Positions 1-41,881 of a stretch of 41,881 bases of DNA are shown here, in pieces. The stretch spans positions 1 to 41,881 of IMG/VR virus record IMGVR_UViG_3300026319_000118. One strand, written 5' to 3'. The notes beneath the pieces are model-generated. The model saw only the letters and a list, made by a program, of their open reading frames with translations, made no database searches and was not told the DNA's origin. This stretch comes from a virus. Position 1 is the stretch's first letter. Each line of letters starts with the position of its first letter. Position numbers and translations under genes: made by a program.

Positions 1-243
1 GGGTTGACGGCGTCGTGGGCCGGCGGGACCCGGGCCCAGGCAATTGTGCTCAGTGCCCGGTTCCGGAGTGTCTGATGACTAGCTACAGAGGGAGGGTCCC
101 CACCCCTGCACACCTCAGTACGTAGGAGTAACTGTTAGGAAACGATCGCTTCGTCACGCACTCACGAGGTAAATCAAACGAATCTCTGGTTCCTTTCTGT
201 CTACACGCGCGTAGTGCTGACGCAGCTGATCAGTAATCTGTTT
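1..243. repeat. Terminal direct repeat, left copy
   Basis: These bases recur at 41639-41881 with two differences (position 12 is G here and C in the other copy; position 129 is T here and G there). This shows that the contig closes on itself. A true packaged terminal repeat would normally be identical in both copies, so the mismatches point to population variants or assembly overlap. The copy ends inside a short direct repeat, which is where an assembler would tend to stop. No gene is evident in it. A GC-rich inverted repeat (TGGGCC with GGCCCA, about 16-39) is present without a following T-run. Confidence 0.95.
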
Positions 244-277
244 CTCAGATAACATGATGATCAGTAATCTGTTTCTC
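227..277. repeat. Direct repeat pair in control region
   Basis: The 20-base unit TGATCAGTAATCTGTTTCTC occurs exactly at 227-246 and again at 258-277, a 31-base period. The contig terminus falls inside the first copy. It lies in a non-coding stretch, so it is a candidate protein-binding iteron or simply the feature that broke the assembly. Confidence 0.85.
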
Positions 278-597
278 CTATGTAGAACTCTAATGCACCG
301 AGTGTCGCGCGCGTGGCCATGTGCGCATAGTTTAGGAACTTGTCTTCACGGGTTCACGAACTTTCTTTAAGAAAGATTGAACGAAGCGCGAGGATCATTG
401 TCACGACGACATTCTTAAAACTTTTTTAAGAAAAGATTGAACGTTTTGGCATCTCGCCTTGTCCTGAGCTATTGCAGCCGCAAATGTTCTAGCTAGTCTA
501 TGCTACGGATGGCCTCTATGGCCGGCCGGGCCTAGTTTCTGTATTGTTCCAGGGCTCACAATCCATAAACCGCTGTCTCAAGATTTGTTTGTTCTCT
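244..597. other. Non-coding control region before the first early gene
   Basis: No convincing gene is seen here; the open frames are short and have no good ribosome-binding site. The stretch holds the second copy of the 20-base direct repeat and the two AAGATTGAACG repeats. Together with 41488-41638 and the terminal repeat it forms a region of about 750 bases separating the + early genes from the long - operon. That makes it the best candidate for an origin, a packaging site or a master promoter region. Confidence 0.6.
361..443. repeat. Imperfect iteron-like repeat pair with internal dyads
   Basis: Two near-identical units, each ending AAGATTGAACG, lie at 361-383 and 421-443, 60 bases apart. 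Each carries an AT-rich dyad of the form TTCTTTAAGAA. The spacing is close to six helical turns. The region is non-coding and lies between divergent transcription units. An origin, a partition-like site or a regulator-binding site are all possible, and none can be chosen from sequence alone. Confidence 0.7.
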
Positions 598-1119
598 ATG
601 AGAAGAAGAAAAGGTAACAATGGAAAGCTCAAGGTGCAGGTAGCGCCGAGGAACGCTGAGTACAAGATCACACCTGAGGCCTTGATAGGAGCAGTGAGGT
701 TCATGGCGCAATATCTGGCAGACGACACCGGGTTAGCGATCTCGAAGACGCTAGTGAAGGCATGCAAGCAGGTATTAGGGATTTATAGTGATCGCCAGAA
801 GATATGGCATCTGCCTGAGGGCTATGAGGGACGTCTGATAGCGATTGGGGTAGATCCAGTGACGTGGTTTATCAAGGACAGGAAGAAGCTGGCCAGAGCG
901 TGGGAACAGCTATTGACGAGTGGTGCACTTGACATTGAACTACAGCGTCAACGCAATTTCGCTGATTACGAGCCGCCTCAAATGGAGCCGTTAGGTTGTA
1001 CAGATCATGAATGGGGAAGACAAATAGCAGGAGCTGGGAAAGAACCGGCTATACCACCTGGGCAGCAGGCAAATGGCCACCTAGAGAAGCAGATAAAAGA
1101 TTATTTATTTGACAGATAA
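598..1119 (+). CDS. Unknown early protein, 173 aa
   Basis: This is the first gene on the + strand after the control region. I do not recognise the family. The protein is basic at the N-terminus (MRRRKGN), mixed alpha/beta in appearance in the middle, and polar with many Gln and Pro towards the C-terminus. The ATG at 598 is chosen; a TTG at 544 in the same frame would add 18 residues. Neither has a clear Shine-Dalgarno sequence. It ends 12 bases before the TTGACA promoter that drives the next small-gene operon, so it is probably a separate early unit. Confidence 0.7.
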   Translation: MRRRKGNNGKLKVQVAPRNAEYKITPEALIGAVRFMAQYLADDTGLAISKTLVKACKQVLGIYSDRQKIWHLPEGYEGRLIAIGVDPVTWFIKDRKKLARAWEQLLTSGALDIELQRQRNFADYEPPQMEPLGCTDHEWGRQIAGAGKEPAIPPGQQANGHLEKQIKDYLFDR

Positions 1120-1166
1120 AAATAAATCACTTGACAAGCTAGGTGGGTTGTGATTAATTGCGTTTA
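1109..1166 (+). promoter_or_regulatory. Promoter for the small early-gene operon
   Basis: A perfect -35 box TTGACA at 1131-1136 is followed after 17 bases by TTAATT (1154-1159), which predicts transcription starting near 1166, two bases before the ATG at 1168. A second TTGACA lies at 1109-1114. The 10-mer TTGACAAGCT is shared with the promoter-like site at 32203-32198 (-), and TTGACAAGC also with 5371. An AGGTGG-like element (1141-1146) sits inside the spacer. This is an inference from motif and spacing only. Confidence 0.6.
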
Positions 1167-1167
1167 T

Positions 1168-1383
1168 ATGGAAATCCAATTAGCAAATAAGTTCAGAAAA
1201 GAATACGATCCGTTCCATGGCGGATATCATGAATTCGGGTTTTACCGGATCCTGGAACGCTACCTGGACGGCAAGTTTGTCAATTACGCTTGTGAACACG
1301 CTGGGCTTGTGTTTGCGCATGCGGATCTATTCGAAGAAGCTGTCGAGAAATGTCAGCGGCACGGGAGGCCGTTTAACCGATGA
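1168..1383 (+). CDS. Unknown small protein, 71 aa
   Basis: This opens a chain of eight small overlapping genes. The ATG at 1168 is preferred because it lies just after the predicted transcription start; a GTG at 1150 in frame would add six residues. The protein is soluble, rich in aromatic and acidic residues, and has no recognised domain. Its TGA overlaps the ATG of the next gene (ATGA), which suggests translational coupling. Confidence 0.65.
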   Translation: MEIQLANKFRKEYDPFHGGYHEFGFYRILERYLDGKFVNYACEHAGLVFAHADLFEEAVEKCQRHGRPFNR

Positions 1384-1541
1384 GAACACTTATTCAACAA
1401 ATAAAAAACGATTTTGCTGCCAGTTATTGGCTACAACACGCATTAGAGACAGCGTTAAGGCGCGACCCGGTTGACGCACTAAATGATGCTGAAATCCTGG
1501 TCCTGGCTTTAGAACAACGACTAAACGATGAAAGCGCTTAA
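1380..1541 (+). CDS. Unknown small helical protein, 53 aa
   Basis: It starts in an ATGA overlap with the gene before it. The sequence is almost entirely helix-compatible, ending with a DALNDAEILV stretch and an acidic tail. I cannot assign a function. The next gene starts inside its last codons (1528), as expected for a compact polycistronic early operon. Confidence 0.65.
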   Translation: MRTLIQQIKNDFAASYWLQHALETALRRDPVDALNDAEILVLALEQRLNDESA

Positions 1542-1686
1542 CACTCTCCAGTTCGTCATTTTCGGTAGCTTCTGCTGCTTGATAGGCTACGCTCTAAACG
1601 AGTTCACACCTAAACAAGAACCTTCACTCACTAACGCGCAGCTCGAACAAATCGTGGAAGCAGCGCAATTCCTGGAGCACAAATGA
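1528..1686 (+). CDS. Small membrane protein, 52 aa
   Basis: The start overlaps the previous gene by 14 bases. Residues about 8-22 form one hydrophobic segment (FVIFGSFCCLIGYAL), followed by a polar C-terminal half with a helical, acidic end. The likely topology is a single membrane span. Function is unknown. Its stop overlaps the next ATG. Confidence 0.6.
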   Translation: MKALNTLQFVIFGSFCCLIGYALNEFTPKQEPSLTNAQLEQIVEAAQFLEHK

Positions 1687-1763
1687 GTCCTCTTGTAACG
1701 CTTTTCTGTATCGCTCTTGCCATATTTGCGGGGCTAACAGTTTACGCATTTTGGAAACAATGA
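1683..1763 (+). CDS. Membrane micro-protein, 26 aa
   Basis: The frame runs from an ATG in an ATGA overlap to a TGA that itself overlaps the following ATG. The product is essentially one hydrophobic helix (VTLFCIALAIFAGLTVYAF) with a short charged end. Its exact fit between neighbours is the main support for it being a real gene. Function is unknown. Confidence 0.5.
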   Translation: MSPLVTLFCIALAIFAGLTVYAFWKQ

Positions 1764-1951
1764 ATATGAACCAGTACATCTATAGCGAGAATAGCGACCG
1801 GATCTACGCAGGCGACTACATCCGCCTAGTGGACGGGAGATTGGAAGGGTGTGGAGCGTTCGAGAAGTACACCGAGCCAGAGCTACTGCGAATAGCTGAC
1901 CACCTACACGAGTACACGGTTCATATTCGATGGCACCAGGAGGCAATATGA
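1760..1951 (+). CDS. Unknown small protein, 63 aa
   Basis: The ATG at 1760 overlaps the preceding stop; an upstream in-frame TTG is less likely. The protein is soluble and acidic with several Tyr and His residues and no recognised family. Near its 3' end the gene carries AGGAGG, which serves the next start at 1948. Confidence 0.65.
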   Translation: MNMNQYIYSENSDRIYAGDYIRLVDGRLEGCGAFEKYTEPELLRIADHLHEYTVHIRWHQEAI

Positions 1952-2046
1952 GTGAACAATGGTTAGCATCCTGGGATTTGTTTTTCTTTGGATGCGGATT
2001 CGTTTGCGGACTTGGTGTTTGGTTACTCTTTAGCTGGAGGAGATAG
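1948..2046 (+). CDS. Membrane micro-protein, 32 aa
   Basis: A strong AGGAGG lies five bases before the ATG, which overlaps the previous stop. The product has one hydrophobic, Gly/Trp/Phe-rich span (residues about 9-29) and ends with two arginines, suggesting an N-out, C-in single span. Its own end contains GGAGGAG, the ribosome-binding site for the next gene. Function is unknown. Confidence 0.55.
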   Translation: MSEQWLASWDLFFFGCGFVCGLGVWLLFSWRR

Positions 2047-2052
2047 AAAATC

Positions 2053-2181
2053 ATGAGTGAGCGATGCAGACAATGTGGTAATCAATGTCCCCCTGACTGG
2101 GAGCTCTGCCTTGAGTGTGCTGCGGACAATGCGGACACTGAGGCGCGAGTAAACGAGTATTTAGACGAAAGAGAGCTATGA
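2053..2181 (+). CDS. Small zinc-finger-like protein, 42 aa
   Basis: There is a clear ribosome-binding site (GGAGGAG at 2037-2043). Cysteines at residues 5, 8, 19 and 22 form two CxxC knuckles, with an extra Cys at 12, so the N-terminal half probably binds one zinc ion. The rest is an acidic helix. Proteins of this kind are often regulators or inhibitors of host enzymes, but no target can be named. Confidence 0.6.
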   Translation: MSERCRQCGNQCPPDWELCLECAADNADTEARVNEYLDEREL

Positions 2182-2321
2182 ATCTGGACACTATACGGCT
2201 TGAAGAGCTCCCTGAGGGGGAAATCCATTCACGGTATACCGTAGTGAGTCCTGGAGTCGTGGCGTTTCAAGTGTTGTGCGCAGATGGACTTTGGCGCACA
2301 GTAATTGACCCGAAGGACTAA
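2178..2321 (+). CDS. Unknown small protein, 47 aa
   Basis: This is the last gene of the small + operon, starting in an ATGA overlap. It looks like a small beta-rich soluble protein. No family is recognised. It ends eight bases before the stop of the convergent - strand gene at 2329; only a small dyad (GCTCAAGAGC, 2327-2336) lies between them, so no clear terminator is seen. Confidence 0.6.
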   Translation: MNLDTIRLEELPEGEIHSRYTVVSPGVVAFQVLCADGLWRTVIDPKD

Positions 2322-2328
2322 GAAGCGC

Positions 2329-2973
2329 TCAAGAGCCTAGTACGCGTTTAGTCGCGAAATCCCAGCCTTTAATAACCATCGGGGCCTCGCCTAGCACAAT
2401 CATGTAGGTGGCTAGAGCGAGGCCTTGTGTATTAAGCTGGCGTGCCACAGCGTAGGTCAAATCAATCGCGTTGTGGGTACTGGCAGTAGGCCCAGCATCC
2501 ACAATAGGCATTCCGATGTCTGTGTGGCCGCCAGAATCGATTGTGACCAGCGGCTGGTTATTTGATACCCAGTGCAGCAAAGTCATGGCGTGCTGAGCCC
2601 ACGCGGTGGCTATGCCCATGGTCTGCCAATCATCGTAGCCCAGGAACGTCGAAAGCATCACCTCCCGGGGCAATGAGCAGCCCACTAGGGTCCGGCTTCT
2701 GGTCTGATAATCCGCATTGCTGGCCGGGTTAATAAAAAAGCCGATGCCGTTATCACCTGAATCGATGGAGCCATCCCAGTTAAGTCCGAACATGGTAGCA
2801 TTCCCCGTCACAGCATAGGGCGGGTCGAGGGTAACCGTGTGGCCGGGGGAGGGGACGGGGACCCCAGGCCCGGGAGAGGGAAGAACCGGACCTGGGGTAT
2901 CTAACGTGAAGGAGCCACTAAACCCGCTCGCCTTAATGGCGTCAAGCTCAACCTGAGTGAGCGAGAGCTTCAT
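2329..2973 (-). CDS. RlpA-like double-psi beta-barrel protein, 214 aa
   Basis: An N-terminal helix (1-20) and a Pro/Gly linker (25-45) precede a domain with the hallmarks of the double-psi beta-barrel found in RlpA and expansins. These are GDNGIG near 73-78, then PIVDAGP (156-162) and AIDL (169-172), which give two conserved aspartates, D159 and D171. RlpA-type domains cleave or bind peptidoglycan glycan strands. There is no signal peptide, so access to the wall would need the hydrophobic or exported proteins encoded just upstream. A cell-wall or lysis role is inferred; a virion structural role is possible. Confidence 0.55.
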   Translation of the reverse strand: MKLSLTQVELDAIKASGFSGSFTLDTPGPVLPSPGPGVPVPSPGHTVTLDPPYAVTGNATMFGLNWDGSIDSGDNGIGFFINPASNADYQTRSRTLVGCSLPREVMLSTFLGYDDWQTMGIATAWAQHAMTLLHWVSNNQPLVTIDSGGHTDIGMPIVDAGPTASTHNAIDLTYAVARQLNTQGLALATYMIVLGEAPMVIKGWDFATKRVLGS

Positions 2974-2976
2974 TTC

Positions 2977-3561
2977 TCAGGCTAATGGTGGGCGAATTGG
3001 AAGTGCCCAAGCTAGCGGTGGTCGAACTGGAAGCGATGAGGCTGAGCCGCAGCGAATATACTTAGTTGCTGCGGCCGACGGAGACGCTTTAGGGGCAGCC
3101 TTACCCGCTTTGTGCGGCCGCATCGCCCACTTAATAGTATCTGGATCAACAGACACACTCATCTCAATAGCGTGCTCATCGCCTTTGCCTTTCCAAACGA
3201 TCCGCGCCATCAAGGCGTCACCATCAACATGATTCAGAATCCCGACCTCGGGAGTGTCAGTGCCGTCGCTACTGTCTTTCCCTACCGTAAACATCACAAG
3301 ATCCCACTCTTGGAGCTTATCCACTGACTCAACCGCAGAAAAATAGGTGCTGTAGGCATAGGTTGATCCGGGCGTTGGCATATCGAAGCCGTTCTTTTGA
3401 TAGGTATAGAATATCCAGGCTAAAACCGGATTATCCCCTGTCTGTTCATCAAAATTCCTAGGGTCGTCACTCGGGTCTTTCTTTTCGTAGGCATACGAAA
3501 CCCCGATTAGAACAGCAGCGGCAGTACAGATGACCGCAGCTCGAATGGTAGAGAATTTCAT
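2977..3561 (-). CDS. Exported protein, possible degenerate NlpC/P60-like, 194 aa
   Basis: Residues 1-24 are a good Sec signal peptide (basic start, hydrophobic core, SYA then YEK). The mature part loosely resembles the NlpC/P60 or CHAP layout: a helix where the catalytic Cys normally sits (VLAWIFYTYQKNGF), then a WDLVMF strand and a VGILNHV strand. No Cys is present at the expected place, so it may be an inactive wall-binding form or an unrelated protein. The C-terminal tail is low-complexity and is encoded by a 30-base tandem duplication (2981-3033). The start overlaps the preceding gene by four bases. Confidence 0.5.
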   Translation of the reverse strand: MKFSTIRAAVICTAAAVLIGVSYAYEKKDPSDDPRNFDEQTGDNPVLAWIFYTYQKNGFDMPTPGSTYAYSTYFSAVESVDKLQEWDLVMFTVGKDSSDGTDTPEVGILNHVDGDALMARIVWKGKGDEHAIEMSVSVDPDTIKWAMRPHKAGKAAPKASPSAAATKYIRCGSASSLPVRPPLAWALPIRPPLA

Positions 3562-3770
3562 GGGTTTGACGCAGGAATATTTGACTGTGGAAGAGTTACT
3601 GGAAGAACACCGACAGGAGCCGCCGTGTTGATATGCGGTAGCCCGTTAGCCGCTAGCTGGGAAGCTAGTTGCGCCTCAAGGAGTGCGACCCCCTGAGCGC
3701 CAGCCTGCAAGAGGATCGGCATGAGGGTTTGAGCTAGTTGACCTATTAATGAAGCGAGAAATGGATTCAT
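3558..3770 (-). CDS. Small hydrophobic protein, holin candidate, 70 aa
   Basis: The N-terminal half (residues 4-40) is a long amphipathic to hydrophobic helix rich in Leu, Ala and Gln; the C-terminal half is Pro/Ala-rich. It has few charges. It heads a sub-operon with the exported protein and the RlpA-like protein, so it could be the membrane component of a lysis group. It has its own promoter-like TTGACA 34 bases before the ATG. Confidence 0.5.
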   Translation of the reverse strand: MNPFLASLIGQLAQTLMPILLQAGAQGVALLEAQLASQLAANGLPHINTAAPVGVLPVTLPQSNIPASNP

Positions 3771-3775
3771 GCGAA

Positions 3776-3804
3776 TTGATCTACTTGTTCAGGTGGTTTG
3801 TCAA
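3776..3804 (-). promoter_or_regulatory. Promoter with operator-like octamer before the lysis-like group
   Basis: On the - strand TTGACA occupies 3804-3799, overlapping the stop of the upstream gene, and the octamer AACCACCT (AGGTGGTT on the + strand, 3791-3798) follows it directly. The -10 is weak (TAGATC or GATCAA, depending on spacing). The ATG at 3770 lies 34 bases from the -35 start, so the message would be leaderless or nearly so. The same arrangement recurs at 41275 and in the 5342-5411 region. Confidence 0.45.
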
Positions 3805-4070
3805 ATTGTGTCGGCGTAAGGCAAATTGACTTTCTTTTCTTCTTTAGGCTTCTCTGAGGGCTTTGGCCGGCGCCAGGCATGGTAGCGGTTTACCCAACCC
3901 GTGCCACACCGGTCACATTCGCCATTGTAATCCCAGTACCGGCCGGTTGAATTGAGTTGTGGAGCTATGCGCCAGGTCGCGCCGCAGGAGCAAACAAACT
4001 CCTTTGGCCCGAGCATCACTTTAACCGTGAAGTCTTTTTCCTCGGGGTCGTACCAGCCGTCAGGTCTCAT
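3801..4070 (-). CDS. Zinc-ribbon protein, 89 aa
   Basis: Cysteines at 27, 29, 52 and 55 (CSC and CDRC) can form a zinc ribbon, with a Lys/Pro-rich C-terminal tail. A nucleic-acid or protein-binding role is likely but not identified. The start overlaps the previous gene by four bases within the 5341-2329 operon. Confidence 0.65.
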   Translation of the reverse strand: MRPDGWYDPEEKDFTVKVMLGPKEFVCSCGATWRIAPQLNSTGRYWDYNGECDRCGTGWVNRYHAWRRPKPSEKPKEEKKVNLPYADTI

Positions 4071-4360
4071 GCCACCTTATTAAGCCAGTTCACGAACCGG
4101 CGCACTGATTGGTTTCGGTTATTCGCCTCGCACCACGATTTGAATTTCCACGCCTCTTTAACGACGTCAATTCCTTTGTAAGCCGGATTGGCAACCAGTT
4201 CTTTAAGCACTGCAGCCGTCATCATCGGGCCTCCGCGCCTATTTAATTCGGCCGACCGAAGCATTTGCTCCCATTTCTTGATCGTTGGCGGAGCATTTTG
4301 CATCTTGGCGATCTCTAATATCTCTTTGCAGATGGCAATCCGTGTTTGCGCTAAGTTCAT
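4067..4360 (-). CDS. Unknown helical protein, 97 aa
   Basis: The protein is helical and basic, ending with RRFVNWLNKVA. No family is recognised; a DNA-binding or adaptor role would be a guess. Position and overlap with the next gene show it belongs to the middle - operon. Confidence 0.65.
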   Translation of the reverse strand: MNLAQTRIAICKEILEIAKMQNAPPTIKKWEQMLRSAELNRRGGPMMTAAVLKELVANPAYKGIDVVKEAWKFKSWCEANNRNQSVRRFVNWLNKVA

Positions 4361-4378
4361 CTTTTTATCTCTCGTTGT

Positions 4379-4612
4379 TCATGATTCGCAGTATTTCAGC
4401 ATCTCTTTTTGGTCATCAGGAGATGACTCTTGATTTTTATCTAGTTCAAATTGGAGGATTTCAGCTTGCAACCTGCACTCGTGCGCTTCGTCCCGGAAAA
4501 TGGAAGCCATAATTAATAGAACCGCTCTAAAGCCTATTCGGTTAAGTTCTTCGCGAAGATAGTCTTTAAAATATTCACTTGGAGTTGTCAGTTTGCGATC
4601 TTCAGCTTTCAT
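4379..4612 (-). CDS. Unknown helical acidic protein, 77 aa
   Basis: The ATG at 4612 overlaps the upstream stop as TAATG, which decides the start over an in-frame position 27 bases earlier. The sequence is mostly helix with a central hydrophobic stretch (FRAVLLIMASIF) and an acidic C-terminus. Function is unknown. Confidence 0.6.
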   Translation of the reverse strand: MKAEDRKLTTPSEYFKDYLREELNRIGFRAVLLIMASIFRDEAHECRLQAEILQFELDKNQESSPDDQKEMLKYCES

Positions 4613-5088
4613 TATTCTTCCCATCCTTTCTTTAACCAATGTTGGTTGATCGACATTATCTCCCGTTGGTTCCCAAAGCGGACGTCGAATATCCCGGTCC
4701 CGTTCACTATCAAGGGTAATCCGTCCGGTCCCATTACAGGTCGGTCATGCATGTCGGTCGCCACGAAACAGCCCCAGGCTTCCGTTATTATCCCATTTCC
4801 GTGCTCAGGTGTGTGCACCTTATCCCCAATTACGTAACCTCTCCGAATCTTGGAATATTTATTCGCCGCCCGAGCATTCATTAATGCTACGTCAGGCAAT
4901 GTTTTTTGTTTTTTCATGGAATTTCTCTTTATCCTGCGCCGCTCATTCTTTTCAGCAGTCCATACCGCTGGATGTTTCGCCGAGGAAGCCCTTGAACTAG
5001 CCTTGCCTTTCGGTGTTTGCCTCCAAAGACGACTTTCTTCCCTGTGTCGTTTTCGCCATTCCTCGGCCTTTTCCCCTTTTCGCCTCAT
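4612..5088 (-). CDS. Unknown protein with very basic N-terminus, 158 aa
   Basis: Residues 1-65 are very rich in Lys and Arg, typical of nucleic-acid binding. The C-terminal part looks like a small beta domain (GYVIGDKVHTPEHGNGII, then a glycine-rich strand region) and resembles SH3-like or KOW-like folds in texture only. The gene starts in an ATGA overlap. Confidence 0.6.
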   Translation of the reverse strand: MRRKGEKAEEWRKRHREESRLWRQTPKGKASSRASSAKHPAVWTAEKNERRRIKRNSMKKQKTLPDVALMNARAANKYSKIRRGYVIGDKVHTPEHGNGIITEAWGCFVATDMHDRPVMGPDGLPLIVNGTGIFDVRFGNQREIMSINQHWLKKGWEE

Positions 5089-5234
5089 CGTAGTAATGCG
5101 AGCCGCCGAGCTTCGATTCGCATGGCTTCTGCTGTAAGTTTTCGCACTTGGCGCGGTCGCAACGTTTCGAGCGGGATCGACTCCAAAGGCAATTGGTCGC
5201 GCAGCATACGTCTGAATTTCTTAATCCTGCTCAT
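5085..5234 (-). CDS. Small basic helical protein, 49 aa
   Basis: ATGA overlaps at both ends place it exactly between its neighbours. It carries about a dozen Arg or Lys residues and is probably one or two helices. DNA or RNA binding is plausible; no family is recognised. Confidence 0.6.
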   Translation of the reverse strand: MSRIKKFRRMLRDQLPLESIPLETLRPRQVRKLTAEAMRIEARRLALLR

Positions 5235-5341
5235 AGGTCATCATCTCCGTCTAACCATTCAAGGCATTCCTCACATGCGCCGTACTCAAAAGGTTCTTGT
5301 TGAAAGGCTCCGCACCAAAAACAATATTGGTCTTCGCTCAT
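5231..5341 (-). CDS. Zinc-knuckle micro-protein, 36 aa
   Basis: This is the first gene of the - operon. Cysteines at 7, 10, 23 and 26 form two CxxC pairs, followed by an acidic tail ending DGDDDL. The predicted promoter places transcription starting at about the ATG, so it is probably read from a leaderless message. The octamer AGGTGGTT lies immediately before the ATG, only two or so bases away and too close to act as an ordinary Shine-Dalgarno sequence. A transcription-regulatory role would fit its position but is not shown. Confidence 0.65.
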   Translation of the reverse strand: MSEDQYCFWCGAFQQEPFEYGACEECLEWLDGDDDL

Positions 5342-5411
5342 AACCACCTAAATAACTCAGGGATTTCCATTTGACAAGCGGATTTCTAGGCCTTAGGTGG
5401 TTGCCCACATA
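5342..5411. promoter_or_regulatory. Divergent promoter pair sharing one -35 box
   Basis: TTGACAA at 5371-5377 reads as TTGACA on the + strand and TTGTCA on the - strand. The - promoter has TATTTA (5354-5349) after 17 bases. The + promoter has only a weak -10 (TAGGTG, 5394-5399). Copies of AGGTGGTT flank the box as an inverted pair (5342-5349 on -, 5395-5402 on +), so one regulator could control both directions. The start codons are at 5341 (-) and 5412 (+), which gives very short or absent leaders. Confidence 0.6.
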
Positions 5412-6587
5412 ATGAACGAATTACCTGACTCCTTTCCGGATGACGAAATAGTAACCCCCTCAGCTCTTGAGGCAATCGCCCGAGCCGACATCAATCAACA
5501 GATCGCAACGGCAAAGCGTTGGCCCCGAACCCGAGATATTCATAAAATGCAGGAACGGATGATTGGCATGGCATGTTACAGCACCGAGGCTGCGGCTGAG
5601 TGTTTTTATGCTGTCCCGAAAGCTGGGCTAACGCTGTACGGTCCGAGCGTCCGATTAAGTGAAATAGCGGCCTATTGTTGGGGAAATCTCTACGCAGTCA
5701 GCCGGATCGTAGACATTAATCCCGCGAGCCGGATCGTAACCGCTCAGGCTGTTGCGTGGGACCTTGAGTCAAACGTCAAGGAGGGTATAGAGTACACGCA
5801 GCGGATTACTATCAAAGGCGAGGACGGGATCAAGATCGCCACACTGGCCGCAATCGCTCTAGCTGGCCGCAACGCGAAACTGAAGGTGGTTCCACGTGTT
5901 ATCTGGTACCCAGTCTATGAGCGGTGCCTAGCCACGGCTCGCGGGTCCGCTATTCCGCTAGGTGCTCGGGTAGCCGAGATGATCAAAGCTTTCGCCGTGT
6001 TCGGCGTTACCATAGACCGCATTCTGTCAAAATTAACCTATGAAGCAATCAACCAAATCACCGAAGACGACCTCCAAATGTTGCGCGGCTACTACACCGC
6101 AATCAAAGAAGAGGCGAGCAGTGCAGAAAGTATCTTCCCAGTTATGGGGAAAACTAGCACAACCACAGAACCCAACAGAGAAGCTTCTAGCGGACCTACA
6201 CCAGAGCCTAGCGCTTCTAGGCGCCGCGGTCGTCCGCCTGGATCACGACGGAATGATGCAGGTGATGCCACCACACCAAGCCAGGAGTCTGATGATCCAG
6301 GTCAACCAACTCAGCAAGGAGCTATACCTCCAGTATCTGAGTCCATTCAACCCACCAGCGCCCAACCTCCAGAGCCGCCGGAAGACAGCAAAGCCAAAGT
6401 CATAGCCGAACTCCGCGACCTCCTAGCGACCAACCAGAAAAGCGAACCAGGGCTGATGGCGAAAATGCAGGAGTGGGGTTTTGCAAAGAACTTGGACACT
6501 CAGCCGATTACGCTAGACGATTACCCAGAAAACACGCTCGTCCAGGTTGCCGCTAAGTGGGAGAAGATCCAGGATAAGCTGCGATGA
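5412..6587 (+). CDS. Putative single-strand annealing or recombination protein, 391 aa
   Basis: The N-terminal about 210 residues form a compact domain with the phrase AGLTLYGPSVRLSEIAAYCWGN; the next part is a disordered Pro/Ser/Thr/Gln-rich linker (about 240-320) and then a short C-terminal helical domain. The layout of a globular core with an acidic tail, and its position one small gene upstream of a RecB/Cas4-like nuclease, match phage annealing-protein and exonuclease pairs such as RecT/RecE. I cannot assign it to RecT, Erf or Redbeta by motif. The ATG at 5412 is preferred; a GTG at 5397 would lie inside the promoter. Confidence 0.5.
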   Translation: MNELPDSFPDDEIVTPSALEAIARADINQQIATAKRWPRTRDIHKMQERMIGMACYSTEAAAECFYAVPKAGLTLYGPSVRLSEIAAYCWGNLYAVSRIVDINPASRIVTAQAVAWDLESNVKEGIEYTQRITIKGEDGIKIATLAAIALAGRNAKLKVVPRVIWYPVYERCLATARGSAIPLGARVAEMIKAFAVFGVTIDRILSKLTYEAINQITEDDLQMLRGYYTAIKEEASSAESIFPVMGKTSTTTEPNREASSGPTPEPSASRRRGRPPGSRRNDAGDATTPSQESDDPGQPTQQGAIPPVSESIQPTSAQPPEPPEDSKAKVIAELRDLLATNQKSEPGLMAKMQEWGFAKNLDTQPITLDDYPENTLVQVAAKWEKIQDKLR

Positions 6588-6781
6588 AAGAACTACTTAA
6601 ATTTGTTAGCAATGACGGCACGTGGGTTATTCAAGAAAATACGAATGGGGGGATAACGTTGGAACGAGAGGTCCCCATGAGCCTGATGCCGAATAAGATA
6701 TCCTTCACCAAGGAAGATTTTGGCTCCTTAATCGGGTTACTGGGGAAGTTCGAACAAAAACTTTATGCTTCGGGCAAGTGA
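6584..6781 (+). CDS. Unknown small protein in recombination operon, 65 aa
   Basis: It starts in an ATGA overlap with the putative annealing gene and overlaps the nuclease start by 17 bases. It appears to be a small beta-hairpin plus helix protein (GTWVIQEN, then ITLERE). Its location suggests an accessory to the annealing and nuclease pair, without direct evidence. Confidence 0.6.
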   Translation: MKELLKFVSNDGTWVIQENTNGGITLEREVPMSLMPNKISFTKEDFGSLIGLLGKFEQKLYASGK

Positions 6782-7814
6782 AGTCTGGCGAGTACGCCAT
6801 TGTCTAGCTAGTGTGCGGCTTAGTGAAGAGGTTAAGGACACACCGCAAGAAGCACCGATCGGCGAGATGGCCGAACGCGGAACCGCTGAGCACGAGGAGT
6901 TAGCAACGGGCAAAGATTCCTATCTCCAACATCTAGCGGCCAAGGAAATCGAGGCGTGGGCAGAAGGACACTCTTACAAGGTCTATGTTGAACAAGAACT
7001 CTATCTACGCCGCGATGATCTTGTGCCCTATTTTGTCGGGCACCCGGACCGGTATGTGATCCGGGATGATCATGCGCTGCTAGTGATTGATTTCAAGACG
7101 GGTCCAATCTTAGAACTCGACTCCTGGGCTGATCAAATTAATAGCTATTTTGCGCTCATTTATGAGGCTCATGGATGCCCTAGTAAGATAAATCTAATAG
7201 TTATCAGCAAATATCACGGTGTCTTTAGGATTATTGCCGATATTGCCGACGTAGTTACAAAGGTTATCGAGCAAATCGCATTTCTCACTCGCCACACAGG
7301 CGACAGAGTTCAGCCCCTCCCCGGGGCTTGGTGCCGCTATTGCCCAGCCCGCCTAATATGTCCGGTTGCCGAGAAATATAATACTCCATTGGTTCTTTCC
7401 GGCCAACCTTTGCCGACTGGCGAAGCTGGCGCGGAAGTGCTCGCTCGGCTTCACATTCTCAAAAAGCTTGTTGCAGAAAAGATTAGCTACTACGAGGATC
7501 TGGTCCGCTTTCAGGGCCCCGAGACATTGGCTAATAAGTGGGTAGTAGGTAAAGGTAAGCGCATTGGTGAGATATCCTCGCTTACTAAAGCCCTCCCGCT
7601 TCTCTCCCAGCATTTCAGCCATTTTATGATGACCGCCTCGTTACTGGAAGCGGTCGGGACGGTTTCTTATGCTAAGCTGCGCGACCTTTTAGCCAAGGAG
7701 AAGGGTTATAGCGCAAAAGACGCAGAAGAAGCGCTCAAAGACATCCTGGGAGAACTGCTGACTTTCAAGGAAACTAAGGGGTCAATCGAAGAGGCGCCGA
7801 AACAAATCGAATGA
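6765..7814 (+). CDS. RecB/Cas4-like PD-(D/E)XK nuclease, DUF2800 type, 349 aa
   Basis: Motifs are visible in order: Cys13 near the N-terminus, GTAEH (39-43), GHPDRY (92-97), VIDFKTG (107-113), and a C-terminal cluster Cys190, Cys193, Cys199. The D95 and D109-x-K111 residues fit the PD-(D/E)XK metal site. The one-plus-three cysteine pattern matches iron-sulphur nucleases of the AddB and Cas4 kind. The family usually acts as a DNA exonuclease in recombination or end processing. Residues after about 210 are helical and lack an obvious motif. It is coupled to the upstream putative annealing gene. Confidence 0.8.
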   Translation: MLRASEVWRVRHCLASVRLSEEVKDTPQEAPIGEMAERGTAEHEELATGKDSYLQHLAAKEIEAWAEGHSYKVYVEQELYLRRDDLVPYFVGHPDRYVIRDDHALLVIDFKTGPILELDSWADQINSYFALIYEAHGCPSKINLIVISKYHGVFRIIADIADVVTKVIEQIAFLTRHTGDRVQPLPGAWCRYCPARLICPVAEKYNTPLVLSGQPLPTGEAGAEVLARLHILKKLVAEKISYYEDLVRFQGPETLANKWVVGKGKRIGEISSLTKALPLLSQHFSHFMMTASLLEAVGTVSYAKLRDLLAKEKGYSAKDAEEALKDILGELLTFKETKGSIEEAPKQIE

Positions 7815-7817
7815 AAA

Positions 7818-8111
7818 ATGAAATTTCATCCGTGTCCATTTTGTTTTGATCCACATGCCGATAAATCTCTCCACGTTATCTCTGTCACACCTACGCCAGG
7901 CACGCGGTCCGACTTCGCTGTTACTTGCGACAAATGCGATTGCCTTGGTCCCTGGGCTTTTACAAGAAAAATAGCTATAGAACTCTGGAATTATGCCATC
8001 ACCCGAACCGAACCCGATGAGAAAACTGCAACCCGGTTACGACGTTCAGTACTGCGATCACGAAGGCCAAAAAATCGTGACGCCCAAAAATCCAAAGGTG
8101 AATCCGTTTAG
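7818..8111 (+). CDS. Lar-like restriction-alleviation zinc protein, 97 aa
   Basis: Two CxxC pairs (Cys6/Cys9 and Cys37/Cys40) and a C-terminal AIELWN phrase (54-58) match the Lar family layout. Lar-type proteins counter host type I restriction, though many phage members are uncharacterised. The last about 30 residues overlap the next gene in another frame and may be non-essential. It lies in the nuclease operon, four bases after the RecB-like gene. Confidence 0.7.
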   Translation: MKFHPCPFCFDPHADKSLHVISVTPTPGTRSDFAVTCDKCDCLGPWAFTRKIAIELWNYAITRTEPDEKTATRLRRSVLRSRRPKNRDAQKSKGESV

Positions 8112-8454
8112 CCTGCTGTTTACTGCCTATCTGCTAAGCGAGATTATATCGAATCAGCTTAACCCGGGGGAACTGGATCCATCTCCAGAAATCGATCAAT
8201 GGTTGATCCCCTTCACTCACCATATAGCGCGCGCGCTACAAATGGACCCAGAGAATCTCTGCGACTTACTGCCGCAGTTCAGTAAACTGAATGGAGTTTT
8301 CACCTATATGTCTGATGGAGTTAGTAACTCATTCGGGATATGCCGCTCGCTAGAACCAGCTCACATCGTCGCATTTATCGAGAACGGAATAAAGCAGTTA
8401 TATGAAGGCAGGACCAATACTACCGAGCCACATCCTGGACAAGATGAGTCCTGA
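8017..8454 (+). CDS. Unknown protein, 145 aa
   Basis: A soluble, mostly helical protein with no recognised family. The start is uncertain. ATG 8017 is given; ATG 7993 would add eight residues. Either way it overlaps the Lar-like gene by about 95-120 bases. Its 3' end overlaps the VRR-NUC gene. The sustained protein-like composition after 8111 supports it being real. Confidence 0.6.
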   Translation: MRKLQPGYDVQYCDHEGQKIVTPKNPKVNPFSLLFTAYLLSEIISNQLNPGELDPSPEIDQWLIPFTHHIARALQMDPENLCDLLPQFSKLNGVFTYMSDGVSNSFGICRSLEPAHIVAFIENGIKQLYEGRTNTTEPHPGQDES

Positions 8455-8818
8455 GGACAGGAAAGAGCTAGGTAAGGCTGGCGAGTTGCCGAGCGAGGTA
8501 GCCGCAAGACTAGAACGGAAAGCCGAGCGAGTGCTCCGTAAGCAATGCCTCTCTTTTTGTGCCAAGCACGGTTTTTGTGTAGGCACAGCGCGCGATGATC
8601 GCCGGAGCACCTATACTGTCGGGTGGCCAGACCTGACTATTATCCTGCCGGGGCGCGTGATATTTGTTGAACTCAAGACGGCAGTAGGAGTCCTTTCGGA
8701 CGAACAAGATGTCATACTAAAGGAATTAACGCTTGCCCATCAGGTCGCAACGGTTATACGTTCGTACGAAGCGTTTCTCTCTTTGATGAGGCATTATTTG
8801 GGGAGGACAATAAACTGA
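8402..8818 (+). CDS. VRR-NUC domain nuclease, 138 aa
   Basis: The core motifs of VRR-NUC enzymes are present: VGWPDL (73-78) with Asp77, FVELK (88-92) with Glu90 and Lys92, and a following LSDEQ. Proteins of this fold include Holliday-junction and flap-type nucleases such as FAN1 and phage members of about 100-150 residues. It probably processes branched DNA during recombination or replication. ATG 8402 is given; ATG 8444 would remove 14 poorly conserved-looking residues and cut the overlap with the previous gene. Its 3' end carries the ribosome-binding site for the next gene. Confidence 0.8.
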   Translation: MKAGPILPSHILDKMSPEDRKELGKAGELPSEVAARLERKAERVLRKQCLSFCAKHGFCVGTARDDRRSTYTVGWPDLTIILPGRVIFVELKTAVGVLSDEQDVILKELTLAHQVATVIRSYEAFLSLMRHYLGRTIN

Positions 8819-8946
8819 AAGCCCGTTTTTTATACACCATAATCGGCGAAGCATACGTCTATTATCACCAATGGGAACGGCGTTACGACGGCAACGAGAT
8901 TTGGTTCAAAGCTATCAATCACGATATTTGGTGGAGATGGCAATAA
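8815..8946 (+). CDS. Small protein with probable CTG start, 43 aa
   Basis: An open frame runs from CTG at 8815 to TAA at 8946 with no ATG, GTG or TTG near its beginning. A strong ribosome-binding site (GGGAGGA, 8801-8807) lies seven bases before the CTG. The frame closes in a TAATG overlap with the next gene. The product is rich in Trp, Tyr and Arg (EAYVYYHQWERRYDGN) and helix-like. The tight overlaps on both sides support translation. Function is unknown. Confidence 0.5.
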   Translation: MKARFLYTIIGEAYVYYHQWERRYDGNEIWFKAINHDIWWRWQ

Positions 8947-9149
8947 TGGAAGCTAACATTTACAAGCCCTGGACAATCGAAGCTGAACCATTTGGCGACC
9001 CCGGCAACATCACTTGGCTTATACGCGACAGCCGAGGCACCGTGATCGCGTTAGTGGATACCGAGGCGGATGCCGTCTACATCTGCTCTCGCGTCAATAT
9101 GATCCAAGAATACGATCAATGGAAACCGTGGAACCCTACCAACTCTTGA
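8946..9149 (+). CDS. Unknown small protein, 67 aa
   Basis: ATG 8946 is chosen because GGTGGAG lies about ten bases upstream and the ATG overlaps the preceding TAA; an in-frame ATG at 8937 is too close to that site. It is acidic, with a probable beta-sheet core and an NMIQEYDQWKPW tail. It ends inside the convergent glycosidase-like gene by 14 bases. No family is recognised. Confidence 0.65.
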   Translation: MEANIYKPWTIEAEPFGDPGNITWLIRDSRGTVIALVDTEADAVYICSRVNMIQEYDQWKPWNPTNS

Positions 9150-10137
9150 CCGTTGTTAACGGGTTCACGTAGTCGATGAAGTGGTTATTATCCGGGATCA
9201 TCAGGTCCGGATTATTGTTGATCTGTTTCGCGTACAATTCCATAAACCAGCCCAGGTTGGTCTTAACGATATCGATCGTCTGGGAATAATCAGTGAATGT
9301 ATGCGCCATCTGATACCCAGCAGGATTAGTTAGGGTGTTGGCTAGCATGAATGCGTAAGGGGGCCCGCTGGTCTCGTTGACGAAAACATCAGCGTTATTC
9401 CATTTGATCCCGAATTGGTTCCCGGCTTGCGCTTTCCCTGCGTTTGAGGCCGCGATCGCTAGGGTATCGCTCTCGGTTGGGAACGTCACTCCTAGATAGT
9501 TGGCGATCAGTTTAGTGTTCGGGAACGCTGCTTGCCACATGGCTAGGATCTGGCTGAAGGCATTATTCCACAACTGGTTCCCGGTGACCCCGTTATAAGT
9601 GGTCGCGGCCAGTGTCGCGTTATCGGTCGAGCTCAAGCAGAGCTGCATGAAATGGTCTTTACCCCAGCCGGCCATCGTGACGTAAGCAAAGAGCGGGTTC
9701 GTATCATAGCGCGCCCCAAACGCTTTGATAAACGTCTTTAAGACTGCTTGGTACTTAGTATCCCACGGTGCCGGGTACACGAGCCCGGTTGAACTCGTGA
9801 AGGTCGTCATGCCGGGCGTAGCAAACACCCAAGGGGGGCAATCGATCCCCATTGATACCAGGACACTGAGCCGCTTGCCCATCTGGATAGCCAACTGCAC
9901 AGCAGCATCGACGTAACTCCAATCGTAGGTGGTGGCATTAAGCGGCTGGATCGCTGACCAATTACGCCGGTGTGCAGTCCCGTTTATCCCGATTGTCGTG
10001 TAGCCGACTTCACCTTGGAGCTGATCGATACGCTCGTTAAACCCGAGAAGCTGCCAGAGGCCGGCTGGCTGATATTTGCCGTTTGTTGTGTTCGGGATTG
10101 CCACTTTGTCTGCTCTTATGTGTTTGTGTCTAGGCAC
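9136..10137 (-). CDS. TIM-barrel glycoside-hydrolase-like protein, 333 aa
   Basis: Successive strand-like blocks are typical of clan GH-A barrels: WSAIQPLNATTYDWSYVD (strand 2), then GKRLSVLVSMG followed by PPWVFA (strand 3), AYVTMAGWG (strand 4) and TKLIANYLG. Beta-galactosidase or endoglycanase relatives carry a catalytic Glu just after the strand-4 phrase; here the place reads KDH, so activity is uncertain. No signal peptide. The GTG start at 10137 is provisional and lies in a 16-base dyad. It could be a virion glycan-binding or glycan-degrading protein. It is divergent from the exported propeller gene. Confidence 0.6.
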   Translation of the reverse strand: MPRHKHIRADKVAIPNTTNGKYQPAGLWQLLGFNERIDQLQGEVGYTTIGINGTAHRRNWSAIQPLNATTYDWSYVDAAVQLAIQMGKRLSVLVSMGIDCPPWVFATPGMTTFTSSTGLVYPAPWDTKYQAVLKTFIKAFGARYDTNPLFAYVTMAGWGKDHFMQLCLSSTDNATLAATTYNGVTGNQLWNNAFSQILAMWQAAFPNTKLIANYLGVTFPTESDTLAIAASNAGKAQAGNQFGIKWNNADVFVNETSGPPYAFMLANTLTNPAGYQMAHTFTDYSQTIDIVKTNLGWFMELYAKQINNNPDLMIPDNNHFIDYVNPLTTVKSW

Positions 10138-10139
10138 AA
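10124..10139. promoter_or_regulatory. 16-base dyad over the glycosidase start
   Basis: TTGTGTCTAGGCACAA is a palindrome except for one base pair. It covers the GTG start of the - gene and lies 43 bases before the ATG of the + gene. It could be an operator for both genes or an RNA hairpin hiding the - start codon. Confidence 0.45.
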
Positions 10140-10182
10140 GTATTGATTGCCATCAGGTTACTATAGCTTATCCTCGACCTTG

Positions 10183-12276
10183 ATGAAACTTCTTGTTGCT
10201 CTCGCTGCTTCCTTACTGGCCTGTCTCGGGCACGCTCAAACCGTAAGCGTAATCGGTAACACCGGCCAACCCACAACCACTGCAGGGAAAGTGCCGTTTC
10301 TACTTTCAGGAATCACGGTAGATGGATCTAATAAAATTTATACTGTACATGACTGGGACGAAGCTCAGGTCACTATTCGAGTCTGGGACCCGTTAACCGG
10401 CAAAGTGTTATCTGGTTCCGGGCATGTGGTACCAGAACTTTGCGAAACGATCGCAGTCGAACCGGATGGCAGTTACGCGTACGTAGGCAGTTGGCACGGA
10501 ACAGAGAACCCGCCGAACTTCAGCTTGGATATCTGGAAGGTCAGAATGACAGGGACTCCGATCGCTGTGAACTTCACAACTGCTGGGCAAAAGATCCAAG
10601 TCGATACTGGAAGCGCAACCGGATTGTTACCAATAGTTCTATCAGGGAATGATCTCTGGGTGGCGGATCATGACGGAAATAAGCTTCTGGAGTATGACAA
10701 GAACACCGGTTCATTGCTTCAGACAATCTCGGTTCCATCGCCGCTTGGGCTTGCCGTTGACGGATCTGGTAATATTTGGGTTAGCACTAATCTTACCAAC
10801 ATCAATGTTTATTCGCCGAGCGGCACGCTTTTAGGAACACCGATCACCAATCGAGTGAATATCTATTGGCTAGCAATCAATGGAGCAAGATTAGAAGTCT
10901 GGGACTCAAGCAATGCAGTTATCTGGGCTTATACAATCTCTGGGGTCACGGCCACCTATATCAATTATGTCGGGTTATTGGAAACACCAGGGGACCCGAA
11001 TACGCATCGGTTTAGTAAGTACGGAGCGATCGCCCTGGATAGCAATGGTCATTTAATCATCTCGAACCATATAGGGATTAGTGGTGCCGGAGGGTCCCGC
11101 CTAGAGTCGCTTCAGGTTTCCAATTACGGCGCGATTTGGAAAGTTACCGACACGGAATTCTCGAGCAACGCTGCCTATACGAGTGCGAATCCGAATCAAT
11201 TGCTTTCGTCAAATCGGCAAGCCTATTCAATTAATCGCACCACCCAAACCTCGGCATGGTTAGGTTGCGGCCAAAGCGACACTACCTATTGGGGAGCAAT
11301 AAATGCAGCCGACGGGCAGATCAAAGCTCTCACGCTCGGCGGTAATGACTTTTTGTTTTTCCCTCACACTTGGAATGGATGCGCAATTTACCGGGTTATC
11401 CCCCAAGCTGGCATAGGACCTAAATTACAATTGGCATCATGCCTTGGACTAAGTAATCCAGGGGCAGATGGTTCATTTAATGGCTCGATGTGGATGTGGT
11501 CCTGGCAGGACACGACAGGAACAGATGTTGTGCCTAATGGTCCCGGACTTACCATCGACCAGAGGCCACCAAACGCTACGGTGCAGGTGTCCATTATATC
11601 AAACGTAGTAGACGAGCAGGGGACAATCTGGCTCTCCCTGATTCAAACCTATGCTCCTCCATTTACGGAAGATTCAGCCGTTTGGAAGGTACCGCTTAAT
11701 TCGATCAATTCGGCTGGTAATCCCGTGTATCATTGGGCAGATAGGACCGAAGTCATTTCGGAATCAACCTTGCGAACAGCGTTTAATCAACCACGCCCGG
11801 CGACATTAAACGTCATGCAAGTGACCTACAGCCCGGTTGATAACCTGATCTATACGTTGCTCTATATCCCGGCCCTACCGGGAGCAGCCCAAAATGGAGG
11901 GACGATCTGGATGGCTGGCGATGTACTGGCTGCCTGGACGCCATCCGGGATGCTTGTCTGGTCTACTATTCCTACATATCTCACAGTCGGCATGACGTGT
12001 GTCAGCGGCGGTAGCGGCGTGTTAATCGGCCAGAATGTTGATAACTCGGGAGCTGTAAGAGGTGGAGTAATCCACCGTTATGCGTCAAATGGCGTGCTCC
12101 TTGCCACTTATATGCCACCAACGCCTCAATTTGGTACTGTAGGAACGTCGAACAACCCAAGCGGTCGTTTTGATGAGTTCGGAGCATTGAACGCACAGAA
12201 AGCACCTAATGGGACAATCGATATTTTCGCAGAAGACAATATTAACGGACGCGTGTTCTGGTACAATCAACCGTAA
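10183..12276 (+). CDS. Exported NHL/SMP-30-like beta-propeller protein, 697 aa
   Basis: The ATG at 10183 opens a clear Sec signal peptide (MKLLVALAASLLACLGHAQ, cleavage after HAQ or AHA-like site). Repeated blades follow, such as YVGSWHGTEN, GNDLWVADHDGNKLLEYD and AVDGSGNIWVSTN, the texture of NHL or SMP-30 propellers. Such domains bind proteins or glycans or act as lactonase-like enzymes. A TTG 36 bases upstream would spoil the signal peptide. It is a single + gene between - units; its stop abuts the stop of the convergent gene with no gap. A secreted auxiliary role or acquired host gene is inferred. Confidence 0.7.
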   Translation: MKLLVALAASLLACLGHAQTVSVIGNTGQPTTTAGKVPFLLSGITVDGSNKIYTVHDWDEAQVTIRVWDPLTGKVLSGSGHVVPELCETIAVEPDGSYAYVGSWHGTENPPNFSLDIWKVRMTGTPIAVNFTTAGQKIQVDTGSATGLLPIVLSGNDLWVADHDGNKLLEYDKNTGSLLQTISVPSPLGLAVDGSGNIWVSTNLTNINVYSPSGTLLGTPITNRVNIYWLAINGARLEVWDSSNAVIWAYTISGVTATYINYVGLLETPGDPNTHRFSKYGAIALDSNGHLIISNHIGISGAGGSRLESLQVSNYGAIWKVTDTEFSSNAAYTSANPNQLLSSNRQAYSINRTTQTSAWLGCGQSDTTYWGAINAADGQIKALTLGGNDFLFFPHTWNGCAIYRVIPQAGIGPKLQLASCLGLSNPGADGSFNGSMWMWSWQDTTGTDVVPNGPGLTIDQRPPNATVQVSIISNVVDEQGTIWLSLIQTYAPPFTEDSAVWKVPLNSINSAGNPVYHWADRTEVISESTLRTAFNQPRPATLNVMQVTYSPVDNLIYTLLYIPALPGAAQNGGTIWMAGDVLAAWTPSGMLVWSTIPTYLTVGMTCVSGGSGVLIGQNVDNSGAVRGGVIHRYASNGVLLATYMPPTPQFGTVGTSNNPSGRFDEFGALNAQKAPNGTIDIFAEDNINGRVFWYNQP

Positions 12277-12621
12277 CTAGATTGCCCAGATTGCAGCGTT
12301 GATATTACCGGTTGACGTGCCAAAAGCTGGAATACTGACTCGGACCTGGCTAATTGGTCCCGGAATATAGATAAGCGGGGGGACTGTTCCAAACGCAACA
12401 GAAATAGGGTTGGCTACTTGCGGGGAACCAATCTGAGTTGGTGTCAGGTATAGAGAACCTTGTGGACTAAAAATCTGAATACTAACCGAGAGATTTGCCA
12501 CCCCAAGCGCCGTAGCGTCTAAAAGCACATTCCAAAACTTGGCTTGCGGAGCGATCAAGGTGAGATTTCCGGCAGCAGAGAAGACATTAAACACGAGTTG
12601 AGCGACATCCTGGACGTACAT
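12277..12621 (-). CDS. Beta-rich probable structural protein, 114 aa
   Basis: The sequence is almost all beta-strand with many Val, Ile, Ser and Pro residues and no charged clusters, like small virion decoration or fibre proteins. It is the last gene of the long - strand series. No family is recognised. Confidence 0.6.
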   Translation of the reverse strand: MYVQDVAQLVFNVFSAAGNLTLIAPQAKFWNVLLDATALGVANLSVSIQIFSPQGSLYLTPTQIGSPQVANPISVAFGTVPPLIYIPGPISQVRVSIPAFGTSTGNINAAIWAI

Positions 12622-12625
12622 AATT

Positions 12626-13003
12626 TTAGCTCTGTATTGTTGCGCTTAGTTCCATGAAGCTCCCTCCAGCACCTGACGCACCACTTATATTGATCCGTAG
12701 GCCCCGGAATGTGCCTGGGATTGGGTTATTATAAACCGTAGCCTGTACAAGAGTGATGGGAGCAGGCATCACGAGCGAACGCCAAGTGCCGTCTAAGCCC
12801 AAGGCTTGGAATGTTGCGACCCCTGGGGTTGCGGTAACAGCCAAGATGAAGTATGCGCAATTAATCAGGAGAGGACCATAATAGGCCGACGGCTGTGGCG
12901 GGATCGTGCTCAGCCCTGTCCCGCCAACCTGAATAACAGCAAAGTTACTGTTAAGGTTTGTCGATGTGTTAACGCCGTAGTTAGAAATTGCCTGCTGACT
13001 CAT
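12626..13003 (-). CDS. Beta-rich probable structural protein, 125 aa
   Basis: It resembles its downstream neighbour in composition: Ser/Gly/Asn-rich strands, then a GLDGTWRSLVMP phrase suggestive of a small beta-sandwich. It is probably a minor virion or appendage protein. It starts in an ATGA overlap with the upstream gene. Confidence 0.6.
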   Translation of the reverse strand: MSQQAISNYGVNTSTNLNSNFAVIQVGGTGLSTIPPQPSAYYGPLLINCAYFILAVTATPGVATFQALGLDGTWRSLVMPAPITLVQATVYNNPIPGTFRGLRINISGASGAGGSFMELSATIQS

Positions 13004-13437
13004 TCGGCTACTCCTCCCGGCTCCGGTCTAATAGCGAGTGCATCAACGAAATCGTTCTCTCGACCCTCTCCTGATTCGTCTCGTCGCTCGCCAGCATCAT
13101 CAGGTCCTGTTTCAACTCCCTCACCCTCTGGAATGGCGTATCCGTCGAAATCTTCAGGCGCAAGCTCAGGCGTTCCAGGCTCGATTTCGGTAGGAACGAC
13201 TTCATTCTCTCTTTGAACAACAGGCTCATTTTCGTCGGGTCCTTTGTCTATCTGGGCAATTAAATGAATTGTTTCTTCGAGTTCATTACGCGTCGCTTCT
13301 AGCCCAAGTTTTAGAACTATATCACTAATCCGCTCGACCGTCATACCAGCCTCGCGCGCAAGCTTGACGATGCCGCGCCTAGCCCAGGCTGGAAGCGGCG
13401 GGATACTAGAGATCCGCGTCTGTTTCTGTTTCTTCAT
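13000..13437 (-). CDS. Unknown acidic-tailed protein, 145 aa
   Basis: An N-terminal basic part with a helix-turn-helix-like stretch (ARRGIVKLAREAGMTVERISDIV, about 19-41) is followed by a very acidic, Pro/Glu-rich disordered tail. DNA binding is possible, but the same text would fit a small structural adaptor. It overlaps both neighbours by four bases. Confidence 0.6.
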   Translation of the reverse strand: MKKQKQTRISSIPPLPAWARRGIVKLAREAGMTVERISDIVLKLGLEATRNELEETIHLIAQIDKGPDENEPVVQRENEVVPTEIEPGTPELAPEDFDGYAIPEGEGVETGPDDAGERRDESGEGRENDFVDALAIRPEPGGVAE

Positions 13438-13646
13438 TTCCTCGCCTTCACTTCGTCCCGTAACGCAGACACTTGTGCCTCGATAGTAGTTATCCGTTCG
13501 CCCATCCCACCGATCTTTTCGACCACGTTCATGTAAGAAACAAAGATGGAGCTGATCATACCCAAGGCCATGATAAACACCACTATCATGGTCAAGATAT
13601 CCCCTAGTCTGACCCGGAGACTAAATCCGTTCTGCTTTTCATCCAT
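13434..13646 (-). CDS. Membrane protein with coiled-coil tail, holin or spanin candidate, 70 aa
   Basis: A charged N-terminus is followed by one membrane span (about 17-38, rich in Ile, Val, Met) and a C-terminal heptad-like helix (VVEKIGGMGERITTIEAQVSAL). Small proteins with this architecture include XhlA-like lysis accessories. The gene is in a cluster of small distal late genes, a reasonable place for a lysis function, but there is a rival candidate at 40013-40234. Confidence 0.55.
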   Translation of the reverse strand: MDEKQNGFSLRVRLGDILTMIVVFIMALGMISSIFVSYMNVVEKIGGMGERITTIEAQVSALRDEVKARK

Positions 13647-13848
13647 TTTTCTGCAACTCGATTAGAGCCTGGAACGCCTTATCGTGACCTGTTTGCGTCG
13701 GGAGCCCAGGAATTTTGGGATCATTATGGTAAGGGCCGGCTAAAATCTGATCTACGTAATGGGAATGATCAAAAGCGGGATGTAAATACGCCGTCAATTT
13801 AGTCCCGAATGTGGTGAGAACTACGTAGAATCCAGGCTCTCTGGTCAT
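13639..13848 (-). CDS. Unknown small protein, 69 aa
   Basis: A soluble His/Tyr-rich protein with a GTKLTAYLHPAFDHSHYVDQI phrase split across residues about 15-35. No family recognised. It overlaps the upstream gene by four bases and the downstream one by eight. Confidence 0.6.
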   Translation of the reverse strand: MTREPGFYVVLTTFGTKLTAYLHPAFDHSHYVDQILAGPYHNDPKIPGLPTQTGHDKAFQALIELQKNG

Positions 13849-13982
13849 TTCCGATTACTGCGCCGCATCTGGCGTCCACGACCTGGGATGCTGCGAACGA
13901 AATTCATCATAGGTCGCCCGACATCAGCGACCTTGTCCCTGCCAGGCATCACTTGACTCACCGGCGGTTTATAGGTTGGCAT
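13845..13982 (-). CDS. Small basic protein, 45 aa
   Basis: ATG 13982 is preferred over an upstream in-frame start at 14060 because AGGGG lies seven bases before it and because the longer form would overlap the 34-residue gene upstream. The C-terminus is very basic (RGRQMRRSNRK). It could be a DNA-binding or virion-associated protein. Confidence 0.55.
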   Translation of the reverse strand: MPTYKPPVSQVMPGRDKVADVGRPMMNFVRSIPGRGRQMRRSNRK

Positions 13983-13983
13983 A

Positions 13984-14088
13984 TTATTTCCCCTTCTTTT
14001 TCTTTTTCTTGCCCTTTGATCGCAGCGTGCCCGATATCGTGTGATAATCCGGGCTGCCACCGTAAATCTTTGGATTAGTTACCGCCAT
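13984..14088 (-). CDS. Lysine-tailed micro-protein, 34 aa
   Basis: AGGGAG lies about five bases before the ATG, and the stop is separated from the next ATG by one base. The last ten residues contain eight lysines. Small Lys-tailed proteins are common among phage minor structural genes; no function can be given. Confidence 0.55.
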   Translation of the reverse strand: MAVTNPKIYGGSPDYHTISGTLRSKGKKKKKKGK

Positions 14089-14097
14089 ATTTGCTCC

Positions 14098-15756
14098 CTA
14101 GTGTTGATAAAGCTGGTACTCTGACATGTATCTTTGTTGTGCCGGGATCATGCCATTCTCTGGAGAACAGTCCGGACCGATAGCGGGGAATGGCAGTGTT
14201 TCCGGCCACCAAGAAGGCTTTACGCCATCGGCATAATATAGCGAAGACGGTAAAGAAGTAATGTTCCCCGGTTGTGCCCAAACACGAATGTACTGAATTT
14301 TCATGTTTGTCGTGTTGGTCCAAGGTTGATTGTTGCCTGGATCTGTTCCCCAGTTTTGCTGGTCGGGCCAGCCGCCACCCTCGGCAAAGTTGGCCAAAAT
14401 ATACATGAACCCTTGATCACCTGAACCGCTCAAGCAGTTGAACACTTCCACGCCATCGAGATAGGCATGGATCAAAGTCGGGGTGACAAGACAACTGAAT
14501 ATGTGCCAGCCAGTCGAGAGATCGCTGGCCGCCTGGACGGTCGTGAATCGATTAGGATGAGTCGCATCAGTCGGTGCGGTCGCTCCGTTGTAGTTGTGGA
14601 TGTTCACGTGGTACTTGGTATAGTCCACCGAATACCCTTCCATGATGTCGATCTCGGAGTAGGCATTTGGGAAAATATTCCCTTGATCAAGTAACCAGAA
14701 TGCTGGCCACAAGCCTTGCGCATTCGGTGGACTGCCCGCGGTCACTGGCGGCAACCAGATCTTAGCCTCGAAATAGCCATACTTTGCTGCGAAGCCGTGC
14801 CCGGCCGGATCTACTGAGCATATTAGCCCGCTGAAGTCACCCACGCTATTCGAGCTCGTGCGCACATCCGAATGGAACATTGGGATATCTAAGTAACCGT
14901 CGGCGAGCGGCCCAGCAGCAGGCGGTCCTGGCGGGAATCCAGCAGTAGCGGCATCAGCGGTAAATACATTAGGGAACTTGTCCGTTCCATTATTACCTAT
15001 GCTGTCGAAAAAGTATGTTCCGTCGGGCTTTTGATCGTACCAGCGAGGAGCATTCGGATAACGAGCGACCGTGCCGTGCGTAATCCACTGAGTATCAAGC
15101 GCGGAGCCTTCGTTAAACTCTTCGTCAAATGCTAAAGCGTATCCGCTCGGCAAAGTAACGACTGGGGAAGGTCCTCCAGGTGGCGTAGGACTGGGGGTAG
15201 GCGTTGGAGTCGGAGTAGGAGTAGGCGTTGGGGTGGGTGTTGGGCTAGGGCTGCCGACGGTGATGCCGTAAAAGCCGGAGGTGTGCAGCCCGTAGGTGCC
15301 AGGCGCAACAGTTTGGGTGCCTGGTTGGAGCTCGATGGTTCCCGGAGTCGGGGTGGGCGTCGGGGTCGGGCTCGGAGTTGCGCCATTGACACTAAACGTG
15401 GTGGTCCCCGGAGAAAATGGGTATGACAAAAGGACGATGGTATTGCCCTGGTAAGTCACCCATTGACTGCCATTGACTAAAGTCGAAGTAACTCCACTTG
15501 GAGTAGTTGCCGTCACCTTCATTGAATCCAAGATCCCTACGGACGGCCAGGACACCCTCGCATTGATCACGACAGACGCCGCATTCTTTACGCTGGCCGC
15601 CGAAGTGCTTCCCGAATCCGTGAATGTCCCGGTGATATTGGTGCCTGCTCCGGGATCGGAATAGCCAGTATTGACGTAAACAGCGTTGCTTTGAGCAAGG
15701 GCGATCATTACGCCAAAAAAGAGCGCGACCGGCAGAAGGAAAATTAAGCGTTTCAT
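14098..15756 (-). CDS. Exported GH16-family glycanase with Thr-Pro linkers, 552 aa
   Basis: The order is: signal peptide (1-21, ending ALA); an N-terminal beta domain (about 23-127); a Pro-Thr linker (129-138); a short beta segment; a longer Pro-Thr linker (170-194); and a C-terminal GH16 jelly-roll domain (about 200-520). The GH16 catalytic signature EIDIME is at 368-373, giving Glu368 and Glu373 with Asp370 between them. GH16 enzymes cut beta-1,3 or beta-1,4 glucans and galactans, for example laminarin. The gene starts in an ATGA overlap and is in the late operon. An exported hydrolase that loosens host capsule or biofilm, or a cell-surface appendage, is inferred. Confidence 0.85.
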   Translation of the reverse strand: MKRLIFLLPVALFFGVMIALAQSNAVYVNTGYSDPGAGTNITGTFTDSGSTSAASVKNAASVVINARVSWPSVGILDSMKVTATTPSGVTSTLVNGSQWVTYQGNTIVLLSYPFSPGTTTFSVNGATPSPTPTPTPTPGTIELQPGTQTVAPGTYGLHTSGFYGITVGSPSPTPTPTPTPTPTPTPTPSPTPPGGPSPVVTLPSGYALAFDEEFNEGSALDTQWITHGTVARYPNAPRWYDQKPDGTYFFDSIGNNGTDKFPNVFTADAATAGFPPGPPAAGPLADGYLDIPMFHSDVRTSSNSVGDFSGLICSVDPAGHGFAAKYGYFEAKIWLPPVTAGSPPNAQGLWPAFWLLDQGNIFPNAYSEIDIMEGYSVDYTKYHVNIHNYNGATAPTDATHPNRFTTVQAASDLSTGWHIFSCLVTPTLIHAYLDGVEVFNCLSGSGDQGFMYILANFAEGGGWPDQQNWGTDPGNNQPWTNTTNMKIQYIRVWAQPGNITSLPSSLYYADGVKPSWWPETLPFPAIGPDCSPENGMIPAQQRYMSEYQLYQH

Positions 15757-16046
15757 TTGGTTTTACCGAATCGACAAAATAGCGTGAGACAAGCGGCCCC
15801 GACGGCTCCAGCCACAATCCGGACCGGAGTCGGCTTATTCATCATCCAGATCGCTACCCCTGAGATCGTTGATAAAGCCATCAAACTCTTTAGCTCGTCC
15901 TGAACCCATACCTCCCATGCTATTTGGGAAAGCGTTTTGGATCTGTCTGAGTGATTCGAGTTCGCTTGGGGTCGGGTCTCGCGAAAGTCCTGCCCCGTAA
16001 GTTGGTCTAGTTCCGATTGTAGAGAGTCGTCGTCTGACATAAACAA
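15753..16046 (-). CDS. Membrane protein overlapping another frame, up to 97 aa
   Basis: The C-terminal part is hydrophobic (SGVAIWMM, then VRIVAGAVGAACLTLF), giving one or two spans. Its stop overlaps the GH16 ATG (ATGA), supporting this frame. The full frame from a TTG at 16046 or ATG at 16040 overlaps the 144-aa gene by about 200 bases. Shorter starts at 15881 or 15845 would give 42 or 30 residues with much less overlap. It may be a small holin-like protein. Confidence 0.45.
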   Translation of the reverse strand: MFMSDDDSLQSELDQLTGQDFRETRPQANSNHSDRSKTLSQIAWEVWVQDELKSLMALSTISGVAIWMMNKPTPVRIVAGAVGAACLTLFCRFGKTK

Positions 16047-16269
16047 GTATTTTTGTGACCTTTTCTAACTCGTCAAAGTCCATTAGTTCGGTCACTTTTT
16101 CAAGGTTGCTGGTCTTTTCCTCAATTTCAGCGTGTGCTTCCTCGAATTCGCCGTCGGCCACCAGGAAGATCACCAGGGCCTTGAGCGCCTTAGCTTGACC
16201 TACGAAATCCATTACCCCGGCAAACTGATGATAATGCCGACGATATAGGTCAATCATCTCAGCGCTCAT
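15835..16269 (-). CDS. Unknown helical protein, 144 aa
   Basis: An N-terminal helical region with alternating acidic residues (EFEEAHAEIEEKTSNLEKV) and a disordered Gly/Ser/Pro C-terminal part. It could be a small virion-assembly factor. It overlaps the 60-aa gene by 11 bases and is itself overlapped by a second frame. Confidence 0.6.
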   Translation of the reverse strand: MSAEMIDLYRRHYHQFAGVMDFVGQAKALKALVIFLVADGEFEEAHAEIEEKTSNLEKVTELMDFDELEKVTKILVYVRRRLSTIGTRPTYGAGLSRDPTPSELESLRQIQNAFPNSMGGMGSGRAKEFDGFINDLRGSDLDDE

Positions 16270-16441
16270 TGGCTCCGTAGGTATCGTGAGTAGGGCAGAT
16301 CATTTCGCGGTGTTTCATGGCTTCCGGAACATCGGCGTTAGTATTCGTGGATGACCATGTAACTCTCTCTACTAGCCTTTGGCCACAAATCCGACAATAT
16401 CCCAAAGGGAAAGGTGGCCAAGCAAAGTCTAAAGTGTTCAT
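16259..16441 (-). CDS. Small zinc-binding protein, 60 aa
   Basis: CRICG near residue 16 and a later CPTH phrase could form a CxxC and CxxH zinc site. The gene starts in an ATGA overlap with the large ejection-type gene. No family is recognised. Confidence 0.55.
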   Translation of the reverse strand: MNTLDFAWPPFPLGYCRICGQRLVERVTWSSTNTNADVPEAMKHREMICPTHDTYGANER

Positions 16442-19122
16442 TGGTCAGGCTCATTAAAGGCTGCTTTGGTTTTCTTGCTCGCTAGGGGCCAATATTCGTC
16501 TAATTGCTCTTGGTTCATCTTGCGCAGCAGCATGAGTTGCCGGTCCTCGGTCAGATCTCTGAAATCGGTATGAGCAATTGGCTCGTCAGCGTGTTTGCGG
16601 GCTAGCTTCAGCATATGTTGATCTGCGCCGTGCGCTATGTAATCCTCCTCGGTCTTAGCGATTAGGTCCTGATCGTCACCTTGTAAGGCCTTCATGTAGC
16701 TGGATTTAGCGTCCATTTTAGCAGCTTCATTCAAGGTCGGATGGAATTGCGACTGGTCCCGCTTCATAGTCAGGATCTCGTTTTCGAGCCCGGTGCGCGT
16801 AGTCCAACCTGGTGCTTGCTGGAAGCCCATGAGACCCATAACCACTTGTTTTGGTTCGTTTAGGGTACCCCTCTCATCGAATAACCCCTGGAATGAGATC
16901 GGTTCCAGCATGTCTTTGCCCAGGTAAGCAGCTACTTGTCCGGTTCTCTCCCATAACCTTTGGAAGAACGGATCCCGTGTATCATTCCATTGGATGATGT
17001 CTCGCCCCATGAAATCCTTGTTGTTCATGACATGGAAAATCGCGGCAAGCCCAGGATTCATCTTGTTCCCAAAATAGCGGCTCAAAGCGTTGACTTCCGC
17101 CATCCCTGGGGTGGCGTTCTTCTGATGTTCTTCCATAGTGTGCTCCCAGATACTCGCCCATTCGCTGGTCCAGTATGGTGTACGCACTCGCTCAGCTTCG
17201 CCGTTTGGTTTTCTGCCGACCTTCGGGAAAAACCAGTCCATTGCCTCATTAGCTGAGCCCCCAACAAGCTGACTAATGGCCCCCATCGAAAGAATCGACA
17301 TTAAGTGATAATTCACCCCGTACATTAAACGATTCGAGAGGTTTGGAGCTCGCCCTTCCGCGCCCTTGGTTTGCCAGTATTTCATGATCTGGTCAGCATG
17401 GGCAAGGTTATCAGTTAGATCGACAAGCATCCCGCCTTGCACCCGCCAAAAACCTAGGTTCCAGCCCATCGAGAGCGGTAACGCTAGCCCTAACATTTTC
17501 CAGTTCTTGTTCCAAAAAAGGTTGTCATACGCCATCTCACCGAATCGGCCTTCAGTCTCTATGCCGATATTAGACATGTCGACTTTCCAGTTCAGGGAGC
17601 CCCGGTAAGCTTCACCGTGTTTCTGGAGCAGAGTGTCGCGACGTGCAAGAAAGGCGGATATTTTAGCTAGAGGGATAACCCTTCCGAACATGAACTCTTG
17701 GTACGGCTCAGCTTTTGCAATCGCATAGCCGACAGACAAGGCATCTCGCACTTTCGCCATGTTCGCGCCATTTTTAAAGATCGCATCACTCATCTGACTG
17801 CGGCGTTCTGTCCCCATGAAAGGCATAAGCCCACCCGCCAAGATATCGCTTAGATCAGTTTTTAACTTATCAGGGAGCTTTTCCCAACCTTTACCCGTTC
17901 GAAGCACGTCGAGCAGGTTATGATAGGTCCGATAAGCGTCTGCCATCGGGAAGACACCGCCCACAACCGGGATAGATGCCTTAATAGCGTCCAAAATATC
18001 TTTCCCTGTCGCGGTCCCCTGGAGCGAGCGTTGCATTGCGGTCGTAACGACCTCGCTCGCGCTAATACCTGCAATATGGATCGGGTGAAATACACTGAAC
18101 GACAGTTTCACCCCGGTCGTGCCTTTAAACGCCCGCGCGAAGACGATCGCAGGCATCGCCAGAGTGTTATAGATCGAAGTCATATCAAAAGCGTTATGGA
18201 GAACGCCTTCGACGCCCTTGCGGACATACCAAACCTTTTTATCCGGGGTAGAAAACCGGGTAAACCCGTTGCGGTTAGCGAGTGCATCGACCTCTTCATC
18301 ATTGGCTTTGGCTGCCGATCTTACTGCTTCTGCCGGGATCGCCAAGTTAGACTCATGAAGAGACTCCATGGTCTGAACCTGCTCAATCGCTGTTATGGCC
18401 TGAGCATGGTAAGCCATTAAGTTACGTTCCGGGTTATAGCTTTTAGGCGTCAGCCCAGCAGCCTTGGCATCCGCGAGCGTAGGGAAATGCCGCGTTTTAG
18501 TAAATCCCGGGGGTCGCCACCCGTTTTGCCATTTCTCCATAAAAGCATTAACCTCGGTTTCCGTATTCTTAAACGCATGGCGGAAATAGTTGTCGATATG
18601 GCCAAAAGGGACTTTGTTCGCCCGTAACATGCTTTCGTCGTAATCGTACCCGCGCCGCACATAGTCGAACATCTTATCCATTGTGGCGTCACCGGTGGAT
18701 TTGCCTTGTTCTCTTAATGTCTGATATTTTACGATTTCATCGTCTGTGTACTTGCGCCACTTAGCTTCACGGCGACCACTCTCATGAGGCTTACGAAAAA
18801 TCTCGTGCATGTTATCATCCAAGAGAATCGCCTTTAAAAGCCCATACTGCATGGTGGTGCTTACGCGTGAGTTAGTCCCCCTTGTGAGCGCCTCGGTTTG
18901 CCTTGCGGCGCCTCCCCGTGCTCCGGGATCAAATGTCCTAAGGTATAAATCCACCCAATCGTTCACTAATTTTTGACTGCGGATCGATGCAACGGTGGAT
19001 GAAAAGGCTTTGCGCACAGCGGGCAGACCAGTCCAATTCACGTCGCCCTCACGTCGCGCTTGTTCAGCGCGCAATTTCTTGAGCCGTTCGCGTTCTTCGA
19101 GACTACAGGGATTTACGGGCAT
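16438..19122 (-). CDS. Large internal virion (ejection) protein, 894 aa
   Basis: A very long, mainly helical protein with a basic N-terminus. The central part has hydrophobic or amphipathic segments (about 310-345 and 370-400, then 545-575). It sits directly after the transglycosylase-bearing gene, the usual place for the largest ejectosome protein of short-tailed phages (compare T7 gp16, although sequence similarity is not evident). It also resembles phage large polyvalent proteins in style. A role in forming the DNA-ejection channel is inferred from size and order. Confidence 0.55.
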   Translation of the reverse strand: MPVNPCSLEERERLKKLRAEQARREGDVNWTGLPAVRKAFSSTVASIRSQKLVNDWVDLYLRTFDPGARGGAARQTEALTRGTNSRVSTTMQYGLLKAILLDDNMHEIFRKPHESGRREAKWRKYTDDEIVKYQTLREQGKSTGDATMDKMFDYVRRGYDYDESMLRANKVPFGHIDNYFRHAFKNTETEVNAFMEKWQNGWRPPGFTKTRHFPTLADAKAAGLTPKSYNPERNLMAYHAQAITAIEQVQTMESLHESNLAIPAEAVRSAAKANDEEVDALANRNGFTRFSTPDKKVWYVRKGVEGVLHNAFDMTSIYNTLAMPAIVFARAFKGTTGVKLSFSVFHPIHIAGISASEVVTTAMQRSLQGTATGKDILDAIKASIPVVGGVFPMADAYRTYHNLLDVLRTGKGWEKLPDKLKTDLSDILAGGLMPFMGTERRSQMSDAIFKNGANMAKVRDALSVGYAIAKAEPYQEFMFGRVIPLAKISAFLARRDTLLQKHGEAYRGSLNWKVDMSNIGIETEGRFGEMAYDNLFWNKNWKMLGLALPLSMGWNLGFWRVQGGMLVDLTDNLAHADQIMKYWQTKGAEGRAPNLSNRLMYGVNYHLMSILSMGAISQLVGGSANEAMDWFFPKVGRKPNGEAERVRTPYWTSEWASIWEHTMEEHQKNATPGMAEVNALSRYFGNKMNPGLAAIFHVMNNKDFMGRDIIQWNDTRDPFFQRLWERTGQVAAYLGKDMLEPISFQGLFDERGTLNEPKQVVMGLMGFQQAPGWTTRTGLENEILTMKRDQSQFHPTLNEAAKMDAKSSYMKALQGDDQDLIAKTEEDYIAHGADQHMLKLARKHADEPIAHTDFRDLTEDRQLMLLRKMNQEQLDEYWPLASKKTKAAFNEPDQ

Positions 19123-21830
19123 GGGTTTTTAAGAATTTCCTCCATAAGCTCTTGATCCTCCATGTTCTCGATATCTTTCTTGGCACCCTCTTTTTCTGGC
19201 GGCCTTATCCCCATGTAATCATCCATTGTATTGGCTTCTACCTTCGGGGACTTTTGGGTTACAGCCTTTAATTGATCCGCTACCTTTTTGTTCTGCTTTG
19301 TAAGCTCTGGCTCTGCTAACAGCGTTCGGGCTTGGGTAGCATATTTAGCGGCGGTATCAAGGTCATCATTATCCCTTGCGTTCTGGGCTTTTTCTTGTGC
19401 CTCTTGGGCTGGGGGCCGGCGTGCTAAGGCTTGACTCGGGTGCGACGGCTCTTCTGGCTCAAAATGCCTAAAAACTCCACCCGGCCTAGCCGCGATATCT
19501 GGGGTGCTGAATGGATCTGCCCTTAATGACGCTTCTTCTGCCTCTGGATTAATCCCAAATTTCGGCTCTAAATAGATGGGTGCCTTTAATAGCGAGCCAG
19601 GTTTCTTTGTTCCGGCATCCTCGGCCTCGTAAGCCTTTCCCGCTTGTTCTTTTTCCTTAGCGTACCGCTCCGGGGAACCTTCTAAAGCGTATCGTTGACG
19701 TAGGGTATCGGTTGTTTCTAAGCCTCTAAGCTGGTTTCTCTCAGCAATATCCCCATATTCCGAAGGGGTGACTTCCGGCTGAATGGTTTCGCGCTTAATC
19801 TGGATAACGTCACCAGGATACTCTTCGGAAGGAGGACCAAGGTTTTGAGTGAAGCGGCGCGCCCCCCTGGTATCTGGTGGTTCTATCCCAACATTGCTTG
19901 GGGTTAAAGGCTCCATGGCGGCTAAAATCATATCTACCGCGTTCCGAGTTGCTTTTCGGTTCACTTCTGCGGTTGGATCGCCTGCAATAATTTTATTCGC
20001 TTCTTCCGGAGTCGCCGCAATAATATCGCTAGAGATACCCATTGCTTGACGGACCTCAGGGAGTGCTTTAAAACACCTGGACAAGCTCTCAACAGTGAGA
20101 CCCAATGCCCGGCCAGTACCACCAATCGTCGCCATCGTAACAGATGCATCTAGAACCCCACTTAATGGATCACGCCCAGCCGCTACATTCTGAATCGCTT
20201 GATTTGTACCGCCGACTAACGCTCCTGTTCCTACCGACTCTCCTGTTTGAAGCGCGAGATGACCTACCCTATTCCAAAGTGTTCCAACAATTGCTGGACC
20301 TCCTCGAACAAACGCTAGGGCCATTAACTCGTTACCGGGAAACTGAAGAAGAGTCGCTTGATCCGCCCGCTGCCTCAGCTCATCAGCCGACATTCCCGGA
20401 TTATTAGCCTGAATCGCTGCTTTATTCTCCGTGTATAGAGTGCTTGCGAGCCCAGTCTCGCGCCATACCGGGATACCAAGCTGAAACGCATCCGCTGGCA
20501 GCCGTGAGATCGTCCGCGCCCATTTCGCTTGACCCGGCGGGAGTTTATTCGGGGTTTGGGCGTCTAATTGCCCTACCATCTTGTTCAACCCGGCGATACT
20601 TTTCTCGTATTCGGCTTTCTTACCCAGAACCTCGTAGGCAGCGTTTAGGTCGCCTGACAATTGGATAGGATCATCTGAGGGCTCGTGCTGACTATTGGGC
20701 TGGTTCCAGGCTTGGTTAAAATCCCGAGTCCGTTGGTCAGGAGTCATCTTTTGGTACGAATTCATTATGGCACCAGGATCGGCGCCAGGGTAAGCCTTGG
20801 CCAAAATGCCTTTAATAGCGGGTTCAGCGTGATCAATTGCACGCTGCTGGGCGCTTGAGATGCCCCACAGAACGCTCGACTCCGTTCCTGGCGCTGCTTC
20901 AGCCAGTGCCTCGTTCACGAAGCGCTCAGCCTGCGTCACGGCGTCTGTAGGGGGCTTTAAATTCCAGGCGAACTGCTGTTTAGTGAGTTTTTCGGGGTCT
21001 AGCTCTTTATCGGCTACCTTTTGGTCATAAATCATGTCCGATAAATCCTTATCGGAGTAACCAGCCCATTCAGGATGTTGATCACGGATCTGTTGGAGCG
21101 GGTCTTTTTGCTGTTCCTTCCAGTCATTAATGATGGCTTCGCCGTCGGGCGACTTGGCCGCCTGGGCAAACTCGCCCTGTGGCATAGTTGGGGCGATAAC
21201 CTCACGCATTTTCCCGATTAAGCTGTCTTCAGTGCGGTTATCTTCCGGGAATTGCGACCGGTATTTCTGTACCAGACTTTGCTTTTGCTCCTCTTCCTTC
21301 TGTTGCGCTTCAAAAGGAGCACCCTCGGCTAACGCCTTTTTATATCGCTCGTCGTCATCCTTAAACCCGAAGGATGAGGTATCTAGGTGCTCTGGGAGTG
21401 GTGGGGCGTTGGAGCTTGGTTCTCCGCCTATCTGGTTGTAATAACGAGAGATTCCTGCTGCTTCGGTTGAGTTAGTTCCATACGGATCATTTGACGCCCC
21501 AACCGGTGAATAAACAGCCGCTATTTGGTCAATCGACTTGGTTCGTATATCGCCATATGGCCCTTTTGGGTCGACCATTAAAGCGACTTGCCTGTCGATT
21601 GCGGCTTTTGCCGCGTCTAAATTATGGAAATGAGTAGGGCCGCCGCCTCCTGGGCTGATCCCAAGTGGATTTAAATCCCCAGGGTTAACATTTTCCTGAC
21701 GTGTGATCGACTTTAATAAGGCCGGGTCAACATTATACTTCGCCGCAGCCTCGTCTAGGTACGGGTCCCACCCGGTTACCTCAGTTGGAGCATCCCCTCC
21801 ACTCGTCGTATCTAGCCAATTGCCGCTCAT
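19113..21830 (-). CDS. Virion lytic transglycosylase and ejection protein, 905 aa
   Basis: Residues about 20-135 form a soluble lytic transglycosylase domain: YNVDPALLKSITRQEN with catalytic Glu46, then a Gly-rich GISPGGGG turn and a late SRYYNQIGG motif. This enzyme cuts peptidoglycan so that DNA can cross the wall. The rest is a long helical and disordered region with a Gly/Ala-rich membrane-like segment (about 500-590) and a Lys/Glu-rich C-terminus. It overlaps both neighbours by four to ten bases and is part of the ejection protein set. Confidence 0.75.
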   Translation of the reverse strand: MSGNWLDTTSGGDAPTEVTGWDPYLDEAAAKYNVDPALLKSITRQENVNPGDLNPLGISPGGGGPTHFHNLDAAKAAIDRQVALMVDPKGPYGDIRTKSIDQIAAVYSPVGASNDPYGTNSTEAAGISRYYNQIGGEPSSNAPPLPEHLDTSSFGFKDDDERYKKALAEGAPFEAQQKEEEQKQSLVQKYRSQFPEDNRTEDSLIGKMREVIAPTMPQGEFAQAAKSPDGEAIINDWKEQQKDPLQQIRDQHPEWAGYSDKDLSDMIYDQKVADKELDPEKLTKQQFAWNLKPPTDAVTQAERFVNEALAEAAPGTESSVLWGISSAQQRAIDHAEPAIKGILAKAYPGADPGAIMNSYQKMTPDQRTRDFNQAWNQPNSQHEPSDDPIQLSGDLNAAYEVLGKKAEYEKSIAGLNKMVGQLDAQTPNKLPPGQAKWARTISRLPADAFQLGIPVWRETGLASTLYTENKAAIQANNPGMSADELRQRADQATLLQFPGNELMALAFVRGGPAIVGTLWNRVGHLALQTGESVGTGALVGGTNQAIQNVAAGRDPLSGVLDASVTMATIGGTGRALGLTVESLSRCFKALPEVRQAMGISSDIIAATPEEANKIIAGDPTAEVNRKATRNAVDMILAAMEPLTPSNVGIEPPDTRGARRFTQNLGPPSEEYPGDVIQIKRETIQPEVTPSEYGDIAERNQLRGLETTDTLRQRYALEGSPERYAKEKEQAGKAYEAEDAGTKKPGSLLKAPIYLEPKFGINPEAEEASLRADPFSTPDIAARPGGVFRHFEPEEPSHPSQALARRPPAQEAQEKAQNARDNDDLDTAAKYATQARTLLAEPELTKQNKKVADQLKAVTQKSPKVEANTMDDYMGIRPPEKEGAKKDIENMEDQELMEEILKNPCP

Positions 21831-23038
21831 CCGAATGGCCTCGATGGATCAAACCCCTCATCCTCTTCACTGATACCAGGGTGCGGGTTGTACTCCTTGC
21901 CGCTCCCTGGTCGACTCCTGGGAGCAGGTTCCGGTGAACCGGGCTTAGGGAGTGGCCCTATTGTGTCCGGGCTGAGTTTCCTGATATTGTCTTTCGTCTG
22001 CTCGTCCAATTTACCAGGATTGTAAGGAATATGCGGAGGTTTTTTCGCCGCTGTATCTGCCGCGTCCTTCTCTGTTGCGGTCGGATTAAGCTCCCTCAAA
22101 TGCGCGACATGCCAATCGTACCAGCGCATCCCAGGGATCTTTTGTAACTCCATGTAAGTCGCGGTCTGGACATCAGGGTTATTTGAATAAAGACCTGCCG
22201 CAAGCCTTGGGTATTTCCCGGCTGCATCAGATTGATAAAGCGACCCTTCCTCAGTCCCAAAGAATTTGCCGATCGCGTTTAGCTTATTGATCACATTATC
22301 GCCCGCGTCTTTATTAAGCTTCTGTAGATTTTCCAGCGTTTGGGTCAGAGACTTCAAGTCATTAAGATCGGCGGATTGGGCCGTAGTTTCGTCCTTATAC
22401 GTCTCTGCCATGTCTTTTATTATGGCGATCTTCTCGGTCACGGTAGAGTTCCGATCAGCCATGACGGCTTTATAATGGTCTTCGCGTTCCTTGTTCGCCT
22501 CATGAACTGCGGTTACCTGCTCTCGCCAAAGAGCGTAGTTTTCCTTAGCCCCCTCTTGATTGCCGTGTTGAACGGCCTGGAGCCCGTTTGCGAAGGCTGC
22601 CATCCCGGAACCGTGCTTGCCCCCAAATGCGATAGCTATAGGGATAGCGAGCAGCGAGTACCCAAGAATCGCTTTTAGATTTTTCTGCTTATCTCCATTT
22701 GGGTCCGGCATTTTAGGATATGTCATCAACTCAGGCATTGGATTGGCTTGCCGGAATTTCTCTTGCTCTTGCAAAAGCCGCATCTCTTCGGACCGCATGC
22801 TCTCAAAAAACTGATTCGATTTCTGAATATTTGCGTCCGCTTTCTTAATCTGTTGATAGCCCCATTCCGCTAGGTCTTTAGGCGTCGCCCCGGCTTGCTG
22901 CTGTTGTGGCTGCTGAGGGTCTTGTTGACCAACGGCTTCTGCGCGAGGTGCTGAACCTGGAACAATTAAGGGTCCGGGTGGATCCGGGTCCGGTTGATTG
23001 ACTGGGCTAACTTGGAAATCAGGGGTGTCATCAGCCAT
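21827..23038 (-). CDS. Probable internal virion protein, 403 aa
   Basis: An N-terminal Pro/Gln-rich disordered part, then coiled-coil helices (about 55-95 and 165-260) around a short hydrophobic segment (about 125-150, SLLAIPIAIAFGG), and a Pro-rich C-terminus. Composition and position between tail and transglycosylase genes match ejection proteins. No family is recognised. Confidence 0.55.
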   Translation of the reverse strand: MADDTPDFQVSPVNQPDPDPPGPLIVPGSAPRAEAVGQQDPQQPQQQQAGATPKDLAEWGYQQIKKADANIQKSNQFFESMRSEEMRLLQEQEKFRQANPMPELMTYPKMPDPNGDKQKNLKAILGYSLLAIPIAIAFGGKHGSGMAAFANGLQAVQHGNQEGAKENYALWREQVTAVHEANKEREDHYKAVMADRNSTVTEKIAIIKDMAETYKDETTAQSADLNDLKSLTQTLENLQKLNKDAGDNVINKLNAIGKFFGTEEGSLYQSDAAGKYPRLAAGLYSNNPDVQTATYMELQKIPGMRWYDWHVAHLRELNPTATEKDAADTAAKKPPHIPYNPGKLDEQTKDNIRKLSPDTIGPLPKPGSPEPAPRSRPGSGKEYNPHPGISEEDEGFDPSRPFG

Positions 23039-23624
23039 AAATCACTTTCATTGCATATCCTAGATGCATTAGAGCGTTGTTCGTGCTCGCCTTAATGTAC
23101 GGGTAGAGTTCAGCAGGTAATGAGTTAATAATCTCAAGTAATTCCTTAGCATGCTCTCGGTCTTTGATTGCATGTAGCCGCAGGAATTTGAACAAATCCT
23201 TACCGTGTAGTTCCTCTAGTTTCTCCACTAATTCGATAGGCGTAGGATCAGCCTCTTGAATCATCATATAGCCAAGGAGCGATACCGGGTGCCGGTGCTT
23301 CAGCAGATAATACTGAGTACCAATCATGGCCATCGCGATCGGGTTCGGATCACAGAACGTCACGTCTAGCCCAGCAGATTTAAGGTCGTTGGCTAATATT
23401 GGAACCTCGTCACGCTCCTCCTCTAAGTGTTCGTAGAAATAACCGCGAAGGTCAAAAGCAGGAACGCTCATTACCGCAGCCTCTTCTAGTAATTCCTCGC
23501 TCGCCACGCAACAGTCATAAAGAAACTTCAGGTTGTGCACGACCGCCGCACGGTCCGATAAATCCCAGGTAAGCGTTCGTTTGAACGCTCTGATGTTATC
23601 CAGTAATTGGCCTGAAAATGTCAT
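23031..23624 (-). CDS. Haem-oxygenase-like (HDO/TenA/PqqC-type) protein, 197 aa
   Basis: The all-helical sequence carries the metal-ligand pattern of iron-containing haem-oxygenase-like redox enzymes. An EHLEEERDE helix (Glu65 to Glu73) comes first, then MIQEADP with Glu124, and a C-terminal HAIKDREH with His151, Asp155 and His158. In the family the first helix usually supplies Glu and His; here the His position appears to be Glu73. Members include diiron oxidases and oxygenases such as UndA, BesC and CADD. The length (about 200-230) is normal. It lies in the late operon between a Gly-rich virion protein and an ejection protein, eight bases overlapping the latter. Substrate unknown. Confidence 0.65.
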   Translation of the reverse strand: MTFSGQLLDNIRAFKRTLTWDLSDRAAVVHNLKFLYDCCVASEELLEEAAVMSVPAFDLRGYFYEHLEEERDEVPILANDLKSAGLDVTFCDPNPIAMAMIGTQYYLLKHRHPVSLLGYMMIQEADPTPIELVEKLEELHGKDLFKFLRLHAIKDREHAKELLEIINSLPAELYPYIKASTNNALMHLGYAMKVIYG

Positions 23625-23626
23625 GG

Positions 23627-25012
23627 TTAGAACCCGTCGATAATCCCGGCGATAGCGCCGACTATACCACCAATGCTGCCGAGGAGGCCACCACCGCCAG
23701 CGCCAGCCGCGGTCGCACCTAGTCCTATTCCAGTTTCAGCGAATCCAGGAACAGCAAACCCCGCCCCAGATGCAGCAGCAGCCCCAGCAGCCCCACCGGC
23801 CCCGCCTAATCCCCCAGCCCCGAAAATAGAGCCTAAGGCTGAAAGCCCGCTCGATAGGCCTTGCGAGCCTGCTTGCGCGTTGGCAGCTGCCAGGCTAGCC
23901 GCGCTCTGCGCGGTGGCCGTTTCCGCACTAAGTATATTGCTAAAAGCCTGCAATTGTAACGAGTACGGCGCGGTAACCGCACTCATAAACGTATTCATCA
24001 GTTGGTAGCCGGTCGTCCCTTCGGTAAAGAGGCCAGCCTGTTCCTGGGCGCTCATAGAGCCGATAGTCTTCACCATATCGAAGAGTTGCTGTTGCGCCTG
24101 TAGCCCGAGCTGCGTCGTCCCGAGTTCTCCGGTGAGAGACAATTGATTGGCGTTAAGAGCCATTTGCTGACCAGACTGGCTAAGGGCGATATCCCCTTGG
24201 AAGAGGTGCTGCCAGTTCTGGGCCATCTGCATGTTGCCTTGCTGGAGTTGACCCTTTGCGGCAGTCCCGGCCAAGCCTGCCTCCTGATTCAACTGCGCTG
24301 CCATCGTCGAACCAGTCAACCCTTCTGCGCCTAAATTCTGTGCAATTTGTGCTTGACCAGATTTAGTCTGCTGCTCGATCATCGCGTTTTGCTGCGGGGT
24401 GAGCCAGTTTGGTCCAAACTGAGCTATATCCCCTTGAATCTGTTGTTCTTGAAGGGTGATCGGCGCTTGACCAGCCGAAATCTGATTCTCAAGGTTCGTG
24501 ATATTGCCTTGAAACGTATCCTGGTAGTTCTCGATCGACCTGGGCGAGGTACCCGGAGGCGTCATCCCGGTTATCTGCTCCATTCCTCCTAGTGCACCGC
24601 CAAAGGTATTTAGGAGATTAGGGAACCCGCCGGGTCCGCTTCCGCCACCGCCGCTAGTTCCTCCACTCCACCCCCAAGGCGTAGCACTCTGACTTCCAGG
24701 AGTGCCACCAGCTCCAGGCGTCCCGTAGGTCTGGGCGTTCAGCCAAGGGTAAGCATTCCCCATCACGCCGCTATTCCAACTAGGCCCGAAATAGCCGGTG
24801 CCGGGACCAGCTAGGCCAGCAGGCGAGGTGACTTGCGGACCTTGGCCGCCAGTCGCATAGTTCATTGCCCAGTTCCCAAGGGAAAACGGGTAATTTAAGA
24901 ACTGGCTTTCGTATGATCCAATATTGCCGAGTTGGCTGGCTGTGTCCATCATCCCTGGAGGGATCGCCGCTTGTGGAGCACTGCCACCGCCTTTTCCACC
25001 ACCCTTACTCAT
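23627..25012 (-). CDS. Gly/Gln/Ala-rich internal virion protein, 461 aa
   Basis: The N-terminus is Gly/Lys-rich (MSKGGGKGGGSAPQ). The middle (about 165-330) is a long Gln-rich helical region. The C-terminus is a hydrophobic Gly/Ala repeat (about 395-460, GGIVGAIAGIIDGF at the end), like pore-forming tails of T7 gp14-type ejection proteins. AGGG lies six bases before the ATG, and the ATG is in a 14-base palindrome shared with the opposite-strand gene at 25011. Confidence 0.6.
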   Translation of the reverse strand: MSKGGGKGGGSAPQAAIPPGMMDTASQLGNIGSYESQFLNYPFSLGNWAMNYATGGQGPQVTSPAGLAGPGTGYFGPSWNSGVMGNAYPWLNAQTYGTPGAGGTPGSQSATPWGWSGGTSGGGGSGPGGFPNLLNTFGGALGGMEQITGMTPPGTSPRSIENYQDTFQGNITNLENQISAGQAPITLQEQQIQGDIAQFGPNWLTPQQNAMIEQQTKSGQAQIAQNLGAEGLTGSTMAAQLNQEAGLAGTAAKGQLQQGNMQMAQNWQHLFQGDIALSQSGQQMALNANQLSLTGELGTTQLGLQAQQQLFDMVKTIGSMSAQEQAGLFTEGTTGYQLMNTFMSAVTAPYSLQLQAFSNILSAETATAQSAASLAAANAQAGSQGLSSGLSALGSIFGAGGLGGAGGAAGAAAASGAGFAVPGFAETGIGLGATAAGAGGGGLLGSIGGIVGAIAGIIDGF

Positions 25013-25018
25013 GAGTAA
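25005..25018. promoter_or_regulatory. Perfect palindrome containing two opposite start codons
   Basis: TTACTCATGAGTAA is a perfect 14-base palindrome. Its centre holds the ATG of the + gene (25011) and the ATG of the - gene (25012), so both proteins begin Met-Ser. It could bind a dimeric regulator or may simply reflect an insertion event. Confidence 0.6.
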
Positions 25019-25490
25019 CCCTACTGAAGATTTTTATACTATCGCGTTGCCTTGGTTAGCCCAAAAGGTACTCGACAAGGCCCATTTTACAATGTGGGTT
25101 GACCCGGCGACAGGCCGAAAATGGGACTTCAGGCTTTGGCTAATTTGGGCTGCGCGACATGGATTCATCCATTTCTGGCCTAATATGTCTTGCCCTACCG
25201 GGGGAATCGTCGCTCGCCGCATATCAATGGCTCAGCTTAAAAACTGGCGTAATTATTCTAAATCTGAACTCCTTTATGTCTATGACCCGGATGGCGATGG
25301 GGCCTGGATCGATTTCCTATGGGCCCCAGGTCAACAACTAAAAGCGGCTGAAGCAGTTGAAAAAACCGGAATCAAATGGGTCGGCTGGGATCATCGCAAA
25401 ACCGGGGCTCCACATCTTAAAACGCTGAAAGCGGTCAAACGTTTGATCAGCCTGGGAGATAAACGGTCCTCACCGATCCGGCTTATCTAG
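25011..25490 (+). CDS. Opposite-strand gene inside late operon, unknown protein, 159 aa
   Basis: The frame is convincingly protein-like, rich in Trp and aromatic residues (HGFIHFWPNM, YVYDPDGDGAWIDFLWAPG), with a basic C-terminus. It fills exactly the space between two - genes: its start shares a palindrome with one and its stop shares the palindrome CTAG with the other (25487-25490). No other frame there is plausible. It has no visible ribosome-binding site and no clear promoter upstream. The context is that of a moron, an independently acquired and expressed gene. Function is unknown. Confidence 0.7.
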   Translation: MSNPTEDFYTIALPWLAQKVLDKAHFTMWVDPATGRKWDFRLWLIWAARHGFIHFWPNMSCPTGGIVARRISMAQLKNWRNYSKSELLYVYDPDGDGAWIDFLWAPGQQLKAAEAVEKTGIKWVGWDHRKTGAPHLKTLKAVKRLISLGDKRSSPIRLI

Positions 25491-26053
25491 ATGTAAAGCA
25501 GGTTGAGTCGCGGGGTCGCGCTCGTGCCGATAAAACCGCTCATCCCGAAAAACACCCATTCGCCAGCTAGCCCGGTTCCACCCGCTAAAAGAACTCCTAG
25601 CCCAAGATCAGCCGCAAGCCCTGTATTGGTATTAAAGGATGTGACTGTATAGGCGTTACTGGCTGTGTCAGTCGCCGCCACATTAAAAGTCAGGGTGAAT
25701 GTGGCCGTAACATCGACCGAAATCATTACGTACGCCCCTTGCGGCAAATTCGATAAAGTTAAGGTCCTGGTTTGATTGGATGCCGATGTTAGCCTGACAA
25801 AGACAATTCCAGAGCCTTTACAGTCGACCGTTTTATTCGTTGTGATGGTCCCCAGATCGGAGATGGCAGTTGCGAGCGAGGCCAAAGTCAGGGTCGAATT
25901 CCCGTTTAGAGTGCTCGCAAGAGCTGAGGCGCCATTAAGCGAGGTCACCATTTGGTTAAGCAGAGTGCTAAGCTGACCCAAGAACGTTGCTTGCGCCTGC
26001 GGCGTATCGATTGGCATCGACGCAAAACTGAGCGGATTAACGCTGAAGTTCAT
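25487..26053 (-). CDS. Beta-rich tail or fibre protein, 188 aa
   Basis: The N-terminal part is helical (QATFLGQLSTLLNQMVTSL), and the rest is Thr/Ser/Leu-rich strands (LTLSNLPQGAYVMISVDV), like the trimer-forming stalk and head of small fibre proteins. It follows another fibre-like gene. Specific family not recognised. Confidence 0.6.
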   Translation of the reverse strand: MNFSVNPLSFASMPIDTPQAQATFLGQLSTLLNQMVTSLNGASALASTLNGNSTLTLASLATAISDLGTITTNKTVDCKGSGIVFVRLTSASNQTRTLTLSNLPQGAYVMISVDVTATFTLTFNVAATDTASNAYTVTSFNTNTGLAADLGLGVLLAGGTGLAGEWVFFGMSGFIGTSATPRLNLLYI

Positions 26054-26056
26054 GGG

Positions 26057-26845
26057 TTAAACCTGGAAGTCCAGGTAATAAGCTCCGCCTAAGAGAAAGG
26101 TGGTGCCCTGAAATATTATTGGCCCCGCCGGGCTAAGCTGTATCCCGCCACCGCTTAAAGTATAAACAACCTGTCCGTTGGGCGTACCGACCGTCGCTCC
26201 GTAAGATTGCATCGCCTCAACTATGTAATCGGTTCCTCCAGCATGTCCAGCTACGCAGGTAATGCCTTGAGCGCCGGGACCAAAAGTACTGTCATGTCGC
26301 CAGAACACCTGGGTCCCAGCGCGCAAGTTCGTTAACGTCAAGGCAAAGGTCGATGTTATAGATCTAGTCCTCAAAATTATCGTCCGATATCCGCCGCAAC
26401 TCTGGGTTTGAGTGGGGTTAGTTCCAAAATCAACCATCAATGTATCCAGGTTTATGATCCTGAATTGCGCCCCATCATATACAGCGATGTAAACTGTGCC
26501 TTGATGCAACATGCCCGTAGAAGGGGCGTTCCCAGCGATATCAGTTAAAGCAACGTTACCCAGCGAATTGACATTGATCGTACAGCCGCCAGTTAGATTG
26601 ATATTGAGCACCCGGAAACTAATCGTCATCCCGGTGATATAGGCGCTTGGGGCTGAGGTGAGGGTCAATACGTAGGCATTGGCGATTCCGGTATCTACCG
26701 CATAATTATTATACCCGATCGCTGAATCATTGTAGTCGGTGAGAACCTGAGCGAAAGCGGCGTCCAGAAGAGCGACCGAGGTTGGCGGTGGCTGGATCTG
26801 AGTATTAAAAATTGTCGAAACTGCGGTGTATGGTCTACCTGGCAT
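26057..26845 (-). CDS. Tail fibre-like protein, 262 aa
   Basis: An N-terminal segment (1-45) is followed by a strand-rich block with FRVLNINLTGGCTINVNSLG and GTVYIAVYDGAQFRII, phrases typical of phage fibre or baseplate-wedge beta domains. It directly follows the tail-hub-like gene, and together with the next gene probably forms the host-contact part of the tail. Confidence 0.65.
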   Translation of the reverse strand: MPGRPYTAVSTIFNTQIQPPPTSVALLDAAFAQVLTDYNDSAIGYNNYAVDTGIANAYVLTLTSAPSAYITGMTISFRVLNINLTGGCTINVNSLGNVALTDIAGNAPSTGMLHQGTVYIAVYDGAQFRIINLDTLMVDFGTNPTQTQSCGGYRTIILRTRSITSTFALTLTNLRAGTQVFWRHDSTFGPGAQGITCVAGHAGGTDYIVEAMQSYGATVGTPNGQVVYTLSGGGIQLSPAGPIIFQGTTFLLGGAYYLDFQV

Positions 26846-26846
26846 A

Positions 26847-28424
26847 TCATTCCCAGTCGGCGGGCACCTCTACGTATTCAACCCCGAAAGCGTTCACACC
26901 TGCCCCCACGCCGGTAATCGTGAAATTAATCCCTATATTACGGCCCTGCATGCCCATAATGGCGTCATATGTGTTGTACAGTATTCCGTTTATAGCCTTC
27001 CCAGCCCAAATAAACGCTGCTCCTCCTGAGAATTGCCAATTAAATGGCGAGCCGCCTGAATACTGCCACAGATATGTTCCAACCGGATTGCCAGTCTGGT
27101 TGTCAGGCGAATATACGGCCTGATTTTCGTCAAGTACTCCGAATGTGAGTGTAGCGGGAGAGGTTGTAGCAACCAATGCTCCCACCCGGATAACCTCTTT
27201 TATCCTGATACGTGTGCCAAAATTCCACATCTTGGTGTTGGCAATTGATGTCACGATTGTGTTCGAGTTAACGTACATCTGGGTAAGATTCCCGCTAGTA
27301 TCAACCCCCCAGATTTTTTGCTGGCCGTTAGTCTGGTCTACCCCGTATGTGATGAAATTAATATTCCCGAACACGGTGCGGAAGAAGCGCGGAGTACCGC
27401 CGCTAAGGCTCGCGGTATCAATCCCGATCTGGGTATATTCATTAGTCCCATTATTGTTCCATTGGATGTTCCATAGGACACATGGCAATTGGCTGATCGG
27501 TCCGAAAGCGGCGCTAAAAGTCGAGCCTCCAACAACCAAATTCTGAAAGAATCCGCCGATCATTTCGGATATGAATGATGCTTGCGCTCCGTATAAACTC
27601 CAGAGCCCGTACAGGCTAGAATACAAGAGCGAATAGCCATATGGCATCACGGACCATTTGTTGATAATGCCCGCCTCATCTGTGACCGAGTTGCGGCTTA
27701 ACTGCAGGACGGCTGGGTTCCCTGTATCAAATAGATTCCCGACAATCTGCACCCAGTTATAGCCGAAGATGTAAAGCGACCCTTGGAATGGTACGAGCGC
27801 CTTGATGGGTGGAGGCGTATCGTAATCAGTCATGATCAAACTGCCAGCATCACCCGCGACCGAATTGAATGTACCTGCCGCCGTGAAACTGAGCGAGTTG
27901 TTGTTGGCTAGCCAGAGCCGTCCAGAGAACACCGTGATGAACGTGGCCGGTTGCCCACTTAATGGGGTCGCGAAGGTTGTCCCGTCCCAGCTAAATACTT
28001 TCGCCTGGTTAACGTCCGAGATTAGGATCGTATTGCCCTGCCAGTTCGCGATATCACACAGGGTAGAAAACCCGCCAGCCGCGTGAATATCGGTGATAAC
28101 GCCCCCTAAGCTAACCTGATAGATGTGGCCATTGGTGCAGAGGCAAAAGAGATAGGTCGCGAGGTTCAATGGCTGCGCCGAAATCCAAACAGCCGGCGCT
28201 GCTAAGGTCGCGATAATGATGCTAAGGCCGGGAACCTGTTGAAGATATTTCCCGTAGGAAATGAAGTTAACCAGATCGTCAAAGTCCGTGTCGCCGATTG
28301 TCCAGCGTCCAAGATTGGACGGTTTATTCAGCGAGCCGAATTGCTGCCCTTCGTCCGGGAACCAGACCGTCTGGATCTGCGGCTCCTGAGTCTGTTCACG
28401 GGTTGTTGGGCGATGCGTGATCAT
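26847..28424 (-). CDS. Tail hub or nozzle-like protein, 525 aa
   Basis: Repeated strand pairs (CDIANWQGNTILISDV, TFITVFSGRLWLANNN, FQGSLYIFGYNWVQIVG, YSLLYSSLYGLWSLYG) suggest a beta-propeller such as in P22 gp10-like stabilisation proteins or T7 gp12-like nozzles. It follows a gp11-like adaptor gene with a four-base overlap. Length is between those families, so the assignment rests on order and fold texture. Confidence 0.65.
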   Translation of the reverse strand: MITHRPTTREQTQEPQIQTVWFPDEGQQFGSLNKPSNLGRWTIGDTDFDDLVNFISYGKYLQQVPGLSIIIATLAAPAVWISAQPLNLATYLFCLCTNGHIYQVSLGGVITDIHAAGGFSTLCDIANWQGNTILISDVNQAKVFSWDGTTFATPLSGQPATFITVFSGRLWLANNNSLSFTAAGTFNSVAGDAGSLIMTDYDTPPPIKALVPFQGSLYIFGYNWVQIVGNLFDTGNPAVLQLSRNSVTDEAGIINKWSVMPYGYSLLYSSLYGLWSLYGAQASFISEMIGGFFQNLVVGGSTFSAAFGPISQLPCVLWNIQWNNNGTNEYTQIGIDTASLSGGTPRFFRTVFGNINFITYGVDQTNGQQKIWGVDTSGNLTQMYVNSNTIVTSIANTKMWNFGTRIRIKEVIRVGALVATTSPATLTFGVLDENQAVYSPDNQTGNPVGTYLWQYSGGSPFNWQFSGGAAFIWAGKAINGILYNTYDAIMGMQGRNIGINFTITGVGAGVNAFGVEYVEVPADWE

Positions 28425-29098
28425 GGCCTACGAGGGTCGTTGCCATAGCGACTCGGTATCCTAAACACAGGGAACTGGCTCATCCGTTTTTCGAGCTCAA
28501 CCGCGTATTTGTTCTCCCAGTAGGTGCTCATCGCTACGTCTTGCTGGTTCTGTTTCGCGATACTAGCCGCTTTGTACGGGACTAGGATGAAATCTGCTAT
28601 TGTCGGGGGCAAAAGATCCGTGTCGGTCGTATTGACGAGATAATTAGGCAGGTAAATCGCATCAATTTCAAGCTGGTATGAGCCGTTTGGGATCGGGTAC
28701 AGGTAGAACGATTGAAGATCGTACATTCCCCAGATACTAGGGATGAAAGTGAACCCGGTAAAACTGCCGAACCAGGCGTTTAGATCACCCCACTCCATGT
28801 AATCCAGGGTGGGCTTAAGGGTCGCTGACCAATAAACCGCAATATTGGCTATCCCGATTATCTGCTGGGCTTGGTAACCCGCGCCCTGAACCGCGCTTAA
28901 GACCGTCTGAAAGTTGTAGAGGGTCTGGTTCTGATTGGTGAAGATCGTGTTTGTGAGCGCCCTGGTTACCCAGGTATCAGAAACAATGTCACTTCGAGCC
29001 TGATTAATGCAGTCGGTCAGGTTCTGCGTAGTGTACGCAATCCCTTGCGGGTCTCGCAAGAAGAACCGTGTCTTCGAGAGATAATCGCCCAGCGTCAT
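28421..29098 (-). CDS. Head-tail adaptor or tail tubular A-like protein, 225 aa
   Basis: The start MTLGDYLSKTRFFLRDP, a following INQARSDIV helix and the alpha/beta middle are typical of T7 gp11-like tail tubular proteins (around 200 residues). The C-terminal helix contains a Lys/Glu-rich segment. It sits between a small structural gene and the hub-like gene, the standard order. Confidence 0.65.
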   Translation of the reverse strand: MTLGDYLSKTRFFLRDPQGIAYTTQNLTDCINQARSDIVSDTWVTRALTNTIFTNQNQTLYNFQTVLSAVQGAGYQAQQIIGIANIAVYWSATLKPTLDYMEWGDLNAWFGSFTGFTFIPSIWGMYDLQSFYLYPIPNGSYQLEIDAIYLPNYLVNTTDTDLLPPTIADFILVPYKAASIAKQNQQDVAMSTYWENKYAVELEKRMSQFPVFRIPSRYGNDPRRP

Positions 29099-29101
29099 TC
29101 A

Positions 29102-29554
29102 TCAGGTAACAGCAGCCAGTTTATTGAACGCCTCGGAGTCAATCGCCGAGTTGAGCGCAATCGCCTTAATCGTGAACCGCTCAAACCGTTTCGATTTAGA
29201 CGCGCTGTTTGCCCACCCATAGGCCATCAGGCGTTGCGTGTATAAGGGCGTTTGCTGTCCAATCCCGTGCCCCATCTGCCCAGTCGAGATTGTGTCCCGG
29301 AAATTGCGCTGCTTAGGCGGGTCATATTCGTTCCCGTATCTGTCCAGCTCGGTCCGCGTATCGAAAAGGAAGAGGTGATAGGCCGCCTCTGGCGAGATCA
29401 CTTCCGGTTTACCAGGCGGAAAATCGTAGAGTTCCCCGTCATATTGGAACTGGCAATGACCGCTAAACTTGTCGTCCGAGTTCGGCTCCGGTTTATTGTC
29501 GTTGCGGATGGCAACCCGGACATTGCGAGGGAAAGGTCTGGTATCAACAACCAT
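29102..29554 (-). CDS. Virion-associated protein, 150 aa
   Basis: ATG 29554 lies one base after the previous stop; an in-frame start at 29629 would overlap the previous gene by 74 bases and is rejected. The protein has an alpha/beta appearance with a GELYDFPPGKPEVISPEAAYHLF phrase split over about 41-63, resembling capsid-adjacent proteins that follow the major capsid gene. Function not established. Confidence 0.65.
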   Translation of the reverse strand: MVVDTRPFPRNVRVAIRNDNKPEPNSDDKFSGHCQFQYDGELYDFPPGKPEVISPEAAYHLFLFDTRTELDRYGNEYDPPKQRNFRDTISTGQMGHGIGQQTPLYTQRLMAYGWANSASKSKRFERFTIKAIALNSAIDSEAFNKLAAVT

Positions 29555-29555
29555 A

Positions 29556-30245
29556 TTATCTGAATTGGTAGATGGTGATCGCAGTCGCGAAGGTCGCAGC
29601 GGGTAAGAGGATTGACCAGTTGGCGCCATCGCTTGGCACGTACACCGCTGTCTGGAGCGAGGCAGTGAACGAGTGCACCGTAACCCAAGATGGCGTTGGC
29701 CCCTGCCAGTTCTGAAGCAGGTTCGCGCTCGCCGCAGCCGTGACGCTCACAAGCAAGTCGCCTGGTGGCAACACGAACCGGTTATTCGCAATCAGATTAC
29801 CGGCAGGTACAGAAAGCGGGATCTCATGCAGAGCACCAGCGACATCACCGGCAACAGGTGGCAATTGATAGCCGGGCCAGTTCCCGGCAAAAGCGCTCTG
29901 GGACGGGTTAACGGAGGTGACGGTGAATAAACCCGTCCCAGCGCCTAAGGCGGTCGTAGCGTTGATAGCCGCCGCGATCGCGCTCGAAGAGGTAATACTC
30001 GCAACGGTCGTGCCGCCCGACGGGAAGCCAGGTCCAGAGAGCAACGTGCTCGTACCGGCCATGATGTTGCCAGTGGTCGCGAACTGGGCCGGAGTGAACG
30101 GGCTTGTGATCGAAGTGATCGCCGCACTAGCGTTCGTGCTCGTGCCGGTGAAGACTATTGTTTGTTGCAACCAAGTTGCAGGTTGCGGCGTGTTACCGGC
30201 AAGCGCTGGGTTATCTAAAATTGCGATTCCACGAATACGCGGCAT
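29556..30245 (-). CDS. Probable capsid decoration or minor structural protein, 229 aa
   Basis: Rich in Ser, Thr, Ala and Gly with no charge clusters, mostly strand-compatible, ending with a clear beta pattern (VTVHSFTASLQTAVYVPSD). It is two genes downstream of the major capsid gene. No family recognised. Confidence 0.6.
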   Translation of the reverse strand: MPRIRGIAILDNPALAGNTPQPATWLQQTIVFTGTSTNASAAITSITSPFTPAQFATTGNIMAGTSTLLSGPGFPSGGTTVASITSSSAIAAAINATTALGAGTGLFTVTSVNPSQSAFAGNWPGYQLPPVAGDVAGALHEIPLSVPAGNLIANNRFVLPPGDLLVSVTAAASANLLQNWQGPTPSWVTVHSFTASLQTAVYVPSDGANWSILLPAATFATAITIYQFR

Positions 30246-30248
30246 AAA

Positions 30249-30521
30249 TTATGGCACTCCTACTTCATTTGCATTTAAAGGCACGGTTTGGCCCGCTTGA
30301 GTCGTAAGACCGTTAGTTGTCTGGGCTGACCAATACGCACCTTGAACTCCCCCTTGTTCTCCCCCGGTCCGGTCCATCACGTCTTGCATAGCCTCACTTA
30401 AACTACTCCTAGCTGAGCTTTTCCCCCACGGGGCCACTACTTGGTAAGTCGCGCTGTTGACCGGGTTATTGACTGACCCGCTCAAGAGAACCGTGATAAA
30501 GAATTGTGAGAGAGCCGCCAT
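30249..30521 (-). CDS. Small protein downstream of capsid gene, 90 aa
   Basis: A short N-terminal strand region (SQFFITVLLSGSV) and a polar Gln/Gly-rich remainder. It overlaps the capsid stop by one base. It may be a head-completion or decoration protein; this is by position only. Confidence 0.55.
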   Translation of the reverse strand: MAALSQFFITVLLSGSVNNPVNSATYQVVAPWGKSSARSSLSEAMQDVMDRTGGEQGGVQGAYWSAQTTNGLTTQAGQTVPLNANEVGVP

Positions 30522-31510
30522 TAGATGTTCAAGAAGTTAAAGCCCGTTACGACACCGTTGGCCTTTGGCTTGGTATTGATAATCGTCCAGAGCAACATGA
30601 TAACCCCGGTGAAGGAGAGAGCATTCGCGGGCAAGTTGGCCACGAAATCGAAGAACTCCCACTCGGCGTCCTCGTGGATCCGGATACCGAAATAGTTAAA
30701 GTTCGGTAGATACGCGGTACCCTCTGGGCAATAGGGATCGATATACGCTGGCACTCCACCGACATCCAAAGCTCTGAATCCAGACATATATTTGTCCGAT
30801 CGGTCGGTGTTTGGATGGTAACGGTCCAGCCCCATGAAATCTTGCGCCAGTAACGTCCAGGTCCCGGCGTTCATGAAGATCGCGTCAGGGATTTCCCCTT
30901 GTGCCTTCATGACACCGTTAAGAAACTGGAACATGAGCGCCCGGGTTGGATTAACCGATCCAGCAGCGTACCGTTTGGCCGACCACCATGGGTTAGAGGT
31001 CCGGTTGATTCCGCCGTAAGTGACCAGGTTCGTTCCGTCATCAATAGCGCCTGGCAACCCGATTGGCTGCATTGCATTCGAGACGTTGTTGTAGAGAGTG
31101 TTCCCCATCATGTCGCGGAAAGCGTTCCCCGCGTCATTAAATCGCAGATCAAGAATCGATTGAATCTTCTGCCGTTCCTGGATCAGTAGCTCAGTAGCCA
31201 AGACCGGTATAGGGCATAGACTCATGCACATCGACCAGGAGGCCGGGGTTAAGCCTACCATCGTAGTCGGGCTCGTGAACGATCCATCAAACCCGGTGTA
31301 CTGCGGCTGAACGAGCTGTTGGTATTGGACGTTCGCGATGACGCTGTCGATACCGCCGTCCTCAAGGATCGCGTTAGCCAACAAGCCCACGAGCATCGGG
31401 CATGTGTTATAGATTTGGACAATCGCCCGCTGTAGAATGGCGCGGCGCGTGATGTACGATAGTTGTGTACCTATCGCACCTGCTGGTAAAATTCCACTCC
31501 CGAGGGGCAT
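30521..31510 (-). CDS. Major capsid protein, 329 aa
   Basis: Size, position after a scaffold-like gene and fold texture all indicate the HK97-fold capsid protein. There is an N-terminal arm, a long helix (ELLIQERQKIQSILD, about 107-121), an E-loop-like region, and a C-terminal domain with GGVPAYIDPYCP and FGIRIHEDAEWEFFDF. It builds the icosahedral shell. No protease gene or cleavage signal is seen. It is preceded by AGGG just before the ATG. Confidence 0.8.
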   Translation of the reverse strand: MPLGSGILPAGAIGTQLSYITRRAILQRAIVQIYNTCPMLVGLLANAILEDGGIDSVIANVQYQQLVQPQYTGFDGSFTSPTTMVGLTPASWSMCMSLCPIPVLATELLIQERQKIQSILDLRFNDAGNAFRDMMGNTLYNNVSNAMQPIGLPGAIDDGTNLVTYGGINRTSNPWWSAKRYAAGSVNPTRALMFQFLNGVMKAQGEIPDAIFMNAGTWTLLAQDFMGLDRYHPNTDRSDKYMSGFRALDVGGVPAYIDPYCPEGTAYLPNFNYFGIRIHEDAEWEFFDFVANLPANALSFTGVIMLLWTIINTKPKANGVVTGFNFLNI

Positions 31511-31534
31511 CCCTTAAAACCCTTGCCTTTCGAT

Positions 31535-32125
31535 TTAAACTAAGACTTCGCCAAATGCTTCTCTTAACTCTTCTCTTGCCTCGTCTGCCTGTTCCTTCAC
31601 ATAGTTGCGAGGATCAGTAAACAAACGACTCTCCGGATCTCGAAGAGCTTTTCTGAAATCGTTTTTAGGCCGATTGGCCTTAGTCGAGAATGGGACACGC
31701 GCCTGGGTGTGCCCTGCCGGGACCGCGTTAATCTGGAGCCAGGCACGAGCTGCGTTCTCTAGCGAGATGAGTTCGCCACCTTTTGCTGCTTCAGCCTGGT
31801 AAGTGATTACCTCGTCTATCTCGCTTTGTGAAAGATTAAACGGAGGGCGAGTAAGCCGCTCGCGTTGGCGGGTGCTGGCTTCTTCGGCTTCCTTTTCGAG
31901 GATCCGGCGCCGGGTATCTTTAAGTTCCTCTTCAAGCTTACTGAATTTTGCGTCGGCTCTAGCGTCCGCTTCCTTTTGCTGCTCTAGCTCAGGGATCTTA
32001 GCTTCCGGATCCGCCTCCTGGTACAGCTCGAAAAAACGTTTCCTGACTTTCGGATTGAGTACCTTGCTCTCGACGTACCGGAGCCTCTTTAACTCCGCGA
32101 GCTCTTGATCGCTAATCTGTGGCAT
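31535..32125 (-). CDS. Scaffold-like coiled-coil protein, 196 aa
   Basis: Very charged and helical, with a long Glu/Lys/Arg coiled-coil (about 40-95) and a helical basic and acidic C-terminus (ADEAREELREAFGEVL), directly upstream of the capsid gene. These are the standard features of a capsid-assembly scaffold. A promoter-like TTGACA lies about 75 bases upstream. Confidence 0.65.
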   Translation of the reverse strand: MPQISDQELAELKRLRYVESKVLNPKVRKRFFELYQEADPEAKIPELEQQKEADARADAKFSKLEEELKDTRRRILEKEAEEASTRQRERLTRPPFNLSQSEIDEVITYQAEAAKGGELISLENAARAWLQINAVPAGHTQARVPFSTKANRPKNDFRKALRDPESRLFTDPRNYVKEQADEAREELREAFGEVLV

Positions 32126-32147
32126 CCCTTATTTCCCTTGTTGCCCG

Positions 32148-32309
32148 TTATTTCCCTACGCGCATAGTTGGCTCAGTAAACTTGCCCGGTGCCAGCTTGT
32201 CAAGCTTGACCGGGGCCATCTCTGGAATAACCGGCGGGTTAATTGAGTCCAGATAGACCTGATTCGTATCGGTGATTTTGCGAGCCTTATTCCCTGAAGG
32301 TCTTTTCAT
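32148..32309 (-). CDS. Unknown small basic protein, 53 aa
   Basis: Basic at the N-terminus (MKRPSGNKARK), Pro/Lys-rich later. The frame overlaps nothing and fills the space between its neighbours. It contains on its coding strand the TTGACAAGCT site that may be a capsid-operon promoter. Function unknown. Confidence 0.6.
   Translation of the reverse strand: MKRPSGNKARKITDTNQVYLDSINPPVIPEMAPVKLDKLAPGKFTEPTMRVGK
32175..32203 (-). promoter_or_regulatory. Possible internal promoter for scaffold and capsid genes
   Basis: On the - strand TTGACA (32203-32198) is followed after 17 bases by TTTACT (32180-32175). The TTGACAAGCT 10-mer is identical to that of the 1131 promoter. Transcription would start near 32168, about 43 bases before the scaffold ATG. 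It lies within a small coding gene, so a chance match cannot be excluded. Confidence 0.4.
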
Positions 32310-32310
32310 A

Positions 32311-32544
32311 TTATTGCCCTGCCCTTAAAGTTCTGCCTGATCTTATACGCCTTTTACGAGGACCATTCAAGATTTTCATACTAGCCTCGCTATCGGGCCT
32401 GCAATATTCGTTCTCTTTCGGGTCACCCATTTCGTTCCCGACAATTACCTCGTCAGGGTCATCGAATTTAACCGCGGTCATATCAGAATGCGGGACCGCG
32501 CCTTCGCCCCGGATATCCGATTTACTGAAATTAACGTCTGCCAT
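32311..32544 (-). CDS. Unknown small protein, 77 aa
   Basis: An acidic first half (DDPDEVIVGNEMGDPKENE) and a basic end (GPRKRRIRSGRTLRAGQ). It overlaps the previous stop by one base. No family recognised; probably a small head-assembly protein by position. Confidence 0.55.
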   Translation of the reverse strand: MADVNFSKSDIRGEGAVPHSDMTAVKFDDPDEVIVGNEMGDPKENEYCRPDSEASMKILNGPRKRRIRSGRTLRAGQ

Positions 32545-32744
32545 TAGATGTACTCCCAGCTTTTAAGCCATTCGACCAATTGATTAAAAGAATCAGGATC
32601 AATAAAAATCGCAGGATCGTCGTTCCTTTGGATTCTAATCGGACCCCCAAATACTGAGCTTACGACAACGGTGCTGCTATCGGCACCCGGAATAATGAAC
32701 ATGTCGCGCCCACCGATACCTTTCTTCTCTTCAGTCGCTTCCAT
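32544..32744 (-). CDS. Unknown small protein, 66 aa
   Basis: A short polar N-terminus, a beta-hairpin-like middle (STVVVSSVFGGPIRIQRND) and a C-terminal helix. It is part of the portal-to-capsid segment. Function unknown. Confidence 0.6.
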   Translation of the reverse strand: MEATEEKKGIGGRDMFIIPGADSSTVVVSSVFGGPIRIQRNDDPAIFIDPDSFNQLVEWLKSWEYI

Positions 32745-32746
32745 TC

Positions 32747-33250
32747 TTATTCTCCTGGTGGCGTCATCATGCCGGGTTGCGCTCCTGGAGGTGGACCGCC
32801 CATAGGGACCTGCGGCATCCCAGGCGGCCGACCGCCAGGAGGTGGTGGAGGACCCCCAGGCCCCTGTCCCCCACCAGCTTGCGCCTGCTTTGCCTGCAAA
32901 ATTTTTTGCATGATCTCGGTAGAAGAATCCTTGGATTCAGGAGTCGGGACTATTTTTTGAAGCTTAAGAATCGCCTCATGGAGCGAGTTAGAAGCGTCTC
33001 GATCAAGAATATGAGGGACGGACATCTTGAGAAGATTAATCGCGCCATGGATCAGATCGAAAGCCTTAGCTTGTTTACCGAGCGCTTGAACGGGTTGCGG
33101 AACTGAACCCGCATTAGGAGGAAGGACTCCACTACCTTCTTGGGCGGTGGAGTCCCCATCTGAGCCTGCTGCGACCGGAGGCGGTTGGTTGCCTCCAGGA
33201 GTACCGGCCCCCGGGGGCATCATGGTTGCTGCGCCTGGCATATCAGCCAT
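32747..33250 (-). CDS. Pro/Gly-rich protein with helical core, 167 aa
   Basis: Disordered Pro/Gly/Met-rich ends (1-55 and 128-167) surround a helical core (about 60-125, QAKAFDLIHGAINLLKM). Proteins like this between portal and capsid genes are often scaffold accessories or minor head proteins. Family not recognised. Confidence 0.6.
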   Translation of the reverse strand: MADMPGAATMMPPGAGTPGGNQPPPVAAGSDGDSTAQEGSGVLPPNAGSVPQPVQALGKQAKAFDLIHGAINLLKMSVPHILDRDASNSLHEAILKLQKIVPTPESKDSSTEIMQKILQAKQAQAGGGQGPGGPPPPPGGRPPGMPQVPMGGPPPGAQPGMMTPPGE

Positions 33251-33295
33251 AACTTTTCCGAGGAAGGGTTTCCCTAACCAGTCGCTAACAGACGC

Positions 33296-33373
33296 TTACT
33301 TTCGGCGATGTTTACGCCGACGGAATTCGATAACGTCAGTTACTTTCACTGGTTGTAGCCCTCCTTTCGGCAT
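33296..33373 (-). CDS. Possible basic micro-protein, 25 aa
   Basis: In the 163-base gap after the portal gene a frame encodes 25 residues ending FRRRKHRRK. There is no strong ribosome-binding site before the ATG, but AAAGGAGGG lies ten bases before an internal GTG that would give an 18-residue form. The very basic end suggests DNA or RNA contact. It may be chance. Confidence 0.35.
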   Translation of the reverse strand: MPKGGLQPVKVTDVIEFRRRKHRRK

Positions 33374-33413
33374 TAAAGAAACCACAACAGTAGGCTAAAT
33401 AGCAAATCAACCC

Positions 33414-35069
33414 TTACTTCTGCGGATCACCTTCACGCTTCTGTTGTTGCTTAATCTTGGCATAAGCTTGGGCAACGAGCTGGGCTTGGTTCCGACGTTT
33501 CTGACGTTTGAGTAACAGCTCCATGCGCGGCGGATGCGTAAACTGGATTAAGGTCTCGCCGTCCATAGCCCCCGCTCGCATGAGCGCTTCGGCTAACCGG
33601 GCGTGGTCATCCATGAAAAGCGGGCTGGAAGAGTGGCCATCCACCTTCATCGTTACGCCACCTGGAAGTTCAGCGGGCCGGAAGAACGTGCCGCTAAATT
33701 CCCCGGTATCGTTATAGACCGGGTAAAGACCGGGATCATACCGCTCTTTATACCGGAGGAGCATAGTCGCAAGCTGCTCAAGGCTTTTCTCGACGGTCAT
33801 CGCCTTTACTTTGGTGGGCGACGCTCCTGTTCTAAGCGCGGACTGTTGCATATCACGAGAGCGAAGCCCAGGCTGCGAACGGCCAAACTGACTCTCCTGC
33901 ATCTCAGCAGCTTCCAAAAACATGGAGTCCATCGCTTCGAGCATAGTAAACGCGATCTCGGGTAACTCGGGTCGCAGCTCCTCAATTTTGGCATTCGGGT
34001 TCGGGACAGATGTATAAGAGCGAGGACGATTGAGCGCGCTAACCTTTGCTTCACGGATCTGACCCATGCCATAGCCGACCTTAGGCGGGCAGAGGATTTT
34101 CTCGAAGAGCTCGTCCATCTGGATAAGTCGTTTCGATTGCCAATCTTGCAGTAGCGCGAGCCCATCCACTTGTGAATAGCCATAATAAAAATTGGGCATT
34201 ATATCCGCACAGATCTTTACCAGCGGGACCAAGCCAGGAACGCCCACACGACGCAAAGGCAGATCGCTAATAACGTCTTGGCCAGAAATAAGGAACCAGT
34301 TCCAATCGCCAATATCGTCATCATAAGCGAATAGGTTTGTGACCTTGTAAAGCCCGACCGAGGTGTGGGGATTATAGTGATAGCCCCCGCCTAAACGGCT
34401 CATCACTAGGCCGCTCTCGGAGTTTGAACCGCTGATCCCGGAATAGTTGGCAACAAATACCCGGTCAGTCTCAATCCCCCCCAGAGCAACCGACTCTAGC
34501 GAGGCCATGATGTTAGCGCGCTCTTTCGGAGTCTTAAGCATGAGGCGCGCCTCGATCTCGGGTTTAGTTAGGTATGTTTCCCAGGCGATCGCCTGCTGGA
34601 GCGCCGTTTCATGAATGTCAGGACGTAATACCCCGACGCATTCAGGGGCAACCATACGAGCAACCATTGCGATGCCACCATCTGTAAGCCTTTCGGGGAG
34701 GAGGCTAACGAAAGAGCTGCCACAAGTGAGAGCTTCTTCAACCGAGGAATAGGCAAGTAAATTGATCCCGGTATCGTCCCACGCATCATTCATCATCTCG
34801 CTCAGCGCTTCTTCTTTATCGAGATGTTCTAGCTCGTCCGCCGGGAAATGTGGCCAGAAGGTGACGCATTCAGGAGCGTAGAGGAAGCTGGCAAGCTGCT
34901 TAATGATCGGCTTAATCTTATTGTGCCGCGCCACATCCGCATCGCGGGAGCCGTACCGGAACCCTTGTCGGCATTTATGATAAAAATCAGAGCGCTCGCT
35001 CGCATCCGACATACACCAATTGCGGATCTCGTTAGCCTGCTCGGCCCTGAAGCGAGGCGAGAATTTCAT
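33414..35069 (-). CDS. Portal protein, 551 aa
   Basis: The size, its place two small genes after the terminase, and sequence features (long central helix with ALLQDWQSKRLIQMDELFEKIL, and an RSQPGLRSRDMQQSAL region followed by helices) indicate the dodecameric portal through which DNA enters the head and to which the tail attaches. A Lys/Gln/Arg-rich helix ends the protein. Confidence 0.75.
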   Translation of the reverse strand: MKFSPRFRAEQANEIRNWCMSDASERSDFYHKCRQGFRYGSRDADVARHNKIKPIIKQLASFLYAPECVTFWPHFPADELEHLDKEEALSEMMNDAWDDTGINLLAYSSVEEALTCGSSFVSLLPERLTDGGIAMVARMVAPECVGVLRPDIHETALQQAIAWETYLTKPEIEARLMLKTPKERANIMASLESVALGGIETDRVFVANYSGISGSNSESGLVMSRLGGGYHYNPHTSVGLYKVTNLFAYDDDIGDWNWFLISGQDVISDLPLRRVGVPGLVPLVKICADIMPNFYYGYSQVDGLALLQDWQSKRLIQMDELFEKILCPPKVGYGMGQIREAKVSALNRPRSYTSVPNPNAKIEELRPELPEIAFTMLEAMDSMFLEAAEMQESQFGRSQPGLRSRDMQQSALRTGASPTKVKAMTVEKSLEQLATMLLRYKERYDPGLYPVYNDTGEFSGTFFRPAELPGGVTMKVDGHSSSPLFMDDHARLAEALMRAGAMDGETLIQFTHPPRMELLLKRQKRRNQAQLVAQAYAKIKQQQKREGDPQK

Positions 35070-35248
35070 TTCTTCGGAGGCTTGAGTAACCTGGTTAAAA
35101 CGTTGCGCAACTCGCCCAGGTCAACCTCCGAGGCAGGCTGTTTGTAAATATGCCGGATCGCCGTCTCAGGCAAGCGCCCACCACGATTTACTCGAAACCC
35201 CGTGACCTTACTTACCGCTGGTTCTTGATGTTTATATTTGTAGCTCAT
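35066..35248 (-). CDS. Small basic protein, 60 aa
   Basis: It overlaps both neighbours by four bases (ATGA), fitting exactly between the zinc-ribbon and portal genes. Lys/Arg-rich at both ends. Function unknown. Confidence 0.6.
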   Translation of the reverse strand: MSYKYKHQEPAVSKVTGFRVNRGGRLPETAIRHIYKQPASEVDLGELRNVLTRLLKPPKK

Positions 35249-35763
35249 CGGCGTCCCTTACGGTACTCTTGCGGGTCATGCGCCTCGATGTTCGTCCGCG
35301 GGCTAAGATGGCTCTTGGAATTGATCTTTGCTCCCGCTTGAGTCACGGCGGCTAGGTTCTCCGGGTAAAGCCTGGCTACGTCTACCGGCTTATACGCTTC
35401 ATCTCCTTGTACACCGCGCTGGACCAAACCCTCGTCAAGTCTTCGTAGCTGCCCTCCATTGGTGACTCTACGTAAGAAATCCATCCCGTAGCCTGCGACA
35501 AGGCCAGACTCATGCTGGAACTCATTTGAGAAAGTTGCTTTTCCGGCGTTTCCATATCCTGTCGCGTTCGAGTAATTAGTCAGATTCTGTGCCCGGAGCG
35601 TGTCATCCATCAGTTTATTCGTCCTCTGGTAAGTCGCTCGCGTGATCGTCGGGGCCGTAAGAAAAACCCGCTTAACCCGTGAATGACACGTCGGACAGAT
35701 TGATACCATGAGCGCGGCTTCAAACTCACCGCACTTAGGACAAGACCATTCTTTATTGACCAC
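35245..35763 (-). CDS. Zinc-ribbon protein next to terminase, 172 aa
   Basis: An N-terminal zinc ribbon (Cys8, Cys11, Cys23, Cys26) is followed by a long polar region with GYGNAGKATFSNEFQHESG and a basic C-terminus. It overlaps the terminase by 11 bases. A packaging or head-assembly accessory role is suggested by the position only. Confidence 0.65.
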   Translation of the reverse strand: MVNKEWSCPKCGEFEAALMVSICPTCHSRVKRVFLTAPTITRATYQRTNKLMDDTLRAQNLTNYSNATGYGNAGKATFSNEFQHESGLVAGYGMDFLRRVTNGGQLRRLDEGLVQRGVQGDEAYKPVDVARLYPENLAAVTQAGAKINSKSHLSPRTNIEAHDPQEYRKGRR

Positions 35764-37651
35764 CTCGGAAATCCTCCAGCGCTTCTTTTAATGTTTCTTC
35801 GCGTTCACCTTGCCGGTCGCGTCGGTCGCGCACCCAGTCAAAAAGCCTCATTGATACAAGATCATCAGCGTTAGCACCACGCAAGAGCAGTTCCCTAGAC
35901 TTTAGCCCACGCGCCAAGGTGTACTCAGTATCGGCCATGTCATACCGGATCTGGTCGTAATAGGTCTGGACCGCGATCCCAGCCGACATCACTAGGTCTT
36001 CATGCTGTCCCTCGCTTGATTGGACATCGCCATCCGGGGTCCTCATCATCATGGCCATTTCGTTTATCAGATCCAGGGACCGAACGATCAGGTGTCCGTG
36101 TTCGAACATCGACTTCATTAGGTTTAGAAACTGAGCCTTGTTGCGGCTATTGGTCTGCCAATATTTGGCGCTATAGGCCGGGGTCAGCGAATCAACCCGC
36201 TTGTACGCATAAGCCCGCATGGAATCGAAATGTTTATTCAGCTTGTCGTAGATCCCGCCAAGATCTTGTTGGACTTCTTCAATCTCATTGACCACTGCCG
36301 AGCCGCCTCCCTGAAGTTCCACGTTCCACATCACGTTATCGAAGTCCTCGTTGATGTGGTAAGCGGCGAACAGATAGAGCACCACCCAGGCGAGTTGCTT
36401 GGTATTGATCCCGCGCATAGCAAACTCGGCGACTTGCTCAATCCCATCGGCGTAACATCTAAAAACTTGAATACTGGCATAATCGCTTTTCTCGCTCATC
36501 CCCCAAGCAGGATCAACCCCGATAATATATTGGACTCCTTCACCGGCCCGCGGCGGGTCCCAGACCGCCAGATGATAATATCCGGCGCGTTCCTTGCATT
36601 GTTCAAACTCGGTATCGACAATCCCTTTCCCGAATCGCAACCGAAAATAAGTCGGCTTATACTGGTTACGCGGGCTCTCAATATCGATCATGACCTTGCG
36701 CAACTCTTCCGGGCCAAAGAACACATTACCGCCGTACTGGAACGCGTGATCAGGAAGCGGCGGGTACTCCTGGTAAAGCGCGGGAAGATTATCATAGAAT
36801 TCCTCGTCGAGCTTATGCCGCCACCAGGCGATCTGTTCTGGCTGGATATCGAAATCGTACTTGGCTTTAACCTCGCTTACCCACTGCTCCTCTTCGCCAT
36901 TCAGATTCCCATCCCAGTACTTTTCGAAGATCCCTAGCTGATCGTTCTGTTCAACCCGGTACCAGGGATGACGCCACCAGCCGATAAAAATGAAGCGTGC
37001 ACTCGAAGCTTCCATTGCTTTGTAGCACATCTTACGGAATAGGTTGAACCCACGAGCAGTACTTTCGAACACGTACAACCGATTAGCATATTCCTGATCG
37101 AGAGCGCTCATCAGGGAGAGGAGGCCATCTTGGTCATTCCAAAACCCTACCTCACTTCCATGGAAAAGGTTGAGGCCAATCGAACGGAAGAGAGTCCCTT
37201 TCTCTCGTTTGTTCGCGTTCTCAAAATGGAGCTTGCTCCCGTTCTCGAAAGCGACCATTTCCCGACGCTCCATATTGAGAGGCACGTAAAAATCGTGGTC
37301 GGCAGGGTCGAGTGAATGGATCATGCGGCGATACACATAATTCATTGCCGTTCGTTTATCGTTGTCGTCGATAGCGAACCCGCCAGTGACACCAGGAAAG
37401 CGCATCATCCAGTACATTAGGAAGGCTAGAATGATAGTGGTGGTCCCGCTCTGCCGTGGTTTGAGAACCACGAATTGGTGAACCCCTTCGTTCAGCCCCT
37501 TGACGATTTCCTCAATCAGATAGACCTGAGTCGCAATCGGAACGAGAGGACAGGTGCCGTACCGCTTGGATTCAATCCCGATTTTGCTGCAAAGATTTAG
37601 AAACGCGGCTGGGTTGATCGAGGTTTGATTTGGCGTGATAATCCCTGGCAT
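35753..37651 (-). CDS. terL: Terminase large subunit, 632 aa
   Basis: The ATPase part has a Walker A variant LKPRQSGTTT (63-72), a Walker B-like LNLFHGSEV (160-168) ending in the catalytic Glu167, and a coupling motif FESTARG (195-201). The nuclease part has IIGVDPAWG (about 375-385) with its metal-binding Asp, a VELQGGG phrase and a late HEDLVMSAG with Asp. It cuts concatemeric DNA and pumps it through the portal. No small subunit is clearly recognised upstream. It starts 32 bases after the previous stop. Confidence 0.9.
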   Translation of the reverse strand: MPGIITPNQTSINPAAFLNLCSKIGIESKRYGTCPLVPIATQVYLIEEIVKGLNEGVHQFVVLKPRQSGTTTIILAFLMYWMMRFPGVTGGFAIDDNDKRTAMNYVYRRMIHSLDPADHDFYVPLNMERREMVAFENGSKLHFENANKREKGTLFRSIGLNLFHGSEVGFWNDQDGLLSLMSALDQEYANRLYVFESTARGFNLFRKMCYKAMEASSARFIFIGWWRHPWYRVEQNDQLGIFEKYWDGNLNGEEEQWVSEVKAKYDFDIQPEQIAWWRHKLDEEFYDNLPALYQEYPPLPDHAFQYGGNVFFGPEELRKVMIDIESPRNQYKPTYFRLRFGKGIVDTEFEQCKERAGYYHLAVWDPPRAGEGVQYIIGVDPAWGMSEKSDYASIQVFRCYADGIEQVAEFAMRGINTKQLAWVVLYLFAAYHINEDFDNVMWNVELQGGGSAVVNEIEEVQQDLGGIYDKLNKHFDSMRAYAYKRVDSLTPAYSAKYWQTNSRNKAQFLNLMKSMFEHGHLIVRSLDLINEMAMMMRTPDGDVQSSEGQHEDLVMSAGIAVQTYYDQIRYDMADTEYTLARGLKSRELLLRGANADDLVSMRLFDWVRDRRDRQGEREETLKEALEDFRGGQ

Positions 37652-37683
37652 ACCCTATGGACCCTCAAGACTACGCTAGACAT

Positions 37684-37881
37684 TTACCACAGAGCCCAGC
37701 GCCTGGCGATCTTTCGCTTGGCGAGTCGCGGGCATATGAACTCGCGCTCGCTTATCCACAGACCCGTGGTGAACTCCCGCCATTCCTCCACGCTAATGAG
37801 CTTACCGAAATCGAACTCGTTAAATCGATCAAGTGGGGTGTCTGCCAAGGGAACCCGCTCCTGATCATAGTGAGCGCTCAT
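37684..37881 (-). CDS. Unknown protein upstream of terminase, 65 aa
   Basis: Acidic and aromatic middle, basic end (RLAKRKIARRW). It overlaps the preceding gene by 17 bases. It could be one part of a small terminase subunit, but there is no recognisable helix-turn-helix. A + strand frame on the opposite strand is judged a shadow. Confidence 0.5.
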   Translation of the reverse strand: MSAHYDQERVPLADTPLDRFNEFDFGKLISVEEWREFTTGLWISEREFICPRLAKRKIARRWALW

Positions 37882-38116
37882 TGGCTTGCGCTGCCTGATT
37901 TATCGCGTATAAAGCTCCGCGACCGGTTGGAACACGAAGTTCCTCACTTGTTTTAAGCGCGTCTTTCGTGCGTTCCCTTAATGTCAGCCCATGGATCGAT
38001 GCCCCATCGGCCCAGTTTATCCAATCCAGGAGCAGGCTTTTCAGGTGGTCAACCTGTTTAAGTTGATTCAAGACATTCACATAGTCCCAATTGTATTGGG
38101 AGTCATCGGGGTTCAT
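37865..38116 (-). CDS. Unknown helical protein, 83 aa
   Basis: Two or three helices with a Trp-rich segment (LLLDWINWADGAS) and a charged C-terminal half. It starts in an ATGA overlap with the exported beta-helix gene. Its place two genes before the large terminase makes a small-terminase role possible, though unproven. Confidence 0.55.
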   Translation of the reverse strand: MNPDDSQYNWDYVNVLNQLKQVDHLKSLLLDWINWADGASIHGLTLRERTKDALKTSEELRVPTGRGALYAINQAAQANERSL

Positions 38117-39171
38117 GGCAGTTCACTCGGATACGTGGCCCCCCCAAGTTCTTGGTCGGTGAGCCACTGGTTATAAAGGTCTACCTCAAACGCTCTGGTA
38201 AGGAGGCTGTTAGCAAGTAACACCTGCCCCGTATCACCAACATTATCGTTTCCGGTGGGTGCTGGGTTATTCCCTCCACCGGCGTTACCGAGATAGAAAG
38301 GTTGCCCTCCTCCAGCTTGAGGTACCCAGAGAACGGTATTGTTAATGGCGTGCCCGCCTCCGGGCCAGATTGCGATTCCATAGCTATATGCTTTCGAGTC
38401 TCCTAGACCTATTACTAAGTTATCTTCAAAAATGTCGGTGTTGCCGTCATCGTAATACGCGCCAATCCCCTGGTTAAGTGAGACATTACCCACCACATGG
38501 ATGTAGCTGCTGCCTAGGTCTGGCACGATCCCGCCAGCGTTCTTAACCTGGGGCGCGTCCGGGTTCCAGTTGATCAAGTTATTCTGGACCATGATTGGGA
38601 AACCTAGCACCCCGCTAGACTCGAATAGGCTGATTTCATCATTGTGCTGATAAGCGGTCGTCTGGAGCACCTGGTTCCCATAGATCCCGATCGCCGGATC
38701 ACTCTGATAGCCCGAGATTTGTATAGCTGGCGAGCAATCCAGGAATACGCTGGCCGCGATTGTTATTGGGACAGAGCCAGGATGACCACCCCAGATTACG
38801 AGGCCGCCAGCGCACAAGCCGCCAGCGTTTCCAACCTGACCATTGAAATAACAATTCCATACGATCACACTGGCGGCCCCCTCGAAATAGACCAAATCGA
38901 ACTGGTTGTCACCTGTGTTACTGGGTGACTGGGTGATAAAGCGAGAGTCGCGCAGCGTCACGTTGACCGGCGGCCCGTAACTTGTGCCACTCACATTCGT
39001 TACCTTAGGGCTATTGCAGCTCTGCAAGGTTACAGGCTGGGAAGTAAAGATGTAAATTTCTTCGTTAATCCCGGTATAAAGGCCGCCACTAGTGATAGTG
39101 AAACCACAACACTGGCCAACGATAATCAACAGAATTCCGAAGATCAGAAGCGCGATATAAAGCTTTTTCAC
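38113..39171 (-). CDS. Exported or membrane-anchored parallel beta-helix protein, 352 aa
   Basis: GTG start. Residues 5-20 are a hydrophobic segment after two lysines, followed by Cys21-Cys22, so a signal peptide or N-terminal anchor; the residue before Cys21 is Gln, so it is not a canonical lipobox. The rest shows repeated Asn/Ile/Val/Gly rungs (NVTLRDSRFI, IVWNCYFNG, PAIGIYGNQVLQTT, MVQNNLINWN, NTDIFEDNLVIG), the look of a right-handed beta-helix as in pectate lyases and tailspike depolymerases. A secreted glycan-active protein is inferred; no catalytic residues can be named. Confidence 0.6.
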   Translation of the reverse strand: MKKLYIALLIFGILLIIVGQCCGFTITSGGLYTGINEEIYIFTSQPVTLQSCNSPKVTNVSGTSYGPPVNVTLRDSRFITQSPSNTGDNQFDLVYFEGAASVIVWNCYFNGQVGNAGGLCAGGLVIWGGHPGSVPITIAASVFLDCSPAIQISGYQSDPAIGIYGNQVLQTTAYQHNDEISLFESSGVLGFPIMVQNNLINWNPDAPQVKNAGGIVPDLGSSYIHVVGNVSLNQGIGAYYDDGNTDIFEDNLVIGLGDSKAYSYGIAIWPGGGHAINNTVLWVPQAGGGQPFYLGNAGGGNNPAPTGNDNVGDTGQVLLANSLLTRAFEVDLYNQWLTDQELGGATYPSELP

Positions 39172-39179
39172 TCGTTCGG

Positions 39180-39347
39180 TTACGGCGCATCATTCAGGTA
39201 TTTATAGAATGCCTCTTCGATTACATTCAAGCTAGGCAGTGTCTCTGAATGATAATCACATGCCCATTCAGCGCCATTAATGTACGCCGCTCTAAGCAAT
39301 AGTTCCTGCTCGCGCCGCTTCTCTAATATCAGATCATCCTCATTCAT
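39180..39347 (-). CDS. Unknown small acidic protein, 55 aa
   Basis: ATGA overlap with the gene before. Helical, with EDDLILEKRREQELLLRAAY at the N-terminus. No family recognised. Confidence 0.6.
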   Translation of the reverse strand: MNEDDLILEKRREQELLLRAAYINGAEWACDYHSETLPSLNVIEEAFYKYLNDAP

Positions 39348-39835
39348 CCCCGTCCTCCGTTACCCCGGATAATCTTGCCTTGTGCGATCTGCTGCGCCAT
39401 TAGTTGGGCTTGCGCTGCCTGCTGCATCTGGCTTTGCAACGTCATCGCGAGGGTCGTCTTAATCAGCGACTCAGCCCGCATCTTGTGCTCGTGGATCAGC
39501 CAGTTGCTTAGTTTGTCTGGGCCGGATCGCCTCATGCTGATCCCCTCGCTGTGACAGATCAGAAGAACCGCCGCAAGTAACTCCTTATTAATAACCATCG
39601 CTTCAAACGGATTGAAATAGTCTACTAAAACTGTGCTCCTCGCCAGCATGTTATGGCAGTATTCGCTACAGGCGTACACCGCTGACTGGTTCCCGGCTTG
39701 CAGATACCACACCATCGAATCGTTCCCTGTCCCGAAAGTCGTGCACAAGAGCGCTCCTAAGAATTCACCGCGCTCAGCCGCTTCACCCACCGGCTCAAAA
39801 GCTTCGTTTAGTTTATCGAGTATCTGTTGGTTCAT
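39344..39835 (-). CDS. Unknown helical protein, 163 aa
   Basis: An alpha/beta N-terminal part (FLGALLCTTFGTGNDSMVWYLQAG) and a Gln/Ala-rich helical C-terminal part (TLQSQMQQAAQAQLMAQQ) with a Gly-rich end. It overlaps the previous gene by 23 bases. Function unknown. Confidence 0.6.
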   Translation of the reverse strand: MNQQILDKLNEAFEPVGEAAERGEFLGALLCTTFGTGNDSMVWYLQAGNQSAVYACSEYCHNMLARSTVLVDYFNPFEAMVINKELLAAVLLICHSEGISMRRSGPDKLSNWLIHEHKMRAESLIKTTLAMTLQSQMQQAAQAQLMAQQIAQGKIIRGNGGRG

Positions 39836-40016
39836 TTGTTTTCTGGGTTAATTCTCTATTCAGTTTCGCCATATTGCTATTGCAGTAATCCCGTAAAAAC
39901 CCTTTCGTAAAACCTGAACCATAGCTGGCACACCTGTGACCTTCAGGATTTACGATGTCGACTACTTCACCATCAGCGCTAAGCCGTACAATTAAGCCGC
40001 TCACCTTGTATCTCAT
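39813..40016 (-). CDS. Unknown protein, 67 aa
   Basis: The ATG at 40016 forms an ATGA overlap with the upstream membrane-protein stop; a longer in-frame start at 40136 would overlap that gene by 120 bases and is rejected. Beta-rich start (YKVSGLIVRLSADGEVVDIV) and helical end. No family recognised. Confidence 0.6.
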   Translation of the reverse strand: MRYKVSGLIVRLSADGEVVDIVNPEGHRCASYGSGFTKGFLRDYCNSNMAKLNRELTQKTNEPTDTR

Positions 40017-40234
40017 GCTAAACTCAATAGCGGTAAGAGCAGATGGATCAAGACCAATAGGAATACCAGGATCACACAGACCCTTGCTATCTCGGCAAAT
40101 GGTGATGGTAACGGGATCGCGTTTATCGCCCACCACACTACGAAAGCGATTAGGCCCAACACGACCACCACAATCAGGATGTGCACCAATACCCCGATTG
40201 CCGGGCTTAATTCAGTCAATAGTAATGCACTCAT
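40013..40234 (-). CDS. Two-span membrane protein, holin candidate, 73 aa
   Basis: Two hydrophobic helices (about 12-35 and 49-71) with a short loop containing NAIPLPSPF. The size and topology match class II holins and also small Thivi_2564-like membrane proteins found in many bacteria. It is one of several possible holins in this genome. Confidence 0.6.
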   Translation of the reverse strand: MSALLLTELSPAIGVLVHILIVVVVLGLIAFVVWWAINAIPLPSPFAEIARVCVILVFLLVLIHLLLPLLSLA

Positions 40235-40240
40235 ATCTTT

Positions 40241-40459
40241 TTAAGGATCAGGAAAATTCAGGTCGCTACGGCTGCCACAATAATACACCGCTGCCCGGTC
40301 CCATGCTTCCGCCGCCTCAAGCGCAGTCGCAAACGTCCCAAGATTAATCCTTTTCGCGTCCACGTAGATCTCGGCTCTGAACCCATCCCCGTTCTTTGTC
40401 ACCCCGCGAAAGCCAGTCTTACCGATCGGCCGCGTCATACTTGGCTTCCATGTTCTCAT
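40241..40459 (-). CDS. Stand-alone AP2-domain protein, 72 aa
   Basis: GFRGVTKNGDGFRAEI, then LGTFATALEAAEAWDRAA and a final DLNFP match the AP2/ERF DNA-binding fold closely. In phages this domain is usually attached to an HNH homing endonuclease; here no nuclease is attached or adjacent. It probably binds DNA and may be a regulator. ATGA overlap with the upstream gene. Confidence 0.8.
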   Translation of the reverse strand: MRTWKPSMTRPIGKTGFRGVTKNGDGFRAEIYVDAKRINLGTFATALEAAEAWDRAAVYYCGSRSDLNFPDP

Positions 40460-40659
40460 AGGTCTTCTTTTATGGGCAAGCTCGCTAAATGCTTTTGCCG
40501 TACTTCAAGTAATTCTCCGATCATCTCGTTAAACGCATATTCTCGAAGATGAGGGATAAACCACTTTAACGTATCCATCGCGACACAATACCGATGCTTG
40601 CCTGCCTTCATCTCCGGGAGATGCAGCCTGCCCCCGCATATTAAGCAATTCCGCCTCAT
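40456..40659 (-). CDS. Small CxxC protein, 67 aa
   Basis: N-terminal CLICGG and a later single Cys near residue 25 suggest a partial zinc site; the rest is helical. It overlaps neighbours by four bases at each end and precedes the AP2 protein, so a regulatory role is possible. Confidence 0.6.
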   Translation of the reverse strand: MRRNCLICGGRLHLPEMKAGKHRYCVAMDTLKWFIPHLREYAFNEMIGELLEVRQKHLASLPIKEDL

Positions 40660-40811
40660 TGCGTTAAAGTAACCGTTACCGAGCCGTTAGGATTTAGCAC
40701 CGGGTTTACGCCCAGGTTCATCACGTGTGTCCCAGGCTGAGCACTAATCCACGCTGCTAATGCCGCCATCACATCAGTCTGCGCTAATGTCATCTGTAAT
40801 GTCGTTGCCAT
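40656..40811 (-). CDS. Unknown small protein, 51 aa
   Basis: The ATG follows the previous TAG directly, and the stop overlaps the next ATG. Helical N-terminal half (LAQTDVMAALAAWISAQ) and a strand-like end (GSVTVTLTQ). Function unknown. Confidence 0.6.
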   Translation of the reverse strand: MATTLQMTLAQTDVMAALAAWISAQPGTHVMNLGVNPVLNPNGSVTVTLTQ

Positions 40812-41234
40812 CTAGAGTTCGACCGGAGCCACCTCGTAACGCCCTCGTTTATTCTTTATGTACAGTACTGGATACTTCTTACGCAGGTACTCAAACTTCT
40901 CCTCGTAAGCCTTATTGATCGCCTCCGCATCACCCTTCCTGTCATTAACGCAATCCTCATACCCGAGCTTGTACACCGTCTTGGTAATCCCTAGCTCCTC
41001 AATCACGAGCTTATCCGCTAAGAGCTGGCCGTACTTAATCAGATATTCCTTAGCCGCCCTCCCTAACCCCTCGTGCTCGGTCTCTAAATTGAAAAACTCG
41101 CCCCCTATCCATACCCCGCGAATCTTCGTGCACGGCTCAAACAGTATCCGGATAGGGACGTAAACCTCAGTCGCAGGCAGCTCGACCGCATATTGCCCAG
41201 TGTGACCAGGTACCTCATAATCATGTAGTCTCAT
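40812..41234 (-). CDS. Unknown protein, 140 aa
   Basis: A beta-rich first half with GVWIGGEFFNLETEHEG and a helical Lys/Glu-rich second half. Its promoter-like TTGACA lies 41 bases before the ATG, with two AGGTGG octamers between, so it is likely regulated with the 5341 and 5412 operons. No family recognised. Confidence 0.65.
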   Translation of the reverse strand: MRLHDYEVPGHTGQYAVELPATEVYVPIRILFEPCTKIRGVWIGGEFFNLETEHEGLGRAAKEYLIKYGQLLADKLVIEELGITKTVYKLGYEDCVNDRKGDAEAINKAYEEKFEYLRKKYPVLYIKNKRGRYEVAPVEL

Positions 41235-41235
41235 T

Positions 41236-41275
41236 AGGTGGCTAGGTGGTTACCATAGTGGGCTTAGGTTGTCAA
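41236..41275 (-). promoter_or_regulatory. Promoter with two operator-like octamers
   Basis: On the - strand TTGACA lies at 41275-41270, overlapping the stop of the upstream gene, and a weak TAACCA (41252-41247) follows after 17 bases. Two octamers lie on the + strand at 41236-41243 (AGGTGGCT) and 41244-41251 (AGGTGGTT), head to tail and overlapping the -10. The ATG at 41234 is eight or so bases from the expected transcription start, so the leader is minimal. Confidence 0.5.
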
Positions 41276-41487
41276 GACGACGTGATCACTAGCGTCCCCC
41301 GCCCTATCCATTCAGCTAGCCGCTTCCCCTCCTCCACATCATCCACATACGCTGCCCGTATCCCGTCACAGTGCAATACCCACCCCATCTTATACCCCCG
41401 CTTATCCCCTCCAACTACCGCCCGCGTTATCTGATGCCGCCCATCCAGCGAACGAAAATTATCCCCGCTCTTTACCCATTCAATCAT
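41272..41487 (-). CDS. Unknown small protein, first gene of the - strand late region, 71 aa
   Basis: ATG 41487 is chosen (AAGG and a G-run before it); an upstream in-frame ATG at 41562 would add 25 residues and is possible. Alpha/beta, with RRGYKMGWVLHCDGIRAAYVDDVEEGKRLAEWI-like order split over residues about 34-65. No family recognised. Confidence 0.55.
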   Translation of the reverse strand: MIEWVKSGDNFRSLDGRHQITRAVVGGDKRGYKMGWVLHCDGIRAAYVDDVEEGKRLAEWIGRGTLVITSS

Positions 41488-41638
41488 GCCCCCGACCTTA
41501 CCACAAAAAAGAGCAGCGCCCCACCCGAGTATGTCACGCTGCCGACATATTTGTAGAACCATGCAATTTAGTGAGAAGAAAGAACTGCCTCGGTGTCCTT
41601 ACCCTAACATAGGTGGCTTAATTATTCCAGGGGGAGAA
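41488..41638. other. Non-coding leader of the - strand region
   Basis: Upstream of the first - gene. It contains an AGGTGGCT copy at 41611-41618 but no strong TTGACA promoter. Continues across the contig junction into the control region at 1-597. An upstream extension of the 41487 gene to 41562 would occupy half of it. Confidence 0.45.
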
Positions 41639-41881
41639 GGGTTGACGGCCTCGTGGGCCGGCGGGACCCGGGCCCAGGCAATTGTGCTCAGTGCCCGGTT
41701 CCGGAGTGTCTGATGACTAGCTACAGAGGGAGGGTCCCCACCCCTGCACACCTCAGTACGTAGGAGGAACTGTTAGGAAACGATCGCTTCGTCACGCACT
41801 CACGAGGTAAATCAAACGAATCTCTGGTTCCTTTCTGTCTACACGCGCGTAGTGCTGACGCAGCTGATCAGTAATCTGTTT
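41639..41881. repeat. Terminal direct repeat, right copy
   Basis: This is the second copy of bases 1-243, differing at 41650 and 41767. The unique genome length is therefore about 41,638 bases. The sequence cannot tell circular permutation (headful packaging) from a fixed terminal repeat; read-depth or end mapping would be needed. Confidence 0.95.

Follow-up and report, generated by a model that had tools for sequence, protein, structure and literature searches.

A gene with the heme-oxygenase-like dimetal oxidase fold at a fixed site of a podoviral ejection module, and its possible action on the C-terminus of a neighboring virion protein

The window analyzed here is a whole virus record of 41,881 bases carrying podovirus-like late genes, among them those for a terminase, a major head protein, a gp4-like protein and tail proteins. 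In the late-gene order, the gene for a 461-aa protein is followed by the gene under study and then by genes for 403-, 905- and 894-aa proteins (Table 1). The gene under study starts 2 nt past the 461-aa gene, and its stop shares 8 nt with the 403-aa gene. A first-pass annotation had described a 197-residue heme-oxygenase-like metal enzyme encoded among DNA-ejection genes; both the ORF and its setting were correctly drawn, and the setting recurs in 26 loci. Family searches with the 905-aa late protein gave no convincing match. Elsewhere in the window, a 396-aa ORF at 5397-6587 (+) matches phrog_3657 (unknown function; 1.7e-41) and adjoins an exonuclease-like ORF at 6765-7814. An opposite-strand ORF at 24924-25490 (+) lies where relatives have a GNAT gene and has neither a Pfam match nor a clear PHROG match; nor could any link to GNATs be detected for it (hhalign probability 0.1). 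Homologues of this ORF occupy the matching place, likewise on the opposite strand, in two relatives of the window, L002 (13468-13827, -) and L103 (5940-6533, -). L002 also carries, amid its tail genes and opposite the late-gene strand, a 175-aa ORF resembling an HNH endonuclease (11562-12089, -).

Table 1. Features of the window around the phage HDO gene, with coordinates, strand and the basis of each assignment
Feature	Coordinates	Strand	Basis or remark
Phage HDO gene	23031..23624	-	ATG 23624, stop 23031, intact ORF, 197 aa; Pfam PF14518, AlphaFold, fold searches, homologues
Codon of Glu70, predicted metal ligand 1	23415..23417	-	Alignment to MboA Glu86; invariant 54/54
Codon of Glu73, ligand 2 position	23406..23408	-	His in 51/54; MboA His89
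Codon of Glu124, predicted ligand 3	23253..23255	-	Alignment to MboA Glu143; Gln123 just before
Codons 151-158, HAIKDREH, predicted ligands 4-6 (His151, Asp155, His158)	23151..23174	-	Invariant 54/54; MboA His172/Asp176/His181
461-aa Gly/Gln-rich virion/ejection-type protein, C-terminus ...IIDGF; proposed partner/substrate	23627..25012	-	Slot adjacency in other loci
Codon of C-terminal Phe461 of the 461-aa protein; putative modification site	23630..23632	-	Phe/Tyr association
403-aa ejection-type protein, P22 gp20 / T7 gp15 position	21827..23038	-	Analogy with phiGT1 and PMC8954989
905-aa large late protein, probable ejection protein	19113..21830	-	Position and size
894-aa large late protein	16438..19122	-	Weak LPD38 (large polyvalent protein) match, E=6e-4

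The 197-aa product almost certainly has the seven-helix fold of the heme-oxygenase-like dimetal oxidases (HDOs). It matches Pfam Haem_oxygenas_2 (PF14518) at E=2e-6 and 28.2 bits, 0.7 short of the curated cut-off of 28.9, and the same family matches 25 of 31 relatives at E<=0.01. An AlphaFold (AF2) model built on a 31-sequence alignment reached a mean pLDDT of 96.9 and a pTM of 0.91; a two-sequence model was poor (pLDDT 49) and was set aside. HDO-, CADD- and TenA-type structures top the fold-search list and cover all 197 residues, bearing out the fold proposed by the first-pass annotation. With 193 to 197 residues aligned by VIA-align, the best structural match is Sden_3740 (PDB 3DDE; Z 21.3), followed by CADD (Z 19.9, 19.5 and 19.3), TenA (approximately 19) and diferric HrmI (18.7). 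A 37-row profile searched against PDB sequences likewise places Sden_3740 on top (2e-27), with MboA at 2e-9 and CADD at 6e-5. Sden_3740 shows the same pattern of ligands but is a cellular HO-fold protein of unknown function with His at position 73. Ferritin-like diiron proteins are built as a four-helix bundle with two ExxH motifs. This assignment was rejected because HO-fold chains matched the product over its full length and the Ferritin Pfam match spanned 31 residues at E=0.037, below cut-off; IIGP and similar weak Pfam matches were also rejected.

A dimetal cofactor is probably bound by this fold. The predicted ligand columns on the three core helices are all His or carboxylate in the window protein (E70, E73, E124, H151, D155 and H158), and by profile alignment they fall on Glu86, His89, Glu143, His172, Asp176 and His181 of MboA (chain residues numbered after a constant offset of 25 to reach the published ligand numbers), which are its Fe ligands (PMC13185094). 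Glu73, Glu124, His151, Asp155 and His158 lie where the first-pass annotation had placed them; it had missed Glu70, which supplies the sixth position in an E70-x-x-[H/E]73 arrangement. Five of the six canonical HDO ligands are thus present (E70, E124, H151, D155, H158), and these five are invariant in 54 aligned homologues, as they are across an alignment with a mean column identity of 34%. A motif scan (see below) imposed columns 110, 112, 113, 116-119 and 124 on 19 loci, so that none of these columns, E124 included, is independent evidence there; E70, D80, Y106, H151, D155 and H158 are free of the scan pattern. Within alignment A10, four of the seven invariant columns not imposed by the pattern are ligands (hypergeometric probability, approximately 4e-6).

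The sixth canonical ligand, a His, is Glu73 in the window. The replacement of a first-helix His by Glu had been noted earlier, and it proves to be confined to three members: position 73 is His in 51 of 54 sequences and Glu in the window, L002 and L103 only, which form one clade (97/91 in the tree). The same three also have Gln at position 123, which is Leu in almost every other sequence, and no Trp76. Given this restriction to one clade with correlated neighbors, His73-to-Glu is most simply explained as a single derived event, predicted to yield a 2-His/4-carboxylate set. The canonical 3-His/3-carboxylate motif is intact in 23 of the 26 viral members. It is a common HDO feature and not a defining one: the E-H-X-H-D-H pattern occurs in approximately 85% of HDO groups, and FlcD is an HDO despite two missing ligands (PMC11363339). 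A review describes 3H/3C and 3H/4C HDOs, with 4C/2H sites given for ferritin-like enzymes only (PMC13108848), and no description of a 2-His/4-carboxylate site in HDOs was found in the literature searched.

Related genes occur in other viruses. L002, a relative of the window with a 49%-identical tail protein, encodes a 49%-identical HDO in the equivalent place. A first alignment-based scan of genome contigs found no HDO, and an alignment including bacterial relatives recovered five further viral HDO loci. A scan with the motif HxHPxxLLGYxxxxE gave 28 matches, of which 25 are true HDO loci, six of them already known; the other matches (L111, L120, L122) were rejected as chance hits of the pattern. 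The viral total is therefore 26, comprising the window and 25 other viral contigs. All 26 fall in one clade of the tree (98/100), and by sequence they are a phage-specific clade of the HDO superfamily. No HDO was found in approximately 80 capsid relatives (42-46% MCP identity) in the sequence searched or in PHROGs. Querying 50,697 phage records by tblastn with four of the HDOs (window, L097, L104, L106) gave no match, nor did a BFVD search with the HDO at E<0.001.

In all 26 viral loci the HDO gene sits between the gene for a virion/ejection protein, which it follows, and the next late gene. These neighbors are kept at near-zero or overlapping spacing in 25 loci, the exception being L119, where a small ORF intervenes, and the junction of upstream gene and HDO is usually a stop/start overlap of the TGATG type. 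Upstream proteins match phrog_6121 (virion structural protein) in 19 of 25 cases and phrog_4287 (DNA ejection protein) in two; those of the window type matched no family, nor does a leave-out HMM link them to phrog_6121. In at least 10 HDO loci, as in cultured phages, the upstream gene is itself preceded by a GNAT gene. The gene order of the HDO loci is that of the P22/phiGT1/Mx8-type ejection module (gp14-like GNAT, structural protein, internal virion proteins), as seen in phiGT1 (tail tube B, gp14-like acetyltransferase, structural protein, internal virion/injection proteins) and in Mx8. In contrast, HDO is absent from the 11 cultured or annotated phage relatives examined: the slot is empty (-14 to +9 nt) in nine, and Mx8 and Mx9 carry an unrelated ORF of 119-120 aa there. 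Because the slot is filled in 26 loci and lacks HDO in these relatives, the podoviral ejection module carries HDO as an option, always at a single fixed position. Phages without it manage without the enzyme, which is therefore not essential to the module. Several other small or accessory genes lie at these loci. The ORFs in the slot of Mx8 (p55, L136:4999-5358) and Mx9 (p89, L168:3508-3870) encode hypothetical proteins. Short Gln/Met-rich ORFs (85-121 aa) directly follow HDO in L107, L117, L121, L129 and L130 and precede it in L119. The GNAT gene at L104:6356-6925 (phrog_4470, acyl-CoA N-acyltransferase) may be a second protein-modifying enzyme of the module.

The protein encoded upstream ends in an aromatic residue in every HDO-positive locus (26/26; Phe in 18 and Tyr in 8), after a hydrophobic Ala/Met-rich stretch in an otherwise variable tail. 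A terminal Phe or Tyr is found in only 4 of 194 (2%) other ORFs of these loci and in none of 11 HDO-negative homologues (Fisher 1e-9 if independent, although close relatives in both the HDO-positive and HDO-negative sets reduce the effective numbers). Nucleotide overlap as the sole cause of the Phe/Tyr codon was rejected, since the spacing varies from -4 to +7 nt and the upstream protein of L119 is still Tyr-terminated despite the intervening small ORF. The association could instead be a lineage trait, as most HDO-negative homologues have a different C-terminal (S74-type) domain. Alternatively, a bare C-terminal Phe could act as a docking or membrane-insertion signal.

The nearest cellular HDO sequences come from Rhizobiaceae and Acidobacteria (loci L088, L091-L100 and L158-L165), and their genes adjoin one for a small ribosomal peptide or protein. 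A small peptide gene lies near the HDO gene in all ten Rhizobiaceae loci examined (L088, L091-L096, L098-L100; L143 is L091 repeated) and in eight Acidobacteria loci. In the peptides a leader-like helix is combined with a short tail whose hydrophobic end is conserved (ICGF or ICGL in rhizobia; PNFPV, PNIGI, AIPI and similar in acidobacteria). The motif GTQYY..H.HP..LLGY is conserved in the Rhizobiaceae HDOs and in L097, a locus where a DUF4135 (LanM-type) gene is also present. Unlike the phage genes, these are chromosomal or plasmid-borne, they keep His73 and Trp76, and their predicted partner is a short leader-like peptide. The small ORFs near the cellular HDOs (L091:5464-5664(-), L097:5521-5721(+), L159-L165) resemble an undescribed RiPP class, and two of the small peptide ORFs gave no convincing match against Pfam.

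MboA, the HDO of the mangotoxin pathway (PDB 9YPI, 9YPL and 9YPM), is the best-matching characterized HDO and shares with the phage protein all six Fe-ligand columns, including the E-x-x-H spacing. In MboA, the C-terminal carboxylate of a tripeptide binds Fe1 and the C-terminal residue is oxidized (PMC13185094); in other HDOs the substrate likewise supplies Fe1 ligands (PMC13108848). MboA thus acts on a peptide C-terminus, as we propose for the phage HDO. The two differ in that the phage partner gene encodes a virion protein, whereas MboA sits in a biosynthetic cluster; in that MboA has a reductase partner, MboB, whereas no dedicated reductase was seen next to the phage HDO gene; and in two residues, MboA His89 being Glu in the window subclade and MboA Tyr82 being His66 in the phage HDO. 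CADD, the self-sacrificing 4-aminobenzoate synthase (PDB 1RCW, 8VA9), resembles the phage HDO in fold, and its profile match extends over nearly the whole domain, but in CADD three extra residues lie between ligands 1 and 2, and the enzyme draws on its own Tyr and Lys. The phage HDO shows no sign of such self-modification.

The Phe/Tyr association, the fixed slot, the bacterial sister genes beside peptide genes and the C-terminal chemistry of MboA all speak for a protein substrate. As the best explanation, with a probability of roughly 45%, we propose that the phage gene encodes an HDO that modifies protein, its target being the aromatic residue at the C-terminus of the neighboring virion/ejection protein. 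In this mechanism, three helices would bring E70, [H/E]73, E124, H151, D155 and H158 together around a dimetal center, probably Fe/Fe or Mn/Fe, that would activate O2. The enzyme would be made with the upstream virion/ejection protein, directly after it. Its substrate would most likely be the C-terminal Phe or Tyr of that protein, with the terminal carboxylate binding Fe1 as in MboA, and oxidation of the last residue could then be a hydroxylation, a desaturation or an oxidative decarboxylation, taking place before packaging or in the course of it. Slightly less probable is a more specific version: a diiron (or Mn/Fe) oxidase with RiPP-type ancestry that oxidizes the terminal aromatic residue of a virion ejection protein ahead of packaging, using in the window subclade a predicted 2-His/4-carboxylate site.

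The first-pass annotation had suggested a metabolic gene or a scaffold re-using the fold, and the comparative data favor another reading over either. As a free metabolic (auxiliary) HDO, the protein would act during infection by oxidizing some small cellular molecule, for instance an amino acid or a fatty acid, and its place in a late operon would be incidental. Most characterized HDOs take small molecules, amino acids above all (PMC13108848), and the ligand set is enzyme-like; we nevertheless consider this role unlikely, as the slot is fixed in 26 diverse phages with translational coupling, the association with the C-terminus of one virion protein is perfect, and the bacterial sisters lie beside peptide genes. 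An assembly chaperone or scaffold, in which the HDO fold would hold the hydrophobic upstream C-terminus soluble until packaging and any metal would be structural or vestigial, fits the Ala/Met-rich, Phe/Tyr-terminated tails, the insolubility of the analogous T7 pore protein gp14 on its own (PMC8954989) and the changed ligand of the window subclade. A pure scaffold need not retain its ligands, however, and the invariance of five of them at such low overall identity makes this role rather improbable.

A protective function is slightly less probable again. DtpC, an HDO-domain protein, limits H2O2 in desiccated Acinetobacter, and its ligand mutants fail (PMC13232832); a phage HDO could similarly limit peroxide- or metal-driven damage to the virion or the newly ejected DNA, but this leaves both the C-terminal Phe/Tyr association and the peptide-gene sisters unexplained. 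Other chemistries on an HDO-like fold are very improbable, although TenA and heme oxygenases reach Z 17-19 against the model. TenA thiaminase II needs a conserved catalytic Cys and heme oxygenase a proximal His in its first helix. Alignment of the phage proteins and their relatives reveals no conserved Cys column (at most 7/31) and, in alignment A10, an N-terminal helix without a conserved His; conservation is instead seen at the dimetal ligands. These features argue against a TenA-type thiaminase, a PqqC-like enzyme and a true heme oxygenase alike.

HDOs are known from natural-product pathways, and no phage HDO is described in the literature searched; a search of the open-access literature for heme-oxygenase-like or iron-containing redox enzymes in phages returned no relevant paper. 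If the proposed protein-modifying role is correct, some phages would post-translationally oxidize their injected machinery, using an O2-dependent enzyme tied to one virion protein. It would also provide a rule for genome mining, namely an HDO gene beside a neighbor with a conserved C-terminus, that would reach from phage structural genes to the discovery of rhizobial and acidobacterial RiPP families.
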